This document shows, piece after piece, positions 1 through 64,000 of a stretch of DNA of 64,000 nucleotides (positions are counted from its first letter, which is position 1; every line of letters begins with the position of its first letter). The stretch comes from Geothrix paludis. GTDB taxonomy: Bacteria; Acidobacteriota; Holophagae; Holophagales; Holophagaceae. The stretch spans positions 124,001 to 188,000 of the forward strand of contig NZ_JAKZLC010000006.1 of assembly GCF_022808815.1 (NCBI RefSeq), given 5' to 3'. A program made the translations under genes and the position numbers. The notes beneath the pieces were generated by a model. The model did no database searches. It was not told the DNA's origin and was given only the letters and a program-made list of their open reading frames with translations.

Positions 1-144
1 GACATCCCCGTGATCATGGTGACCACCCGCGGCGAGGGCGTGAACATCGAGACCGGCTACACGGTCGGCTGCAACGACTACGTCACCAAGCCCATCAACG
101 GATCCGAGCTGCTAAGCAAGATCAACAACCTCATCGGTTCCTGA
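1..144 (+). CDS. cheY: CheY-like response regulator, C-terminal part (5' end outside window)
   Basis: The frame is open from base 1 to TGA at 142-144 and encodes the last 47 residues of a single receiver domain. Visible are the beta4 strand with the conserved Thr (VIMVTT), the hydrophobic/aromatic switch region, and the beta5 Lys-Pro (YVTKPINGSELL) that contacts the phosphorylated Asp. The phospho-acceptor Asp lies upstream of the window. The gene is followed at once by other chemotaxis genes on the same strand, so it is probably the CheY that carries the signal from the CheA at 1501 to the motor. A stand-alone receiver of another pathway cannot be excluded from this fragment. Confidence 0.85.
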   Translation, partial: DIPVIMVTTRGEGVNIETGYTVGCNDYVTKPINGSELLSKINNLIGS

Positions 145-197
145 CGCCTGGAGCCTTCCCGGTCCCGAACAACCGCAGCCGATTGCTGGAGCTTTCC

Positions 198-956
198 GTG
201 GCCAACGAACCCAACCAAGAATCCTACGTCCGCCGCGTGCTGGAGGAGACGCGCGAGTACGAGCGCCGCCTCCGCGAGGACAACGAGGGGCTGAGGGAGC
301 TCGTCGCCACCCTCGAGTGCGAGCGGGTGGCGCTCCAGAAACGGGTCGAGGAGCTGGAGGCTGGCGCCAACCAGCAGATGAGCGAGTTGAGCGCCCTGCG
401 GGAGCGGCTGACCGCCCAGGTGAACGCGAACCAGAAGTCCACTGAGCAGCAGCTGGCCATCGAGCAACAGAACACCAACCTGGCGAACCTCTACGTGGCG
501 AGCTACCGGCTCAACAGCGCCCTGGACCGGGCGGAGCTCGTGGACGCCATCCGGGAGATCGTCATCAACCTGGTGGGCTGCGAGGAATTCGCGCTGCTCG
601 AGCCGAACGGTGCCGGCGGATGGCAGATCTGCGACTCCATGGGCCTGCCCGAGGACTTCCTGGCCAGCATGACCCGCCCCGACGGGGTCCTGGCCGGCCA
701 CCTGAAGTCCCGGAAGATGCACGTGACGGATCCGGCGGTCCTCAGCATGGATGAGTTGGACGTCTCCAGGCCCTCGGCCAGCATCGTCATGAGCGTCGGG
801 GACGAGACGGTGGGAGCCGTCGCCATGTACCGCCTGCTGCCCCAGAAGTCCGGCCTCGAGCCCCTCGACCGGGAGCTCTTCGACCTGCTGGCCGCGAACG
901 CGGCCATGGCCCTCTACCGGCTGAAGCTTCAGGAATTCGTGAAGGGCGGGAAGTAG
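198..956 (+). CDS. coiled-coil plus GAF-like protein in chemotaxis operon
   Basis: No named family recognised. Residues about 10-90 are a strongly charged coiled coil rich in Glu, Arg and Leu. Residues about 95-245 look like a GAF-type sensory domain: helix with ALDRAELVDAIREIV, then beta strands including EEFALLEP and a closing helix DLLAANAAMALYRL. There is no signal peptide or membrane segment, so it is cytoplasmic. The start chosen is GTG at 198 because GGAG at 188-191 lies 6 bases upstream; an in-frame TTG at 183 would place that site inside the gene. It sits between cheY and cheD, suggesting a soluble accessory or input component of the array. The function is inferred from context only. 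Confidence 0.7.
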   Translation: MANEPNQESYVRRVLEETREYERRLREDNEGLRELVATLECERVALQKRVEELEAGANQQMSELSALRERLTAQVNANQKSTEQQLAIEQQNTNLANLYVASYRLNSALDRAELVDAIREIVINLVGCEEFALLEPNGAGGWQICDSMGLPEDFLASMTRPDGVLAGHLKSRKMHVTDPAVLSMDELDVSRPSASIVMSVGDETVGAVAMYRLLPQKSGLEPLDRELFDLLAANAAMALYRLKLQEFVKGGK

Positions 957-991
957 CCACCCCCCGACGCTTGACCGCACCAAGGAGACCC

Positions 992-1492
992 ATGCCCCAC
1001 TCGCCCACCCCTGGCTGGATCCCGGCGGATGCCGCCAGCGGTGGTGTATCGGTCTACCTGCATCCCGGGCACCTGCACGTGTCCCTCGTGCCCTGCACCA
1101 TGACCACGATCCTGGGTTCCTGCGTGGCGGTCTGCCTCTGGGATCCCGTCTCGCGGGTCGGGGGCATGAACCACTTCCTGCTCGCCCACCATCCGGCGGG
1201 AGAGCCCGATTCGGCGCGCTACGGCGATTCGGCCACGGACCTGCTGATCGGCGCCGCGGCCCGGGCGGGCGGATCCCTCGGGCGGCTCCAGGCCAAGCTC
1301 TTCGGCGGGGCCTGCGTGCTGGGATCGGCGGCCCCCGGCGCCAACCACCTCGGGCTCAAGAACGTGCAGGTGGCCCGGGAGCGGCTCGCCGCCCACGGCA
1401 TCCGCGTGGTGAGCGAGGACGTGGAGGGCGCCCGCGGCCGGAAGATCCACTTCCAGACCCTGGATGGCGCGGTGCTGGTGAGGACGCTCTAG
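992..1492 (+). CDS. cheD: chemoreceptor glutamine deamidase CheD
   Basis: CheD deamidates specific glutamines of chemoreceptors to glutamate and in some species binds CheC. The catalytic triad of the family is present with its normal spacing: Thr38, Cys44 in LGSCVAVCLWDP, and His61 in GGMNHFLL. The 166-aa length is normal. The start is ATG 992 behind AAGGAG at 982-987; an in-frame TTG at 971 has no ribosome site. It ends 8 bases before cheA, whose AGGAGG overlaps the cheD stop codon, so the two are likely translationally linked. The substrate is probably the MCP at 3208. Confidence 0.93.
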   Translation: MPHSPTPGWIPADAASGGVSVYLHPGHLHVSLVPCTMTTILGSCVAVCLWDPVSRVGGMNHFLLAHHPAGEPDSARYGDSATDLLIGAAARAGGSLGRLQAKLFGGACVLGSAAPGANHLGLKNVQVARERLAAHGIRVVSEDVEGARGRKIHFQTLDGAVLVRTL

Positions 1493-1500
1493 GAGGCCGC

Positions 1501-3126
1501 ATGGACATCGATCTCAATGCCATCCGCGCCACGTTCTTCGCCGAGACCGGCGAGCACCTGAACGAGTTCGAGGGGGCCCTGATCGAGCTGGAGCGGCAGC
1601 CCGGGGACAAGGCCCTGGCCAAGACCATCTTCCGGATCGCCCACACCATCAAGGGGGACGCCTCCATGGTGGGCTACACGGCCATGACGGAATTCGCCCA
1701 CGGGCTGGAGAGCCTGCTGGAGAAGATCTCCGGAGGGGCCCAGCCCTTCACGCCCACCCTGGCCACCATCCTCCTGCGCTCCGTGGACGCCCTCCGGGCC
1801 CTGGCGGGGGCCGAGGATCCGAGCCTGATGCCGGCCGGCACCCGGGAGCTCCTGAACGAGCTGGAAGGCGCCTCGCACGGGGGTGGAACGGCGCAGCAGG
1901 AGCCCCAGGCCGGAGCCGAGCGGCGATCCCGGGCCCGGGACACCGCCAAGACCCTCCGGGTGAAGGTGGCCAAGCTGGACCGGATGCTGGACCTGGTCGG
2001 GGAGCTGGCCATCAGCCGCGGCCGGCTGGACACCCAGATCGCCACGCTCGCCGGGGCGAAGGCCTCCGCCATCCAGGACGCCCACCGGGACATGGACCGC
2101 CTCTTCATCGAGCTCCAGGAGCATGTGATGCAGGCCCGGCTCGTGCCGGTCGGCACCCTCTTCCAGGGGTACACCCGGGCGGTTCGGGACCTGGCCCTCC
2201 ACACGGGCAAGGAGATCGACCTCGCCATCGAGGGAAGCGACGTGGAAGTGGATAACGCCGTGGTCGAGCAGCTGCGGGAGCCCCTCATCCACCTCCTCAG
2301 GAACGCCATCGACCACGGCATCGAGAACGGCGTGGAACGGCGGGCCGCGGGCAAGTCCCCCTGCGGGCACATCAACCTGAGGGCCCGGCACGAATCGGCC
2401 TTCGTGATCATCGAAGTCGCCGACGATGGCGGCGGGATGGCGCGGGAGAAGCTGCTGGCGCAGGCCCGGAAGTGGGGCGGCGTGGAGGACGTCGACCGGC
2501 TCAGCGACGCGGACCTCCAGGCCCTGATCTTCGAGCCGGGGTTCTCCACGGCCACCCGGGTGACGGACCTCTCCGGACGGGGCATCGGCATGGACATCGT
2601 GCGGCGCGCCGTGGAGCGGCTGCGGGGCACCATCTCCGTGAAGAGCCTTCCGGGCCAGGGCACCACGTTCACACTAAGGTTCCCACTGACGCTCGCCATC
2701 ATCGAGGGGTTCGGGGTCACGGCCGGGGACGAGTCCTACGTCATCCCGCTGGATGCGGTGGTCGAATGCGTCGACCTCCCCGCCGAGCAGCGCAGCGAGG
2801 TGGAAGGTTCCGGCGTGCTCAGCCTGAGGGGCGAGCCGCTGCCCTACCTGGGCCTCCAGGAGCTCTTCCGCTTCGGGACGGGCGGCGAGGGCCGCCGGAA
2901 GATCGTCGTGGTCCACCATGGCGAAGGCCGCGCGGGGATCGCCGTGGACGACCTCCAGGGCGAGTGCCAGGCCGTGATCAAGCCGCTGGGCAGCCTGTTC
3001 AAGCAGACCATCGGCATCTCGGGTTCCACCATCCTGGGCAACGGCCGGGTCGCCATGATCCTGGACGTCCCGGCCCTCCTGCGCGAGGCGGTGATCCGCA
3101 CCGCGGCCCGCGGCGAGACGCCCTGA
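1501..3126 (+). CDS. cheA: chemotaxis histidine kinase CheA (P2-less)
   Basis: CheA autophosphorylates on a histidine under receptor control and passes the phosphate to CheY and CheB. Domain order: Hpt/P1 (about 1-105, His48 in RIAHTIKGDAS), a linker of about 40 residues rich in Gly, Gln and Arg, P3 dimerisation domain (LRVKVAKLDRMLDLVGEL), P4 ATPase (N box HLLRNAIDHGIE, G1 DDGGGM, G2 GRGIGM), and P5 CheW-like domain (about 395-535). There is no room for a P2 domain, the CheY/CheB docking module, which explains the length of 541 aa against about 650 in E. coli. Start is fixed by AGGAGG at 1491-1496. Confidence 0.96.
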   Translation: MDIDLNAIRATFFAETGEHLNEFEGALIELERQPGDKALAKTIFRIAHTIKGDASMVGYTAMTEFAHGLESLLEKISGGAQPFTPTLATILLRSVDALRALAGAEDPSLMPAGTRELLNELEGASHGGGTAQQEPQAGAERRSRARDTAKTLRVKVAKLDRMLDLVGELAISRGRLDTQIATLAGAKASAIQDAHRDMDRLFIELQEHVMQARLVPVGTLFQGYTRAVRDLALHTGKEIDLAIEGSDVEVDNAVVEQLREPLIHLLRNAIDHGIENGVERRAAGKSPCGHINLRARHESAFVIIEVADDGGGMAREKLLAQARKWGGVEDVDRLSDADLQALIFEPGFSTATRVTDLSGRGIGMDIVRRAVERLRGTISVKSLPGQGTTFTLRFPLTLAIIEGFGVTAGDESYVIPLDAVVECVDLPAEQRSEVEGSGVLSLRGEPLPYLGLQELFRFGTGGEGRRKIVVVHHGEGRAGIAVDDLQGECQAVIKPLGSLFKQTIGISGSTILGNGRVAMILDVPALLREAVIRTAARGETP

Positions 3127-3207
3127 GGCGGCTCCGGCCGGAAGTCCCCCCATTTCCGCTTCAGACCCAGACCGTTTCATCCGTTTGTTAAGTAGAAAGG
3201 AGTCCCC

Positions 3208-4848
3208 ATGTTCTCGATCCGAGACCTGAAGATCAGGACGAAACTGTTCCTGGCGTTCGGGATCATCGCCGCCCTCCTCGTGGCCGTGGCCCTGGTCGGC
3301 AACAACGCCGTCGACCAGCTCAGCCGGGAAGCCAACGGCATCCTGAGCCACGAGTACGTCCTCGCCGAGGCTTTCACGAACATCGGCACGGATACCCTCA
3401 ACCTGCGCCGCTACGAGAAGGATGTGTTCCTCAACTACGAGGACGCGGCCAAGCGGGAGGGCTACGTCCGGAAGTGGAAGGAGACCCACGCCTCCCTGAT
3501 CGAGACCCTCGACCAGGTCGAGAAGCGGCTCGAGACCAGTGAGGACAAGGATGCCGTCCGGGCGATCCGCCTGGACCTGGGCACCTACAGCACGGAGTTC
3601 GAGCGCGTGCTCCCCCAGATCGACATGGGCCTGTTCAAGACCTCGCAGGAGCTGAACAAGGCGGAGGATCCCTTCAAGGACTCCGTCCACCGGCTCGAGG
3701 CCACTGCGGAAAAGGCGATGACCAGGCATGAGAAAGAGATGACCGCGAAGGCCCAGCAGATGCAGGGTTTCTCCCAAGCCGTCCTCCGGATGGTCATGGT
3801 GGTCACGATCGCCTCGGTGGTCGCGGCGCTGGTGGTGGCGTGGCGGATCTCCCGGGGCATCTCCGTCCCCCTGCTCCGGGTGGCCGAGGGCATGCGGAAG
3901 ATGGCCGATGGCGACCTGAGGGACAAGGTCGACGTGTCAGGCAAGGACGAGCTGGCCGAGATGGGCGCCGCCTACAACCGCATGGTGGAGAACCTGTCCC
4001 AGACCATCGGAGAGGTGAGGACGGGTGCCAACGCCCTGGCCTCGGCGGCCCAGCAGGTGTCCTCCACCTCGCAGGGGCTCTCCCAGGGGACCAGCGAGCA
4101 GGCCTCTTCCGTGGAGGAGACCACCGCCAGCCTGGAGGAGCTGAGCAGCTCCATCGAGCAGAACGCCGACAACAGCCGCCAGACCGAGCAGATGGCCATG
4201 CAGAGCGCCCGGGATGCCGACGAGAGCGGCCAGAGCGTGGAGAAGACCGTCGAGGCCATGAAGATGATCGCCGAGCGCATCTCGATCATCGAGGAGATCG
4301 CCTATCAGACCAACCTGCTGGCGCTGAACGCGGCCATCGAGGCGGCGCGGGCCGGCGAGCACGGCCGGGGCTTCGCCGTGGTGGCCACCGAGGTCCGCAA
4401 GCTGGCGGAGCGCAGCCAGGGCGCGGCCAAGGAGATCAACGAAGTGGCCGGCGGCAGCGTGGGCGTGGCCATCAAGTCGGGCGAGCAGCTGAAGGAGCTC
4501 GTCCCCGCCATCCGCAAGACCGCCGAGCTGGTCCAGGAGGTCGCGGCCACGTCGCGCGAGCAGGCCAGCGGCGTGAAGCAGATGAACAAGGCCATGACCC
4601 AGGTGGACCAGGTCACCCAGCGGAACGCCTCGGCGGCGGAGGAGCTCTCCTCCACGGCGGAGGAGCTCGCCTCCCAGGCGGAAGCCCTCCAGCAGTTGGT
4701 GGCCTTCTTCAAGGTGACCGGGGATGAGGCGGTTGCACGGCACGCCCCCGCCGCCCACTTCATGCATCCGGAACCCGCCCCGCTGGCGGGCCGGGCCATG
4801 AAGCCCGCGGTCGCCCTCGGCCAAGACCAGCACTTCAAGCGGTTCTGA
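3208..4848 (+). CDS. methyl-accepting chemotaxis protein
   Basis: Transmembrane chemoreceptor of 546 aa. TM1 spans about residues 13-33, a helical periplasmic ligand domain of four-helix-bundle type follows (about 34-190), TM2 is about 192-213, then HAMP ([14 protein letters not shown] onward). The cytoplasmic signalling hairpin contains the highly conserved tip [20 protein letters not shown] and the motif [18 protein letters not shown]. Gln/Glu-rich stretches on both arms are candidate methylation and deamidation sites for CheR, CheB and CheD. After the bundle comes a flexible tail of about 50 residues ending HFKRF, which fits the x-aromatic-x-x-aromatic CheR/CheB docking pattern. The start is preceded by AAAGGAG. 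The ligand is unknown. Confidence 0.95.
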
Positions 4849-4858
4849 GGAGGCGGGG

Positions 4859-5407
4859 ATGGACACGAGCGTTCTGGCCGACCTGGCCAACCACGACCAA
4901 AGCCAGTACCTGTCGTTCTTCATCGCGGACGAGGAGTTCGCGGTGAGGATCCTGAAGGCCCGGGAGATCCTGGAGTACGGGACGGTCACCAAGGTGCCCG
5001 GGGCCCCTCCGACGGTGCGCGGGGTGATCAACCTGCGCGGCGCCGTGGTGCCCGTGGTGGACCTGGCGCTGAAGTTCGGGCTTCCCGAGCGGGAAGTCAC
5101 GAAGCGGACCTGCGTCGTGATCGTCGAGGTGGGCGCGGGCGAGGACAAGACGACCATGGGGGTGATCGTGGATTCGATCAGCCAGGTGGTGGACCTTCCG
5201 GAGGAGCAGATCGAGCCGGCGCCGGACTTCGGGACCAAGGTCAAGCTGGAGTACCTGCTCGGGATGGGGCGCTCCGGGAAGAAGTTCGTGATGGTCCTGG
5301 ACATCGACAAGGCCCTGTCCCCCTCCGAGCTCTCCTCGGTCACCGCCATCGCGGGGCAGGCCGCGGAGGCGGCGCTGGAAGGCGCGGACCCCGCGTCAGG
5401 CGACTGA
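4859..5407 (+). CDS. cheW: chemotaxis coupling protein CheW
   Basis: CheW bridges chemoreceptors and the P5 domain of CheA. The 182-aa protein is a single CheW/SH3-like fold: QYLSFFIADEEFAV at the start, then the signature VRGVINLRGAVVPVVDL, and VIVDSISQVVDLPEEQIE in the second half. There is a short acidic C-terminal extension after LSSVTAIAGQ. It starts 10 bases after the MCP stop behind GAGGAGGCGGGG and is followed 16 bases later by cheR, so it is in the middle of the operon. No membrane segments. Confidence 0.96.
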   Translation: MDTSVLADLANHDQSQYLSFFIADEEFAVRILKAREILEYGTVTKVPGAPPTVRGVINLRGAVVPVVDLALKFGLPEREVTKRTCVVIVEVGAGEDKTTMGVIVDSISQVVDLPEEQIEPAPDFGTKVKLEYLLGMGRSGKKFVMVLDIDKALSPSELSSVTAIAGQAAEAALEGADPASGD

Positions 5408-5423
5408 AAGGCCACCCCCAGCC

Positions 5424-6341
5424 ATGGACCAACCGCGGCGTCCCGCCTCTCCCGCGTCTGAGGCCGCGGGAGACTACTCGATCCGGAAGGAGGAGTTCCG
5501 CGCCTTCCAGGACCTGATTCACCGGGAATCCGGGATCTTCCTCGCGGACCACAAGCTGGCCCTCTTGGGCGGCCGCCTCCACGCGCGACTCCGCGCCCTG
5601 GGCCTGACCAGCTACGGGGAGTACTTCAAGGCCGTCCAGAAGGACGAGGCTGAGCGCATCGAGATGCTGGACCGGATCTCGACCAACGAGACCCACTTCT
5701 TCCGGGAGCCCCACCAGTTCGAATTCCTGAAGGCCCGCGTGCTGCCCAGGTGGGTGGAGGACGCGCGGGCCGGAAGGCGCCCCCGGTCCATTCGGGTCTG
5801 GAGTGCCGCCTGCTCGACGGGGGAGGAGCCCTACTCCATCGCCATGCTGCTGCTGGACCAGCTCCCGTCCGCGGAGGGCTGGTCCATCGAGATCCTGGGC
5901 ACCGACATCTCCACCCGGGTGCTGCAGAAAGCCAAGGACGCAGTGTGGCGCATCGAGAAGGCCGAGGAGATCCCCACGCCCTACCTCAAGGCCTTCATGC
6001 TCGAAGGGACGGGCCCCGAGAAAGGCAAGATGAAGGCCGGGCCGGAGATCCGGTCGCTGGTCTCCTTCTCCCGGATGAACCTGAACAGCCGGCCCTACCC
6101 CGTGCCCGGCGGGTTCGACATCATCTTCTGCCGGAACGTCCTGATCTACTTCAACACGGCCACCAAGGCGGGGGTGGTGGAGGAGCTGCTGGCGCACCTG
6201 GCGCCGAGCGGCCTGCTGCTCCTCGGCCATGCCGAAAGCCTCCACGGCCTCACCGAGCAGGCGCGCAGCGTGGGACCCACCATCTACGCGCCGCTCCAGT
6301 CCACCTACTTCAGCGGGCAGAAGCTGCCACGGCTGCGCTGA
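5424..6341 (+). CDS. cheR: chemoreceptor methyltransferase CheR
   Basis: CheR transfers methyl groups from S-adenosylmethionine to receptor glutamates for adaptation. The N-terminal helical domain (about 20-100) contains ISTNETHFFREPHQFE, the family signature. The SAM-binding Rossmann domain shows IRVWSAACSTGEEPYS, LGTDIS and FDIIFCRNVLIYF. The length of 305 aa is normal for a CheR without TPR repeats. The first 24 residues are a poorly conserved polar extension. The MCP at 3208 carries a possible docking tail for its beta subdomain. The ribosome site is weak (AAAGG at 5407-5411). Confidence 0.95.
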   Translation: MDQPRRPASPASEAAGDYSIRKEEFRAFQDLIHRESGIFLADHKLALLGGRLHARLRALGLTSYGEYFKAVQKDEAERIEMLDRISTNETHFFREPHQFEFLKARVLPRWVEDARAGRRPRSIRVWSAACSTGEEPYSIAMLLLDQLPSAEGWSIEILGTDISTRVLQKAKDAVWRIEKAEEIPTPYLKAFMLEGTGPEKGKMKAGPEIRSLVSFSRMNLNSRPYPVPGGFDIIFCRNVLIYFNTATKAGVVEELLAHLAPSGLLLLGHAESLHGLTEQARSVGPTIYAPLQSTYFSGQKLPRLR

Positions 6342-6465
6342 CCGTGATTTCAGGGGCCGGGCACGGCCGCCGATAAGAACCCTGACGTACGTATTCTCTT
6401 GTCTCGCGGCATCGGGCCACGTACTTCTTTAGCCAGGCCAGGACCACGCAGGCAGGTGGAGCGCG
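6342..6465 (+). other. intergenic region cheR-cheB
   Basis: A 124-base gap, the largest inside the chemotaxis cluster. It contains GCCGATAA at 6369-6376, identical to the -10 element of sigma-28 promoters, but no good TAAA -35 element at the expected distance (TCAG occurs there). Two related short stretches, ACGTATTCTCTT and ACGTACTTCTTT, occur further on. It may hold a separate promoter for cheB, but this is weak. Confidence 0.25.
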
Positions 6466-7545
6466 ATGTCAGAACTCCAGCGGAACCCCGGACAGCTCCC
6501 GATCCAGGTCCTGGTCGTGGACGATTCGGCCGTGGTCCGGCAGGCGCTCACGGCCATCCTGGGCCAGGAGCGGGACATGCGGGTGGTGACCGCGCAGGAT
6601 CCCATCTTCGCCCTCCAGAAGATGCAGACCCTGAGGCCGGACGTCATCGTCCTGGACCTCGAGATGCCCCGCATGGACGGCATCACCTTCCTGCGCCGGC
6701 TGATGAAGGACGATCCCCTGCCCGTGGTGATCTGCTCGAGCCTGGCCGCGCGGGGGGCGGAGGCGGCCATGCTGGCCCTCGAGGAGGGGGCCCTGTCGGT
6801 CATCACCAAGCCCCAGCTCGGCGTCCGGGACTTCCTGCACGAGTCGGCCATGCAGATCATCGACACGGTGCGCGCCGCCGCCCACTCCCGCCTGCGCCGG
6901 AGGCGGGCCGCGCCCCAGCACCGGCCGCCCATCGAGACCGGGGTGCCTGTGCTGGGGACCACCACGGACCAGGTGGTGGTGGTGGGGGCGTCCACGGGGG
7001 GCACGGAGGCGCTCCGGGAGCTGCTGTCCACCATGCCGGTGGATTGCGCGGGCATCGTGGTCGTCCAGCACATGCCGGAACTGTTCACCGCGGCCTTCGC
7101 CAAGCGGCTCAACGAGGTCTGCCGGATCGAGGTGAAGGAGGCCGAGGACGGGGACGGGATCCTCGTGGGACGCGCCCTGATCGCCCCCGGGAACCGCCAC
7201 ACGGAGGTGGCGCGGTCCGGCGGCCGCTACGTGGTCCGCGTGAGCGACGGGCCCCTGGTCTCCCGCCACCGCCCGAGCGTGGACGTCCTGTTCCACTCCG
7301 CCGCCCGCGCCGCCGGGTCCAACGGGGTGGGCGTGATCATGACGGGGATGGGCGATGACGGCGCTAACGGCATGCTGGAGATGAAGCGGGCCGGCGCCTA
7401 CAACCTGGCTCAGGACGAAGCCTCCTGCGTGGTGTACGGCATGCCCAAGGAGGCGGTGGAGCGGGGCGGGGTGGACGCTGTGGTGCCGCTCCAGGCGCTG
7501 CCGAAGGCCATCCTGGACGCCGTGCGGCGTGGGTGGCGGGGCTGA
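6466..7545 (+). CDS. cheB: chemoreceptor glutamate methylesterase CheB
   Basis: CheB removes receptor methyl groups and may deamidate receptors. The receiver domain covers about 13-130 with phospho-acceptor Asp64 (VLDLEMPRMDG) and Lys115 (ITKP). A basic linker (SRLRRRRA) leads to the catalytic domain with Ser176 (VVGASTGGTEAL), His202 (VVQHMPELFT) and Asp298 (MTGMGDDGANG). The Ser-His and His-Asp spacings match the E. coli enzyme. 359 aa is normal. It is separated from cheR by 124 bases and ends 16 bases from a convergent gene, closing the chemotaxis operon. Confidence 0.96.
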   Translation: MSELQRNPGQLPIQVLVVDDSAVVRQALTAILGQERDMRVVTAQDPIFALQKMQTLRPDVIVLDLEMPRMDGITFLRRLMKDDPLPVVICSSLAARGAEAAMLALEEGALSVITKPQLGVRDFLHESAMQIIDTVRAAAHSRLRRRRAAPQHRPPIETGVPVLGTTTDQVVVVGASTGGTEALRELLSTMPVDCAGIVVVQHMPELFTAAFAKRLNEVCRIEVKEAEDGDGILVGRALIAPGNRHTEVARSGGRYVVRVSDGPLVSRHRPSVDVLFHSAARAAGSNGVGVIMTGMGDDGANGMLEMKRAGAYNLAQDEASCVVYGMPKEAVERGGVDAVVPLQALPKAILDAVRRGWRG

Positions 7546-7561
7546 GGCGCCCACTCGGCCG

Positions 7562-9172
7562 CTATTCAGCTTTGATGCGCACCGAGAAGGAGTACATCTT
7601 CGAGTTGGAGTACCGCGTGACCACGCGGAAGTTCCGCAGCAGGTACCAGCACCGGGCCTTCACGTTGCCGTCCGGGGTGGAGGACCAGAGGTTGGATTCG
7701 TCGTCCGGATTCAGGAAGTCGCCGTACGGGTTCCGGTGGCCCACGAAGGGGATCTCCAGGATGGCCTGACCATTCGCCAGACGGCTGTTGTCGCTCAACC
7801 CCGGGATGGCGTCGAAGATCGTGCCCCACTCGTCGTCCGAGGGGATGCGGGACCCGAACAGCTTCATGGCGGCGTGCCAGGTGAACAGGGTGTTCCCGTT
7901 GAACTCGTAGATGCCCTCCCGGTGGTCCGGAGCGGCGACTTCGTTGTGGCGCCGGAGCCCGATGCCCCCCACCTCGACGGAATCCGGGTGGACGGTGATG
8001 GCGTGGACCTTGGCCAGCTCTTCCGGAGTGCTGGCGTAGCGCTCCTCCAGCTCCTGGAGGAACTGGACCACGGGGTCGTCCGCCGGGGCGGTGTGGCGGG
8101 CGGGAGAGGGCGTCGGGGCGGGCCTCTCCGGCTGGAGCCGGACGGTCCCCAGCAGGAGGTCGGCCTCCTGCTGGAAGGTGGACAGGGGAACCTGGATGCC
8201 CGCCTCGATCAGCTTGGCGGCCCGGGCGATGCGTTCGGACAGCACGCCGTGGATCAGGAGCGCCTCCTCGTGGAGGCGGATGATCTCCGGGGTGTCCAGG
8301 GGAGCCGGGGGGCTGGGGGCCGGGTGGAACAGGAGCTGGGCACCCGCGGGGGTCAACTCCTTGCCCCGGGATGGCTCGAAGCTGGGGCGTGTGTCTTCAT
8401 GGAGGAGGTCGGGCGGGATGGCCCTGGGGGGCGGCTGGATGACGGGGGGGATCCGGCCGGAGGTCTCCGGAGAGGAGGATCCCTCCGCTGGCGCGCGCAA
8501 AGCCTCATCCCGCAGCCTCAGGCCCTCCAGGAGCACCATGGCCGTGCTCTCCCGGATGGAGTGCATGGGCGCCTCGGTGCCCTCCTGCATGTCGAAGTTG
8601 CCGCCCTTCCAGGCGATGAGGTCGTAGACCGCCTGGGCCCCGGTGACCTGGTCCCGGACCGCGTGGACCACCTGGCCGTCCTTGAGCCAGACGCGGCCCG
8701 TCTGCCGGCCCAGCCGCACGGTCAGGCAGCCCGTGTTCCGGGTGGCGGAGTAGAGCTGGACGAGGTCCACGAACCCCAGGCTCAGGGAGCCGGTGAAGCC
8801 GCCCTGGTTGGACTGGATGGCGAGATCGACCTCTTCGATGAGGGCCTTGGGGGCGAACGGCTTCTCGACGAAGCCGAAGGCGCCCCGCTGGTCGATCTCC
8901 TTGCGCATCTGGGGGCTGCCGAAGGCCGTGATGAAGATGATGGAGAGGTCCGGCTGGATCTTCTGGGCCTGGATCATCAGGTCGATGCCGTTCACCACGG
9001 GCATCTGGAAATCGGTGATCAGGACGTCGATCTTCTCCCGATGGAGGAGGGACAGGGCCTCCATGGGGTTGGAGCAGATCTTGAAATCCACGGTCGGGCG
9101 CTCGCGTGCGAAGTGCTGAGACACCGACCAGAGGAGATCCTCTTCGTCATCCACCATCAGGACACTGGCCAT
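7562..9172 (-). CDS. response regulator: REC - PATAN/DUF4388 - C-terminal Fib_succ_major-like domain
   Basis: 536 aa. Residues 1-120 are a receiver (VLMVDDEED, acceptor Asp54 in LITDFQMP, Lys in VEKPF). Residues about 125-225 match the PATAN/DUF4388 pattern (GSLSLGFVDLVQLYSATRNT, LTVRLGRQTGRVWLKDGQVVHA). A Pro-rich linker with one helical stretch follows. The last about 120 residues resemble the Fibrobacter succinogenes major paralogous domain, a C-type-lectin-like fold: FTWHAAMKLFG, SRIPSDDEWGTI, IPFVGHRNPYGDF, NLWSSTPDG, YSFSVR. That domain is usually found in secreted proteins, yet no signal peptide exists here. The start is the ATG just before VLMVDDE; an upstream ATG at 9211 would add 13 residues, and neither has a clear ribosome site. 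Confidence 0.8.
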   Translation of the reverse strand: MASVLMVDDEEDLLWSVSQHFARERPTVDFKICSNPMEALSLLHREKIDVLITDFQMPVVNGIDLMIQAQKIQPDLSIIFITAFGSPQMRKEIDQRGAFGFVEKPFAPKALIEEVDLAIQSNQGGFTGSLSLGFVDLVQLYSATRNTGCLTVRLGRQTGRVWLKDGQVVHAVRDQVTGAQAVYDLIAWKGGNFDMQEGTEAPMHSIRESTAMVLLEGLRLRDEALRAPAEGSSSPETSGRIPPVIQPPPRAIPPDLLHEDTRPSFEPSRGKELTPAGAQLLFHPAPSPPAPLDTPEIIRLHEEALLIHGVLSERIARAAKLIEAGIQVPLSTFQQEADLLLGTVRLQPERPAPTPSPARHTAPADDPVVQFLQELEERYASTPEELAKVHAITVHPDSVEVGGIGLRRHNEVAAPDHREGIYEFNGNTLFTWHAAMKLFGSRIPSDDEWGTIFDAIPGLSDNSRLANGQAILEIPFVGHRNPYGDFLNPDDESNLWSSTPDGNVKARCWYLLRNFRVVTRYSNSKMYSFSVRIKAE

Positions 9173-9211
9173 GGTCGAATGAGATGCAATGGGGAGGCCA
9201 AGTGTTTGCAT

Positions 9212-9296
9212 GATATTAATTGAATGAAATACTGATCTTGCGTGTCGTTGGGGCCGAATCCGAAGCAGCGATTCGGATCATTTATTAACCAGGTGA
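9212..9296. other. AT-rich gap with inverted repeat
   Basis: This 85-base gap is much richer in A and T than its surroundings. It contains a 7-bp inverted repeat, CCGAATC at 9254-9260 and GATTCGG at 9270-9276, with a 9-base loop. On the minus strand the hairpin lies just after the sigma-54 regulator stop and before the REC-PATAN gene start. It could be a terminator or attenuator (no T run follows) or an operator. A promoter for the downstream minus-strand gene is expected here, but I cannot assign boxes. Confidence 0.4.
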
Positions 9297-10643
9297 TCAG
9301 TCTTTGACCGGGTAGGCCCCGGCCTTCCGGAGCCAGGACCGGAGGGTCACCCGGGTCACGCCCAGGGTCCTCGCCGTCTGGCTGAGGTTGCGTCCGGAGG
9401 CCTCCCAGGCGTCCACCATCCGGCTCCGCATCGTATCCTCCAGGCGCTCCTGGGGCGCGGGCGGCAGGGGGCTGGCGGAGGAGCCCGCGATCTCGGGGGG
9501 CAGGTCCGCCAGCTGGATCTCGGCCCTGGGCGTGAGGATGGTGGCGCGCTCGAGGACGTTGCGCAGCTCGCGGATGTTCCCGGGCCACCGGTAGCGGGTC
9601 AGGGCCGCCATGGCCTCGGCGGAGCAGCCCGAAGGGGCGGTGCCCATGCTCTCCCGGAACTTCGCCAGGAAGCAGTCCACTAGGAGCGGAATGTCCTCCA
9701 GCCGCTCCCGCAGCGGCGGCAGGTGCACGGCCAGGACCTTGAGGCGGAAGTAGAGGTCCTCCCGGAACCGGCCGGCCTCCACGAAGGCCGAGAGCTCCCG
9801 GTGGGTCGCCGCCACGATGCGGACGTCCACCTGGATCTCCCGCTCGCCGCCCACCCGGCGGAAGGGGTGCCCTTCCAGCACCCGCAGCAGCTTGGGCTGG
9901 AGGTCGAGGGGGAGCTCCCCGATCTCGTCCAGGAAGAGCGTGCCCCGAGAGGCCAGCTCGAACAGGCCCCGGCGGGCCGACTTGGCGCCCGTGAAGGCGC
10001 CGGCCTCGTGCCCGAACAGCTCGGATTCCACCAGCTCCTTGGGCAGGCAGGCCGCGTTGACCACCACGAAGGGGCCATCCTTCCGGGGACTGGCGCGGTG
10101 GACGAAGCGGGCGGCCAGCTCCTTGCCGGTGCCCGTCTCCCCCGTGATGAGCACGGGGGCATGCACGGCTCCCGCTGCCTGGGTGAGGGCCCGCATGGCC
10201 CGCTGGAAGGCCGGGGCCGAGCCCACGATCCCCTCGCCCGCCATGGACTGGCGCCGCATGGCCTCGAGGCTGCGGCGGAGGGTGCTCTGCTCGAGGGCGG
10301 CCGAGAGGCTCGAGAAGAGCGTCTCGGCCCCCACCGGCTTGGTGAGGTAGTCCGAGGCGCCGAGGCGGAGGGCCCGGATGGCGGAAGCCGCCTCGTCGCG
10401 GGCGGTGAGGACGAGGACGGGCGTGGTGGGATCCTGGGCCAGGAGGCCCTTGAGCAGGTCGTGCCCGTCCTCGTCGGGCAGGCCGAGATCCATCACCACC
10501 AGGTCGTGGAGGGCCCGGGCGGCCAGGCTCCTCGCCTGGGCGGCCGTGGCGGCGCGTTCGACCTCGTACCCCTGGCGGCTCAGCAGCCCGGTGAGGGCGA
10601 AGGCCAGGTCATCGTCATCTTCCGTCAACAGCACCCTGGGCAC
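9297..10643 (-). CDS. NtrC-family sigma-54-dependent response regulator
   Basis: 448 aa. Receiver at 1-120 with acceptor Asp52 (VMDLGLPDEDG) and Lys in YLTKPVG. The AAA+ domain (about 145-375) has Walker A GETGTGKE, the sigma-54 contact loop GAFTGA, Walker B LFLDEIGELP and arginine-finger region. A C-terminal Fis-type helix-turn-helix (NLSQTARTLGVTRVTLRSWL) ends the protein. When phosphorylated it should oligomerise and drive ATP-dependent opening of sigma-54 promoters. Its first 29 bases overlap the 3' end of the kinase gene 10615-11715, so kinase and regulator are one transcription unit. Its receiver is a close sibling of the kinase receiver. Confidence 0.93.
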   Translation of the reverse strand: MPRVLLTEDDDDLAFALTGLLSRQGYEVERAATAAQARSLAARALHDLVVMDLGLPDEDGHDLLKGLLAQDPTTPVLVLTARDEAASAIRALRLGASDYLTKPVGAETLFSSLSAALEQSTLRRSLEAMRRQSMAGEGIVGSAPAFQRAMRALTQAAGAVHAPVLITGETGTGKELAARFVHRASPRKDGPFVVVNAACLPKELVESELFGHEAGAFTGAKSARRGLFELASRGTLFLDEIGELPLDLQPKLLRVLEGHPFRRVGGEREIQVDVRIVAATHRELSAFVEAGRFREDLYFRLKVLAVHLPPLRERLEDIPLLVDCFLAKFRESMGTAPSGCSAEAMAALTRYRWPGNIRELRNVLERATILTPRAEIQLADLPPEIAGSSASPLPPAPQERLEDTMRSRMVDAWEASGRNLSQTARTLGVTRVTLRSWLRKAGAYPVKD

Positions 10644-11715
10644 GAGGGGCCTCCCGTGGGAGCGAGAGCAGGAGGCAGGTCTCCTGCTGGGGGATGGAGG
10701 TGGCCACCAGGCTGCCCTGGTTCTCCAGGGCCAGGCGGTGGGCGATGGCCAGCCCGATCCCGGTCCCCTTGGGCTTGGTGGAGAAGAAGGGCGAGAAGAT
10801 CTTGGTCAGCAGCTGGGGCGGGATGCCGGGGCCGTCGTCGCAGATGCGGATGTGGGTCATGGTCTGGCCGCGGAGGGTTCCCGCGGAGGCCGCCTCGATC
10901 CGGATACGGGTGGGGTCCTTCACCGCGTCCAGGGCGTTCTCCAGGAGCGCCACGAGGATGCTCACGGTCTGCACCTCGTCCGCGTAGACCGTGAGGCCGC
11001 CGGGCGGAACGGAGAGGGTGGGGCTGGTGCCGAAGGGACGCAGGCGGCCCTCCAGGCTCTCCATGGAACGGAGCACCATGGACTTCACGTCGAGGACCTT
11101 GGGGGTGGGCACCGAGGGACGGCTGAAGTCGAGGAAGACCTTCATGAGCGATTCGATGCGCAGGGCGAGCTTCTGGAGGCGCTCCACGCACTCCAGCTGG
11201 GGGCCGGGCTGGAGGTCCTGGTTCAGGAGCTCGCAGAGGGTCCGGATGGAGGCGAGGGGGTTCCGGACTTCGTGGGCGAAGGAGGCGGCCAGCTGCCCCA
11301 GGTCCGAGTAGCGTTGGCGCTGGCGCTCGTTCTCCTGGAGGTTCCAGAACTCCGCCTTCTGCCGGATGGCCGCCGAGAGCCCATCGAAGAGGACATCGGG
11401 CGTGACGGGCTTGGTGAGGTAGTCCGTGGCCCCGTACCGGAGGCCCCGGATGGCGGAAGCCGCGTCGTCGCGGGTGGTCATGACGAGGATGGGCAGGCTG
11501 GGGTGCTGGTACGACAGCCCGCGCAGCAGCTCGAACCCGTCCTCGTCCGGAAGGCCCAGGTCCATGATCAGCGCATCGTAGGCCGTCCGTGAGAGGCAGT
11601 CCCTCGTCTCCGAGGCGTTGGCGGCCCACTCGACCGAACAGCCGCGGGTCCTCAGGATCTCCTCGGCCATCATCGCCGTGACCGGATCGTCTTCGGTGAG
11701 CAGAATCGAGTACAT
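10615..11715 (-). CDS. sensor histidine kinase with N-terminal receiver domain
   Basis: 366 aa, soluble. Receiver at 1-120 with Asp52 (IMDLGLPDEDG) and YLTKPVTP; a short coiled coil; HisKA with His148 (LAASFAHEVRNPLAS); HATPase with VALLENALDAV, DDGPGI, and GTGIGLAIAHRLA. There is no sensory or membrane domain, so the input is probably phosphorylation of its own receiver by another kinase, or a bound partner. It overlaps the following NtrC-type gene by 29 bases, which makes that regulator the likely target. The receiver sequences of the two proteins are strikingly alike, suggesting local duplication. The family resembles the receiver-kinases that work as relay hubs. Confidence 0.9.
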   Translation of the reverse strand: MYSILLTEDDPVTAMMAEEILRTRGCSVEWAANASETRDCLSRTAYDALIMDLGLPDEDGFELLRGLSYQHPSLPILVMTTRDDAASAIRGLRYGATDYLTKPVTPDVLFDGLSAAIRQKAEFWNLQENERQRQRYSDLGQLAASFAHEVRNPLASIRTLCELLNQDLQPGPQLECVERLQKLALRIESLMKVFLDFSRPSVPTPKVLDVKSMVLRSMESLEGRLRPFGTSPTLSVPPGGLTVYADEVQTVSILVALLENALDAVKDPTRIRIEAASAGTLRGQTMTHIRICDDGPGIPPQLLTKIFSPFFSTKPKGTGIGLAIAHRLALENQGSLVATSIPQQETCLLLSLPREAPRAQGAVDGR

Positions 11716-11852
11716 GGGATCCAGGGGAGGGCCGGGCGGGCCGGAGCCGCGCGCGGCCTGGCGCGGGTTTCTTCAGGGTACCGCAAAGGCGAGGCAGGGC
11801 CCCGGGTTTCCGGGCCCGGGAAAACAGGGGATCATGTCCTTCGGCCACCGCC
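11716..11852. other. divergent intergenic region
   Basis: 137 bases between the receiver-kinase (minus) and the GAF-PAS hybrid kinase (plus). It should contain divergent promoters, but I see no clear -35/-10 pair. The stretch GGGCCCCGGGTTTCCGGGCCC near 11800-11818 contains short GC-rich dyads. Confidence 0.3.
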
Positions 11853-13817
11853 ATGCAACCGCCCCCCCTGCCTCCCGATGAAGCCTTCCGTCTGGAGGTG
11901 GTGCGGAGCCTCGGCCTCCTGGACACGCCGGCGGAAGCGCGCTTCGACCGCATCGCCCGGGCGGCGGCCCGGTTCTTCCAGATGCCCGTCGCCTTCGTGA
12001 GCCTGGTGGACGCCACCCGCCTGTGGCTCAAAGCTCGGCAGGGGTTCGACCAGACCGAGGCGCCGCGGGACCTGTCCTTCTGCGGCCACGCCATCCTGGC
12101 CTGGGAGCCCTTCGTCGTGGAGGATGCAAGTCTTGATGAACGGTTCGCGGACAATCCCCTGGTCGTCGGCCCTCCCTTCATCCGGTTCTACGCGGGCATG
12201 CCCCTGCGAGGCCCCGGGAACGCCCTGGTGGGAACCCTCTGCGTGATCGACCGCCTTCCCCGCGCCTTCTCGCGCTCGGACCGGGAGTACCTGCAGGACC
12301 TGGCCGCCTGGGCGGAGCTGGAGCTGATCCATCCCCCCGCGGGGGCCGGGAATGCCGTGGCACCCGCGGGAACGGCCGTCCATGCTCCGCAGGCGCTGGA
12401 CCGGGACGCCCACCTGAAGCTCATGCTCCAGGCCCTGCCGGACTTCCTGTTCCGCCAGGATCGCCAGGGGACGTACCTGGAGGTCGTGGCGCGCTCCACG
12501 GGCGACCTGGTCAAGCCCCCCGAGCAGCTCCTGGGGCACACCATCTCCGAGGTCCTGCCTCCAGGGGAGGCCATGGCCTTCCTTCAGGGCATCGGCGAGG
12601 TGCTCGACACCGGGGAGACGCGCACCATCGAATACCACCTCACCATCGACGGCCGCGGGGAGGATTTCGAGGCGCGCATCGTGCCCTGCGAGCCCGGCCA
12701 GGTCCTCAGCATCGTCCGCAACATCTCGGCCCGTCGCGATCACGAGCGCATGCAGGAGCGCTTCCTGCGCACGGTCATCCACGAGCTGCGGACGCCCCTC
12801 TCCAGCATCAGGAGCAGCCTGGAACTGATGCTCGAGCAGGAGCGCGCCGACGGCCTGTCCGGGAAGGCCCGGGATTTCGCAGCCATGGCCCACACCAACA
12901 CCGTGCGCCTCGCCCGCATCGTGGACGACATCCTCGGCCAGGCGAAGCGCGGCTACCTGTCCGTCTCTCTGCGGCGCTGCAACCTCCAGGCCCTCGCCCG
13001 TCAGGCCGTGGAGATGGTCCAGGCCTACAGCGACTCCTTCGGCGTGCACCTGCCCCTGCAGCTCTGCTCGGAGGAAGCCGAGGTTCGCGCGGATCCCGAC
13101 CGGGTGATCCAGATCCTGGTGAACCTGCTGTCGAACGCGGTGAAGTACAGCCCTCCAGGGGAATCCGTGGTCACGCGCGTCCTGCCATCCGGGACCGGCT
13201 GGGCGGTGGAGGTGGAGGACCACGGCCCCGGCATCCCGGCGGCCTTCCAGCCCAGGGTCTTCCAGGAGTTCTCCCAGGCCGGCGGTCCCCACCAGCAGCC
13301 TGGAAGCGGGCTCGGGCTCTCCATCTCCCGGTCCTTCGCCCAGTCCATGGGGGGCGCCATGGCCTTCGAATCCGAACCCGGGCGCACGGTCTTCCGCCTG
13401 GAGCTTCCGGTGTCGCTCCGCCCCTCCGCGCCGGACGACGGAGGGCCGGGCCGGCCCACCGCCATCCTGCATGTGGAGGACGACGATGTGGTAAGCGAGC
13501 TGCTGGCCAGCGCCCTGGAAGGCGTGGCGAGGGTCGATCACGTCAGCACGCTGGAAGCGGCCCGGCAGCGGATTGCGGAGGGTCGCTGGGGCCTGGCGGT
13601 CCTGGACGGCATGCTGCCCGACGGAGCCGGCGCCGACCTGCTGCCCCTCCTGCGCGAGGCCTATGGCGCGGACTTTCCGGTGGTCCTCTACACCGGGGAC
13701 AGCCAGTCGGTGGAATCGGACGGAGCGTTCATCCATGTGCTCATGAAAGGGCGCTGTGGGCCCGACGAGATCCGCCGGGTCGTCCAGGGAGCCCTGGAAA
13801 GACGCCTGCGGCGCTGA
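11853..13817 (+). CDS. hybrid histidine kinase GAF-PAS-HisKA-HATPase-REC
   Basis: 654 aa, no membrane segment. GAF domain about 15-160 (the SFCGHAI and GTLCVID motifs are typical of GAF domains next to kinases), PAS about 185-295, HisKA with His310 (VIHELRTPLSSIR), HATPase (NLLSNAVKYSPPG, DHGPGIP, GSGLGLSI), and a C-terminal receiver with Asp585 (AVLDGMLPDG). The usual receiver Lys-Pro is changed to MKGR, so the last loop is atypical. A hybrid kinase needs an Hpt relay; a free Hpt protein is encoded 37 bases downstream on the other strand. The signal is unknown. No strong ribosome site precedes the ATG. Confidence 0.92.
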   Translation: MQPPPLPPDEAFRLEVVRSLGLLDTPAEARFDRIARAAARFFQMPVAFVSLVDATRLWLKARQGFDQTEAPRDLSFCGHAILAWEPFVVEDASLDERFADNPLVVGPPFIRFYAGMPLRGPGNALVGTLCVIDRLPRAFSRSDREYLQDLAAWAELELIHPPAGAGNAVAPAGTAVHAPQALDRDAHLKLMLQALPDFLFRQDRQGTYLEVVARSTGDLVKPPEQLLGHTISEVLPPGEAMAFLQGIGEVLDTGETRTIEYHLTIDGRGEDFEARIVPCEPGQVLSIVRNISARRDHERMQERFLRTVIHELRTPLSSIRSSLELMLEQERADGLSGKARDFAAMAHTNTVRLARIVDDILGQAKRGYLSVSLRRCNLQALARQAVEMVQAYSDSFGVHLPLQLCSEEAEVRADPDRVIQILVNLLSNAVKYSPPGESVVTRVLPSGTGWAVEVEDHGPGIPAAFQPRVFQEFSQAGGPHQQPGSGLGLSISRSFAQSMGGAMAFESEPGRTVFRLELPVSLRPSAPDDGGPGRPTAILHVEDDDVVSELLASALEGVARVDHVSTLEAARQRIAEGRWGLAVLDGMLPDGAGADLLPLLREAYGADFPVVLYTGDSQSVESDGAFIHVLMKGRCGPDEIRRVVQGALERRLRR

Positions 13818-13854
13818 AGAAGCCGGCCCACGCCACCCGCCCCGGACCGCCGGG

Positions 13855-14265
13855 TCACTGTGGCGCGTGGGCCCTGAGGTGGTCGCGGAAGGCCTGGATG
13901 GAGGCGGCGCCGACCTCCTGGAATTCTGCCAGGGCGGATCGGCAGGCCGCCGGATCGCCGCCCTTCGCGGCCGTCTCGATGGCCGCGGCGCGGGACCGGA
14001 GCATCGCCAGCCCGATGCTCCCAGCGGAGCCCTTCAGGCGGTGGGCGGAGGCGCGCACCCGCCCCAGATCCGCGGCCTCGATGGCCTCCCGCAGGTGGAG
14101 GCCCTCCTCGGCGAAGCGGTGTTCGAACAGATCGACCATCTGCAGGAGTCGCGCCTCGGGGATCCCATGCTGGAGGCAAGTGTCCAGGTAGGCGCAGTCC
14201 AGGAGGGGGGACCGGGGACGAGCCCCATCCTCCTCCTGGCCTGAAGGGCGCTGTCGATCGGACAT
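13855..14265 (-). CDS. stand-alone Hpt phosphotransfer protein
   Basis: 136 aa. The C-terminal 100 residues form an Hpt helical bundle with the phospho-accepting His75 in SAHRLKGSAGSIG. The start is ATG at 14265 behind GGGGAGG; longer in-frame starts reach into non-conserved sequence. The first 20 residues are polar and probably disordered. It converges on the hybrid kinase 11853-13817, whose C-terminal receiver needs just such a relay, so the pair probably forms a phosphorelay. The final response regulator is not obvious; the NtrC-like protein at 9297 or the REC-PATAN protein at 7562 are nearby candidates. Confidence 0.88.
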   Translation of the reverse strand: MSDRQRPSGQEEDGARPRSPLLDCAYLDTCLQHGIPEARLLQMVDLFEHRFAEEGLHLREAIEAADLGRVRASAHRLKGSAGSIGLAMLRSRAAAIETAAKGGDPAACRSALAEFQEVGAASIQAFRDHLRAHAPQ

Positions 14266-14556
14266 GCCCGCCTCCCCAGGAAATAGTCTAGGCCGTTCAA
14301 GCCATTTCCTGGCGGCGCGATCAGGCGATGCCTGAATCTCCTGATTCGGCGGACCGCCTCGAGATCCGCGCGCCTGGTGCGGTTTCCGACCCCAGGGTTC
14401 GACGGATGTCGTGGCCGGCAAAAAATGTCGCGACTGCTTCCAGGGCTCTGCCGGTTCCGCCCAGGCTAGACTGGCCGATCTCCTTCCACCGCCGACCCGC
14501 TCCTCCGCGCCTTCGCGCCGGGCCCCCGGCGACGGCGGGAGGCGCTGGAGGCATCC
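14266..14556. other. divergent intergenic region, 291 bases
   Basis: No gene seen. It carries TAGACT at 14467-14472 preceded by GGC, a plausible extended -10 for the CocE-type gene, and the same hexamer on the minus strand near 14286-14291 ahead of the hpt gene. No convincing -35 boxes are visible at either. The rest is GC-rich with no repeat. Confidence 0.3.
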
Positions 14557-16494
14557 ATGTCCATCACGCGATCCCTGGGCTCACCGGCCCTCACGCTGGC
14601 CCTCACGCTGGTCTTGGCTGCGGGGCTCATGGCCCAGGGCACGGGCCTGCCGAGCGAGATGCCCGCCGAGTTCAAGGAGGCCTCGGAGAGCTGGGACCAC
14701 ACGCGGCGGGAGGTGATGATCCCCATGCGGGACGGGGTGAAGCTGAAGACGATCATCCTCGTGCCGAAGGGCGCCAAGGACGCGCCCATCCTCCTGACCC
14801 GCACGCCGTACAGCGCCGCGGTGCAGACGAGCCACGCCGCCAGCGCGCACCTGGAGCCGGTGCTGCAGGGCTATGACAACGTGGCGGACCTCATCGTGGA
14901 GGGCGGCTACATCCGCGTGATCCAGGACATCCGCGGCAAGTACGGCTCCGAGGGCGACTACGTGATGAACCGGCCCCTGCGCGGGCCCCTCAATCCCACC
15001 CAGGTGGACCACAGCACCGACACCTGGGACACCATCGACTGGCTCGTGAAGCACCTGCCGGAGAGCAACGGCCGCGTGGGCATCCTGGGCATCTCGTACG
15101 ACGGCTTCCTGCCCCTCATGGCGCTGGTGGACCCGCACCCGGCCCTGAAGGCGGTCGTGCCCATGAACCCCATGGTGGATGGCTGGCGGGGCGACGACTG
15201 GTTCCACCACGGCGCCTTCCGCGCCCAGAACCTCAGCTACATCTACGAGCAGCAGGCCACCCGCGCGAACGACCTGAAGTGGTGGACCGATGTCTTCGAC
15301 GACTACGACCTGTTCCTGCGGGCGGGCTCCACGGGGGCCCTGGCCGCCAGCCGGGGCATGGAGCAGCTGGGCTTCTGGCGCAAGCTCACCGAGCACCCGG
15401 CCTACGACGCCTTCTGGCAGCAGCAGGCCATGGACAAGGTGCTGGCGGGTCGGCCCCTCCGGGTGCCCACGCTCCTCGTGCACAGCCTCTACGACGCCGA
15501 GGACATCTACGGCGCGTTGGCGGTGTGGAAGGCGCTGAAGTCCAAGGACACCGCGGGCGATCGCCTCTTCCTGGCCATGGGCCCCTGGAGCCACGGCGGC
15601 GAGATCGGCGAGGGCAGCGGTCTGGGGCCCCTGAAGTTCGGCCAGGACACGGCCCTGCACTTCCGGCGCGAGATCCTGAAGCCCTTCCTCGACCAGCACC
15701 TGAAGGGCGCTGCCAAGGCGGACTTGGCGCCCGTGAGCGCCTTCGAGACGGGCACCAACACTTGGAAGAAGCTCCCGGCCTGGCCCGTGGCCGGCGAAGG
15801 CACCGCCGTCCGCGCCACACCCTTCTACCTGGAGGCGGGGCTGAAGGTATCCACCACCGCCCCGAAGACCGGCGGCGCCCCGTACGAAACCTATGTATCC
15901 GACCCGGCCAAGCCCGTGCCCTTCCGGGCCCGGCCCATCCAGCCCGTGGGCTACGATCCGTCGCACACCTGGCCCCAGTGGCTCACGGACGACCAACGGG
16001 AGGCCTCAGGCCGGCCCGACGTGCTGGCCTTCGTCTCCGAGCCGCTGAAGGAGCCGCTCCGCATCGCCGGCGAGCCCGTGGCGAACCTCGTGGCCTCCAC
16101 CACCGGCACCGACGCCGACTGGGTGGTGAAGGTCATCGACGTCTACCCGGACGAGGTGGCGGCCCAGCCGCAGATGGGCGGCTACCAGCTCATGGTCTCC
16201 GCGGACATCTTCCGGGGACGCTACCGCGAGGGCTGGGACGCGCCGAAGGCCCTGAAGCCCGACGAGCCCCTGACCTACCGCTTCGCCCTGCCGGCGGCGA
16301 ACCACGTGTTCCTGCCGGGCCACCGCGTCATGGTGCAGGTGCAGTCCACCTGGTTCCCCCTCTACGAGCGCAACCCCCAGACCTTTGTGCCCAACATCTT
16401 CTTCGCCCGGCCCGAGGACTACCGCCGCGCCACCCAGCGCATCTGGCACGCGCCCGGCCGGGCCAGCTTCGTGGAGCTGCCGGTGGCGCGGTAG
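14557..16494 (+). CDS. CocE/NonD-family hydrolase, secreted
   Basis: 645 aa. N-terminal signal peptide (LTLALTLVLAAGLMAQG). The family comprises X-Pro dipeptidyl-peptidases, cocaine esterase and glutaryl-amidase-like enzymes, serine hydrolases that attack acyl or amide bonds. The alpha/beta-hydrolase part shows the nucleophile motif GISYDGFLPLM, the acid in HSLYDAEDIYGA and the histidine in GPWSHGGE. The C-terminal half (from about residue 400) is the jelly-roll domain of the family, ending in HRVMVQVQSTWFPLYERNPQ. It likely acts in the periplasm or outside on peptides or esters; the substrate cannot be read from sequence. Ribosome site CTGGAGG. It stands alone with its own upstream region. 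Confidence 0.9.
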   Translation: MSITRSLGSPALTLALTLVLAAGLMAQGTGLPSEMPAEFKEASESWDHTRREVMIPMRDGVKLKTIILVPKGAKDAPILLTRTPYSAAVQTSHAASAHLEPVLQGYDNVADLIVEGGYIRVIQDIRGKYGSEGDYVMNRPLRGPLNPTQVDHSTDTWDTIDWLVKHLPESNGRVGILGISYDGFLPLMALVDPHPALKAVVPMNPMVDGWRGDDWFHHGAFRAQNLSYIYEQQATRANDLKWWTDVFDDYDLFLRAGSTGALAASRGMEQLGFWRKLTEHPAYDAFWQQQAMDKVLAGRPLRVPTLLVHSLYDAEDIYGALAVWKALKSKDTAGDRLFLAMGPWSHGGEIGEGSGLGPLKFGQDTALHFRREILKPFLDQHLKGAAKADLAPVSAFETGTNTWKKLPAWPVAGEGTAVRATPFYLEAGLKVSTTAPKTGGAPYETYVSDPAKPVPFRARPIQPVGYDPSHTWPQWLTDDQREASGRPDVLAFVSEPLKEPLRIAGEPVANLVASTTGTDADWVVKVIDVYPDEVAAQPQMGGYQLMVSADIFRGRYREGWDAPKALKPDEPLTYRFALPAANHVFLPGHRVMVQVQSTWFPLYERNPQTFVPNIFFARPEDYRRATQRIWHAPGRASFVELPVAR

Positions 16495-16573
16495 AAGGGA
16501 TTTTTTGCCCTGCCCGGGAGTAGGATGGGCGCAGGATCCCATCCTGAACCAGGCCCTTGGACGGAGACGCCCC

Positions 16574-17863
16574 GTGTCGTTTCGATCGCTGCTGAGTCGA
16601 CTGCTGCCCCGGAAGCCCGCGCCCACCGCCGGCACCTGGGAACGGCCGAGGGCCCTGGACCGGGGCCGGGTGGGCCGGCCTCAGATCGCCATGGACGACC
16701 AGGGGAACGCCCTGGCGGCATGGCACCACCGGAGCGCGGATCACGAGGGCGTCTACATCTGCCGCTATCACGCGGACCAGCGGAGCTGGGACGTGGTGCC
16801 CCGGCGCCTCGACAGCGCCCGCACCCAGGCCCAGGCGCCGGAGATCGCCATGAACTGCCGCAGCGAACTGGCGGTGGTCTGGCACGAGCAGGAGGGGGAC
16901 CAGGTCCGGGTCTGCGCCCGCCACATGCTGGGGAGCCAGGAGACCTGGGTGCCCTACCCCATGACCCTCCAGGCCGCCCCCGGCGAGGTGCACAGCCTGC
17001 ACACGGCCATGGACCTCCAGGGGAACATCCATGTCGTCTGGTGCCATGGGACGCCCGGGGCCTACCGCGTCTACACCAGCGGGTACCGGGCCGGTGACGG
17101 GGGATGGGACCCGCAGCCCATCCCGCTGGGAGATCCTTCCTCCGAGCCCCTGTTCCCACAGCTGGCGGTCAATGACGCGGGCCAGGGCCTAGTGGCCTGG
17201 GATGCCGGCGGGAACCGCATCGTGGCCTGCCACTACGATCCCGGAGGCCGCTGCTGGAGCGACCACCCCACCCGGGTGGCCGAGGGTCGCTCCATCTACC
17301 TCCGGATGGCTGTGGACGCGCGGGGGAACGCCATCGTGCTGTGGGTGGAGGAGGGGGAGGCGGGCATCCGCACCCTGCAGGCCAGCCACCTGGACGCCCG
17401 CCGGATCGAGTGGACGCGGGCCCCGCGACTCAGCACGGGCCGCGCCATCCTCTGGCCCCAGGTGGGGATCGACGCCCGAGGCGGTGCCCACCTCGTGTGG
17501 CGGCAGGAGGCGGCGGGCCTGATGAAGCTCTACGCCAAGCGCTTCGCCGAGGGGCGCTGGGACGAGCAGCGTACCCTGCTGGTGGAGGATGCCGGCCACA
17601 GCCAGGCCCATGCCCTGGCCGTCAATCCCGAGGGCCACGCCGTGGTCCTCTGGCTCCAGCGCCAGGCCGCCCAGGCCATGGTCTGCGTGCGGCGCTTCGA
17701 TGGCCGGGCCTGGAGCGCGCGGCCGCTCCTCCTAGGCACGCCCAGCCGCAAGGACATCCAGAACCCGGGCGCCGTGCTGGCTCCCGGCGGCCACGTGGCC
17801 GTCATCTGGCGCCAGGGAGACCCCCAGGACGGATTCATCCTGAGCGCCATGGGCCAGGCCTAG
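16574..17863 (+). CDS. repeat protein, predicted beta-propeller
   Basis: 429 aa, function unknown. About seven repeats of roughly 55 residues carry a core like 'A-V-D-x-x-G-N-A-x-x-x-W' ([76 protein letters not shown]), the pattern of a beta-propeller of BNR/Kelch-like type. No signal peptide is evident, so it is probably cytoplasmic or exported by an unusual route. The GTG start at 16574 is chosen because GGAG at 16563-16566 is well placed; extending upstream runs back into the preceding gene. It overlaps the convergent sirtuin gene by 4 bases. Confidence 0.75.
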
Positions 17864-18564
17864 GTCCGCAGGAGCTCCTCCACGAAGGCCGGCACGAGAT
17901 CCGTGGCCCGGCCCACGCGATGCTCGCGGAAGGCGTCCACCACGCGGCTGGGCTCAAGGTTGAGTTCCACCGTGCGGGCCTCCGGGCCCACGGCCGCCAC
18001 GAAGCCCGCGGCGGGATAGACGTGGCCGCTGGTGCCGATGGCCGCGAAGAGGTCGCAGCGCTCCAGGGCGTCGAAGATGCGGTCCATCTCCAGCGGCACC
18101 TCGCCGAACCAGACGATGTGGGGGCGCATCCCACCACGCCGGCAGACCGGACAGCGGCTGTCGGCATCCATGTCGCCGGGCCAGTCCAGGACGGTGCGGC
18201 AGGCCAGGCAGCGGCCCTTGAGCAGCTCGCCGTGCATGTGGAGCAGGTTCCGCGACCCGGCGCGGTCGTGGAGGTCGTCCACGTTCTGTGTGACCAGCAG
18301 CAACTCGCCCGGCCACTCGCGCTCCAGGCGCGCCAGGGCGGCGTGGGCGGCATTGGGCTGGACGCTCGGCAGGCTCCGCCGCCGCTCGTTGTAGAATCGG
18401 TGCACCAGGGCGGGGTTGCGCTGGAAGGCTTCGGGGGTGGCCACGTCCTCCACCCGGTGGTTCTCCCAGAGGCCGTTGGCATCCCGGAAGGTTCGCAGGC
18501 CGCTCTCGGCGGAGATCCCCGCGCCGGTGAGGATCACGATCGAGGCGTCGCGGGAGAGGGCCAT
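17860..18564 (-). CDS. cobB: NAD-dependent protein deacylase (SIR2/CobB family)
   Basis: Sirtuins remove acyl groups from lysines using NAD. The 234-aa protein has the NAD motif [29 protein letters not shown], catalytic His111 in HMHGEL, and the zinc site Cys119, Cys122, Cys138, Cys141. Tyr58 and Arg61 (FYNERRR) match the Tyr-x-x-Arg pair that in class III sirtuins (human SIRT5, E. coli CobB) binds succinyl or malonyl groups, so desuccinylase activity is likely. Length is usual for the short bacterial form. It converges with the propeller gene and lies 9 bases from the stop of the phosphatase gene upstream. Confidence 0.94.
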
Positions 18565-18573
18565 GCGGACATC

Positions 18574-20193
18574 CTAGCGCTTAGGCGTCAGGTCCAGCGG
18601 GTGCCCGTCCACGGGGCCGGGCTTCAGGCCCAGCTCCCGGGCGAGGGTGGGGGCGAGGTCCACGGTGCGGACAGGCTCGGGGCGCTCGCCGGCCTTCCAG
18701 GGGCCCCAGAAGATCAGCGGGACCCGCCGGTCATAGGCATAGGGGGTCCCATGGCCCGTGGGCCATTCCGTGGGGGGCACGCCGAAGACCGTCCAGGGCT
18801 TGAAGGCCACAAGCACATCGCCGCTGCGCCCGGCCGTGAAGCTGCGGCGCAGGAGGACACGGAGGCTGGAATCCCGCGGACTGCCCGTGGCGCCGGGATC
18901 CGTGGCGGCCAGCTCCTCGGCGGTGAAGGCGTCAGCCACCTCGGGTCGGGCGCGCAGCCAGGCCTGGACCTTCGCGATCACGGCCTTCCGGTCCAGCCCG
19001 GAGGCCTTGAGGGCGGCCTCCCGTAGGTAGAGGTCGTTCGGCTCGGGCGAGTCCTCCACGAGGTCGGCGTCCACCTTGAAGGCGACCTTCAGGGACTCCC
19101 GGAGCTCCTTCAGGAAGGCAGGCACATTGATGCGCCGGGCGGGGAACCCGTTGTCGGACAGGGCTTCGGGAATGTCCATGCCGCCGTGATCGGCGCAGAG
19201 CACCACCCAGGCGCCCGGGTCCCGGCGCCGCACCGCCTCCAGCAGCCGGGCCAGGGTGCGGTCCAGGCGATGGATCTGGTCGCGCATCTCCGTGCCCAGG
19301 ATCCCGTAGCTGTGGCCGATGTAGTCCGTGGCCGAGAAGCTCACGGTCAGCAGGTCCGTGGCGGGGCCCCGGCCCAGGTGCTCCGCCTCCATCAGGGCCT
19401 CCGCCGCCTCCAGGGTGACCTCGTCGAGGAAGGGTGACTTGCGGAACCGGGTCTCGAAGCCCTTGTCGAGGGGCATGCCCGCGCCCTGGACGAGGCGGGG
19501 CAGGGCGCCATTGCGGATGACCTGGCCGGGGAAGGTCCAGGTGGCCACGCGGCCCTCGGGGGTCGACGGTTCCTTCGTCCACAGCCAGCTGCGCGTGGCG
19601 AAGCGCTGCTTCAGGCCGGCGTCGAAGGTCATCATCCAGGCGGGGAGCCGCTCGGCGTAGGCCGGAGACGTGATGAAGCCGGCGGTTCCGGAGAACCAGT
19701 AGACCGCCGTGGGCCGGCGCCCCGCCATGAGGATGGCCGCGCGGTCCTTGCCTGACACCGAGAAGGCGCGGCTGCCGGGGGACTGGGCCTGGAGCCAGTC
19801 GCCCAGGGTCTCGCCCAGGAAGCGGGCGTTGGTGGAGGTGGCGGAGCTGCCGCCTTCGCCGTTCTCCACGCAGTAGACGAAGCGGCCGGACGCGCGCTCG
19901 AACCAGCGGTTCTCGACGATGCCCGTGTGCGCCGGGAACCGGCCTGACAGCAGCACGGAGTGGCCCGGGCCGGTCTCGGTGAAGCCGTGGTCGTGGTAGG
20001 CCTCGGTGAAATAGGTGCCCTGGCGCATGAGGCGGGCCAGGCCGCCGTTCAGCTCGGGCCCGTAGGTCTGCATCAGCTCGGCGGAGAGCTGGTCCACGGA
20101 GATGGCCACCACCAGGCGGGGGCGCTCGGTGGCGGGGAGCGAAAGGGTGAGGGTCGCGGCCAGGATGCCGGCGAGATTGGGCAGTCGCCGCAT
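18574..20193 (-). CDS. PafA-like alkaline phosphatase/phosphodiesterase family protein, exported
   Basis: 539 aa with an N-terminal signal peptide (LAGILAATLTLSLPA). It belongs to the alkaline phosphatase superfamily: Asp34 in VVAISVDQLS, nucleophile Thr74 in FTETGPGHSV, and the second metal site CADHGGMDIPE. The closest recognised type is the phosphate-irrepressible PafA monoesterase (Thr nucleophile before GPGH). It probably hydrolyses phosphate esters in the periplasm. The start ATG overlaps the stop of the upstream outer-membrane gene as TGATG, so the two are translationally coupled. Longer in-frame extensions run through that gene and are not real. Confidence 0.88.
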   Translation of the reverse strand: MRRLPNLAGILAATLTLSLPATERPRLVVAISVDQLSAELMQTYGPELNGGLARLMRQGTYFTEAYHDHGFTETGPGHSVLLSGRFPAHTGIVENRWFERASGRFVYCVENGEGGSSATSTNARFLGETLGDWLQAQSPGSRAFSVSGKDRAAILMAGRRPTAVYWFSGTAGFITSPAYAERLPAWMMTFDAGLKQRFATRSWLWTKEPSTPEGRVATWTFPGQVIRNGALPRLVQGAGMPLDKGFETRFRKSPFLDEVTLEAAEALMEAEHLGRGPATDLLTVSFSATDYIGHSYGILGTEMRDQIHRLDRTLARLLEAVRRRDPGAWVVLCADHGGMDIPEALSDNGFPARRINVPAFLKELRESLKVAFKVDADLVEDSPEPNDLYLREAALKASGLDRKAVIAKVQAWLRARPEVADAFTAEELAATDPGATGSPRDSSLRVLLRRSFTAGRSGDVLVAFKPWTVFGVPPTEWPTGHGTPYAYDRRVPLIFWGPWKAGERPEPVRTVDLAPTLARELGLKPGPVDGHPLDLTPKR

Positions 20194-20837
20194 CAGAAGG
20201 TCACCCCCACGCCGAAGGTCCACATCCGCTCGAACTCCTGGCCGCTGCCCTGGGCGGTGAAGTAGGCGCCCAGGTCCGAGGCGCTGCTGAGCTGGACGGG
20301 ATGATCCTTGCTGACCGGCTGCTGATAGCTGGCGGCCAGATAGGGATGGATCAGCACGCTGGGAATGCGCCAGCGGGCCCCCACCCGCAGCCAGGTGCGG
20401 CTCAGGTCCTTGGCGCTGGAGGCCCCCGCCGTATCCACGGTGTAGCGCTGGAAGCGCTGGATGAGGCCGATCTCCCCGGCCAGGCCCACGAAGGGCACCC
20501 ACACCTGGGCGTTGAGCCCCACCCCCACGCCCTGCTGCTTCAGGGCGGTGCCCTGGGCGGTGGCGCCGGTGGCCAGGCTGCCGTCTGCCTTGAACTGCGA
20601 GTATTCCAGCCCGCCCTCCAGCTTCAGCAGGGGGCCCACCTGGAAGATCTGGTGGTTCACGGTGGCGATGAAGCCCTTGCCCGTGTCGAAGTCCCCGGCC
20701 ACCAGCTGGCCCGTGCCCGAGATCAGGGTCTGGGGCAGGTTCTGGCCCGAGGGCCGCGGCAGCTCCAGGCGCAGGTCCCACTGGGCCGAGAGGGGCAGGG
20801 CGGTGGCAAGCAGGGCGGGCAGGACGGCAAGGCGCAT
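20193..20837 (-). CDS. outer-membrane beta-barrel-like protein, function unknown
   Basis: 214 aa. Signal peptide MRLAVLPALLATALPLSA, then alternating hydrophobic strands (WDLRLELPRP, GLEYSQFKADG, GVGVGLNAQVWVPF, TWLRVGARWRIP, PYLAASYQQP), and a C-terminus WTFGVGVTF ending in Phe as outer-membrane barrels do. I predict an eight-to-ten-strand barrel. Start ATG 20837 follows GGAGCCCCG. The stop is fused to the start of the phosphatase gene (TGATG), so the two proteins are made together. No family could be named. Confidence 0.75.
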   Translation of the reverse strand: MRLAVLPALLATALPLSAQWDLRLELPRPSGQNLPQTLISGTGQLVAGDFDTGKGFIATVNHQIFQVGPLLKLEGGLEYSQFKADGSLATGATAQGTALKQQGVGVGLNAQVWVPFVGLAGEIGLIQRFQRYTVDTAGASSAKDLSRTWLRVGARWRIPSVLIHPYLAASYQQPVSKDHPVQLSSASDLGAYFTAQGSGQEFERMWTFGVGVTF

Positions 20838-20859
20838 CGGGGCTCCGGAAAAACTTCGA

Positions 20860-21393
20860 TCATACCGTCCGCAGATTCCAGGCCCGCAGGGGCGTGTAAC
20901 TTCCCTGCGGGCCGCTCTGGAAGAGCACCAGCCGATCCGCCGTGAAGCTGGCGGGGGGTGGCGCGTCGAACACCCCCAGGGGCCGGGGCCGCCGGAGCCG
21001 CGCCAGCGTGAGGTGGGCCCGGAAGGGCTTGGCGTCGAAGGCCTCGCCCGCCGCCGCCAGGGCTCCACGCAGGTCCGCGGCCAGGGCCTCGAGGGCGGGA
21101 CTGGGGGCCAGCGCCAGCCAGAGCACCCGCGCCCGTGGGCCTGTAGGAAAGGTGCCCAACCCGGCCGTGGCCAAGGGGAAGACTCGATGACGGCCGGTGA
21201 TCTCAGCCCCCAGGGCTTCTAGGCCGGACAGGTCTTCGGCCGGACGCGCACCGAGGAAGGCCAGGGTCAGGTGCAGGCCCTCCGGTCGGGACCAGCGGTC
21301 GATCTCCGGGTGCGTCGCCTGCCAGCGCCCCAGGGATGCCTGCAGCGCCGGCGGGAGCGGCAGCGCGAAGAAGAGTCGCAGAGTGCCTAACAA
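20860..21393 (-). CDS. thpR: RNA 2',3'-cyclic phosphodiesterase (ThpR/LigT), rewired start
   Basis: 2H phosphoesterase that opens 2',3'-cyclic phosphates in RNA and can join 2'-5' ends. Both catalytic HxTx motifs are present: LHLTLAFLG and FRAHLTLARLR. Family members begin 'MRLFFAL'; here the matching codons are CTG CGA CTC (21381 downward), and the CTG is formed at the edge of the palindromic element 21380-21650. The nearest usual start is TTG at 21393, inside the element, giving a 177-aa protein with four extra residues; neither start has a ribosome site. An ATG further inside the element would add about 24 element-encoded residues. Expression may be reduced. Confidence 0.85.
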   Translation of the reverse strand: MLGTLRLFFALPLPPALQASLGRWQATHPEIDRWSRPEGLHLTLAFLGARPAEDLSGLEALGAEITGRHRVFPLATAGLGTFPTGPRARVLWLALAPSPALEALAADLRGALAAAGEAFDAKPFRAHLTLARLRRPRPLGVFDAPPPASFTADRLVLFQSGPQGSYTPLRAWNLRTV

Positions 21394-21650
21394 AGCCCGA
21401 CGGGTCCGCGAGAAAGCCAGGTGGGATGCACCGCAAGGAAGGGCCCGCAGGGCGATGCGGGACATCGTTCAAGGGCCCTGACGCCGCGGGGCGCCCACCT
21501 GGCTTTCTCCCTCAGGGCGAGGGCCGGCGGGCGTCGCGATGCAGCGTCACCCTCGTCGCGCGTAGTACCCGCTACGCGTCTCCTCGCGTTCCTCGCCTCG
21601 CTCGCCCGGCGACCCTCGCGCGGACCCGTAGGGGTTTTGTTAGGCACTCT
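21380..21650. repeat. 271-bp palindromic element with attC-like termini
   Basis: The ends are inverted repeats of about 31 bp, the outer 15 being perfect (AGAGTGCCTAACAAA and its complement at 21636-21650). The inner part ACGGGTCCGCG also pairs (21400-21410 with 21619-21629). Further dyads lie inside: 21410-21425 with 21494-21509 (16 bp perfect), AGGGCCC/GGGCCCT, CGATG/CATCG, and 21559-21565 with 21572-21578. It has no coding capacity of note. The outer GCCTAAC and GTTAGGC fit the R'' (RYYYAAC) and R' (GTTRRRY) boxes of integron attC sites, and it starts right after the TGA of the thioredoxin-like gene. A MITE-type element is the alternative. No second copy was seen here. Confidence 0.75.
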
Positions 21651-22201
21651 CACCGGTGGTTCCGCCATTTGATGCTGCACCCCATGCTCGGATGCTGGAC
21701 CTCCAGCGGCTCCTGGCCCGCCAGCACGCGGTCGATGGCGGCCTTCAGCTCCCGCCGGGTCACGTGGGCCGCGTCCTTCCAGTTGTCGTCCAGGCGGCCC
21801 CGGTAGACCAGGTGGCGGTGCTGGTCATAGAGGAAGAAGTCCGGCGTGCACACGGCGCCAAAGCTGCGCGCCACCGCCTGCTCCTCGTCCCAAAGGTAGG
21901 GGAAGACGTAGCCCTTGGCCGCGGCCCGGGCCCGCATGGCCTCGAAGCTGTCCTCCGGGTAGGTCTCCGCGTCGTTGGCATTGATCCCCACCACCGCGCA
22001 GCGCCCCTGGTAGGCCTTCGCCAGCGCGTTGAGGCGGTCGTCCACAGCCTGCACGTAGGGGCAGTGGTTGCACATGACCACCACCAACAGGGCCGGGCAG
22101 TGGAAGTCGTGCAGGGACCAGAGCCGCCCGTCCACCCCCGGCAGGGTGAAGTCCGGACAGGTCGTGCCGAGCGGGACCATGGTGGATTCCGTCAGGGCCA
22201 T
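21650..22201 (-). CDS. thioredoxin-like/peroxiredoxin-fold protein
   Basis: 183 aa, cytoplasmic. The AhpC/TSA-Redoxin fold begins with PDFTLPGVDGRLWSL and has the active site CNHCPYV (Cys44, Cys47), a two-Cys motif typical of a widespread thioredoxin-family group; FGAVCTPDFFLYD supplies the cis-Pro loop. Likely a thiol-disulfide oxidoreductase or peroxidase; the substrate is unknown. Start ATG 22201 is preceded by GGAGG. The stop codon TGA uses the last base of the palindromic element, so the coding sequence ends exactly where the element begins, as in an integron cassette. Confidence 0.85.
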   Translation of the reverse strand: MALTESTMVPLGTTCPDFTLPGVDGRLWSLHDFHCPALLVVVMCNHCPYVQAVDDRLNALAKAYQGRCAVVGINANDAETYPEDSFEAMRARAAAKGYVFPYLWDEEQAVARSFGAVCTPDFFLYDQHRHLVYRGRLDDNWKDAAHVTRRELKAAIDRVLAGQEPLEVQHPSMGCSIKWRNHR

Positions 22202-22272
22202 GGGGACCTCCGGGGGTGCTCCTCCAATGTACGCCCAGGGGCAAGCAGACCATGCCGAGGTCATTTTTTTGA

Positions 22273-22300
22273 CTTGACCGCCCTGCCCCTGCCTCTAGGC
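22273..22300 (+). promoter_or_regulatory. probable sigma-70 promoter of the sigma-54 activator gene
   Basis: TTGACC at 22273-22278 and TAGGCT at 22295-22300 are separated by 16 bases, 20 bases ahead of the ATG at 22321. The ribosome site AAGGAG follows at 22311-22316. The region is divergent to the thioredoxin-like gene. Confidence 0.5.
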
Positions 22301-22320
22301 TGATTCCAACCAAGGAGCCC

Positions 22321-23781
22321 ATGACCCAGCTGCCGCGCCTTCACTGGTCCACCCTCGGGGACGACACCGGGGGGCTGGAGCATCGGTGGGCGGGGCTGTG
22401 GGACGTGACGGTGGACCGGGGGGCTTCGCCGGCCCTGCCGCCCAAGGACTCGGACCTGTGGGTGATCAGCGCCAAGGGCGCCTGGCCGCCGCCGGAGATG
22501 AACCGCCTGATGGCCGAGGTGGCGGCCCTACCCATCCTCCTCGGGTTGAAGGCGGATGCCCCGCCCATGGATTCGAAGGCCCTCACCGAGTGGGGCGCCC
22601 TGGGCAGCGTGCGCTGGGGCGTGCTGGGGCCCGAGCCGCCCATGCCGGGCCTGCGCCCGCGCTCGGGCAACACCACGCAGCTCAGCGCCTCGCAGGCCCT
22701 GGCCTTCGGCCTCATCGGCACCAGCCCCGCCATGCAGGAGGTGCTGGCCCGGGCCCGCAGCGCCGCCGCCACGCGGGCCACGGTGCTGCTGTTGGGGGAG
22801 AGCGGCACGGGCAAAGAGGTCATCGCCCGGGCCATCCACCGCATGAGCGCCGATGCCGCGGAACCCTTCGTGGCCGTCCACTGCGGCGCCATCCCCGAGA
22901 ACCTGCTGGAGTCGGAACTCTTCGGCTACAACAAGGGCGCCTTCACGGACGCCCGGAAGGACACGCCCGGCAAGTTCCGCGAAGCCCAGGGCGGGACCAT
23001 CTTCCTGGATGAAGTCGGGACCATGCCCCTGGCGGCCCAGGTGCGCCTCCTGCGGGTGCTCCAGGAACGCGAGGTGCAGCCCCTGGGCGGCGGCGCCCCC
23101 GTGAAGGTGGACCTGCGGGTGGTGACCGCCTCCAACGTGGACCTGTGGAAGAAGGTGCAGGACGGCAGCTTCCGCGAGGACCTCTTCTACCGCCTGGAAG
23201 TGGTGCCCATCCTCATGCCGCCGCTGCGGACGAGGGTCGAGGAGATCCCCTTCCTGGCCCAGCACTTCCTCAACCGCAAGGCCCGCGAGCACCGCCTCTA
23301 TCCCAAAGCTTTGCACCCCAGCGTGGATCCCCTGCTGATGTCCCTGCCCTGGCCCGGCAACGTGCGCCAGCTGGAGAACGCCATCGAGCGGGCCATCGTG
23401 CTCTCGGGCACCCGGCCGGTGCTCACCCGGGAGGACTTCACCTTCCTCGCGGACCGGATGGGGCTGCCTTCGAGTGGCGCGGAGGCGCCGGCCCCGAACG
23501 TGGTGCCCGCGGCCTTCGTGCCTCCTGCCTTCGTTCCCCCGGCCGCCGCCTCGTTCCCGCCCCCGACGGCGGCCTTCGGGGTGGACCTGCCGCCCGAGGG
23601 CATGGATCTGAACCAGGTGGTGTCGGACATGGAGAAGACCCTCATGCTCCAGAGCCTCGCCATCACCCGGGGCAACAAGAAGCGCGCGGCCGACCTGCTG
23701 GGCCTGAAGCGCACGACCTTCCTGGAAAAGATGAAGCGCCTGGATCTGGAGGATGCGGACGGCGCCGAAGCGGAGGCCTGA
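22321..23781 (+). CDS. sigma-54-dependent transcriptional activator, GAFTDA variant
   Basis: 486 aa. Residues 1-125 are an unrecognised N-terminal domain without the acidic pocket of a receiver. The AAA+ domain (about 130-370) has Walker [11 protein letters not shown], Walker [11 protein letters not shown] and the arginine-rich region. The sigma-54 contact loop reads GAFTDA (206-211) instead of GAFTGA. A linker of about 60 residues rich in Pro, Ala and Phe precedes the Fis-type helix-turn-helix ([24 protein letters not shown]). It is therefore an activator of sigma-54 promoters controlled by a private signal. It is followed 23 bases later by prmA, possibly in the same transcript. Confidence 0.88.
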
Positions 23782-23804
23782 GGCGCCCCTGTTAATCTGA
23801 GGGC

Positions 23805-24686
23805 ATGACGGACGCGACGCATCTGAGGTGGAAGCTGGAGGTCCCCGACCCCCAGGAAGAGGCGCTGTGCGCGTGGCTGGAGGAGCGGGGATCCTCCGCC
23901 TTCTACCGCGAGGCGGATCCGCCCCGGGCCTGCTTCGCCTATTTCCCCCCGGACCAGGCGCCGCCGGAGATGGCGGGCCTGGCGGCCTTCCCCGGCGTGC
24001 GCCTGCTGGAGGCCGAGGCCTTCGGCGACGAGGATTGGCTGGCCAAGAGCCGGGAGGGCTTCGGCGCCTTCGAGGTGGGCACGCGCTTCCACGTGCGGCC
24101 CCTCTGGGACGGGACGCCCGGCCCCGCGGATCGCCTGGATCTGGTGGTGAACCCGGGCCTCGCCTTCGGCACCGGCGGACACGAGACCACGCGCCTCTGC
24201 ATGGAGCTGCTGGAGGAGCTGGCCGCCACGGGCCGCCTGAAGGGGCCGGTGCTCGACATCGGCGCGGGCACGGGCATCCTCTCCCTGGCGGCCTTCCTGC
24301 TGGGCGGGCGCGGCCTCACAGCCTTCGACATCGATCCCGACTGCGGGCCGGCCATGACCGAGCTGGTGGAGCTGAACGCCCACCTGCTGAAGGGGATGGC
24401 AGCCGGAAACCGGCCCTACGACAGCTTCGTGGGCACCCTGGACCATCCGCAGGTGCAGGGCCCCTACGCGGGCCTCCTGGCCAACATCCTCCTGGAGACC
24501 ATCCAGGAGCTGCTGCCCCGCATGGCGGAGGTGGTCGCCCCCGGCGGCTGGCTCGTGGCCAGCGGCATCCTGGCGGAGCGTACGGACGAGGCCCTGGTGA
24601 GCCTCGTCTCGCACGGGTTCAAGCCGGAGAAGGTGCTGAAGGAGGGCGAGTGGATCGCGGTGCTGGCGACGCGGGAACCCTCATGA
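23805..24686 (+). CDS. prmA: ribosomal protein L11 methyltransferase
   Basis: PrmA trimethylates ribosomal protein L11 with SAM. The 293-aa protein has the N-terminal substrate-recognition domain (about 1-115) and the class I methyltransferase domain: [12 protein letters not shown], motif [26 protein letters not shown], and the catalytic-site [15 protein letters not shown], where most PrmA proteins have N-I. The length is typical. Its TGA overlaps the ATG of murI by 4 bases (ATGA), so the two are co-translated. Confidence 0.93.
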
Positions 24687-25474
24687 GCCGTGCGGACCGC
24701 CCGATTGGCGTCTTCGACTCGGGCATCGGGGGCCTCACGGTCATCCACGCCCTCCGCCAGCTCGTGCCCCAGGAGGAGCTGATCTACCTGGGCGACACGG
24801 CGCGGCTGCCCTACGGCAGCAAGAGCCACCACACCATCGAACGCTACACCCTCCAGATGGGCGAGCTGCTCCAGCGCCACGATCCCAAGCTCATCGTCAT
24901 CGCCTGCAACACGGCCAGTGCCCATGGCCTGCCCGCCCTCCAGGCCGTGAGCCCCTGCCCGGTCATCGGCGTCATCGAGCCCGGCGCGGAGGCCGCGGCG
25001 GAGGCGCCCGGCGCCGTGGGCGTCATCGGCACCCTGGCCACCGTGGGCAGCGGCGCCTACGAGGCGGCCATCCTCCGCCGGGATCCATCCAAGGTCATCC
25101 ACAGCGTGGCCTGCCCCCTGTTGGTGCCCCTGGCGGAGGAGGGCTGGTTCGACGATCCCGTCACCGACAGCGTCTGCCGCCGCTACCTCGACCTGCTGCC
25201 CGCTGACGTGAAGACCGTGGTGCTGGGCTGCACCCACTACCCGACCCTGCTGCCCAGCCTGGAGCGCTGCCGCCCCGGCACCCACTGGATCGACAGCGGC
25301 CGGGTCACCGCCAAGGTGGTGGACCGCCTGCTCCAGGGCAGCCTGGGCTACCGCACGCAGAGCGCCCGCGGCACCCTCCGCGTCCAGCTCACGGACGCCA
25401 GCAGCCGCCTGAAGGAGGTGGGGAGCCGCTTCCTGGAAGAGGCGCTGGGCGACGTGGAAGTGGTGGACATCTGA
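24683..25474 (+). CDS. murI: glutamate racemase
   Basis: MurI makes D-glutamate for peptidoglycan. The 263-aa protein shows the family marks PIGVFDSGIGGLTVI, YLGDTARLPYG, the first catalytic Cys in IACNTASAHGLPAL, and the second in VLGCTHYPTLLP. Start ATG 24683 overlaps the prmA stop; longer open sequence upstream lies inside prmA in another frame and is not used. A 17-base gap separates it from the GNAT gene. Confidence 0.95.
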   Translation: MSRADRPIGVFDSGIGGLTVIHALRQLVPQEELIYLGDTARLPYGSKSHHTIERYTLQMGELLQRHDPKLIVIACNTASAHGLPALQAVSPCPVIGVIEPGAEAAAEAPGAVGVIGTLATVGSGAYEAAILRRDPSKVIHSVACPLLVPLAEEGWFDDPVTDSVCRRYLDLLPADVKTVVLGCTHYPTLLPSLERCRPGTHWIDSGRVTAKVVDRLLQGSLGYRTQSARGTLRVQLTDASSRLKEVGSRFLEEALGDVEVVDI

Positions 25475-25491
25475 CGGCGGGGAGGGCGGGG

Positions 25492-26019
25492 ATGAACCAG
25501 GACCTGTGCATCCGTGAGCTCCGGGAAGACGAGTCCGAACGGCTCGGCCGGCTGATGATCGAGGTCTATTCAGGGCTCGCGGGCTTTCCCACGCCGGAAG
25601 AGCAGCCCGGCTACTACGCGATGCTGGCCCGGATCGGAACCTTCGCGGACAGGAAGGACGCCAAGGTGCTCGTGGCCGTCTCATCCTCCGGCGAGCTGAT
25701 GGGGGGCGTCGTCTATTTCGGGGACATGGCCGAGTACGGCTCCGGCGGGACCGCCACGGCGGTCACGAACGCCTCCGGCATCCGCCTGCTCGGCGTGGAC
25801 CCGAGGTTCCGGGGCATGGGGATCGGCCGGGCCCTCACCCTGGCCTGCATCGGGTTGGCGCGGGAGCGGGGGCACGCCGAAGTGGTCCTGCACACGACCG
25901 AGGCCATGGGGATCGCGTGGGGGCTCTACGAGCGGATGGGGTTCGAGCGCTCGCAGGATCTCGACTTCATGCAGGGCGCACTGCCGGTCTTCGGGTTCAG
26001 GCTCCGCCTGAATGCTTAG
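25492..26019 (+). CDS. GNAT-family N-acetyltransferase
   Basis: 175 aa with a single GNAT fold: N-terminal CIRELREDESERLGRLMIEVY, the acetyl-CoA loop VDPRFRGMGIGRAL (R/Q-x-x-G-x-G/A type), and the final strand-helix GLYERMGFERSQDLDF. The acetyl acceptor is not predictable. It follows murI closely behind a GGAGGG ribosome site and may share its transcript. The 3' end overlaps the convergent sensor kinase by 4 bases. Confidence 0.88.
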   Translation: MNQDLCIRELREDESERLGRLMIEVYSGLAGFPTPEEQPGYYAMLARIGTFADRKDAKVLVAVSSSGELMGGVVYFGDMAEYGSGGTATAVTNASGIRLLGVDPRFRGMGIGRALTLACIGLARERGHAEVVLHTTEAMGIAWGLYERMGFERSQDLDFMQGALPVFGFRLRLNA

Positions 26020-27635
26020 GCCGCGCCCGGCAGGGTGAACACCACGCAGGTGCCCTTCCCCTCGACGCTGTCGATGCGGATGTCGCCGCCGTGGCCGCGG
26101 ACGATCTCGCGGCAGATGCTGAGCCCCAGGCCCGTGCCCTTGCCTTCGGGCTTGGTGGTGAACATGGGGCGGAAGACCTGGCCCAGGAGCTCGGCGGGAA
26201 TTCCCTGGCCCGTGTCCTGGAAGCGGATCTCCCACCACAGGCCGTTGGGCGTGCTCTCTTCGGCGGGCCTGGCGGACAGCCGGACCGCACCGCCTCCGGG
26301 CATCGCGTCCACGGCGTTCTTCATGAGGTTCAGGAAGAGCTGCTCCATCTGCTTGCGGTCCACGTTCAACCGGCAGCCGGCGGGCAGATCGACGTCCAGG
26401 GTGATGCCATGCGAGGTGAGGGTGGGCGCCCAAAGCTGGTGGAGGTCCTCCAGCAGCTCCCCGAACGCCTGGGCCTCCTGGTGCAGCTGGGGGCGGCGGG
26501 TGAGATCGAGCATGCGGCGGACGATGCCGCTCACGCGCTGGATCTGGGCCTGGATGACGCCCAGGCGCTCGCGCACCTTGTCGGGCAGGTCCTTCTGGCC
26601 CTCCATGAGCTGGAGGTGGCCGTTCACCAGATTGAGAGGGGTGCCCACCTCGTGCGCGAAGGTGGCCGCCAGCTGGCCCGCCACCGCCAGGCGCTCCTGG
26701 CCGCCCAGCTCCTCGCGCAGGAGGGCGTTGCGCTCGGCCATGGCGGCGAGCTCGACGTTCTTGGCCTGGAGCTCCGACAGGGCGGCGTCGATGCGGTCCT
26801 GGAGGTTGGCGTTGAGGCCGCGGATCTCGCGGATGAGGGATTCGCGTTCCTCGCCGGCCCGCTGGAGCTGGACCGCCATGCCATTGAACTGCGCGGCGAT
26901 GAGGCCCAGCTCGTCGCTGCGCCGGATGGGGATGCGGGCCCCCGCCTCGCCCCGCTCCAGCTGCTCCATGGCCAGGACGGTGGCCTCGATGGGATCGCTG
27001 ATGAGCACCCGCAGGATGAGCCAGAGGAGGATGAACTCGCCGAGCAGGACCCCCGGCAGCGTGCGGTAGGTCCGCTTGAGGTTGTTGTCCCAGACCACTT
27101 CCCAGCGCTCCAGGTCGCAGTAGACCCGGATGAGCCCGAGGGGCCCCTGGCCCGGCTTGTGGGACCGGATGGGCTGGTAGACCTTCCACGCGCGGCCGCC
27201 GGTGTTCAGGTCCACCAGCTCCGCTTGGGGTTTGGTGAGCGTCAGGTAGGAGCCGATCTCCGGCCCCCACTCCACGGTCGCCTCATCCCCGGAGGAGCGC
27301 ACCAGCTCCACCTCATTGCTCTTGCCCACGCGCTTGAAGACATCGATCTGGAAGATGCTGCGGTCGGGGCCGGCGATGCTCTCCAGCAGCTGATCGAGCT
27401 TGTCGGCATCCCGGAAGGCGGGATCCCGCTCCACCACGTCCGTCTCCACCGTGCCCGCGGTGTCGATGGTGAGCTGGCGGGAATAGCTCTCCAGCTCGCG
27501 GCGGCTGTTGCGGGTGATGGAGTAGGCCACGGCCACGGTGAGCACGCTGGTGACGAGGCCCAACAGCAGGAACAGCTTGGCGTGGACGCTGTGCAGCCAG
27601 GCCAGGGGGCGGATCCGCACGCGCCAGAAGCTCAT
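26016..27635 (-). CDS. membrane sensor histidine kinase (HAMP-HisKA-HATPase)
   Basis: 539 aa. TM1 about 21-40, a periplasmic domain of about 150 residues, TM2 about 194-213, HAMP (SDPIEATVLAMEQLERGE through LGLIAAQFNGM), a coiled coil (about 255-310), HisKA with His328 (LAATFAHEVGTPLNLVNGH), and HATPase (NLMKNAVDAMPGG, DTGQGIPAE, GTGLGLSI). No cognate response regulator lies next to it. The start overlaps the stop of the CHAD gene (ATGA at 27632-27635), so the two are co-translated. The layout resembles NtrB/ZraS-type kinases that feed sigma-54 activators. Confidence 0.92.
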   Translation of the reverse strand: MSFWRVRIRPLAWLHSVHAKLFLLLGLVTSVLTVAVAYSITRNSRRELESYSRQLTIDTAGTVETDVVERDPAFRDADKLDQLLESIAGPDRSIFQIDVFKRVGKSNEVELVRSSGDEATVEWGPEIGSYLTLTKPQAELVDLNTGGRAWKVYQPIRSHKPGQGPLGLIRVYCDLERWEVVWDNNLKRTYRTLPGVLLGEFILLWLILRVLISDPIEATVLAMEQLERGEAGARIPIRRSDELGLIAAQFNGMAVQLQRAGEERESLIREIRGLNANLQDRIDAALSELQAKNVELAAMAERNALLREELGGQERLAVAGQLAATFAHEVGTPLNLVNGHLQLMEGQKDLPDKVRERLGVIQAQIQRVSGIVRRMLDLTRRPQLHQEAQAFGELLEDLHQLWAPTLTSHGITLDVDLPAGCRLNVDRKQMEQLFLNLMKNAVDAMPGGGAVRLSARPAEESTPNGLWWEIRFQDTGQGIPAELLGQVFRPMFTTKPEGKGTGLGLSICREIVRGHGGDIRIDSVEGKGTCVVFTLPGAA

Positions 27636-28543
27636 GGGTGCGTTCCCTCCGGCCCAGGCAGGCCCAGGGCCGGGCGCACGGCCTCGGCGAAGGCGGCGGG
27701 GCCCTGGCTTCCGGCGAAGGCCTTGAAGCGGTCGAAGGCGGCCCCCCGCAGGCGACTGGTCTCCTCCCGCAGGGCTCCCACGCCACCCGCGAGGAGGCGG
27801 CGGTCCCGGGCCAGGAGCTGTTCCTCCTCCGTCCCCAGCAGGGTCTCCAGGGCCGCGAGGTCGTGGTACTCCCCCAGAATGGTCTGGAGCGCGCGCAGGT
27901 CCTTGAGCACGGGTTCCGGCAGGGCCGAGAAGGTCCCCTCCAGGGCTTCCACGGTGTAGCGCAGCTTCTTGATGCGGATGCGGGCCTTGTGGAGGGCGGA
28001 GGCGTCCTCGCGGGCGGCCAGGGCCGCCAGATCCCCAAGGGCGGTCTCGGCGCGGGGCGCGAGGCAGGCCCAGGCGGCCTCCTGCAGGGAAGCCCGCTGG
28101 AAGGGGGCCGGGAGGCTCGGCACCTCCAGCAGCCGGTCCAGATCCGGCAGGCGCAGGTCCTCCAGCTCCTGGTGCATGGTCCGGCGGGCCCGGATCCGGG
28201 CCCGGTCCACCCGCTCCTGCAGGTGCTCGATCACGGCGCCCTGGACGGAATCCGAGGCGGTGTGCCGGCGCGACTCCAGCCAGGCGGCGTGGACATCCAG
28301 TTCCCGGGGGAGGCCCAGCGTGTCCACGAGCCGCTTCAGGGCCCGCCGCTGCCGCTTGTGGCCGGGATAGGCCTCGGGGTCCAGCAGGTCCAGCACGGCG
28401 CCCAGGCGCCGGGTCGCCACGCGCACCTGGTGCAGGGGTTCCTCCTCCGAGGCCCATCCCTCGACGGCCAGGAGCGCCTGGAGCGCCGCCAGCCGCACCT
28501 CCAGGGCGCGGTGGAGCAGGATCGCCAGCTCGGCCGGATGCAT
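27632..28543 (-). CDS. CHAD domain protein
   Basis: 303 aa. CHAD (conserved histidine alpha-helical domain) proteins bind polyphosphate, often with CYTH triphosphatases. Visible marks: the first helix with VRVATRRLGAVLDLL, the basic helix KRQRRALKRLVDTLG, LHKARIRIKKLRYTVEAL and LGEYHDLAALETLL, which carry the conserved His and Lys/Arg residues. Full-length, no signal peptide, no CYTH domain fused. Co-translation with the downstream sensor kinase suggests a link between polyphosphate and that kinase, which is inference. It diverges from uvrA. Confidence 0.88.
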   Translation of the reverse strand: MHPAELAILLHRALEVRLAALQALLAVEGWASEEEPLHQVRVATRRLGAVLDLLDPEAYPGHKRQRRALKRLVDTLGLPRELDVHAAWLESRRHTASDSVQGAVIEHLQERVDRARIRARRTMHQELEDLRLPDLDRLLEVPSLPAPFQRASLQEAAWACLAPRAETALGDLAALAAREDASALHKARIRIKKLRYTVEALEGTFSALPEPVLKDLRALQTILGEYHDLAALETLLGTEEEQLLARDRRLLAGGVGALREETSRLRGAAFDRFKAFAGSQGPAAFAEAVRPALGLPGPEGTHP

Positions 28544-28585
28544 CAGACGATTCTAGACGCACTCCGCGAAAGCGAAAAATTGGCG

Positions 28586-28591
28586 TAAACT
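28586..28591 (+). promoter_or_regulatory. possible -10 element of uvrA
   Basis: TAAACT, 9 bases ahead of the uvrA start, in a locally AT-rich stretch (GAAAAATTGGCG). No good -35 and no recognisable LexA box are seen. If used, the leader would be almost absent. Confidence 0.25.
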
Positions 28592-28600
28592 GGGAGACCT

Positions 28601-31432
<2,832 letters not shown>

Positions 31433-31461
31433 CCACTGGTCTCAGGCGGCCCCAACCGGAC

Positions 31462-32433
31462 TCAGCGCCGTCCGCTCTCCCAGATGATGTCATCGGCGGC
31501 GTCGCCGTTCTCCACCGCCTCGTGGGCGCCCTCTTCGAACACGGCCCAGAGGGCGTCCAGGCGCTTGCGGCGGAAGCGGGGGTTGGGGATGGTGCGCTCC
31601 AGGGCTTCCTTGGTGGCGGGCGGGTGCTCCAGGCGGGCCATGAGCCAGCGGTTGCCCAGCTCCATGACGGCGGCCACGTCCCCTTCGTTGCCCCAGGCCC
31701 AGCGCAGCGCCGTGAGCTTTTTTGCCCGGTCCACCGCCAGGTCGCCCAAGTGCTTCACCTTCTCCACCACCGGATCGTGCTTGGGGGGGGCGTAGGCCCG
31801 CACCCGCTTCAGCAGGTGGCGCATCTCCTTGGGCAGGGCGGCCAGGCGCGGCCCGATCTCGGGGTGATCCCGCTTGGCATCGGCCTCATCCGCCAGGATG
31901 CGCAGCAGGGGCAGCAGGAGGGCCGCGTCGCGGCTGGCGTAGCTGATCTGCGTGTCGCGCAGGGGGCGCAGCATCCAGTTGGAGTCCTGCTCCTCCTTGG
32001 GGATGTCGAGGCCGAGCTTGAGCTTGGCCATGGTCTTGAGGCCGGGCTGCGGGTACCCCAGGGCGCGGGAGAGCAGCATGGTGTCGAAGATGCTGTCGGG
32101 CACCACGTCGTAGAGGCGCTTGAACACGATGCCGTCCCCGGAGAAGTCGTGGACGATCCAGGGCACCTGGGCCATGGCCTGCAGGGCCGGCCGCATGAGG
32201 CCATCGAGGGGGATCGGATCCACCAGCCAGGCCTGGTCGTGGGTGGCCACCTGCAGCAGCGCGAGCAGGCAGTGGTGCATGCCCGTGAGGCTGCACTCGA
32301 TGTCCACCGACAGCACGCCTGCCGCGTGCCACAGGGGCAGCGCCTCCTGCAGCTTCTCGGGCGTATCCACGTAGGTCGTGGGAAGGTCGAAGTGGTCGAG
32401 CACCATCGGATCAGTATGGCAGTCCGGTACCAT
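31462..32433 (-). CDS. rnd: RNase D-like 3'-5' exonuclease with HRDC domain
   Basis: 323 aa. DEDD-type exonuclease: motif I LSVDIECSLTG, motif II in WIVHDFSGDGIVFKRLY, and motif III with Tyr-x3-Asp in SYASRDAALLLP. The last about 110 residues contain an HRDC-like helical domain (ALRWAWGNEGDVAAVMELGN). RNase D trims 3' ends of structured RNA, including tRNA precursors. The N-terminal motif reads ECSLTG where RNase D has EF/TEF, so the substrate may differ. The start is uncertain: ATG 32433 (used here) has AAGGA too close; ATG 32406 would be nine residues shorter without a ribosome site. Confidence 0.85.
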   Translation of the reverse strand: MVPDCHTDPMVLDHFDLPTTYVDTPEKLQEALPLWHAAGVLSVDIECSLTGMHHCLLALLQVATHDQAWLVDPIPLDGLMRPALQAMAQVPWIVHDFSGDGIVFKRLYDVVPDSIFDTMLLSRALGYPQPGLKTMAKLKLGLDIPKEEQDSNWMLRPLRDTQISYASRDAALLLPLLRILADEADAKRDHPEIGPRLAALPKEMRHLLKRVRAYAPPKHDPVVEKVKHLGDLAVDRAKKLTALRWAWGNEGDVAAVMELGNRWLMARLEHPPATKEALERTIPNPRFRRKRLDALWAVFEEGAHEAVENGDAADDIIWESGRR

Positions 32434-32461
32434 GATCCTTCGTCACGATCTGCGAGGCCTC

Positions 32462-32731
32462 ATGAACCGCTCCCTCTTCTGGACCACCTTCGCCACCGTC
32501 TTCCTCGCCGAGGTGGGCGACAAGACGCAGCTCGCGGCCATGACGGCGACGGTGCGCAGTGGGCAGATCTGGACCGTGTTCCTGGCCGCCAGCGCGGCCC
32601 TGGTGTGCGCCACGGCCATCGGCGTGGCCCTGGGTGGCGTGCTGTTCAAGTACATCCCCGAGGCGGCCATCAAGTGGGTGGCGGGGGTGGCCTTCATCGC
32701 GGTGGGCCTGTGGGTGCTGATCAAGGGCTGA
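32462..32731 (+). CDS. half-size GDT1/UPF0016 family transporter
   Basis: 89 aa, three predicted membrane helices. The signature EVGDKTQLAAM of the GDT1/TMEM165/MneA family occurs at residues 15-25. Family members move Mn2+ or Ca2+ out of the cytoplasm against H+ and normally carry two such halves with two E-x-G-D motifs; this gene has only one, so it must act as a homo- or hetero-oligomer. The start ATG 32462 follows GCGAGGCC. The next gene overlaps or starts immediately. Confidence 0.85.
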   Translation: MNRSLFWTTFATVFLAEVGDKTQLAAMTATVRSGQIWTVFLAASAALVCATAIGVALGGVLFKYIPEAAIKWVAGVAFIAVGLWVLIKG

Positions 32732-33150
32732 GTCCTAGCCAGAACCCGGTCCCGGGCCTGGTCCCGGGGCCGACCCGCGTCTTCTACGACGGCGGCTGCG
32801 GCCTCTGCCATGGGGCGGTGCGCTTCGCGGCCCGGCGCGACATCCTCGGGCGCCTGCGCTTCGCGCCCCTGGACGGCCCGACCTTCCGGCGGACCGTGCC
32901 CGTGGAGGCCCGCCGTGATCTGCCGGACAGCCTGGTGGTCCTCACGGCCGAGGGCGAGGTGCTGTCCCGCTCGGAAGCCGTCCTCCACCTGCTGGGGCGG
33001 CTGGGATTGCCTTGGCCCGCGGTGGCCGCCGCCTTGGCCTGGGTGCCCGTTCCGCTGCGGGACGGGATCTATCGCCTGGTGGCCCGCCTCCGGCGCCGCC
33101 AGGAGGCCTGTGCCCTCGTCGCCCCTGGAGACGACCGGTTCGAGCCATAG
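32710..33150 (+). CDS. DCC-family thiol-disulfide oxidoreductase-like protein (DUF393)
   Basis: About 146 aa. The DUF393 signature TRVFYDGGCGLCHGAVRF contains the D-x-x-C-x-x-C motif that names the DCC family; SLVVLTAEGEVLSRSEAVLHLLG and the helix GIYRLVARLR also fit. The fold is thioredoxin-like and the role is poorly known. The true start is unclear: GTG 32710 overlaps the GDT1-like gene by 22 bases, and a CTG at 32728 is the only other option before the domain. It precedes the DUF692 cluster by 151 bases, so a thiol-related link is possible but unproved. Confidence 0.78.
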   Translation: MGADQGLSPSQNPVPGLVPGPTRVFYDGGCGLCHGAVRFAARRDILGRLRFAPLDGPTFRRTVPVEARRDLPDSLVVLTAEGEVLSRSEAVLHLLGRLGLPWPAVAAALAWVPVPLRDGIYRLVARLRRRQEACALVAPGDDRFEP

Positions 33151-33301
33151 AAATTTTAAAGTGTCACAAAGCCCCCCGGCCCGGCACTCCAAAGGCTGAC
33201 GACAGCACCACAGTCCCAACCCCCCGCTCCCGGGGGAGGGACTTCGTCCCACCAGCGGGGCCGCTCGGCCCCAGGCGCGGCCCTGGCCGCAAGGAGGATC
33301 C
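33151..33301 (+). promoter_or_regulatory. leader of the DUF692 RiPP operon with two hairpins
   Basis: AT-rich start (AAATTTTAAAGTG at 33151-33163, possible promoter core) followed by a GC-rich leader. GGGACTTCGTCCC at 33238-33250 and GGGGCCGCTCGGCCCC at 33257-33272 are perfect hairpins placed one after the other. AAGGAGG at 33291-33297 is the ribosome site for the precursor gene. The stacked hairpins could be an mRNA stabiliser or attenuator. I recognise no metal-responsive box. Confidence 0.4.
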
Positions 33302-33628
33302 ATGATCACCAAACTCATCGGGGCGGCCACCCTGTTCGCAGCCGGCTCCCTGGTCGCCGGCGCGCCGGCCACCCTGGGCGCCGTGTCCGTCGAACCCTTC
33401 GGTGCCGACGCCGCCCTCAGCACCGCCGCCGGTTGCGGCGCCAAGGACGCCAAGGACGAGGGCAAGGCCGCCGCCAAGGACGCGAAAGCCAAGGACGGTT
33501 CCTGCGGCAAGGGCTCCTGCGGCAGCAAGGACGCCAAGGCGAAGAAGGGGGCCAAGGACGGCTCCTGTGGCAAGGGCTCCTGCGGCAGCAAGGACCCGAA
33601 GAAGGACGCCCCCGCGGACAAGAAGTAG
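33302..33628 (+). CDS. secreted Cys-rich RiPP precursor (HvfA/bufferin-like)
   Basis: 108 aa. The N-terminus is a signal peptide (LIGAATLFAAGSLVAGAPATLGA). After a spacer come Lys/Ala/Asp-rich stretches and two copies of KDGSCGKGSCGSKD (64-77 and 85-98). Cysteines are at 45, 68, 73, 89 and 94. In HvfA and bufferin precursors EGKCG-type repeats are the sites where a DUF692 enzyme turns Cys residues into oxidised heterocycles; here the unit is GSCG. The next two genes encode that enzyme and its partner, which makes the assignment strong. The product may bind metal, as bufferins bind copper. Expression should be high, judging by the perfect AAGGAGG. Confidence 0.85.
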   Translation: MITKLIGAATLFAAGSLVAGAPATLGAVSVEPFGADAALSTAAGCGAKDAKDEGKAAAKDAKAKDGSCGKGSCGSKDAKAKKGAKDGSCGKGSCGSKDPKKDAPADKK

Positions 33629-33638
33629 CGGAGGACGC

Positions 33639-34523
33639 ATGGCTCAGGGCAGATCTCCCGGATCCTTCCAGGGCGTGGGCCTGGGCCTCCGGCGCGCCCA
33701 CCTCGACGAGGTGGCGGCCCGGGAGGACCACGGCGTCCCCTTCTGGGAGACCTGCCCGGAGAACCTGATCGGGGATGGTGGCCGCCACCACCGGCTGGCT
33801 TCCGCCATCCTCGACCGGGACCCGGTTCTCACCCACGGCCTGGCCATCTCCCTGGGCGGCTTCGACCCCTGGGACGGGGACTACCTGCGCGAGCTGGACC
33901 GCTTCCTGGTCCGCGCGGGCACGCCCTGGCACTCCGAGCACCTCTGCTTCACGGGCGTGGACGGCAGCTGCCTCCACGAACTGCTGCCCCTGCCCTTCAC
34001 CCATGAGGCGGCCCGGCACACCATCGCCCGGGCCCGGGACCTCCAGGCCCGCCTGCCCGTGCCGCTCCTGCTGGAGAACATCACGTACTACGCCCACCTC
34101 GGCGAGCCCGAGATGGATGAGGCGGCCTTCATCGCCGAGGTGCTGGAGGGCGCGGACGTGGGCTGGCTGCTGGACGTGAACAACGTCTACGTGAACGCCC
34201 TCAACTTCGGCTTCGATCCCAAGGCCTGGCTGACCCGCATGCCCCTGGACCGCGTGGCCCAGATCCACATCGCCGGCCACAAGAAGTTCGGATCCATCAC
34301 CGTGGACACCCACGGCGCGGATGTGATCGATCCCGTCATCGAGCTCATGCAGTGGACCCTCGCCCGCCTGGGGCGGCCCGCCCCTGTGCTGCTGGAGCGG
34401 GACAACCACATTCCGGATTTCGGGGACCTCCTGGCGGAGCGAGCCCGGATCCAGGCCGCCTATGATGCGGCGCTGGCCCCGGCAAAGACGGAAGCCGCGC
34501 CGGCGGAGGTCGTCCGTGTCTGA
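33639..34523 (+). CDS. multinuclear non-heme iron oxidase, DUF692 (MbnB/BufB/HvfB family)
   Basis: 294 aa, TIM-barrel family. Enzymes of this group modify Cys or other residues of a ribosomal peptide with iron and oxygen. Motifs seen: FWETCPENLIG, WHSEHLCFTG, LLLENITYY, WLLDVNNVYVNALN, IHIAGH, VDTHGADV and LLERDNHIPDFGDLLAE; they contain the conserved His, Glu, Asp and Asn residues that bind two or three irons. Start ATG 33639 follows CGGAGGA 10 bases after the precursor stop. Its end overlaps the partner gene by 8 bases. The last 20 residues are a poorly conserved Ala/Glu tail. Confidence 0.92.
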   Translation: MAQGRSPGSFQGVGLGLRRAHLDEVAAREDHGVPFWETCPENLIGDGGRHHRLASAILDRDPVLTHGLAISLGGFDPWDGDYLRELDRFLVRAGTPWHSEHLCFTGVDGSCLHELLPLPFTHEAARHTIARARDLQARLPVPLLLENITYYAHLGEPEMDEAAFIAEVLEGADVGWLLDVNNVYVNALNFGFDPKAWLTRMPLDRVAQIHIAGHKKFGSITVDTHGADVIDPVIELMQWTLARLGRPAPVLLERDNHIPDFGDLLAERARIQAAYDAALAPAKTEAAPAEVVRV

Positions 34524-35286
34524 GTCCCGCACCTTCCGCCTCCAGCGGGCCATGGCCTCCCTGATCCTGGATGACGAGCCGGAGGACATCGGCGCGCCGG
34601 CGGAACGCCTGGGGCTCCCGGCGGGTGACCCGCAGGCCTTCCGTGACCAGCCCGAGGCCATGGACCTGTACCGGGAGCTGGCCCGCCTGAGCCTCACGGA
34701 ACCCCTGGAGACGACCTTCCCTGTCCTGAAGGCCCTGCTCGAGGGTGCGGAGGTCTGGGAGGACTGCGCGCAGGCCTTCCTGTCGGCCCGGGTGGTGCGG
34801 AGCACCCACTACCGCGACATCGCCCCCAGCTTCCTGGGCTGGCTCGTGGATACGGGCTGGGGCCAGGACCGCTGGCCCTTCCTAGCGGAACTGGCCCACG
34901 CGGAGCTCCTGGAGGTGCTGGTGGCCCGCTTCCCGGAGGCCGATCTGCGCCAGGATCTCCATGACGAGCCGGGTCCCGGGGATGTCGTGTGGCTCGACCC
35001 CGGAACCCAGGTGGTGGCCTATGCCCACGCCGTGCATCGGGCCACCGAGGCGGCCCCCGTGCCCGAGGCGCGGCCCACCCACCTTCTGGCCTTTCGGGAT
35101 GAGGAAGGCGAGGCCCGGGTGCTGGAGCTCACGGCGGCCACCGCCACCCTGCTCGTCCAGGCGCGCACGCGCCCACTGGCCGAATCCGCGGCGGCCCTGG
35201 GCCTCTCCGATCCGGCCCCGGCGCTCGCCCTCCTCCGGGATCTGCGCCGGCAGGGCGCCGTCCTGGGCTTCCGCGCGCCCCACTGA
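34516..35286 (+). CDS. DUF692 partner protein, DUF2063 type (HvfC/BufC-like)
   Basis: 256 aa. The N-terminal half (about 1-95) has the DUF2063 pattern: FRLQRAMASLIL, LDLYRELAR-like helix, LEAAFPVLKALL-like TTFPVLKALLEG. It is normally found next to DUF692 enzymes, where it binds the precursor leader and presents it to the oxidase. The C-terminal half (from HAELLEVLVARFPEADLR) is the weakly conserved domain seen in HvfC. The GTG start at 34516 overlaps the oxidase by 8 bases with GGAGG at 34505-34509, so the two are co-translated. Confidence 0.85.
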   Translation: MSESRTFRLQRAMASLILDDEPEDIGAPAERLGLPAGDPQAFRDQPEAMDLYRELARLSLTEPLETTFPVLKALLEGAEVWEDCAQAFLSARVVRSTHYRDIAPSFLGWLVDTGWGQDRWPFLAELAHAELLEVLVARFPEADLRQDLHDEPGPGDVVWLDPGTQVVAYAHAVHRATEAAPVPEARPTHLLAFRDEEGEARVLELTAATATLLVQARTRPLAESAAALGLSDPAPALALLRDLRRQGAVLGFRAPH

Positions 35287-35338
35287 TCCATCCTTTCCAG
35301 CGTTCTCCCCAGGCCATCCCCCAGCCATCGAGGTCCCC

Positions 35339-35920
35339 ATGCGACTCCGCGCCTTCGCGCCCCTGCTTCTGTTGACCCTTTCCCTTGCGGCCCAGAGCCG
35401 GACCTTCCGAGTGGACACCACGCACACGGTGCTGGGCTTCAAGGCCTCCACCCTGCTCTTCGACGTGCCGGGCCGCTTCACCCAGTACAGGGCCGACATC
35501 CAGGGCGACCCGGCCACGCTGGAGGGCGCGAAGGTCCGCCTGGACATCGACGCGCGCTCCGTGGACACCGCCAATGGCACGCGCGACGAGCACCTGCGCT
35601 CCCCGGACTTCTTCGACGTGGCGAAGCACCCCGCCATCACCTTCGTGTCGCGGGAGGTGAAGCGGGAGGGAGACAAGGTGGTGGTACGCGGCACGCTCAC
35701 GATGCATGGGGTGAGCCGGGAGCTGAGCCTGCCCTTCACGCCCGCGGAGGGCACGAACGGGGCCGGGGCCCACACGTGGGCCTACCGGGCCACGCTGCCA
35801 CTGGATCGCCTCGACTACGGCGTGGGGGCCGACAGCGTGGCCGCCAAGATCAGCCTGAAGCGGCAGGTGGAGCTGGACCTGATGCTGGTGGGATTCTTCG
35901 ACGCGCCGGGGAAGAAGTAG
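35339..35920 (+). CDS. YceI-family periplasmic lipid-binding protein
   Basis: 193 aa. Signal peptide MRLRAFAPLLLLTLSLAAQ, then the YceI lipocalin-like barrel: FRVDTTHTVLGFKAST, KVRLDIDARSVDT, DEHLRSPDFFDVAKHPAITF, GTLTMHGVSRELSLPF. YceI proteins bind isoprenoid chains such as those of quinones. It starts 52 bases after the DUF692 partner gene behind GAGG on the same strand and may belong to that operon. In known bufferin loci the fourth gene is often a DoxX-type membrane protein; YceI would take that place here. Confidence 0.92.
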   Translation: MRLRAFAPLLLLTLSLAAQSRTFRVDTTHTVLGFKASTLLFDVPGRFTQYRADIQGDPATLEGAKVRLDIDARSVDTANGTRDEHLRSPDFFDVAKHPAITFVSREVKREGDKVVVRGTLTMHGVSRELSLPFTPAEGTNGAGAHTWAYRATLPLDRLDYGVGADSVAAKISLKRQVELDLMLVGFFDAPGKK

Positions 35921-35921
35921 G

Positions 35922-37100
35922 TCAGCCCCGCCTCAGCGTGAAGATCGCGATCTCCGGCGGGGCGGCGATGCGCAGCGGAAGGCCCACTACGCCCAGGCCG
36001 CGGCTCACGTAGAGCACGTCCTCACCCTGGCGGTAGAAGCCCTGGGTGCGCGGGCCGATGAGGTGGGCGCTGCTGACGCCGGGGATGGGATTGATCTGGC
36101 CGCCATGGGTGTGCCCGGACAAGGTCAAGCGGGCGCCCGCGGTCAGGGCCTCCTCCCATTCGCTGGGCCGGTGGTTCAGGCAGAGGCGGAAGGCGTCGAC
36201 GGGCACATCGCGGGTGGCCTCCGCGGGCCGGGGGCCGGGCCCGAAGACCATGCGCCGGAACCGGCCGTTCCGGGCCATCGGATCCTGGAGGCCCATCACC
36301 GCCAGGGTGCTGCCGTTCCGGCGGACCAGGGCCGAGGCGTTCTCCACGCAGCGGATGCCGGCGGCTTCCAGGTCCCGCCAGATGGGCCGGGGATCGTCGA
36401 AGTAGTCGTGGTTGCCGAGCACGGCGAAGATCCCGTGGGCCGCCGGGAAGCCCGCGAAGGCATCGATCACCGGCCCCAGCTCCTCGGGCCGGCTGTCCAC
36501 TAGGTCGCCAGTGATGAGGAGCAGGTCCGGCCGCTCCCGCGCCGCGAGGTCCCGCCATCGGCGCACCAGCTCCGGGCCCACCAGGGGGCCGGAATGCAGG
36601 TCGCTGAGCTGGGCGAGGCGGAGGCCTTCGAGCCCCGGTGGCAGGTTCGTGAAGGCCAGCTCGTGGCGGGTGATGACCGGATCGCCATAGGCCTCCCGGG
36701 AGCCCCGGGCGCCGAAGGCCACCGCGGCTCCGGTGCTCGCCAGGGCGGCGGTCCGCAGGAACGCGCGCCGTCCGGGATCCAAGGCCTCGCCCGGCGGCTC
36801 GGGCTTCTGGCGGCTCCACAGGTGCCAGAGGCCCTCGGCCGCCATGCCCGCCAGCAGGTGCAGAACCGTGAAGGCCTGGAAATAGAATCCCCCCCGGGCC
36901 ATGCCCCGCAGGAGGGGCAGAGCGCCATGCCCGCCCAGGCCGATGAGGCGCAGCCCGGCGAAGAGGATCAGGGGGATGTGGATGAGCCCCAGGATCCAGG
37001 GCAGCGCCCGATGGTACCGGCTCGGCAGTTCCAGTCGCAGCAGGCGCAGGTGCAGCCACTGGACGAGGAAGATGAGGACGAGGCCGGTGAGGAAGAGCAT
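35922..37100 (-). CDS. membrane-anchored metallophosphoesterase (YaeI-like)
   Basis: 392 aa. Three to four N-terminal membrane helices (about 1-100), a short cytoplasmic/periplasmic linker with RRAFLRTAALASTGAA that looks like a Tat-type motif, then the calcineurin-like phosphoesterase domain: LAQLSDLHSGP, LLLITGDLVDS, AVLGNHDYFD, LCLNHRPSEW, TLSGHTHGGQINPIP. Relatives hydrolyse phosphodiesters, in some cases lipid or UDP-linked ones, at the membrane. It lies 1 base from the YceI stop (convergent) and 19 bases downstream of the peptidase-MA-like gene. Confidence 0.88.
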   Translation of the reverse strand: MLFLTGLVLIFLVQWLHLRLLRLELPSRYHRALPWILGLIHIPLILFAGLRLIGLGGHGALPLLRGMARGGFYFQAFTVLHLLAGMAAEGLWHLWSRQKPEPPGEALDPGRRAFLRTAALASTGAAVAFGARGSREAYGDPVITRHELAFTNLPPGLEGLRLAQLSDLHSGPLVGPELVRRWRDLAARERPDLLLITGDLVDSRPEELGPVIDAFAGFPAAHGIFAVLGNHDYFDDPRPIWRDLEAAGIRCVENASALVRRNGSTLAVMGLQDPMARNGRFRRMVFGPGPRPAEATRDVPVDAFRLCLNHRPSEWEEALTAGARLTLSGHTHGGQINPIPGVSSAHLIGPRTQGFYRQGEDVLYVSRGLGVVGLPLRIAAPPEIAIFTLRRG

Positions 37101-37119
37101 CAGGATTCCCAGGATGACA

Positions 37120-39669
37120 TCACGGCCGCACGATCACGCTGAGGGTTCCCACGGTACGACCCTTCATGGCCCCGTCCAAGGGGCGATGCACACCCAGGGT
37201 GAAGGACAGGTTCCCCGCGAGGCGGCGCACCACGTCCATGGGTAGTCCCAGGTTCCGGCTGTTCAGCTCCAGGCCCGCCACCCGCTGGGCCGAGGGCCGG
37301 GGATCGGGGTCCTGCCACACGGTCGCGTGCTCCACGTAGGCCGTGAGGGGGCCGAGCCCCAGGTCTCCCCGCAGGCGCCGCAGGCGATCGCCCATGGCGG
37401 TGTAGGCGGGCAGGGCCGCCTGGTCCACCCGGTTGGCGTCCAGGGATCCGGGCAGCAGGGAGGTGCCCACGCCGCCCAGGTGGAAGCGGTCCAGAGCCGA
37501 GGAGTCGCCGCCGACGCGACCCTCCTCCAGGCGCACCGTCAGTGGCGACCAGGGGTTGATCCAGCCCAGCGTGAGGGTGGCGCGCGCCAGGGTCCAGCTC
37601 CGGCCGTCCGTGCGTCCCTGCTGCCCCCGGGCGGCCAGAGCGGCGCGGAGACCCTGCCCGTCCCGGCTCCAGGAGTTGCTCAGGCCCGCTTCCGCGCCCC
37701 AGAGGGCCCGGCTGATCGATGTCCCGCCCTGGGGCGTGACCCGCTCGTAGGCCAGGATGGGCCGGAGGTGGGCGCGGGGGCGGCCCAGGTCCTCCCGGTC
37801 GAAGGCCAGCTCCACGCCCCGGCGCTCGCGGTCGAAGCCCGCCACGGGCGCGAACCGCTGGCTGGAGGGGCGCTCCAGGAGGGAGAAGGCCTGGAGCGAA
37901 GGCGCCCAGCGCCAGCCGCGCCAGGCCGCGCCGGCCATGCCGCCCCGGGGGCCCGCGCCGTCGCCCAGCCCCGCCAGCACCTGCCAGTTCAGGCGGCCGA
38001 GGATGTCGTTGCCTCCAGCGCCGAGCTGGATGCTTTCGCCGGATGGGGTGAGGCTGTAGCCCGCCAGGGTGAAGGCCTCGTGGCTCTCCCCGACGCGGTA
38101 GGGATGAGGAACGACGGGGACCGGTGGAGGCAGGGGGCTGGGCTCGTCGGACCTGGGGAGGATCTGGCCCTTGATCAGGGCGGCGGGATCCTGGGGCAGG
38201 TCGCGGGGCTCCAGGGGCGGCAGGGTGGCGTCGAGGCGGCGGATCTGGACGCCCGTGGCACTGAGCTGGGTGTAGTAGATCCACTTGCCGTCCGGCGTGG
38301 CCACCGGGTTCCAGGCGGCGGCCAGGGTGCGCGTGAGGGGCCGCCCGGCGGCATCCACCACGTTCCAGATGCCACCCACCTCCTTCCAGGAGGGGCCGGC
38401 CGGTGCGGTGGGCTTCGCCGCGATGACGGAGGTGCCACGCACGCCCTTGCCCAAGGTCCAGACCCGGCCCCGGGGCTTCAGCACCCCTTCTTCATCGGGC
38501 AGGCGGAGCTGGAAGGCGATGGCGTCCGGGGCCGTCCAGACGGGCTTCCAGGGAAGGGCGCCATCGATGGATCCCAGCCGTCGCGCCGGAGGCAGCACCG
38601 GCACGAGGGGGGCGTGGTCGGGGGGCTCGCCGGGCTGGGGCTTGGCGGCCTTGGACGCGGCCTTCAGATCCCAGACATAGAGTCCGGGCTTCTTGGCGGC
38701 CAGCACCCGGGCCAGGAGCTTCGTGCCGTCGGGGCTCAAGGCCAGATCCGTGGCCCAGCCCTGGAGCTGGGTGACCAGCTCGCCCTCGCGCAGACCCTGG
38801 GCCCGGGCGAAGCGCTCCAGCTCCAGGGCGGTGTGGGTCAGCTCAGCACAGAAGCGCTGGTAGCCATCCTTGGGCGGGAAGCCGAAGGTGGCGGCGAAGG
38901 CCGCGTCGAAGTCACGCTTTCCCGCCAGGTGGATCCAGAGGGTCTGGAGCGCTTTCGGATCGCCGGAGGTCATCTCCAGCCACTCGAGGTAGGCGCTGCC
39001 GCCCAGGTAGGCCAGGCTGCCGCCCAGGAAGCCCTGGGTACCGCTCAGGGCCTCGTAGGTGGGGAGCTTGCCTTCGATGGCCCACTGGCGCAGCACCGCG
39101 GCGCGGAAGGCGCTGTGGGGGCGGCCGCTGCCCGTGAGCTTGCCTTCAATGAGGGTGGCGTAGCCCTCGGTGACCCAGCGGGGGGACTTCTCCGCGAGGG
39201 GCCCCAGCGCCGCGGTCCAGCGCCGCCAGAGGCTGGGCTTCAGGGCCGGGCGCAGTAGGTGGTGCATGTGGCCCAGTTCGTGGACCACCAGCAGCTCCGC
39301 CCAGTCGCGGTGGTGGCCGACGACTGAATCGGGTTCGGGCACCGTCTTCCACAGCACCACATGGGGACGGGGGAGGATGGGGAAGGCCAGGCCGTTGGCC
39401 TCCATCACGGGGTCCAGGATCAGGATGTCGATGGGCTTCCCCGGCTTCTCGTAGGCGAAGCCGACCAGCCCCAGGTATTGGGCATGGACCCCTTCCACCC
39501 GGGAGGCCACGTCCCGGCCGAAGGCCTCGAAGGCCGCGGGGCAATGGATGCGGTAGTGCGCGGTGGCGAAGGTGAGCCAGCGCGCATCGGGAGCCTGGAC
39601 CCGGGCGGGGGCCGCCTGGACCAGGGCGGGAAAGAGGGCCAGGGCGGGTGTCAGGGTCCGGAGGCGCAT
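37120..39669 (-). CDS. peptidase-MA-like metalloprotease domain with propeller and C-terminal barrel
   Basis: 849 aa. Signal peptide (LTPALALFPALVQAA). The zinc site is His130-Glu131-x-x-His134 (VVHELGHMHHLL) with a third ligand Glu168 in RWVTEGYATL, as in gluzincin peptidases. The middle part (about 290-480) has WD40-like strands (DLALSPDGTKLLARV, NPVATPDGKWIYYTQ). The last about 300 residues have alternating strands and end in LSVIVRP, resembling the surface-antigen barrels that follow such domains in Bacteroidetes and Acidobacteria. The cleaved substrate is unknown. Start ATG 39669 puts the signal peptide at the very N-terminus; ATG 39720 is unlikely, being inside the Fur-like dyad. Confidence 0.72.
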   Translation of the reverse strand: MRLRTLTPALALFPALVQAAPARVQAPDARWLTFATAHYRIHCPAAFEAFGRDVASRVEGVHAQYLGLVGFAYEKPGKPIDILILDPVMEANGLAFPILPRPHVVLWKTVPEPDSVVGHHRDWAELLVVHELGHMHHLLRPALKPSLWRRWTAALGPLAEKSPRWVTEGYATLIEGKLTGSGRPHSAFRAAVLRQWAIEGKLPTYEALSGTQGFLGGSLAYLGGSAYLEWLEMTSGDPKALQTLWIHLAGKRDFDAAFAATFGFPPKDGYQRFCAELTHTALELERFARAQGLREGELVTQLQGWATDLALSPDGTKLLARVLAAKKPGLYVWDLKAASKAAKPQPGEPPDHAPLVPVLPPARRLGSIDGALPWKPVWTAPDAIAFQLRLPDEEGVLKPRGRVWTLGKGVRGTSVIAAKPTAPAGPSWKEVGGIWNVVDAAGRPLTRTLAAAWNPVATPDGKWIYYTQLSATGVQIRRLDATLPPLEPRDLPQDPAALIKGQILPRSDEPSPLPPPVPVVPHPYRVGESHEAFTLAGYSLTPSGESIQLGAGGNDILGRLNWQVLAGLGDGAGPRGGMAGAAWRGWRWAPSLQAFSLLERPSSQRFAPVAGFDRERRGVELAFDREDLGRPRAHLRPILAYERVTPQGGTSISRALWGAEAGLSNSWSRDGQGLRAALAARGQQGRTDGRSWTLARATLTLGWINPWSPLTVRLEEGRVGGDSSALDRFHLGGVGTSLLPGSLDANRVDQAALPAYTAMGDRLRRLRGDLGLGPLTAYVEHATVWQDPDPRPSAQRVAGLELNSRNLGLPMDVVRRLAGNLSFTLGVHRPLDGAMKGRTVGTLSVIVRP

Positions 39670-39707
39670 GGCCCCAGTGTGAACCCAGGATGTGATGGGG
39701 ATCATGT

Positions 39708-39726
39708 TTTGAGAATTCATCTCAAA
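39708..39726. promoter_or_regulatory. 19-bp dyad, Fur-box-like
   Basis: TTTGAGA-ATTCA-TCTCAAA is a perfect 7-5-7 palindrome in an AT-rich patch between two divergent genes. Its length of 19 bp and the TGAGAAT half-site resemble Fur sites. It could act on the flavinylation operon, the protease gene, or both. Confidence 0.5.
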
Positions 39727-39755
39727 TTTAGGGTTGAAATTCGAGATTCATTGTT

Positions 39756-40730
39756 GTGAGACTCATTCTCATGTTTATGACGCCATCCCTCCCACTCCCG
39801 GCGACTGCCCCGGCGCCGACCTTGATGGTCGTCCAAGGGTCCGCGCCGGCCCTGGATCGCCTCGTGCTCGCCATGGGGACCGAGCTGCGCCTGCACCTCG
39901 AGGGCCCCGGGGACCTCGGCCGGGCCTCGGAGGTGGCGCTGGCGGAGGTCGCCCGCCTCGAGGCCGCCTGCTCCACCTGGGACCCCGCCTCCACCTGGAG
40001 CCGCCTGAACGCGGCCCAGGGCCGCCCCGTGGCGCTGGACCGCGAGTGGCTCGACCTGCTGGCGCAGATGAAAGCCTGGCAGGCGCGCACGGAGGGGGCC
40101 TTCGACCCTGTCCTGATGGCCCTGATGCGGGCCTGGGCCATCCGGGCGGGGGGCCGGACGCCGGATCCAGCGGCCTTGGCGGCCGCGCGCCGCGCCTCGG
40201 GCGCCCCTCTCTTGATCCTCGATCGGACCGCGGGCACCGCCCGATTGGCCCTTCCCGAGGCGGGCGTGGAGGAGGGCGGCTTCCTCAAGGGCTACGCCCT
40301 GGACCGCCTGCGCCAGGCGGTGGGTACGCCTGCGGGCCTGCTGGACTTCGGCGGCCAGCTGCTGGCCTGGGGTGCGCCGGTGGAGGCCTCCGTGGCCGAT
40401 CCCCGGGACCGCCGCCTCGCCCGGCTCACCCTTTCCCTGCGCGAGGCCTCGCTCTCCAGCAGCGGCACCTCCGAGCGGGGCCGGCACATCCTCGACCCGC
40501 GCACGGGCGAACCCTGTCCCGACTGGGGCAGCACCGCGGTGGTGGCCGCGGACGCCCTCACGGCGGATGTCCTCTCCACGGCCCTCTACGTCCTGGGCCC
40601 CGACGCGGGCCGGACCTGGGCGGAACGCCAGGGCGTGGCCGCCGCCTTCCTCCTCAACGACGGAACGGTCCGGATGAGCCCGGCCTTCCGCGCCCTCCAC
40701 CCCACCCTGATCGCCCGGGAGTCCCGATGA
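39756..40730 (+). CDS. apbE: FAD:protein FMN transferase
   Basis: ApbE attaches FMN covalently to a Thr/Ser of exported proteins. 324 aa from GTG 39756. Family motifs: LAMGTELRLHL, GGFLKGYALDRL, GLLDFGGQLLAWG, SSSGTSERGRHILDPRTGEP and the metal/flavin region TADVLSTALYVLGPDAG. With the GTG start the protein has a short hydrophobic leader (LILMFMTPSLPLP, then ATAPA), which would suit a periplasmic enzyme. ATG 39771 or 39777 would remove it. None has a ribosome site. The target is very probably the FMN-binding protein two genes downstream. ATGA overlap with the porin gene. Confidence 0.9.
   Translation: MRLILMFMTPSLPLPATAPAPTLMVVQGSAPALDRLVLAMGTELRLHLEGPGDLGRASEVALAEVARLEAACSTWDPASTWSRLNAAQGRPVALDREWLDLLAQMKAWQARTEGAFDPVLMALMRAWAIRAGGRTPDPAALAAARRASGAPLLILDRTAGTARLALPEAGVEEGGFLKGYALDRLRQAVGTPAGLLDFGGQLLAWGAPVEASVADPRDRRLARLTLSLREASLSSSGTSERGRHILDPRTGEPCPDWGSTAVVAADALTADVLSTALYVLGPDAGRTWAERQGVAAAFLLNDGTVRMSPAFRALHPTLIARESR
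39757..39771. promoter_or_regulatory. second Fur-box-like dyad
   Basis: TGAGA-CTCAT-TCTCA repeats the half-sites of the dyad at 39708-39726. A weaker third dyad, TGAAATTCGAGATTCA, lies between them at 39735-39750. The site overlaps the likely start of apbE, so a bound repressor would block transcription. Confidence 0.5.
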
Positions 40731-42019
40731 AGTCCCTGCTCACCCCCCTCATGTGCGCCCTGCTGGCGGCGCCCGCCTTCGCCCAGGAGAAGCCGGACAC
40801 GGACAAGCGGATTGCCGATCTGGAGCGCCGCCTGGATGCCATGTCCCGGGAGCTCGAGAGCCAGAAGACCGGCAGCGTGGTGCCGCCCGCCGGCGAGGAG
40901 GGCCGCTTCGGCCTGGGCGCGGCGGCCAGCAAGATCTATGCGGCGCCCGCGGGCCTCAGCATCGGCGGCTACGGCGAGTTCCTCTACCAGAACTTCGACT
41001 CCAAGCTGCAGAACGGGACGAAGGCCCCCCGGGAAGCCAACCTCGATGCCCTGCGCCTCGTGCTCTACACGGGCTACAAGTTCACGGACCGCATCGTGTT
41101 CAACTCCGAGCTGGAGTTCGAGCACGGCGGCTACTCCGACGAGTCCACAGGGGGCGAGGTCAAGGTCGAGTTCGCCTACCTGGACTTCCTGGTCGACAAG
41201 GCCTTCAACGTGCGGGCCGGCATGATGCTGCTGCCCGTGGGCTTCATCAACGAGATGCACGAGCCCCCCGCCTTCCTCGGCTCCCAGCGCCCGCTCGTGG
41301 AGCGCCGCATCATTCCCAGCACCTGGCATGAGAACGGCGTGGGCCTCCACGGCGAGCTGCCGGGCAACCTGAGTTACCGCCTCTACCTGGTGAACGGCAT
41401 GGACGCCAACCCCGATCCAAGCAACGGCCACGAGGGCTTCACGGCCGAGAGCATCAAGGGCGGACGCCAGTTCGGCAAGGAGGCCAAGGCCAACAGCCTG
41501 GCCTGGACCGGCCGCCTGGACTGGGCGCCCATCCCCGGCACCACCCTGGGCTTCAGCTTCTACCGCGGCAACTCCAACCCCACGGATGGCGCCGAGTCCC
41601 TCATGACCACCCTGTGGGACGTCCACGCGGAGTACCGCGCCTCGGGCCTCCAGCTGCGCGGCCTCGTCTCCCGCGTCACCAACTCCGAGGCGGGCGTGGC
41701 GGCCCTTCCCGTGGCCAGCGACGGCTTCCAGACCGGCACCCGGCAGTTCGGCGGCTACCTGGAGGCGGGTTACGACGTGCTGCGCGGCACCGGCAAGCAG
41801 GCCCTCATCCCCTTCATCCGCTACGAGCGCCTGAACTCCCAGCAGCGCGTGGTGGAGGGCGTCACCCCCGACCTCGCCAACGATGTGACCGTGAAGACCG
41901 TGGGCGTGAGCTACAAGCCCATCCCCAACGTCGCGGTGAAGGCCGACTGGAACAAGATCGAGAACCGCGCCGAGACCGGCCGCGACCAGTTCAATCTGGG
42001 CCTCGGCTTCTACTTCTAG
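40727..42019 (+). CDS. outer-membrane porin with N-terminal coiled coil
   Basis: 430 aa. Signal peptide (LLTPLMCALLAAPAFAQ), then a short coiled coil DKRIADLERRLDAMSREL like those of trimeric porins, then a beta-barrel rich in alternating strands, ending in LGLGFYF with terminal Phe. The segment GMMLLPVGFINEMHEPPAFLG and the arrangement resemble phosphate-selective porins O/P and related Acidobacteria/Bacteroidetes porins. What it passes is unknown; its place between apbE and an FMN-binding protein suggests entry of an electron acceptor or metal complex. Start overlaps the apbE stop. Confidence 0.82.
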   Translation: MKSLLTPLMCALLAAPAFAQEKPDTDKRIADLERRLDAMSRELESQKTGSVVPPAGEEGRFGLGAAASKIYAAPAGLSIGGYGEFLYQNFDSKLQNGTKAPREANLDALRLVLYTGYKFTDRIVFNSELEFEHGGYSDESTGGEVKVEFAYLDFLVDKAFNVRAGMMLLPVGFINEMHEPPAFLGSQRPLVERRIIPSTWHENGVGLHGELPGNLSYRLYLVNGMDANPDPSNGHEGFTAESIKGGRQFGKEAKANSLAWTGRLDWAPIPGTTLGFSFYRGNSNPTDGAESLMTTLWDVHAEYRASGLQLRGLVSRVTNSEAGVAALPVASDGFQTGTRQFGGYLEAGYDVLRGTGKQALIPFIRYERLNSQQRVVEGVTPDLANDVTVKTVGVSYKPIPNVAVKADWNKIENRAETGRDQFNLGLGFYF

Positions 42020-42027
42020 GACCCGCC

Positions 42028-42546
42028 ATGCTCCGCGTCCTCGCCCCCCTCGCCTTCTCACTGCCCCTCTTCGCGGCCCTGCCCACCACGCAGGAGGCCC
42101 TGGCCCTGGCCTTTCCCGGGGCCCAGCTCGCCCGGAAGGAGTTCGTGCTCAGCGAGCCCCAGGCGGCTCGCGCCAAGGCGCTGGCCCAGGTGGAGGTGCC
42201 GGGGCGCTGGCTCGTGGCCTACGAGGCTCGCCGCAACGGAACCCTGGTGGGCGTCGGATTCTTCGACACCCACCGGGTCCGCACCCTGAACGAGACGCTG
42301 CTGGTGGCCATCTCGCCTGAAGGCCGCGTCCTCCGTGTGGAAGCCGTGACCTTCCACGAGCCGGCCGAGTACATGGCGAAGGAGGCCTGGGTGAGGCAGT
42401 TCGAGGGGAAGGGCCTCGACCCGCAGCTCACCCTCAAGGGCGCCATCCGGCCCCTGTCGGGCGCCACCCTCACGGCGAACGCCATGACGGACGCCGCCCG
42501 CCGCTGCCTGGCCCTGCACCAGGTGCTCTACCGGGAGGGGAAATGA
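42028..42546 (+). CDS. FMN-binding domain protein, predicted flavinylated
   Basis: 172 aa. Signal peptide (VLAPLAFSLPLFAALP), then an FMN-binding domain like those of NqrC, RnfG and NosR: VGVGFFDTHRVRTLNETLLVAISPEGRV-type core, here split as GVGFFDTHRVR and LLVAISPEGRVL, and the flavinylation motif RPLSGATLTA, with Thr147 the expected FMN attachment residue. It is thus an exported electron carrier and the natural substrate of ApbE in this operon. Its stop overlaps the next start (ATGA), a membrane protein that could supply the electrons. Confidence 0.88.
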   Translation: MLRVLAPLAFSLPLFAALPTTQEALALAFPGAQLARKEFVLSEPQAARAKALAQVEVPGRWLVAYEARRNGTLVGVGFFDTHRVRTLNETLLVAISPEGRVLRVEAVTFHEPAEYMAKEAWVRQFEGKGLDPQLTLKGAIRPLSGATLTANAMTDAARRCLALHQVLYREGK

Positions 42547-42995
42547 GCCCGCTCGAGCGCTGGAGCCTGCACCTGGCGGCCCTGCTCACCGCCGGGACGG
42601 GACTCATGGACGGCCTGCTGCGCTGGTTCGGCGTGCGCATGGGCGAGTTCGGTCCCGAACCCCACCCCTGGCTCCCGGCGGCCCAGCACCTGCACGTGCT
42701 CACTGCGCCCCTGCTCCTCTTCGCCCTGGGCATGACCGTGCGCGGCCACCTCCAGGCCAAGCTCAGGCGAGGGCCAGAGGGCCGGCGCACGGGCCTGGGC
42801 GCCGCCTTCCTCATCGCGCCCATGGTGCTGTCCGGCTACGCCGTCCAGGTGGTCACCACCCCGGCCTGGCGCACGGCCTTCAGCTGGGTGCACGGCCTCA
42901 GCGCCGGTCTCTTCCTGCTGGCCTACCTGGGCCACCTCTTCATCCCTCACGCCCAGCCCGTCCCCCGGGCCCTGGCCGAGACGTCCCAGGGCTGA
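42543..42995 (+). CDS. four-helix membrane protein, possible b-type cytochrome
   Basis: 150 aa. Predicted helices about 9-27, 50-68, 85-104 and 115-135. Histidines at 10, 49, 51, 117 and 131 lie in or near helices (SLHLAAL, AQHLHVLTAPL, SWVHGLSAGLFLLAYLGHLF), the arrangement expected for heme b ligands, as in DUF4405/cytochrome b561-like proteins. It would take electrons from the quinone pool and give them to the flavinylated protein. No named family is certain. Co-translated with the upstream gene. Confidence 0.7.
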   Translation: MSPLERWSLHLAALLTAGTGLMDGLLRWFGVRMGEFGPEPHPWLPAAQHLHVLTAPLLLFALGMTVRGHLQAKLRRGPEGRRTGLGAAFLIAPMVLSGYAVQVVTTPAWRTAFSWVHGLSAGLFLLAYLGHLFIPHAQPVPRALAETSQG

Positions 42996-43027
42996 CAGCC
43001 GACAGCCGACAGCCGATAGCTGATAGC
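42993..43027 (+). repeat. 7-bp tandem repeat, 5 units
   Basis: Units TGACAGC, CGACAGC, CGACAGC, CGATAGC, TGATAGC run from the stop codon of the membrane protein gene to 11 bases before mutL. The repeat may vary in copy number between strains. It separates the flavinylation operon from mutL. Confidence 0.8.
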
Positions 43028-43037
43028 GTTCTAGGCC

Positions 43038-44834
43038 ATGGCCAAGATCCGCGTGCTCCCCGACCAGGTCGCGAACCAGATCGCGGCGGGGGAAGTCGTC
43101 GAGCGGCCCAGCTCAGTGCTGAAAGAGCTGGTGGAGAACGCCCTGGACGCCGGGGCCCGGCGCATCGAGATTGCCTGGGAGGAGGGCGGTAAGCGCCTGC
43201 TGGAGGTGGCCGATGATGGCTCGGGCATGGCCCGGGATGACCTGTACCTCGCCCTGGAGCGCCATGCCACCAGCAAGGTGCGCACGGCCGACGACCTGGG
43301 CCATCTCGGAACCTTCGGCTTCCGAGGTGAGGCCCTGCCCAGCATCGCCAGCGTCAGCCGCTTCGACCTCGCGAGCGCGGAGTCCGAGGGCGCGGGCCAC
43401 CGCTTGCGCTGCGAGTTCGGCGTCATCAAGGAGGTGCTGCCCGTCTCGCGCAGCCGGGGCACTACCATCACCGTGCGCGACCTCTTCGCCCAGCTGCCGG
43501 CGCGGCGGCGCTTCCTCAAATCCACGGACACCGAGCACGCCCAGCTCTGGGGTGCCGTGGCGCGCCTCGCCCTCAGCTCGCCCGGCGTCCACTGGACGAT
43601 CCGCCCCGATCGCGGCGCGCCCCTGGTGCTGCCGCCCGTGGCGGACCCGGGCCAGCGCCTGGGGCCTCTGCTCGGCGAAAAGCTCACGCGTCTGGTGCCC
43701 TTCGTGAATGGCGAGCCGCCCTGGCGCCTGCGGGGCTTCGTCTCGCCGCCGGACCTCAGCTTCCGCGACCGCAACCACCTCTACCTCTTCGTGAACGGCC
43801 GGGCCGTGCGCGACCGCCTGCTGCTGGCGGCGCTCTCCGAGGCCTGGTCCGGCACCTTCGCCAAGGGCTCGTACCCGGCGGCCGTGCTCTTCCTGGAGCT
43901 GCCCCCCGAGGCCGTGGACGTGAACGTGCATCCCACCAAGGCTGAGGTGCGCTTCCGGGAGCCCCAGCGCATCTTCGCCTGGGTCCGGGGCGGGGCCGAG
44001 GAGGCCTGGGCGCAGCTCCGCGGCGGACTGGCCTCGGTGCTGGAGTTGCCACCCAAACCGCTTGAGGCTGAATTCGAGCTGGACCCCTCGCGCCGAGCCG
44101 CGGCCCAGCATCCCCGCCTCTGGTCCGATCACTCCGGCGGAGCCCTGGAGGCCTACCAGGCGCTTGATGCTGCGTTCAACACGCGGCCCCTGGAGACGGT
44201 CTACACCTACGAGCCGATGTCTTCAGGGGTTGCCGAGAACCTGGATCCCAGTGGCGCCATCCGCTACCTGGGCGCCTTCCAGCAGACCTACCTGTTGGCG
44301 GAAATCGAAGGGGAGCGCGGTCCCGAGCTGTGGATCGTGGACCAGCACGTGGCCCACGAGCGGGTGCTCTTCGAGCGGCTCTTCCTGCGCCGCCACGCCC
44401 CCGCCATCCAGCCCCTGATGCCGCCCCGGGTGGTGCCGGTGGGACCGGAGGCTCTGGCGCGGCTCACGCCCTTCCTCTCAGAGCTGGAGGCGGCGGGCGT
44501 GGAGGCCGATCCCTTCGGTGACGGCGCGTTGGTGGTGCGCGGCCTGCCGGATTTCCTGGCGGACCGCGACCCCCAGGCTCTGCTGGAGGACCTGCTGGCC
44601 CGGCTGGAGCGGGAGGGCCGCGTGGACCTGGACGCCTTCCGCCGGGACCTCAACGCCGAGCTGGCCTGCCGCGCCGCCATCAAGAAGCACCACGTCCTGC
44701 CCCCGGACCTGGCCCTGGGCCTCATTCGGGACCTGCTGGCCTGCGAGGTGCCCAACACGTGTCCCCACGGCCGCCCCATCCTCAAGAAGCTCACCCTCGA
44801 CGACTTGGAGCGCAGCTTCGGGCGGCGAATCTAG
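43038..44834 (+). CDS. mutL: DNA mismatch repair protein MutL
   Basis: 598 aa. N-terminal GHKL ATPase: LVENALDAGA, EVADDGSGM, FGFRGEALPSI. The C-terminal domain has the metal motif DQHVAHERVLFE (DQHA-x2-E-x4-E type), ACRAAIKKH and CPHGRP, the three motifs of MutL proteins that are endonucleases, as expected in bacteria without MutH. A linker of about 70 residues joins the halves. The last 25 codons are the start of a 210-bp tandem repeat, so two further copies of this 3' end follow in the DNA with stop codons in the same frame. ATG 43038 lacks a strong ribosome site. Confidence 0.96.
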   Translation: MAKIRVLPDQVANQIAAGEVVERPSSVLKELVENALDAGARRIEIAWEEGGKRLLEVADDGSGMARDDLYLALERHATSKVRTADDLGHLGTFGFRGEALPSIASVSRFDLASAESEGAGHRLRCEFGVIKEVLPVSRSRGTTITVRDLFAQLPARRRFLKSTDTEHAQLWGAVARLALSSPGVHWTIRPDRGAPLVLPPVADPGQRLGPLLGEKLTRLVPFVNGEPPWRLRGFVSPPDLSFRDRNHLYLFVNGRAVRDRLLLAALSEAWSGTFAKGSYPAAVLFLELPPEAVDVNVHPTKAEVRFREPQRIFAWVRGGAEEAWAQLRGGLASVLELPPKPLEAEFELDPSRRAAAQHPRLWSDHSGGALEAYQALDAAFNTRPLETVYTYEPMSSGVAENLDPSGAIRYLGAFQQTYLLAEIEGERGPELWIVDQHVAHERVLFERLFLRRHAPAIQPLMPPRVVPVGPEALARLTPFLSELEAAGVEADPFGDGALVVRGLPDFLADRDPQALLEDLLARLEREGRVDLDAFRRDLNAELACRAAIKKHHVLPPDLALGLIRDLLACEVPNTCPHGRPILKKLTLDDLERSFGRRI

Positions 44835-45253
44835 CCCGATCGGCGGCCTGCCACTCGCGCAGGCGCTCGCGGGGGGACACCCCCGCGCGGCTCCGCCGAC
44901 CACCCCCGGATCGCATCGTGCCCCGCACGATGCTCCCGCACGGGCCTCCGGCCCTCACGGACGGGGCCCCGTCCCCACGGCCGCCCCATCCTCAAGAAGC
45001 TCACCCTCGACGACCTGGAACGTAGCTTCGGGCGGCGAATCTAGCCCGATCGGCGGCCTGCCACTCGCGCAAGCGCCCGTGGGGGGACACCCCCGCGCGG
45101 CTCCGCCGACCACCCCCCGATCGCATCGTGCCCCGCACGATGCTCCCGTTCGGGCCTTTGGCCCTTACGGATGGGGGCCCGTCCCCACGGCCGCCCCATC
45201 CTCAAGAAGCTCACCCTCGACGATCTGGAGCGGAGCTTCGGGCGGCGGCTGTA
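44761..45253. repeat. tandem 210-bp repeat of the mutL 3' end
   Basis: Units at 44761-44970 and 44971-45180, and a partial third at 45181-45253. Each unit has the last about 74 bases of mutL (CPHGRPILKKLTLDDLERSF in translation) and about 135 bases of spacer. The period is divisible by 3, so each copy keeps the mutL frame and its TAG; the third copy reads RRL instead of RRI before the stop. The spacer folds into hairpins: 8-bp stem at 44868-44887 and a 9-bp stem at 44913-44933 (again at 45123-45143). No gene is seen in 44835-45210. Confidence 0.93.
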
Positions 45254-48200
45254 GCCGGTCCGCTCCCTGGGCCGGGGGCAGGGACGGCGGCGCGGCTCCG
45301 CTCGGCCACCAGGTCCACGCCGAGGCGCTTGGCGGTGGCGTAGAGGGCCGGGCGGGCCAGCCCCAGGGTCTCGGCGGCTTCGGCCACCCGGAACCCGCAG
45401 GCCTGGAGGGTCTCCAGCAGGAGCCGCCGCTGGAAGGCCTGGGTGGCCTCCTCCCAGCTCCGCGCCTGGACGGTCGGCGCGCTCAGTTCTGGCAGGTGCG
45501 CCGGCCTCAGCGTGCCTCCCTCGCAGCGGAGGAGGCCTCGCTCCAGCGCGTGCAGCAGCTCCCGCACGTTCCCCAGCCAGGGCAAGCGGGCCAGGGCCTG
45601 GGGCAGGCCGGGCGCCAGGGCGGGCACCGGCCGCCGGGCTGAGGCCGCCGCCTTCACCACCAGGCGGGGCAGCAGGAAGGCGAACTCGTGGCGCCGGGCC
45701 GAGAGGGGAGGCAGACGCAGCGTCGCGCCCTGGAGGCGGTAGAGCAGGTCGCGCCGGAAAGCGCCCGCAGTGGCCAGGGCGTCGATGTCCCGATGGGTGG
45801 CGGCGGCGAAGCGCACGTCCACGCGGATGATCTGGTCCGAGCCCACCCGCCGGATCTCGCGTTCCTGGAGCACCCGCAGCAGCAGGGACTGGAGGCGCGG
45901 CGACAAGTCCGCCACCTCATCCAGGAACAGGGTCCCGCCCCGGGCGGCCTCGATGGCGCCACGCCGATCGCGATCGGCGCCGGTGAAGGCGCCCTTCACG
46001 TGGCCGAAGAGCTCGGATTCCAGCAGGCCCTCGGCGAAGGCCGAGCAGTTCACGGCCACCAGGGGGCCCGAGCGGCCCGAGCGCCGGTGCAGCTCCCGGG
46101 CCGCCAGCTCCTTGCCCGTGCCCGTGGCCCCGAGGATCAGCACCGGCAGATCCGAGGTGGCCACGCGGTCCAGCTCCCGCAGCACCGAAGCCATGGGCTC
46201 GCTGCCATCCGTGAGCAGCAGGCCGCCATCCTCCGGGGCTTCCAAGGGCCGGACCTCCTGGAGCCGGGCCAGCCAGGGAGCCAGGAGCAGGGGTTCCACC
46301 GGGGTCGCGGGGGCGGTGTCCGGCGCCTGGGCGAGCAGGATGCCGCCCACGGGACAGTCGTCCCACAGCAGGGCATGGCCTCGCCAGACCCAGCTGTCCT
46401 GGCGGAAGGGGGCGAGACCGCCCTCCCGGGCCAGCCGGCCCAGGGCCCCCTCGGGAGGCGGGTCGCCGGCGCCCTGCGTGCGGACCTCCGCCCCGGTTCC
46501 CCAGACCAGCCATGTTGGCGTGGATCGCTGGGCCAGCCAGCGATCCAGTACGGCCGTGGCATCCTGGGCGGGCGCCGCCTCCGCCGGGGGCCAGAGGACC
46601 GCCAGGCGCTCCTGGTGGCGGGGCGCCTGGGCGCGATCGGCGATGGCCTGGAGGGCCAGCAGATGCTCGGCCTGACGGAGGTCCGGCCGCCGCTCCAGCA
46701 CCTGCAGGCCCAGCTCCAGGCGCATGATCTGGGTGGGACAGCCTCGCCAGGCCGTCCAGAAGGCGCCCGGATCGCCCGTGCCCCGGAAGAGCCGGTGAGC
46801 CTCCCAGCTGAGGTGGGTCTCGGGATCCGCGTCCACCGGGGGCGGCTCCGTCAGCGGGCCCAGGGCGGCTTCCAGGAACCGGGCGTAGGGGTGGGTCCGG
46901 ACCTGGGGCAAGGCCTCGCGGACCAAGTCCCAGCGCTCCCGATCCGCCCCGTGCAGGGCCAAGAGACCCCAGGCTGCCGGAACCTCGGGATGGACCTCCA
47001 CCAGGCGGCGGATCCGCGCGAGGGCTGCGTCCGGATCGAGGTTCACGTCCGCGAGCTGGGCCTCCTCCAGGTCCTGCCATGGCTGGGGAAGCGGGCCGCG
47101 CAGGGCGGCCCAGCGGGCATGGGCCGGGAGGTCCGCCCACTTGAGGGCCAGGTGCGCCGCGTTGGAGGCGGCCCGCTCCGCCCAGCCCGTCGCCCCAAGC
47201 CGCAGGAAGTGGGCGTGGGCCAGGGTGAAGGCCCGCAGGGAGCCCTCCGGATCGCAGGCCCGGTCCGCCCGCAGGCCCTCGGCCATCCAGTGGAAGGGAT
47301 CGGCGCAGGGATGGGCCGACGCGCCCCAGTCCGGGTAGCCCGGTGCCGCTGGGGCCGCCTCGCCGCCCCAGCGCATGCGGATCCGGTCCCAGGCGGGGTG
47401 GCCTGAAGGAGCAGGCGGCATGGGCCGCTGGAGCGCCTCGTGGATGTCCGCATCCAGGACGCCTCGCCAGCCCGCTGGTTGATCCTCGGTCAGTTCCAGG
47501 CGCAGGAAGGCCGCCAGGGATGCATCCGGAAGCCCGCCGCCGGATAGGCCTGTGGGCGCCAAGGGGTCGAGGCCCGACGGCGAGGCGCCCATGCCTCGAG
47601 CCCAGGCCCGCAGGCGGGGATCCAGCACACGCCGTCCCGAGGCGAGTTCCGCCAGCCAGGGCGCGCCATGGTGCGGGGCCAGCTCTTCGCAGGATCCGTC
47701 GAGGGCCAGGGGGCTGGCCAGGACCTGCAGGAGCGGCCAGGGTAGTGCCGGATCCAGGGCGCCTTCCGGCAGCAGGCGTCCCTCGGCGTCCTGGCTCCGG
47801 AGCAGGAATGTCCACCATTCCGGCGGCAGGGAGTGGAGGTCGGACGGCACCAGGATCTCCAGGAAGGGCGGGAGCACGAGGCGGCTGCCCTCTTCCACGG
47901 CCCCCAGGACCGCGATCCAGCGCAGGCGCTGGGACCGGTCGAGGAGGACCGATCCCGCCGCCATCCACGGACTGCCATCCCCCTCCAGCAGGGCTTCCCA
48001 GGCCCAGGCGGACAGTTCGCTCTCCCGGACGCCCCGCCGGTCCGCCGGCACGGCGGGGCTGCCGTGGCGCAGGAGGGCCACCCAGGCAGGATCGGGACGG
48101 GGGCCGAAGGCCGTGGGCGGCGCCGTCACCTGGGGACCGAAGGGGCGTCGGGCCTCCTGGGCGACCCGGGGCCAGCGCCCCTCGCGCCCCCCCAGCATCC

Positions 48201-48306
48201 AGGCCTGGGCGATGGCAGCCAGGGCCCAGGCCGGGTCTCCCCAGCGCCGTCCCCGGTCCAGGCCCCAGGGGGCCTTCCAATGGCCCAGCCAAGAGGCCTT
48301 CAGCAC
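45211..48306 (-). CDS. large sigma-54-dependent activator with 700-aa helical N-terminal region
   Basis: 1031 aa from GTG 48306. The AAA+ domain begins about residue 715: Walker A LGATGTGKELAARELH, contact loop GAFTGA, Walker B LFLDEVADLS, NVRELLHALE. A Fis-type helix-turn-helix follows (GFRVAEAAETLGLARPALYATAKRL). The long N-terminal part is rich in Trp, Leu and Ala, and residues about 400-560 look like TPR-type helical repeats; no known sensory domain was recognised. The last 14 codons run antisense through the third copy of the mutL repeat, so the tail (about 30 residues after the HTH) may be recent. The start overlaps the aroA stop by 7 bases; the ribosome site is weak. Confidence 0.85.
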   Translation of the reverse strand: MLKASWLGHWKAPWGLDRGRRWGDPAWALAAIAQAWMLGGREGRWPRVAQEARRPFGPQVTAPPTAFGPRPDPAWVALLRHGSPAVPADRRGVRESELSAWAWEALLEGDGSPWMAAGSVLLDRSQRLRWIAVLGAVEEGSRLVLPPFLEILVPSDLHSLPPEWWTFLLRSQDAEGRLLPEGALDPALPWPLLQVLASPLALDGSCEELAPHHGAPWLAELASGRRVLDPRLRAWARGMGASPSGLDPLAPTGLSGGGLPDASLAAFLRLELTEDQPAGWRGVLDADIHEALQRPMPPAPSGHPAWDRIRMRWGGEAAPAAPGYPDWGASAHPCADPFHWMAEGLRADRACDPEGSLRAFTLAHAHFLRLGATGWAERAASNAAHLALKWADLPAHARWAALRGPLPQPWQDLEEAQLADVNLDPDAALARIRRLVEVHPEVPAAWGLLALHGADRERWDLVREALPQVRTHPYARFLEAALGPLTEPPPVDADPETHLSWEAHRLFRGTGDPGAFWTAWRGCPTQIMRLELGLQVLERRPDLRQAEHLLALQAIADRAQAPRHQERLAVLWPPAEAAPAQDATAVLDRWLAQRSTPTWLVWGTGAEVRTQGAGDPPPEGALGRLAREGGLAPFRQDSWVWRGHALLWDDCPVGGILLAQAPDTAPATPVEPLLLAPWLARLQEVRPLEAPEDGGLLLTDGSEPMASVLRELDRVATSDLPVLILGATGTGKELAARELHRRSGRSGPLVAVNCSAFAEGLLESELFGHVKGAFTGADRDRRGAIEAARGGTLFLDEVADLSPRLQSLLLRVLQEREIRRVGSDQIIRVDVRFAAATHRDIDALATAGAFRRDLLYRLQGATLRLPPLSARRHEFAFLLPRLVVKAAASARRPVPALAPGLPQALARLPWLGNVRELLHALERGLLRCEGGTLRPAHLPELSAPTVQARSWEEATQAFQRRLLLETLQACGFRVAEAAETLGLARPALYATAKRLGVDLVAERSRAAVPAPGPGSGPATAAARSSAPDRRG

Positions 48307-49571
48307 CCCAGCATCCCGCGCCAGACCTCCCAGAAGTCCGGGAAGGTCTTGGCCACGCAATGGGGATCCCGGACCTCGCCGCCGCAGCGCAGGCCGCCCA
48401 CGGCGGCGGCGAAGGCCATGCGGTGGTCGTTCCGGGGGTCGAACGGGGCCCGGGGCCCGGGCCGCGGGCCGGGCTGGACGCGCAGGGTGTGGTCGCCGAT
48501 CACCTCGGCCCCTCCGCCCAGCCAGCGCACCAGCTCAGCTGAGGCGTCCAAACGGTCGCACTCCTTGAGGGGCAGGGTGTGGAGGCCGCGCAGCTCGGAA
48601 GCGCCGGGCGCCAGGGCCGCCAGGGCCGCCAGCACGGGGCCCAGGTCAGGGCAGTCCGTGAGATCCGCGTCCAGTCCGCGCTGGAGGGGGCCTTCCAGCT
48701 CCAGGTCCTGGGGCCCGGTCCAGCGGGTGCGACAGCCTGCAGCCTGGAGGAGGGCCACCATGGCGCGGTCGCCCTGGGCGTCGTCGGGGTCCAGGGGCGC
48801 CAGGTGAAGGGTCCGGCCCGTGACCGCCGCGGCGGCCAGGAAGGCGGCGGCGCCGCTCCAGTCGCCGGGCAGATCGAGGTCTCGCGGGGTCAGGGCGCCG
48901 CCGGGGATGAGCCACCGGCCCTCCTCCAGGCGGGCTTCGCAGCCGAAGCGCCGGAGCCACTGGGTGGTGAGGGCCAGGTAGCTGGGGCTGGCCACCGCGG
49001 TCCAGCGCAGGGTGCCGCCGCCGGGCAGGGCCGCCGCGGTCAGGGCCAGACCCGTGAGGAACTGGCTGCTAAGGCGGGCGTCCACCTCCAGGTCCAGGCG
49101 CTCCGGGGTGTGCGGCGCGGGGCGCAGCCAGGCGCCCTTCGCATCGGGTTCCCAGGCAGCTCCCAGGGCTTCCAGGGGGGTCAGCAGGGGCCCCAGAGGA
49201 CGCTCGAAGAGCCGCGGGTCGCCCTCCAGCCGCACGGGGCCCTCTGCCTTCAGGGCCAGCCAGGGCAGGAGGAAGCGCAGGGTGGTGCCGGAGGCGCCAA
49301 GCCAGAGGGGGGTGGAGGTCCGGGGACGGCCGCCTCCTTCGATGGTCCAGGTGCCGTCCTCCTCCCGGACGCCGAGCCCCAGATCCGCCAGGGCCCGCCG
49401 CATCCAGCGGGTGTCCTCGGCCTCCAGTCCCCCGCGGAACCGGCTGGTGCCCGGCGCCACCGCCGCGAGCAGTAGGGCCCGGTTGGTGACGGACTTCGAT
49501 CCGGGCACCCGGACCGGGTGCAGCGCCGCTCCCCTGGGCAGGGAGGTGTCTTCAGGAAGTGACAGGAGCAT
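48300..49571 (-). CDS. aroA: 3-phosphoshikimate 1-carboxyvinyltransferase (EPSP synthase)
   Basis: AroA joins phosphoenolpyruvate and shikimate-3-phosphate in aromatic amino-acid synthesis. 423 aa, normal. Substrate motifs: VPGSKSVTNRALLLAA near the N-terminus, LGASGTTLRFLLPWLAL (the usual N-x-G-T is S-x-G-T), SSQFLTGLALTAAALPGG, LKECDRLDASAEL and DHRMAFAAAVGGL near the C-terminus. It overlaps the big activator gene by 7 bases. No clear ribosome site before ATG 49571. Confidence 0.94.
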   Translation of the reverse strand: MLLSLPEDTSLPRGAALHPVRVPGSKSVTNRALLLAAVAPGTSRFRGGLEAEDTRWMRRALADLGLGVREEDGTWTIEGGGRPRTSTPLWLGASGTTLRFLLPWLALKAEGPVRLEGDPRLFERPLGPLLTPLEALGAAWEPDAKGAWLRPAPHTPERLDLEVDARLSSQFLTGLALTAAALPGGGTLRWTAVASPSYLALTTQWLRRFGCEARLEEGRWLIPGGALTPRDLDLPGDWSGAAAFLAAAAVTGRTLHLAPLDPDDAQGDRAMVALLQAAGCRTRWTGPQDLELEGPLQRGLDADLTDCPDLGPVLAALAALAPGASELRGLHTLPLKECDRLDASAELVRWLGGGAEVIGDHTLRVQPGPRPGPRAPFDPRNDHRMAFAAAVGGLRCGGEVRDPHCVAKTFPDFWEVWRGMLGC

Positions 49572-49622
49572 ATGGCAGGGTGCCGTGCCCGGCCCCCCGC
49601 CGCAAGCCCATCGAAGGCTGGA

Positions 49623-50012
49623 TCAGCCGATGTTCTCGAAGATCGGCTTGGAGATGCGCTTGTTCGTCTCCTTGGTCCACTGGTAGGTGCCGTAGAAGTC
49701 GATGGTGCGCTTGTAGCGGAGGGTGATGGTGCAGGTGCCGGCTTCGCCGCTGCCGCTTTTGCCAACCCGGATGGCGTTCTTGTCCATCAGGACCTCAGGA
49801 ATACCCAGCTCCTTGGCCTTGTCCCGGACCTCCCGCTCGATGGTCTCGATGGGCTTCTTGGCGGCGCTGCTGGCGATGAAGTCGCAGGCGTCCACCAGCT
49901 CGCTGTCGCTGTAGTAGACGGGGATGGCCTTGTAGCCGGCGGCGGCCAGGGTGCCGAACACGAGCAGGGAGACGATGCAGCCGATCTTGCCTTCGCCGCG
50001 CTGACGCTTCAT
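49623..50012 (-). CDS. small membrane-anchored protein, function unknown
   Basis: 129 aa. One N-terminal membrane helix (IGCIVSLLVFGTLAAAGY) after a basic stretch, so it is anchored with the rest outside the cytoplasm. The soluble part has helices (LVDACDFIASSAAKKPIETIEREVRDKA) and a beta part with TCTITLRYKRTIDFYGTYQWTKET. The look is of the DUF4845/pilus-like small proteins, but I cannot assign a family. Start ATG 50012 follows GGAGGA; an ATG at 50024 would place the site inside the gene. It lies 13 bases from the PEGA gene stop, on the same strand. Confidence 0.75.
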   Translation of the reverse strand: MKRQRGEGKIGCIVSLLVFGTLAAAGYKAIPVYYSDSELVDACDFIASSAAKKPIETIEREVRDKAKELGIPEVLMDKNAIRVGKSGSGEAGTCTITLRYKRTIDFYGTYQWTKETNKRISKPIFENIG

Positions 50013-50025
50013 GGGTTCCTCCAAG

Positions 50026-52071
50026 CTACTTCAGGTCTTCAAGGGCCTGCCGGGCCAGGGGGGCGACGAGGGGGCCATCGGGGCCGAGCAGGGTTGCCTG
50101 AGGATACTTCAGTGCCTGCCGGAATGCCTGCGTTGCTTCGGCCTGGTAGGCGCTGCCCAGGCGGAGGAAGCATCGGCCCGTGTGGTAGTCGAGGGTGCCC
50201 TGGCTCACGCCGCTCGTGGTGCCGAGCCGGGCATCCCGCAGCTGTTCGATGGCTTTGTCGTACCGGCGGAAGTGCATGAGGCCCAGGCCGAGGTTCATCC
50301 GGATGAGGTTCGCTTCGTCTGCCTTGGCGCCCGCCTTCACCCCTGCGTAATCCAGCCGCAGGCGGGCCAGGATGGCCGGGTAGCAGAGGGCCGGGGAACC
50401 CAGGGGAAGCTCCAGGGCCTCCTCCTGGACCGGAAGGCTCACGGGGGAACCCCCCTGGCTGAGAGTCACGGTCCCTTTCGCGGCCGCCAGCACTTGACGC
50501 AGAGCTTGGACCGAGGCCACGGGTTTGCCGTTGGCCAGGGTGAGGGCCCTGCCGACCTGGATGCCGGCTTTCTGGTCGGCCTCGGAGGCGGACAGGACCC
50601 ATGGCCCCGGCTCTCCGGGGAGGTCGAGGAGGGCCAGGCCCAGACCGGGCTCATGCAGGGGGGGCATGGCGTTGAGACGGGCCACCAGGGGGCCCAGGGG
50701 ATCCTCCTCCAGAGGCTTCACCAGCAGCCGCTCCTCCTCGCCCTCGAGGGTCGCGATTCGAAGCTCCACCTGATGGACCACCTTCCCCGGCATCGGGGCG
50801 GCGGAGAGGATGAGCTCGGCCTCCCGCGAGGCCTTCACCCGCGCCAGGGCCTCCTGGGGCGTCTCGCCAGGGTGGGCGGGCAGATAGGCCACCTGCTGCA
50901 GGCGGTCGCCGAGGCCCTCCAGCAGCGACAGGAGCCGGGCCCGGCCGGTGAATTCCAGCTCCCCCTCCAGGCCCAGGAAGGCGAGGCGCGGCTTCGGCCG
51001 GGCCTCCACCGCGAGGGCCTTGCCCTCTTCCACGGTGATGCGCCGGAAGAAGCCGCCGGCCGGGAAGCGGACGAGCAGATCATAGGGGCCCGAGCAGACC
51101 GGCAGCTGCGTCACGGGCAGGGCGCCCTGGCTCTGGCCGGAGAGGAAGAGCTCGCCCCCGGGCCAGTCAGAATGGACGGACAGGGTGCCCTTGGAGGGGT
51201 CCAGGCGGATGGGCTCCAGGGTGTGGTCCGCGAAGGGTGTGGCCAGGTCCGCCTGCATCTCGAGCACCTTGGTCCGGTGGCAGGGGGCGCGAAGCTCCAG
51301 CTGGTGCTTGCCCGGGGCCAGCTCGCCGATGATGAAGGGTTCGGAGACATCCTCCGGGCGCAGGCCCAGGGGCATCACCAGGGGGGCGGCGTCGGGGCCC
51401 GCCTGGCCCTTGGCGTGGCCGAGGCTGTGGCCGTCCAGCAGGACCTCTGCGCCGCTCGGCCGCACGTACAGGGCCACGGTGGAGGAGATGCGCGTGAGCT
51501 TGAAGTCCGCGGTCTTGGCGTCTCCGGAGACGAGGTCGAGGATCAGGTCGACGGGCGCGTAGCCCGGGCGGCTGTAGGTCAGCTTGTGCGAGCCGAAGGG
51601 AAGGAAGCGGCGGGCTTGGGGAGATCCCGGACGGCCATCCACGGACAGGGTCCCCCCTTCGGGTGCGTAGCTGAACCGTACGGGAGCGTAGTTCTCCGCC
51701 CTCAGGCGGTCGAAGAGGGCCACCAGGCGCTGGGAGGTGAGGGTCCGGTCCACCTCGAAGTCCGGGTTCAGGTCGATGAGCGCCTGGAGGCGCGCCTGGG
51801 CCCGGGGCTTGGTCTGGGGGCTGCGGTCATCCAGCACCGCCAGCCAGTTGTAGCTTTCGCAGAGCACCTGGGCCCAGGTGGGATCGAGGACGGCGGCCTT
51901 GGGCGACAGGGCCCCGACCACCTGCTCGAAGCGGGTGCTCGCGCCCTCGCGATCCCCCTGGGTAGCCCAGAGGGCCTTGGCCTGGAGGAAGGTGTCCTTG
52001 AGGGCCGCGTCCTGGGCGCCGAGGCCCAGGTTCAGCAGGAAGACGAAGGGGAGGAGTCGGTGCAGGCGCAT
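50026..52071 (-). CDS. PEGA-domain protein, exported
   Basis: 681 aa. Signal peptide MRLHRLLPFVFLLNLGLGAQ. Residues about 20-130 are helical; PEGA-type strands follow (FSYAPEGGTLSVDGRPG, RRFLPFGSHKLTYSRPGY; VALYVRPSGAEVLLDGHSLG, LAPGKHQLELRAP; KGTLSVHSDWPGGELFLSGQS). The last 150 residues return to helices, with LDYHTGRCFLRLGSAYQAEATQ-like TPR form. PEGA domains occur in surface-associated and S-layer-like proteins. It lies 1 base after the TPR-propeller gene (TGACATG) and is surely co-translated with it. Confidence 0.83.
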   Translation of the reverse strand: MRLHRLLPFVFLLNLGLGAQDAALKDTFLQAKALWATQGDREGASTRFEQVVGALSPKAAVLDPTWAQVLCESYNWLAVLDDRSPQTKPRAQARLQALIDLNPDFEVDRTLTSQRLVALFDRLRAENYAPVRFSYAPEGGTLSVDGRPGSPQARRFLPFGSHKLTYSRPGYAPVDLILDLVSGDAKTADFKLTRISSTVALYVRPSGAEVLLDGHSLGHAKGQAGPDAAPLVMPLGLRPEDVSEPFIIGELAPGKHQLELRAPCHRTKVLEMQADLATPFADHTLEPIRLDPSKGTLSVHSDWPGGELFLSGQSQGALPVTQLPVCSGPYDLLVRFPAGGFFRRITVEEGKALAVEARPKPRLAFLGLEGELEFTGRARLLSLLEGLGDRLQQVAYLPAHPGETPQEALARVKASREAELILSAAPMPGKVVHQVELRIATLEGEEERLLVKPLEEDPLGPLVARLNAMPPLHEPGLGLALLDLPGEPGPWVLSASEADQKAGIQVGRALTLANGKPVASVQALRQVLAAAKGTVTLSQGGSPVSLPVQEEALELPLGSPALCYPAILARLRLDYAGVKAGAKADEANLIRMNLGLGLMHFRRYDKAIEQLRDARLGTTSGVSQGTLDYHTGRCFLRLGSAYQAEATQAFRQALKYPQATLLGPDGPLVAPLARQALEDLK

Positions 52072-52072
52072 G

Positions 52073-53563
52073 TCAGTTCAACCGGTACAGGAGGTCGTTG
52101 CGGCGGTCGCAGAGGATGAGGCCGCCGGAGCGGTCCAGGGCGAGCGACGTGATGCGGCCGCTGATGCCCAGGCTCTTGAAGGTGGCCTGGCGAAGCACCG
52201 CGCCATGGGGATCGAGGACCAGAACGCCTTCCCCGAAGTCCCCTCCATCCACCAGGACCGCCACCTGCCCTGCCCCGTCCGAGGCCAGGGCGACCACGTA
52301 CCGGAAGGGGGCCGGAAGGTCCTTGCCGTAGGGAACCACCACGCGGGGCTGACCGTCGGCATCCAGGAAGAGCAGCTTGCGATCCGCGTCCGAGGCGATG
52401 GCCATGCCGCCCGTGGGCAGGGCCGCCAGGGCGTTGGCGGTGGGGGAGGCCACGGTGCGGGAGGTGCCATCCTGGTTGAAGACGGTCAGGGCCGGGGTTT
52501 TCGCATCCGCCACCCAGAGCGCCCCCCAGTGGTCCAGGGCGGCCCCGCTGAGGGCACCCAGGTTGTTCAGCGGCATGGGGGCCGCCTGCTCCCGCGCGAG
52601 GCCGGCCTTGGAGAGAAGCCAGGCCTCGCCGGCGGGCGAGACGACCATGGCCTTGGCTCCGGCTGCGGAGGGACCGGTGGGGGTCAGCTCACCGCCGTGG
52701 AGCCGGAAGGCACGATCCAGGTCGCTCTGGTAGATCAGGAGATCCCCGTCCGGCGCCGTGGCTAGGAGGATTGGCGTCCGCAGCCACTTCACGCGCCCCG
52801 CGGGCCAGGAGCCTTCGTTGGTGAGGGGAGGTTTCTGGAGCCGGTGCTTCACCCGTACGGCCATGCGCCAGGCGGCTTCCTCCGCCTCGGGCGTGTGGGG
52901 GGCGAGGGTCCGCAGCCGCTGGAGCATCCGGAGGCAGCCCGGAAGATCGTCCAGGAGGTCCATGGTCTCGGCGGCCTCCAGCATGGCCCGGGGCGCCACG
53001 GCGGCATCGGGATGGAGGCGGAAGGCCTCCACGAAGAGCTGGAGGGCGCGGCCCCACTGCCCCTGGTCCCGCCAGGCGCGGCCCAGCCGGAACCGGGCCT
53101 CGGGCACGGCCGGGGACTCCGGGAAGAGGTCGATGACGCGGTTGAACTCCGCCATGGCGTCCTTGAGCTCCGCCGGGCGCCGGGCCTGCCGGGCGAGCAG
53201 GGTCCCCCTCAGCAGCAGGCCTTCCGCGGCTTCAGGGGTTCGGATGTGGTCGGCCTTGAGCCGGTCCAGGAAGGGCATGGCGGCCTCGGGCTTGTGGTTC
53301 ACCTCCACCTGGAGCCTGGCCAGCCCCAGGAGGGCGCGAGGGGCGAACGCGCTCCCGGGGGCGGACTGGAGCAGCTGGCCCCAGGTGTCCGCCGCCTCCT
53401 GGTAGGCCTTGGCTGCGTAGGCGCGTTCGCCGCTCTGGTACAGGCGTTCAGCCAGGTCGGCCTCCTGGGCGCGCCCGGTCACCTGGACCAGGACCGGCAG
53501 GGCGCAGAACAGGGCGACCGGGACGCGGGACCAGACGCGGGACCAGGGGGGTGCGGGCAGCAT
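52073..53563 (-). CDS. TPR plus beta-propeller protein, exported
   Basis: 496 aa. Signal peptide with long hydrophobic stretch (VPVALFCALPVLVQVTGRAQ). Residues about 30-240 are TPR repeats (LYQSGERAYAAKAYQEAADTW, AMAEFNRVIDLFPESPAVPEARFRLG), as in outer-membrane assembly and cell-division coordinators such as BamD/YbgF. The second half is a NHL-like propeller (LLIYQSDLDRAFRL, AKAMVVSPAGEAWLLS, LWVADAKTPALTVFNQDG, ITSLALDRSGGLILCD). Start ATG 53563 with GAGG; ATG 53590 has none. Co-translated with the PEGA protein; the two likely work together at the envelope. Confidence 0.82.
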   Translation of the reverse strand: MLPAPPWSRVWSRVPVALFCALPVLVQVTGRAQEADLAERLYQSGERAYAAKAYQEAADTWGQLLQSAPGSAFAPRALLGLARLQVEVNHKPEAAMPFLDRLKADHIRTPEAAEGLLLRGTLLARQARRPAELKDAMAEFNRVIDLFPESPAVPEARFRLGRAWRDQGQWGRALQLFVEAFRLHPDAAVAPRAMLEAAETMDLLDDLPGCLRMLQRLRTLAPHTPEAEEAAWRMAVRVKHRLQKPPLTNEGSWPAGRVKWLRTPILLATAPDGDLLIYQSDLDRAFRLHGGELTPTGPSAAGAKAMVVSPAGEAWLLSKAGLAREQAAPMPLNNLGALSGAALDHWGALWVADAKTPALTVFNQDGTSRTVASPTANALAALPTGGMAIASDADRKLLFLDADGQPRVVVPYGKDLPAPFRYVVALASDGAGQVAVLVDGGDFGEGVLVLDPHGAVLRQATFKSLGISGRITSLALDRSGGLILCDRRNDLLYRLN

Positions 53564-53685
53564 GGAAGCCTCGGGACAGAGGAAAAGCATAGCCGCGACC
53601 CGCGGTCCGGTCCGGGCCAACCGGTGGCGCCGTTGGGGCGCCGTTGGGGCCCCGGCGGCCCCGAGGAGGTGCTAGCGTCTTGGGT

Positions 53686-54366
53686 ATGCGTGCCGTGATC
53701 TTCGCCTTCCTGGCCGTTTGCGTCCAAGCTCAGCCGCCGGCCTTCCTGGCCCAGCTCCCTCCGGCAGCCCAGGCCGAGGCCCAGGACATCATCGATCGGG
53801 CCGACTTCATCTTCGAGACCCAGACCCAGCCCAAGCATGTGCGGCTGGCGAGCATGGAGAAGCTCTTCGACCATCCCCGGCTGGCCTCGGCCATGTGGCG
53901 CCACTGCCAGTTCGTGCCGGCCTTTTATGCCTTCATCCATCCCGACGGATCCTGGAGCATCGACGACGCGCACGGGCTGAAGGGCACGCTCCGCCTCGTG
54001 TACCAGCGGCCTGGGCACCGGGTCTACCTGGTGGAGGGCGTGGCCGAGAAGGGCCGACTCAAGACCCCCTTCGCCGTGAAGGCGAAGATGCTCACCTCGT
54101 ACCGCTACTGGGAGGGGAAGCACGGCTTCGAGACCCACCTCCAGACCTGGACGGCCCTGGATTCCGCCCTGCTGGGGGCCATCGCCCGGCCCTTCCGGGG
54201 CTACATCAAACACCGGCAGGATGAGTTCATCGCCTACATCAACGGGAACGTGGCCACCTTCGGCGAGTTCGCCGACCTGAGCCCCCAGGACTTCCACGGC
54301 CCCCTCAAGCGGGACGGCGATGCCATCGCCCTCCGCGAGTTCGAGACCCTGTTCCTGAGGAAGTGA
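53686..54366 (+). CDS. exported protein, function unknown
   Basis: 226 aa. Signal peptide MRAVIFAFLAVCVQAQ. The mature part has no recognised domain; it has an even mix of helices and strands (GLKGTLRLVYQRPGHRVYLVEG, AVKAKMLTSYRYWEGKHGFETHLQTWTA), and FIAYINGNVATFGEFADLSP near the C-terminus. A periplasmic protein of DUF type is likely. Its stop overlaps the next start (TGATG at 54364-54368), forming an operon with the two membrane proteins after it. Confidence 0.75.
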   Translation: MRAVIFAFLAVCVQAQPPAFLAQLPPAAQAEAQDIIDRADFIFETQTQPKHVRLASMEKLFDHPRLASAMWRHCQFVPAFYAFIHPDGSWSIDDAHGLKGTLRLVYQRPGHRVYLVEGVAEKGRLKTPFAVKAKMLTSYRYWEGKHGFETHLQTWTALDSALLGAIARPFRGYIKHRQDEFIAYINGNVATFGEFADLSPQDFHGPLKRDGDAIALREFETLFLRK

Positions 54367-55073
54367 TGGGGGTTCCCTTCACGGACGCGATCCGAGCGCC
54401 CTTTTGGGCCCCTATTCGAGCATTGGTCAGGCCCTCCGAGGCGTTCAGCGAGCCACCGCCGCCCCTGGGCCGGGCCCTGGTCCGGATGCTGGCCGTGTGG
54501 GTGCCGCTGTCCCTGGCCAACACCGGCCTGACGGTCTGGCGGACGCTCGAATCCTATGCCCAGCTTCGACAGAAGGCCCCGCCAGCCTGGCTGGAGCATG
54601 CCCTGGGCGCCGATCCGGACGTGTGGCGGGAGCTGCTCCGATCCCTTCCGCCCTCTCCAGCCTTCGAGCGCATCTGGCCCTGGCTGCTGCTGATCGTGCC
54701 CCTGGGCGTGCTGGGGACCTGGATCCATGACGCCGTCTGGGACCACGCGGGGTTGTGGCTGGTGGGAGGGCTGAAGGCGAAGCGCGGCTTCCGGGCCACC
54801 CTGGTGGCCGAGGCCGAGGCCCTGCGCATCACGGCCCTGGGTACGCTGATCGGCCTGCTGGGCTTCGTGCCCGTCCTGGGCACGCTGCTGGCCTTTCCGC
54901 TGCTGCTCCTGGACGGCTACCTGTGGCTCTTCCGCGGCTTCGCCCTGGGGGCCAGGCATGGCTGCGGGGCCTGGCGGGGGATGGCCGCCACCGTGGTCCA
55001 TGCGGTCCTGCTTGGGGCCTGCGCGCTCGGCCTGGCGGGGCTCCTGCTGGCGATGCTGCGGGTGGCCACGTGA
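54366..55073 (+). CDS. Yip1-like multi-pass membrane protein
   Basis: 235 aa. N-terminal polar part with SEAFSEPPPPLGRALVRML, then four to five predicted membrane helices (LALVGLTVWR-type first helix, WLLLIVPLGVLGTWI, TALGTLIGLLGFVPVLGTLLAFPLLLLDGYLW, ALGLAGLLLAMLRVA, quoted in parts). The layout fits the Yip1 family, whose bacterial role is not known. The start overlaps the preceding stop; the stop overlaps the GTG of the DUF2752 gene. An alternative GTG start at 54363 would add one residue. Confidence 0.72.
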   Translation: MGVPFTDAIRAPFWAPIRALVRPSEAFSEPPPPLGRALVRMLAVWVPLSLANTGLTVWRTLESYAQLRQKAPPAWLEHALGADPDVWRELLRSLPPSPAFERIWPWLLLIVPLGVLGTWIHDAVWDHAGLWLVGGLKAKRGFRATLVAEAEALRITALGTLIGLLGFVPVLGTLLAFPLLLLDGYLWLFRGFALGARHGCGAWRGMAATVVHAVLLGACALGLAGLLLAMLRVAT

Positions 55074-55444
55074 GGCGGGTGCCCTGGATCGCCCTGGCCG
55101 CCCTGGGCCTGGGGCTGGGTGTCCGGCTGGCGGGCTTTCTGGTCCCCTGGGCCGAGCTGCTTCCCGGCTGCGCCTTCAAGCGGGTCACGGGGGTCGCCTG
55201 CGCCACCTGCGGGCTGACGCGCGGAACCTTGGCTCTGGGGCAGGGTCAGTGGGGGGCGGCCCTCCATTGGTACCCGGCCCTGGCGATCCTCGCCGCCGCG
55301 GCGCCCGTGGCGGTTCTTTGGGACCTCCGCCGGGCCTGGCGGGGCGATCCCTACCCGCCTCTGCCGGACTCCCGGGGCCTCCGGCTCGGGGCCTGGCTTC
55401 TGCTGGCCGGGATCTGGGCGCTCCAGGCGGCCAGGGGGATCTAG
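55070..55444 (+). CDS. DUF2752 family membrane protein
   Basis: 124 aa with three predicted helices. The family signature is present: a Gly-Cys before a helix (LLPGCAFKRVTGVACATCGLTR), that is C-x(n)-G-x-x-C-x-x-C-G-x-T-R. The conserved cysteines may bind metal; the function is unknown. GTG start overlaps the stop of the Yip1-like gene (GTGA). Its stop is followed by 67 bases before the Roadblock gene. Confidence 0.85.
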   Translation: MRRVPWIALAALGLGLGVRLAGFLVPWAELLPGCAFKRVTGVACATCGLTRGTLALGQGQWGAALHWYPALAILAAAAPVAVLWDLRRAWRGDPYPPLPDSRGLRLGAWLLLAGIWALQAARGI

Positions 55445-55511
55445 GGGCCCGGGTTTTGCCATGGCCACTCAGTGCGGTCATGCTGTCAGCACGCATTGCC
55501 GGAGTCCCATC

Positions 55512-55868
55512 ATGTTCCAGAAACTCCTGGATCGGCTCATCGAACAGGTGCCCGAGGCCTTGGCCGCGACCTTCAACGATCGCGACGGGGATCCCATCTG
55601 CTCCCGCACCATCCAGGTCTCCAACGAGGGGCTGCAGCTTCTCGGGGCCTACCAGCACGTGGTGAAGCGGCACCTGCAGCAGGCGGTGGAGGAGTTCGAC
55701 CGCGGCGAGGTGAAGCAGGTGGCCTTCGCCACGGAACAGCACTGGATCCTCATGATGGGCGCCAAGGAGCAGTGCACGCTGGTGCTGGTGATGCAACGGG
55801 ACGGCCTTCTGGGCCGGGCCCGGTTCTACATGGAGAAGGCCGTCGAGGCCCTGAACGTCGAACTGTAG
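55512..55868 (+). CDS. Roadblock/LC7-domain protein
   Basis: 118 aa. Roadblock/LC7 fold (beta-sandwich with helices): N-terminal LLDRLIEQVPEALAATFNDRDGDPI and the central VAFATEQHWILMMGAKEQCTLVLVMQRD. Bacterial members pair with small GTPases such as MglA, or act as dimers in regulation of transport and polarity. No MglA-like gene lies in the window. Start ATG 55512 has GGAG 7 bases before it; the ATG at 55461 has none. It precedes nupC by 9 bases, so it may regulate that transporter, which is inference. Confidence 0.88.
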   Translation: MFQKLLDRLIEQVPEALAATFNDRDGDPICSRTIQVSNEGLQLLGAYQHVVKRHLQQAVEEFDRGEVKQVAFATEQHWILMMGAKEQCTLVLVMQRDGLLGRARFYMEKAVEALNVEL

Positions 55869-55877
55869 GGAGCCTGG

Positions 55878-57251
55878 ATGGAACGCTTCATGGGTCTGGC
55901 CGGAATCGTGGCCTTTGTGGCCATTGCGTACGCGCTGTCGCACAAGCGCAGCGCCATCCACTGGCGGACCATCGCCTGGGGCCTCACGCTCCAGTGGGTC
56001 TTCGCCCTGATCGTCCTCAAGGGCTCCGCCATCGCGGGGCTGCTGTCCTTCCTGCCCTTCCCGAAGGGAGCCGGCTGGGTGGTGCTGCTGCTGATGTTCA
56101 CGCCCCTGCTGCTCCGGCGGTTCGCCTCGTACGAGAACAGGCCCCTCAATTGGGGCCTGTTCGGCGTCATCGTCCTGGGACTGCTCCGGGGCAACCTGGT
56201 GGGCTCCACCTTCGACAAGATGCGCGTGGTGGTCGAGCACCTCATGGCCTACGCCCACGAGGGCGCCAGCTTCGTTTTCGGGTCCCTGTCCGACGGCCCC
56301 GGCGGCAAGGTGGGCATGGTGTTCGCCTTCGCGGTGCTGCCCACCATCATCTTCGTGGCCTCCATCTTCGCGGTGCTCTACTACATCGGCGTCATGCAGT
56401 GGGTGGTGGGCGCGGCGGCCCGGGCCATGGGGCGCTTCCTCAAGGTCTCCGGCGCCGAGAGCGTGAGCGTGGCCGCCAGCATCCTCATGGGCCAGACCGA
56501 GGCGCCCCTCACCATCCGGCCCTTCCTGGCGCGCATGACCCGCAGCGAGCTCATGGTGATCATGACGGCGGGCATGGCCCACGTGTCCGGCAGCATCATG
56601 GTGGCCTACGTGCAGGTGGCCCACGTGGACATCGTGCACCTGCTCACGGCGGTGATCATGACGGCGCCCGGGGCGGTGATGATGGCCAAGCTGCTGGAGC
56701 CCGAGACCGAGGCCCCCGAGACCGCCGGCGAGGTCAAGGTGGACATCCCCACCCACGATGCCAATGTGCTGGACGCCGCGGCCCGGGGCGCCTTCGAGGG
56801 CGGGCAGCTGGCCTTCAATGTGGCCGTCATGCTGATCGCCTTCATCGCCCTCATCTATCTGATCAACGGGCTGATGAAGGCCATCCATCCCGGGTTCAGT
56901 CTGGAGATGGTGCTGGGCGCGGTGTTCAAGCCCTTCGCCTACCTCATGGGCGTGCCCTGGATCGAGGCCGGCCAGGTGGGGTCCCTCCTGGGTAAGCGCA
57001 TGGTGGTCAACGAGTTCGTGGCCTTCCTGGACCTGGGCGCCATGACCAACCTCTCCGCCAAGGCGAGGCTGATTTCGACCTTCGCCCTCTGCGGCTTCGC
57101 CAACTTCAGCAGCATCGCCATCCAGGTGGGGGGCATCGGGGCCCTGGTGCCCGAGCGCCGGGGCGATCTGGCCCGCCTGGGCCTGCGGGCCATGCTGGCT
57201 GGCACCCTGGCCAACTTCCTGAGCGCCTGCATCGCGGGGATCTTGACCTAG
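55878..57251 (+). CDS. nupC: NupC/CNT-family concentrative nucleoside transporter
   Basis: 457 aa. Membrane helices throughout with the CNT marks GAESVSVAASILMGQTEAPLTIRPF (Q-T-E-A-P), MARMTRSELMVIMTAGMAHVSGSIMVAYV-type stretch (MTAGMAHVSGSIM), and NEFVAFLDLG, FALCGFANFSSIAIQVGG near the end. CNT proteins import nucleosides with Na+ or H+. About 10-12 helices, as usual. It follows the Roadblock gene by 9 bases. The DNA after the stop is AT-rich with an A run. Confidence 0.93.
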   Translation: MERFMGLAGIVAFVAIAYALSHKRSAIHWRTIAWGLTLQWVFALIVLKGSAIAGLLSFLPFPKGAGWVVLLLMFTPLLLRRFASYENRPLNWGLFGVIVLGLLRGNLVGSTFDKMRVVVEHLMAYAHEGASFVFGSLSDGPGGKVGMVFAFAVLPTIIFVASIFAVLYYIGVMQWVVGAAARAMGRFLKVSGAESVSVAASILMGQTEAPLTIRPFLARMTRSELMVIMTAGMAHVSGSIMVAYVQVAHVDIVHLLTAVIMTAPGAVMMAKLLEPETEAPETAGEVKVDIPTHDANVLDAAARGAFEGGQLAFNVAVMLIAFIALIYLINGLMKAIHPGFSLEMVLGAVFKPFAYLMGVPWIEAGQVGSLLGKRMVVNEFVAFLDLGAMTNLSAKARLISTFALCGFANFSSIAIQVGGIGALVPERRGDLARLGLRAMLAGTLANFLSACIAGILT

Positions 57252-57328
57252 AAAAAAACAGTACGAAAAAATCGATATTCCAACAGCCGTTATCCAGGGA
57301 TAGAGTGGAGGGGCTGGAGGTGGTTTGG
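57252..57328 (+). other. AT-rich gap after nupC, possible promoter
   Basis: AAAAAAAC then TACGAAAAAATCGATATTCC, and ATAGAGT at 57300-57306, a weak -10. A promoter for the short periplasmic protein gene is likely here; no clear -35 is assigned. Confidence 0.3.
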
Positions 57329-57829
57329 ATGGCCCGTTTCAGGACCCTGGTGTTCTCGTGCGCCCTTGCTTCGCTGTCGCTCGCGGCCGGGGACTATGAC
57401 GCCCTCGTCGGGACCATGGGAAAAGCCTGGCCCCAGGTGAAGACCCTCGCGGTGGTCTGCGACGCGGCAGGCAGCAAGAAGGCCGTCGCGGCCCTGACCG
57501 CGGCCGGGGACGGCTTCAAGGTCCTGGTCGTGGATGTCAAGGGACCCCAGGACGTGGGCCGGGCGGTCGCCGCCCTGTCGGGCCGGAAGCCGGATGCGGT
57601 CGTGCTCCTGGCGGGGGACCATGTGGCGGGGGACGGCACGTCCGTGGCCAGCTTCATCATCCAGCGCATGGCGATCCAGAAGATCCCCACCGTGGCCACG
57701 ACCGAGGCGGCCGTGAAGCAAGGGGCCGTCCTGGCCATCGGGCCCGGGACTGGGGGCCGGCTGCTGGCCAACGTCAAGGTCGCCAACGTGGTGGGCGTGT
57801 CGGTGCCTCCGGCCGCGACCACCTTCTGA
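57329..57829 (+). CDS. short exported protein resembling one lobe of an ABC substrate-binding protein
   Basis: 166 aa. Signal peptide MARFRTLVFSCALASLSLAAG. The mature part has alternating beta-alpha units (VKTLAVVCDAAGSKKAVAAL, FKVLVVDVKGPQDVGRAVAAL, PDAVVLLAGDHVAGDG, IPTVATTEAAVKQGAVLAIG), like the DUF534/TrpX-type substrate-binding family, but half the usual length (about 320 aa). It is not obviously broken: its ribosome site and stop are good. No permease or ATPase is adjacent. It may be a remnant or a small binding protein; a response-regulator-like fold is possible. Confidence 0.7.
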   Translation: MARFRTLVFSCALASLSLAAGDYDALVGTMGKAWPQVKTLAVVCDAAGSKKAVAALTAAGDGFKVLVVDVKGPQDVGRAVAALSGRKPDAVVLLAGDHVAGDGTSVASFIIQRMAIQKIPTVATTEAAVKQGAVLAIGPGTGGRLLANVKVANVVGVSVPPAATTF

Positions 57830-57847
57830 CGTCCTGGCTGGACACCG

Positions 57848-57880
57848 ACGGAAAGGGGCTGCCCGGCAGCCCCTTTCCGT
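57848..57880. terminator. bidirectional terminator with 15-bp stem
   Basis: ACGGAAAGGGGCTGC and its exact complement flank a 3-base loop (CCG). The hairpin lies between convergent genes, 18 bases after one stop and 9 before the other. The A3 and T3 inside the stem ends give weak U tracts on both strands. Confidence 0.88.
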
Positions 57881-57889
57881 TGGCACCGA

Positions 57890-58729
57890 TCAGTGGACGT
57901 GCGCCAGGTCCTCGGCTCCGTCCCTCGGCGGCTCGATTCCGCGCCAGCCGGCCTTCCAGGCCAGGTTCAGCAGAAGGCCCAGGGTGATGTAGGCGGCGAA
58001 GAAGCCCACGAAGAACCGCTGCTGAAGAAGGATCATCAGCGCGAAGATCAGCACGATGGTGAAGCTGGTCAGCATGGCGGCACGAGGACTGCCGGCGCGC
58101 TTCTTGAAGCTGGGGAAGCGGATCGTGGAGACCATCAGGAGGCCGACCAGGAACAGCCCTGCGGCGAACGCATAGGCCTGGAGGGCCACCGCCGGGGGCG
58201 TGGGCCTCCAGATGATCACGGAGGCCACGCAGGCCGCTCCGGCGGGGATGGGAAGGCCCACGAAGTAGCGGGGATCCACAGCGCCCACCTGCACGTTGAA
58301 GCGTGCCAGGCGCAGGGCGCCGCAGGCCGTGAAGACGAAGCAGGCCGCCCAGCCCACGGCCCGCAGGTGAGAATCCTGGATGCCCAGGTGGAAGAAACCA
58401 TACCGGTAGGCGAGGATGGCCGGGGCCATGCCGAAGCTGACCACGTCCGCCAGGCTGTCCAGCTGCACGCCGAACTCCGTGGCCGTGTTGGTGGCCCGGG
58501 CCACCCGGCCGTCCAGGCCATCGAAGACCCCCGCCAGCACCAGCAGGCCCGCGGCCCAGAGGAAATAGCGCTCGGGGGTGGCGCCGGCGGCGTTGATGGA
58601 CATGACCACGCTGGAGAAGCCGCAGAAGATGGAGGCCATGGTGATGCTGGAGGGCAGCACGAACATGGACCGGCGCATGGCGCGCTTCCGGCGGTCGCGG
58701 CGTTCCTCTGGGCTCAAGCGGGGTCGCAT
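57890..58729 (-). CDS. pssA: CDP-diacylglycerol-serine O-phosphatidyltransferase
   Basis: PssA makes phosphatidylserine from CDP-diacylglycerol and serine at the inner membrane. 279 aa; the N-terminus is a basic stretch (RRDRRKRAMRRS) followed by six to eight membrane helices. The CDP-alcohol phosphotransferase motif DG-x2-AR-x8-G-x3-D-x3-D is complete: DGLDGRVAR, then GVQLDSLADVVSFG. The start ATG 58729 is chosen because the sequence upstream in frame lies in the divergent region and in mnmG. No Psd gene is adjacent. Confidence 0.93.
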   Translation of the reverse strand: MRPRLSPEERRDRRKRAMRRSMFVLPSSITMASIFCGFSSVVMSINAAGATPERYFLWAAGLLVLAGVFDGLDGRVARATNTATEFGVQLDSLADVVSFGMAPAILAYRYGFFHLGIQDSHLRAVGWAACFVFTACGALRLARFNVQVGAVDPRYFVGLPIPAGAACVASVIIWRPTPPAVALQAYAFAAGLFLVGLLMVSTIRFPSFKKRAGSPRAAMLTSFTIVLIFALMILLQQRFFVGFFAAYITLGLLLNLAWKAGWRGIEPPRDGAEDLAHVH

Positions 58730-58807
58730 GGGGCCATTTTCACACATCCCGGCGGCTCCCGAGCGCGCCGAGTGGGGAGGGTATCCTGTCACCCTTCGGA
58801 GGCGCGG

Positions 58808-60691
58808 GTGAAGCAGGTGGTGGTGATTGGCGGAGGACACGCAGGCATAGAAGCTGCGCACATCGCCGCCCGGCTGGGCCTGGCCACGACGCTTCTCACC
58901 ATGAACCTGGACCAGATCGGCCAGATGAGCTGCAACCCCAGCATCGGCGGGGTGGGCAAGGGCCACATGGTGCGCGAGCTGGACGCCCTGGGCGGCGCCA
59001 TGGGCCGCCTCATCGACGCCACGGGCATCCACTTCCGCATCCTCAACGAGAGCCGGGGCGTGGCCGTGCGCGGCCCCCGGGCCCAGGCGGACAAGGTGAA
59101 GTACCGCATCGCCGCCCGCCACCTGCTGGAGCACACGCCGAACCTGCGCCTCCGCCAGGGCATCGCCGCCGCCCTCCTCTGGTCCGAAGGCACCCGGGGC
59201 CTCCGCGGGGTGGAGCTGCTGGACGGTTCCGTGCTGCCCTGCGACGCCGTGGTGGTCACCAGCGGCACCTTCCTCAACGGGCGCATCCTCATCGGCGAGC
59301 GCCGCATCGAGGCGGGCCGGGCCGGGGAACCCGCCAGCACGCATCTGGCGGAGCAGATGCGAAGCCTGGGGCTGCGTCACCGGCGCCTGAAGACCGGCAC
59401 CAGTCCGCGGTTGGCCCGGGCCAGCATCGACTTCGCGCGGCTGGAGGTCCAGCCCGGCGACGACCCGCCACGGCCCTTCAGCTTCTTCAGCCCGGGGATC
59501 CCCCAGCCCCAGGTGCCTTGCCACATCGTGCACACGACCCCGGAGACCGAGGCCATCGTGCGGGAGAACCTGCCGAAGTCGAGCCTCTACGGCGGGCACA
59601 TCGAAGGCGTCGGGCCCCGGTACTGCCCCTCCATCGAGGACAAGTTCGTGAAGTTCCCGGACAAGGGGCGTCACCAGATCTTCGTGGAGCCCGAGAGCCT
59701 GGAGACCGAGGAGATCTACCTGGCGGGCCTCTCCACCTCCATGCCGCCGGACGTGCAGCTCCGCATGGTGCGGAGCCTCTCGGGCTTCGAAGCCGCCGAG
59801 ATCCTGCGTCCCGGCTATGCCATCGAGTACGACAGCTTCGATCCCCTGCAGCTTCGACGGGACCTCTCCGTGACGGGCCTGGAGGGCGTCTGGTTCGCCG
59901 GTCAGATCAACGGCACCACTGGCTACGAGGAGGCGGCCGGTCAGGGCCTGCTGGCGGGCATCAACGCCGCGCGCTGGCTGGAAGGCAGGGAACCGGTGGT
60001 GCTCGGCCGGGACCAGGCCTACCTGGGCGTGATGATCGATGACCTTGTCACCAAGGGCACGGACGAACCCTACCGCATGCTCACGGCCCGGGCCGAGCAT
60101 CGCTTGGGCTTGGCCTGCGACCTGGCGGACGCCCGCCTTCTCGCCGTCGCCCGGGACCTGGGGGCCCTCCAGCCCGGGGAACTGGCCCTGGTGGAGGCCA
60201 AGGTGGCGCGGCGGGAGCGGCTGCGCGCCCAGTGCGAGGCCGCCTGGGTGACCCAGACCAGCCCCTTCGGGCCCGTGGCCACGTCCGCCGGGCTGCGGTT
60301 GGAGGCCGGGCTGTCCCTGTCGGACCTACTCCGCCGGCAGCAGATGGGGCCCGAGCAGGCCGAAGCCTGCCTGGCCCTGCTGGACGGGTGGGCCGATCCG
60401 GAGCCCGGGTGGGATCCGGCCCGGGAGCGGGACCTGCTGCTCTTCGAGCTGCGCTACGCCCCCTACCGCGAACGGGAGGCCCGCCTCCTGGAAGGCCACC
60501 GGGCCTGGGACCACGTGAGGATCCCCGCGGACTTCCGCATCGAGCACCTGCACGGCCTGTCAAAGGAAGTCCTGGAGAAGCTGACCTTGCACCGACCTGA
60601 GACCCTGGGGCAGGCCAGCCGGATCCCCGGCATCACCCCGGCCGCCGTGACCCTGCTGCACCTGCATATCCATCGTTCCACGCGCATATAG
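58808..60691 (+). CDS. mnmG: tRNA uridine-5-carboxymethylaminomethyl modification enzyme MnmG
   Basis: MnmG (GidA) with MnmE adds the cmnm5 group to U34 of tRNAs. 627 aa, normal. FAD-binding start VVVIGGGHAGIEAAHIAARLG, then MSCNPSIGGVGKGH, LNESRGVAVRGPRAQADK, LRPGYAIEYD, FAGQINGTTGYEEAAGQGLLAGINAA. GTG 58808 is the start, behind GGAGG at 58798-58802. The C-terminal domain (MTARAEHRLGL onward) is complete. MnmE is not in the window. Confidence 0.96.
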   Translation: MKQVVVIGGGHAGIEAAHIAARLGLATTLLTMNLDQIGQMSCNPSIGGVGKGHMVRELDALGGAMGRLIDATGIHFRILNESRGVAVRGPRAQADKVKYRIAARHLLEHTPNLRLRQGIAAALLWSEGTRGLRGVELLDGSVLPCDAVVVTSGTFLNGRILIGERRIEAGRAGEPASTHLAEQMRSLGLRHRRLKTGTSPRLARASIDFARLEVQPGDDPPRPFSFFSPGIPQPQVPCHIVHTTPETEAIVRENLPKSSLYGGHIEGVGPRYCPSIEDKFVKFPDKGRHQIFVEPESLETEEIYLAGLSTSMPPDVQLRMVRSLSGFEAAEILRPGYAIEYDSFDPLQLRRDLSVTGLEGVWFAGQINGTTGYEEAAGQGLLAGINAARWLEGREPVVLGRDQAYLGVMIDDLVTKGTDEPYRMLTARAEHRLGLACDLADARLLAVARDLGALQPGELALVEAKVARRERLRAQCEAAWVTQTSPFGPVATSAGLRLEAGLSLSDLLRRQQMGPEQAEACLALLDGWADPEPGWDPARERDLLLFELRYAPYREREARLLEGHRAWDHVRIPADFRIEHLHGLSKEVLEKLTLHRPETLGQASRIPGITPAAVTLLHLHIHRSTRI

Positions 60692-60709
60692 TTTTTTGTG
60701 ATTTTATCC

Positions 60710-60740
60710 TTGATCTTCCATGTAACTGGAAGCTTAGACT
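60710..60740 (+). promoter_or_regulatory. MerR-type promoter/operator of the copper operon
   Basis: The -35 TTGATC (60710-60715) and -10 TAGACT (60735-60740) are 19 bases apart, two more than usual. The spacer contains the dyad CTTCCA-TGTAAC-TGGAAG (60715-60732), like CueR/HmrR-type boxes. This layout is the hallmark of promoters that a MerR protein activates by distorting DNA. It sits 27 bases ahead of the merR-type gene. Confidence 0.8.
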
Positions 60741-60767
60741 GGGGGTGTTCGTCTTCGGGAGGGTCCC

Positions 60768-61256
60768 ATGTCGACCGTCGTTGACCTCCACCCAGCACCT
60801 GCTCCGGCGTTTGCTGCGCCACGCATGCTGAAGATCGGCCAGCTTGCCGCCCGTTCGGGCCTGACGGCCAGGAACCTGCGCTTCTATGCCGATGCCGGGG
60901 TCTTCGGGGAGCTGCCCCGGTCCCCGAAGGGCTACCGCCTGTTCCCCCCCCAGGCCGTCCAGTGGGTGCGCATCCTGAAGGCCTCCCAGGCCGCGGGATT
61001 CACCCTGGACGAGGTGCAGGAGCTCCTCCGGGCCCTGCGGCAGGACAGCGCGCCCTGCGCCCACGTGCGCGACGCGCTCGGCGGCAAGCTCAGGGCCCTC
61101 GAAAGCAAGCTGGCCGAGATCCAGCTGCTGGTCGAGATCCTGCGCGTCACCCTGGGCACCCCCGACGGACAGAGCAGCGATCTCGGCTGCAACCTGATGG
61201 AAACCTTGCTCGCCGAAGCCAAGCGCCTGCCCGCCCTCACGGAGCTGCGGGCCTGA
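60768..61256 (+). CDS. MerR-family metal-responsive regulator
   Basis: 162 aa. Winged helix-turn-helix: LKIGQLAARSGLTARNLRFYADAGVF, SPKGYRLFP; dimerisation helix with VDEVQELLRAL-like sequence (TLDEVQELLRAL). A 19-residue Ala/Pro extension precedes the DNA-binding domain. Candidate metal ligands are Cys97 (APCAHVRD), His99 and Cys141 (LGCNLME), closer to the ZntR/PbrR pattern than the CueR C-x7-C loop. The two genes after it are a copper chaperone and a copper ATPase, so it very likely senses copper or silver; zinc or lead is possible. Confidence 0.9.
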   Translation: MSTVVDLHPAPAPAFAAPRMLKIGQLAARSGLTARNLRFYADAGVFGELPRSPKGYRLFPPQAVQWVRILKASQAAGFTLDEVQELLRALRQDSAPCAHVRDALGGKLRALESKLAEIQLLVEILRVTLGTPDGQSSDLGCNLMETLLAEAKRLPALTELRA

Positions 61257-61272
61257 ACCCCCGGGAGAACCC

Positions 61273-61479
61273 ATGAACATCCAGACCTATCGTGTGACCG
61301 GCATGACCTGCGGCGGCTGTGTCCGTCACGTGGACAAGGCGTTGCGGGCCATGCCCGGCGTCACGGACGTGGTGGTGGACCTTTCCAAAAGCTCCGCCAC
61401 CGTGAGCGGCACCGCGACTTTCGAGGCTCTGGCCGCGGCGGTGGCCGAGGCCGGCTACCAGATGTCAAAGCAGGCCTAG
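61273..61479 (+). CDS. copZ: copper chaperone CopZ-like HMA protein
   Basis: 68 aa, a single heavy-metal-associated domain. The metal loop is GMTCGGCVRHV with Cys13 and Cys16. The ferredoxin-like fold follows to YQMSKQA. It is highly similar to the N-terminal domain of the ATPase next to it (same length, [11 protein letters not shown]), pointing to shared ancestry. It should hand Cu(I) to the ATPase. Gap of 16 bases from the regulator gene and 18 from copA. Confidence 0.94.
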   Translation: MNIQTYRVTGMTCGGCVRHVDKALRAMPGVTDVVVDLSKSSATVSGTATFEALAAAVAEAGYQMSKQA

Positions 61480-61497
61480 GCCACCTCTGGAAGGCTT

Positions 61498-63621
61498 ATG
61501 AGCGTCGAGACCTACACCGTCACGGGCATGACCTGTGCGTCCTGCGTGCGGCATGTGGAAAAGGCCCTGGCCACCACGCCCGGCGTCCGGACCGCCTCCG
61601 TCAACTTGGCCACCGCCACCGCCACGGTGGAAGGCGAGGCCAGCTTCGAGATCCTGGCGGCGCAGGTCGAGGATGCGGGTTATGGCCTGGGCCGGCCCCA
61701 GGCCGACCAGGTCGTCGCGCAGGCAGACGACGATCCGGCGCCCGCCCGGAACCGGATGCTCGTGGCCCTCATCCTCACGGCCCCGCTCCTGCTCGCCATG
61801 GTCCCCGGCCTGGGGCTCCACCTGCCGGGCTGGCTCCAGGCGGTCCTCTCGGCGCCCGTGGTCTTCTGGGCGGGCTGGGGCTTCTTCGTCCGGGCGGGAC
61901 GCCAGGTGCGGCATGGCCAAGCCTCCATGGACACGCTCATCGCCCTGGGCTCGGGCGTCGCCTGGCTGTTCGCCGTGGCGGAATGGCTGAATGGCGTCCA
62001 CCACCTCAGCTTCGAGACGGCGGCCGCCCTGGTGGCCTTCCTGCTGACGGGCAAGTACCTGGAGGCCCGCGCCAAGGCCAAGGCCACGGACGCGCTGAAG
62101 GAGCTGTTGGCCCTCGCGCCGCCCACGGCCCTGCGCCTCGGCGCCGATGGCTCTGTGGTGGAGGTCCCGGTGGGGGACCTGCATCCCGGCGACCGGGTGC
62201 GGGTGCTTCCGGGTCACGCGGTGCCGGCCGATGGCCGCGTGATCGCCGGCCAGGCGGAGGTGGATGAATCCATGCTCACCGGCGAGCCCCTTCCCGTGCC
62301 CAAGGGGGTTGGTGAAGGCCTGGTGGCGGGGACCGTGGTGCACGGTTCCATGCTCGAGATGGAGATCCAGGCGGTGGGGGCCCAGACCCAGCTGGCCCGC
62401 ATGGCCGCGCTGGTGGCGCAGGCGCAAGGCTCCAAGGCCCCGGCCCAGGATCTGGCGGACCGCATCAGCGCCGTCTTCGTGCCCGCCATCCTGGTCCTCG
62501 CCCTGCTGACCTTGGCGGGGTGGTGGATGGCCACTGGGGCTCTGGCTCACGCTTGGCGACCGGCCGTCACACTCCTGGTGATCGCCTGCCCCTGCGCCCT
62601 CGGCCTCGCCACGCCGGTGGCAGTCATGGTGGGCCTGGGTTCCGCGGCGCGAAAGGGTGTGCTGGTGCGGGACGCCGCCGCCCTCGAGGCCCTGGGGCAG
62701 GCCACGGACCTGGCCTTCGACAAGACCGGGACCATCACGGAAGGGCGGCCCCGGCTGCGCCGGATCGTGGGGACCTCGGGCATGGCCGAGCCGGACCTGC
62801 TGCGGCTCGCGGCGAGCCTGGAGCGGGATTCCGAGCACCCCATCGCCCGGGGCCTGGTCCTGGCCCATGGGACTCATGGCGGCGCCTTGAAGGAGGTATC
62901 CGCCTTCCGGGCCCACCCCGGTGGGGGCGTCAGCGGCGAGATCGAAGGAACGGCTTGGCGGCTGGGCAGCGCCGCGTTCCTCGGGGTGACCTTCCCCACC
63001 GTGGATGAGGATGGAATCGCCGTGGGCCTGGCGGACGGCTCGGGCCTGAAGGGCGTGTTCATCCTGGGGGACCGGCTCCGGAGCGAGAGCCCCGCGGTGG
63101 TCGGACAGCTGAGGCAGCAGGGTCTGCGCCTCCATCTGTTCACCGGAGATCGTCCCGAGCCGGCTGCCCGCATGGCGGAGGCCGCCGGCATTTCCTCCGT
63201 GTCCGCAGGCCTGCGCCCCGAGGACAAGCTCATCCGCATCCGGGACCTCCAGACCCGTGGCGCGGTGGTCGGCTTCGTGGGTGACGGTGTGAATGATGCG
63301 CCGGCCCTCGCCCAGGCGGACTGCGGCATCGCCATGGGCTCGGGCGCGGGCGAGCAGGGCACGGGCGCGGCCATGGCGGCGGCTCCCCTGGTGCTGCTGC
63401 GGCCGGGGCTCGATCCCATCCTGGCCGCGCGGCGACTCGCCCTGCGGACCCACCGGGTGATCCGCCAGAACCTCGGCTGGGCCTTCGGCTACAACCTGGT
63501 GCTGGTGCCCCTGGCCGCCTCCGGCCAGCTGGAGCGGTTCGGCGGACCCATGCTGGCGGGGTTGGCCATGGGCCTCAGCTCCCTCACCGTGGTCTTGAAC
63601 GCCCTGCGCCTGCGGCGGTAG
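61498..63621 (+). CDS. copA: copper-exporting P1B-type ATPase
   Basis: 707 aa. One N-terminal HMA domain (GMTCASC, Cys13 and Cys16), eight membrane helices, actuator TGEP-type motif ([11 protein letters not shown]), CPC metal site ([12 protein letters not shown]), phosphorylation motif [19 protein letters not shown] and [20 protein letters not shown]. The C-terminal membrane motif [19 protein letters not shown] contains the Tyr-Asn of Cu(I) pumps. Likely exports Cu(I) from the cytoplasm. Ribosome site GGAAGG. Confidence 0.97.
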
Positions 63622-63626
63622 AACAG

Positions 63627-64000
63627 CTAGAGGCGCTTCGCCAGCTCCTTGAGGTAGGCGGCGAAGTCATCCCGCAGATCCTCCCGCTTGAGGGCGAACT
63701 CCACGTTGGCCTTCAGGTAGTCGAGCTTGTTCCCGGTATCGAAGCGTTGCGCGGGGATGGGGGCGGCCACCAGGCGGCCTTCCTTGGCCAGGAGGGCCAG
63801 GGCGTCCGTGAGCTGGTACTCGCCGCCGACTCCGGGCTTGAGGGCGGCCAGGTGATCGAACACGCGGGGCTCCAGCACATAGCGGCCCACCACGGCCCAC
63901 CGGCTGGGCGCATCCTCGGGCTTCGGCTTTTCGACAATCGATGTCACATCCCAGACGGATTCGCGGTTGCGGGGAGCGCTGACGATGCCGTAGCGCGAGA
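63627..64000 (-). CDS. galU: UTP-glucose-1-phosphate uridylyltransferase, C-terminal part (5' end outside window)
   Basis: The frame is open to the right edge and encodes the last 124 residues. SIVEKPKPEDAPSRWAVVGRYVL, VGGEYQLTDALALLAKEG and RFDTGNKLDYLKANVEFAL are typical of the C-terminal half of bacterial GalU. The enzyme makes UDP-glucose for glycans and lipopolysaccharide. It converges with copA; the stops are 5 bases apart. The N-terminal nucleotide-binding GxGTR part is outside the window. Confidence 0.94.
   Translation of the reverse strand, partial: SRYGIVSAPRNRESVWDVTSIVEKPKPEDAPSRWAVVGRYVLEPRVFDHLAALKPGVGGEYQLTDALALLAKEGRLVAAPIPAQRFDTGNKLDYLKANVEFALKREDLRDDFAAYLKELAKRL

Follow-up and report, generated by a model that had tools for sequence, protein, structure and literature searches.

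Captophorins comprise fontiphorin (FonABC), oxazolin (HvfABC) and gonophorin (NgoABC), and a captophorin locus is recognized by an MNIO, a PME1 protein and a Cys-rich precursor encoded together (PMC13097082). The MNIOs and partner proteins studied so far are reported to remove four hydrogens per Cys, forming a 5-thiooxazole with the carbonyl of the preceding residue; they use a mixed-valent diiron center and O2, and their products bind copper (PMC13097082, PMC13419390, PMC12538549, PMC12452194). In the published structure, the residue before the Cys contributes its backbone carbonyl to the thiooxazole (PMC13097082). According to the same report, FonBC accepts Ala, Arg and Thr before the Cys (position 3), hardly Phe or Glu, wants a small residue after the Cys in most substrates, and left unprocessed a substrate in which both position-1 residues were Arg; Ser does not figure among the position-3 variants named in the available text of that report.

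The window analyzed here is a 64,000-nucleotide stretch of the soil bacterium Geothrix paludis (contig NZ_JAKZLC010000006.1, positions 124,001–188,000), whose 3.4 Mb genome (9 contigs) encodes a single MNIO. It carries the three captophorin components in one locus (Table 1), and we interpret the cluster as an MNIO–PME1 RiPP cluster of the captophorin type with a thiooxazole product that probably binds Cu(I), a reading to which we assign a probability of about 0.7. On re-reading, the coordinates and gene lengths that the first-pass annotation had given for the precursor, the MNIO and PME1 were exact, as were the 8-base overlap of the MNIO and PME1 genes and the 52 bases between PME1 and the YceI gene; its assignment of the locus to a DUF692 RiPP cluster with a Cys-rich precursor was borne out by PF05114 and DUF2063 matches above the Pfam cut-offs. 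A GDT1 gene ending at 32731 lies 5′ of the DCC1-like gene, and a metallophosphoesterase gene on the opposite strand comes after the YceI gene. The 151 bases between the DCC1-like gene and the precursor gene contain a conserved element that is a possible promoter or regulator site.

Table 1. Features of the MNIO–PME1 locus of G. paludis (positions in the window).
Feature	Position	Strand	Remarks
DCC1-like thiol-disulfide oxidoreductase	~32710–33150	+	GTG start inferred; PF04134, 76.5–76.7 bits (cut-off 27.8)
Intergenic stretch	33151–33301	+	contains conserved AAGTGTCACAAAG element at 33159–33171
RiPP precursor	33302–33628	+	108 aa; homologues directly 5′ of MNIO across Geothrix
MNIO (DUF692, PF05114) maturase	33639–34523	+	294 aa; Pfam and predicted fold
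PME1 partner: DUF2063 + NGO1945_C (RRE-type)	34516–35286	+	GTG start; Pfam and predicted fold
YceI-family protein	35339–35920	+	leader by eye; PF04264, 127.2 bits (cut-off 23.7)

The cluster recurs throughout the genus. An MNIO was present in 33 of 47 Geothrix genomes (24 of 30 among the best assemblies), in 46 of 77 Holophagaceae genomes and in 84 of the 297 genomes sampled across the phylum, and PME1 directly followed the MNIO in all 23 genus loci examined. In 52 of 53 genus loci, a precursor ORF bearing Cys could be called 5′ of the MNIO; many of these loci represent the same place taken twice, and the distinct precursors number 33. A reading segment with at least three [DEK][GA][SKGT]CG motifs occurred once in the window and in none of 60 first-order Markov simulations of it, so the motif density exceeds chance. 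Compared with its two nearest relatives, the precursor gene differs synonymously at 9 and 12 codons and nonsynonymously at 5 and 6, and every Cys is conserved; this indicates that it is read as protein, the small codon sample saying little more.

The precursor begins with a leader that looks Sec-type by eye (starting MITKLIGAATLFAAGSLVAG), and the peptide is putatively secreted on the strength of this appearance. It contains five Cys: residues 68, 73, 89 and 94, as had been noted, and additionally Cys45. Four of the five lie within two near-identical KDGSCGKGSCGSKD blocks (33491–33532 and 33554–33595). All five are followed by Gly, the small residue thus being kept, and are preceded by Ser (four) or Gly (one), giving the core motifs DGSCG and KGSCG. 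The C-x4-C pairing of EGKCGEGKCG is retained, and the (acid)-G-x-C-G register is kept for the first Cys of each pair; for the second, position 1 is Lys instead of an acidic residue. Searches up to E 1 matched the precursor neither to a Pfam family nor to the HvfA model NF050137, and against the HvfA model NF050188 it scored 17.3 bits (cut-off 95); L060 and L043, two further Holophagaceae precursors that were tested, likewise missed both models. It belongs to none of the three named captophorin categories (DUF2282, Lys-Cys repeat and Cys-Lys; PMC13097082). The only precursor match in its own genome was the gene itself, and the precursor, MNIO and PME1 had no match in PHROGs.

The core had been described as unusual and as differing from EGKCG. 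The difference holds, with Ser rather than Lys before the core Cys, whereas the rarity does not. Counting Cys after residue 30 in ORFs called by a simple rule, the 33 distinct Geothrix precursors (53 loci, one without a call) contain 172 Cys sites, of which 115 are S-C-G, 27 G-C-G, 8 D-C-G, 6 K-C-G, 5 T-C-G and 11 others, the commonest five-mers being DGSCG (42), KGSCG (28) and EGSCG (26). S-C-G likewise makes up 65 of 94 sites in 24 distinct Myxococcota-type precursors (30 loci, L134–L163, six without a call; nearly all Myxococcota or Deltaproteobacteria by title), and, for the remaining Holophagaceae (16 loci, five without a call; 11 distinct precursors), 24 of the 83 sites in the listed classes, with K-C-G accounting for 23. 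A Pseudomonas aeruginosa plasmid precursor (P0005) combines KEGSCGEAKCG, EGSCG and EGNCG and passes the NCBI HvfA domain model (32.1 bits, cut-off 19.5), in a cluster that has a DoxX gene, an MNIO above the HvfB cut-off (406.3 versus 360 bits) and a PME1 above the HvfC cut-off; no relative of this plasmid MNIO was found in the phage collection at E 1e-5. A Myxococcales EGSCG precursor also narrowly passes the HvfA domain model (21.5 bits). Moraxellaceae plasmid precursors (L177 and L178) that belong with the same enzyme group as the P. aeruginosa plasmid carry DAKCG/EAKCG repeats, and the precursors of the related genus g6 (L058–L061) hold DGKCG/HKCG repeats and terminate in DASCGKGSCGSK (three) or DASCGKSSCGSK (L059), so that Lys and Ser precede Cys within one gene. 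GSCG is hence, judged by sequence, a variation on the EGKCG theme and no separate principle.

The enzyme falls within DUF692 (PF05114, 289 bits; cut-off 25) and its partner within DUF2063 (49.4 bits; cut-off 27.2), as proposed from the first reading, the partner also matching NGO1945_C (40 bits; cut-off 27). Scores against the models of named systems stay below their cut-offs: 260.9 bits for the MNIO against HvfB NF003818 (cut-off 360), 249.9 against the BufB model (310) and 30.8 against the methanobactin MbnB model TIGR04159 (325), and 99.9 bits for PME1 against HvfC NF050145 (142). The AlphaFold2 model of the MNIO (pLDDT 88) has 3BWW as its top PDB match (E 6.9e-22; 41% identity over aligned fragments), followed by TglH and MbnB, and that of PME1 (pLDDT 93) has 3DEE/NGO1945 (E 1.3e-6), followed by TglHI entries; a plain phmmer search of PME1 against PDB chains gave no match at E up to 1. 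Best-segment identity to the query, an alignment led by the window MNIO, was 95 and 94% for the MNIOs of Geothrix terrae SG184 and Geothrix sp. SG200, the closest named relatives in the collection of genomes.

Ten residues of the MNIO (H66, H101, E146, D179, N182, H210, D223, H225, E253 and D255) are invariant in all 92 aligned MNIOs, with candidate His, Asp and Glu metal ligands among them. By motif, and with the FonB and HvfB sequences themselves outside the alignment, N182, D223 and H225 correspond to HvfB N175, D242 and H244, whose Ala variants are reported to be inactive (PMC13419390), D255 corresponds to the proposed catalytic base of FonB, and the Arg pair with which FonB recognizes the acidic residue at position 1 is kept as R18 and R19. 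The position of FonB Phe250, which touches substrate positions 3 and 5, is occupied by Asn256. Among 36 Holophagaceae rows this position is Asn in 25 (the window included), His in 6, Ser in 3, Thr in 1 and Gln in 1; in the Myxococcota-type rows it is Asn in 15 of 24, and the four HvfB-type rows examined (3BWW, L169, L177 and L178) all have Phe. Co-change of this pocket residue with the residue before the Cys does not hold as a rule: within Holophagaceae, Asn accompanies Ser as well as Lys cores, it recurs in L180–L182, which have another precursor type, and the P. aeruginosa plasmid MNIO has Phe with Ser cores. Nor is it a rule that enzymes with basic cores lose the second Arg (FonB Arg16): L064 and L071, with GRRCA cores, do have Leu there, but the position is Tyr in 17 of 24 Myxococcota-type enzymes despite mostly acidic cores, and Gly or Ser in L072 and L018 with EGSCG or DASCG cores.

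The phylogenetic tree of 93 MNIO rows grouped the 36 Holophagaceae rows (support 100/100) and 24 Myxococcota-type rows (100/96; one titled Proteobacteria and three of unstated phylum), and joined the two groups (95/86) apart from the HvfB-type and Buf1/Buf2-type rows; the midpoint root is arbitrary and implies no order of descent. An earlier tree had been flagged for long branches meeting, upon which L172 and four very distant Acidobacteriota rows (L077, L079, L080 and L081) were dropped and L177–L182 added, the second tree still being flagged for L182. L074, a further MNIO of the window's family whose genome shows 8% contamination, was placed among the Buf2-type rows; the remaining Acidobacteriota families retained in the tree fell there or beside them. 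Outside Holophagaceae, acidobacterial Cys-Lys-like cores (e.g., CKGKNDCKG) pair with another MNIO branch. What is new, as far as the alignments go, is a distinct MNIO clade of Holophagaceae and Myxococcota-type members with mainly Ser-Cys-Gly cores.

Modification, metal, Sec export and copper protection are proposed here by analogy with the studied relatives. The RRE domain of PME1 would hold the precursor and position it for the MNIO, which, using a mixed-valent diiron center and O2, would take four hydrogens from each core Cys; the Cys would then close with the carbonyl of the preceding Ser to give a 5-thiooxazole. Cys68, 73, 89 and 94 are the likely targets and Cys45 is doubtful. The leader would send the peptide through Sec, and paired thiooxazole-thiols would bind a soft metal, with Cu(I) the likeliest, either in the periplasm or outside the cell, where the leader-bearing YceI would act on the product or on redox/lipid stress, its role being a guess. 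This captophorin-type reading is supported by the presence of all three defining parts, with MNIO and PME1 above the Pfam cut-offs and matching folds, and by the retained catalytic and ligand residues, Arg pair and C-x4-C spacing, the bridging precursors and the tolerance of FonBC. In particular, that tolerance before the Cys, together with the Gly after it, favors 5-thiooxazoles at the four core Cys. It is weakened by Asn256 in place of Phe, by Lys at position 1 of the second repeats, by the scores below the HvfA/B/C cut-offs, and by the need of MNIO chemistry for O2 in a family whose isolates are described as anaerobic.

On a rival reading, with Asn in the pocket and Ser before the Cys, an enzyme of the same kind would make another Cys product (e.g., an oxazolone-thioamide) or modify a single Cys of each pair, and the peptide would serve another metal such as iron or zinc. 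We consider this unlikely, even though the MNIO clade stands apart from the HvfB- and BufB-type rows, the Phe250 equivalent is replaced in every one of the 36 Holophagaceae rows and all scores remain under the Hvf cut-offs. FonB F250A and F250D are reported still to produce 5-thiooxazole, and every MNIO–PME1 product characterized so far carries 5-thiooxazole according to the same source (PMC13097082). Moreover, the pocket residue does not track the precursor: g6 enzymes, whose cores are DGKCG, have Asn or Thr at this position, whereas Phe goes with EGSCG cores in P. aeruginosa. The suggestion of the first-pass annotation that the GSCG core may entail other modified residues or another metal gains little from the sequence of the core, in which Cys spacing and register are kept, the change is mainly Lys to Ser, and FonBC takes Ala, Arg or Thr at this place; a different chemistry or metal is at most possible.

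The oxygen requirement bears on another alternative, in which the peptide would be mainly an unmodified Cys-/Lys-rich secreted metal binder and the MNIO would be little used in an anaerobe living without O2. MNIOs are reported to activate O2 (PMC13419390) and Holophagaceae members to have been isolated as anaerobes (PMC13362970), but the available text of the latter source also mentions earlier reports of Acidobacteriota that are facultative anaerobes, and refers there to that same study on Holophagaceae. COX1-family (heme-copper oxidase) genes were found in all 21 genus genomes searched and bd oxidase genes in 20 of them; Geothrix cells thus probably meet O2 at times, and an O2-dependent maturase is possible in them. 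The frequency of the MNIO in the genus, the constant adjacency of PME1 and the invariance of the candidate ligand residues also speak against a little-used enzyme, and we regard this alternative as very unlikely.

Genome-neighborhood comparison showed the precursor, MNIO and PME1 to be conserved, YceI to be present in part of the genus and the DCC1-like gene to be inconstant. In the 23 genus loci with flanks (L035–L057, of which L057 has just 682 bases downstream), 12 have a same-strand YceI gene no more than 1 kb downstream, one of them being the radical SAM cluster L045; outside Geothrix it was found in L072, L068 and L091, the last from another Acidobacteriota family. No YceI gene was found in the 34 loci L134–L167, so it does not belong to the system of the wider MNIO clade. 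Phmmer queries with five DoxX proteins found no DoxX in the 23 genus loci but did find it in L074–L076 and L164. The proposal that YceI replaces DoxX thus holds for part of the genus only. With its 52-base gap, YceI is a probable operon member. The DCC1-like gene is probably a neighbor outside the system, since it lies 151 bases away and was not found in several YceI-keeping clusters (L045, L046, L050, L055, L068 and L072). DCC and GDT1 were accordingly set aside as system parts, being retained in part of Geothrix and missing from several loci that keep YceI. Separately, a radical SAM/SPASM gene of unsettled kind sits between precursor and MNIO in two sister clusters (L045/L127 of Geothrix fermentans, and L068); the cluster in the window has no radical SAM gene.

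The cluster is well supported as a variant of the MNIO–PME1 thiooxazole peptides that is undescribed in the literature searched. Among the matches listed for EGSCG, DGSCG and GSCGK, no title concerned MNIOs, and none of those listed for YceI with DUF692, bufferin, DUF2063 or MNIO holds YceI; the main texts of PMC13097082 and PMC12452194 contain none of the terms "SCG", YceI, Geothrix and Acidobacter, although their supplementary tables may. The variant would extend thiooxazole copper peptides from Pseudomonadota, the phylum of the studied members in the sources available, to an Acidobacteriota genus and to Myxococcota. It offers natural Ser, Gly, Ala and Thr at a position earlier probed by designed variants, and hence ready-made substrates to ask how the residue before the Cys influences the closing of the ring and the preference for a metal. 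A further question that it raises is why anaerobically isolated bacteria retain an O2-dependent RiPP enzyme. A broader scheme, which we hold to be quite unlikely, would make the Holophagaceae and Myxococcota peptides a fourth precursor class (Ser-Cys captophorins) that has an MNIO clade to itself and is assisted in Geothrix by YceI. The MNIO would then form the ring whenever O2 appears, and in certain species a radical SAM/SPASM enzyme would also form it on precursors of this kind when O2 is absent (L045/L127 and L068). Geothrix is known for iron reduction. If the scheme were true, a copper-trapping peptide would be ready on both sides of an oxic-anoxic shift.

Compared with known systems, the locus is closest to the captophorins, with which it shares the order precursor–MNIO–PME1, an apparent leader peptide, predicted folds like those of 3BWW and 3DEE, the acid-Gly-x-Cys-Gly register with its paired Cys at a distance of five residues, and the Arg pair and catalytic Asp of the enzyme. 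It differs from them in having Ser (in relatives also Gly, Ala or Thr) rather than Lys before the Cys, Asn at the position of FonB Phe250, a YceI gene with no DoxX detected, and an acidobacterial host; the studied fon cluster is reported to consist of precursor, MNIO and PME1 and nothing else (PMC13097082). Bulbicupramide (MmrABC) of Microbulbifer likewise combines an MNIO, a DUF2063 protein and a repeat precursor in which every Cys is reported to lose four hydrogens (PMC12538549), but has EGKCG repeats and belongs to another phylum. Bufferins 1 and 2 resemble the window's system in their Sec leader (putative here, by eye), MNIO, PME1 and proposed copper protection (PMC12452194) and differ in their precursor families (DUF2282; Buf_6/12Cys, Cys-Lys type). 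The EGKCG repeats attributed in the first reading to both HvfA and bufferin precursors apply to HvfA/oxazolin and fontiphorin, and not to these bufferins, which are described as DUF2282 and Cys-Lys types (PMC12452194, PMC13097082). Finally, SbtM of the thio(seleno)oxazole system is also reported to remove four hydrogens from Cys to give a thiooxazole (PMC11002830), but is a radical SAM enzyme, in contrast to the MNIO of the window's cluster.

Two MNIO loci from other genomes, L045 (which coincides with L127 on NZ_KE386810.1 of Geothrix fermentans DSM 14018) and L068, hold sister clusters in the order GSCG-type precursor, radical SAM/SPASM gene, MNIO, PME1 and YceI. The L068 cluster additionally contains a thioredoxin-like gene, recognized by eye. 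In a profile search, the inserted L045 gene matched Radical_SAM (59.6 bits) and SPASM (24.2 bits). Its NCBIfam matches were scattered across 65 families, with heme b synthase at 110.4 and the SbtM thiooxazole maturase at 105.9, the latter not reaching its cut-off of 350.

Coordinates of sister clusters and of features near the window cluster
Feature	Sequence	Position	Strand
Sister cluster with radical SAM/SPASM gene	L045	4569-8341	
Sister cluster with radical SAM/SPASM gene	L068	about 4594-8734	coordinates on the reverse complement
AAGTGTCACAAAG-like element	window	33159-33171	
GDT1 divalent-cation antiporter gene	window	32459-32731	

The AAGTGTCACAAAG-like element lies 3' of an A/T run, about 480-570 bases upstream of the MNIO gene, and is present in 15 of the 30 genus loci (L001-L030) when up to two mismatches are allowed; at that tolerance it was not found in the rest, including the YceI-retaining L004, L017 and L022. 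The GDT1 gene, retained next to the cluster in part of Geothrix, overlaps the DCC1-like gene in the window by about 22 bases, counted from an inferred DCC start.

The precursor ORFs upstream of the L064 and L071 MNIOs have basic cores with RCGRRCA repeats, and in the adjoining enzymes the second Arg of the pair equivalent to R18-R19 of the window MNIO is replaced by Leu. The Myxococcota-type clusters (L134-L157 and L163) have short precursors in which EASCGEGSCG is abundant; many leaders are lipobox-like (MTAACKSDD...), and these precursors are therefore possibly lipid-anchored. At L077-L083, from other Acidobacteriota families, ORFs with Ser/Gly/Cys-rich tails (SSCGSSCGSGCGGGCGG) precede the MNIOs, and these ORFs appear to resemble the TIGR04222 type of PMC12452194.
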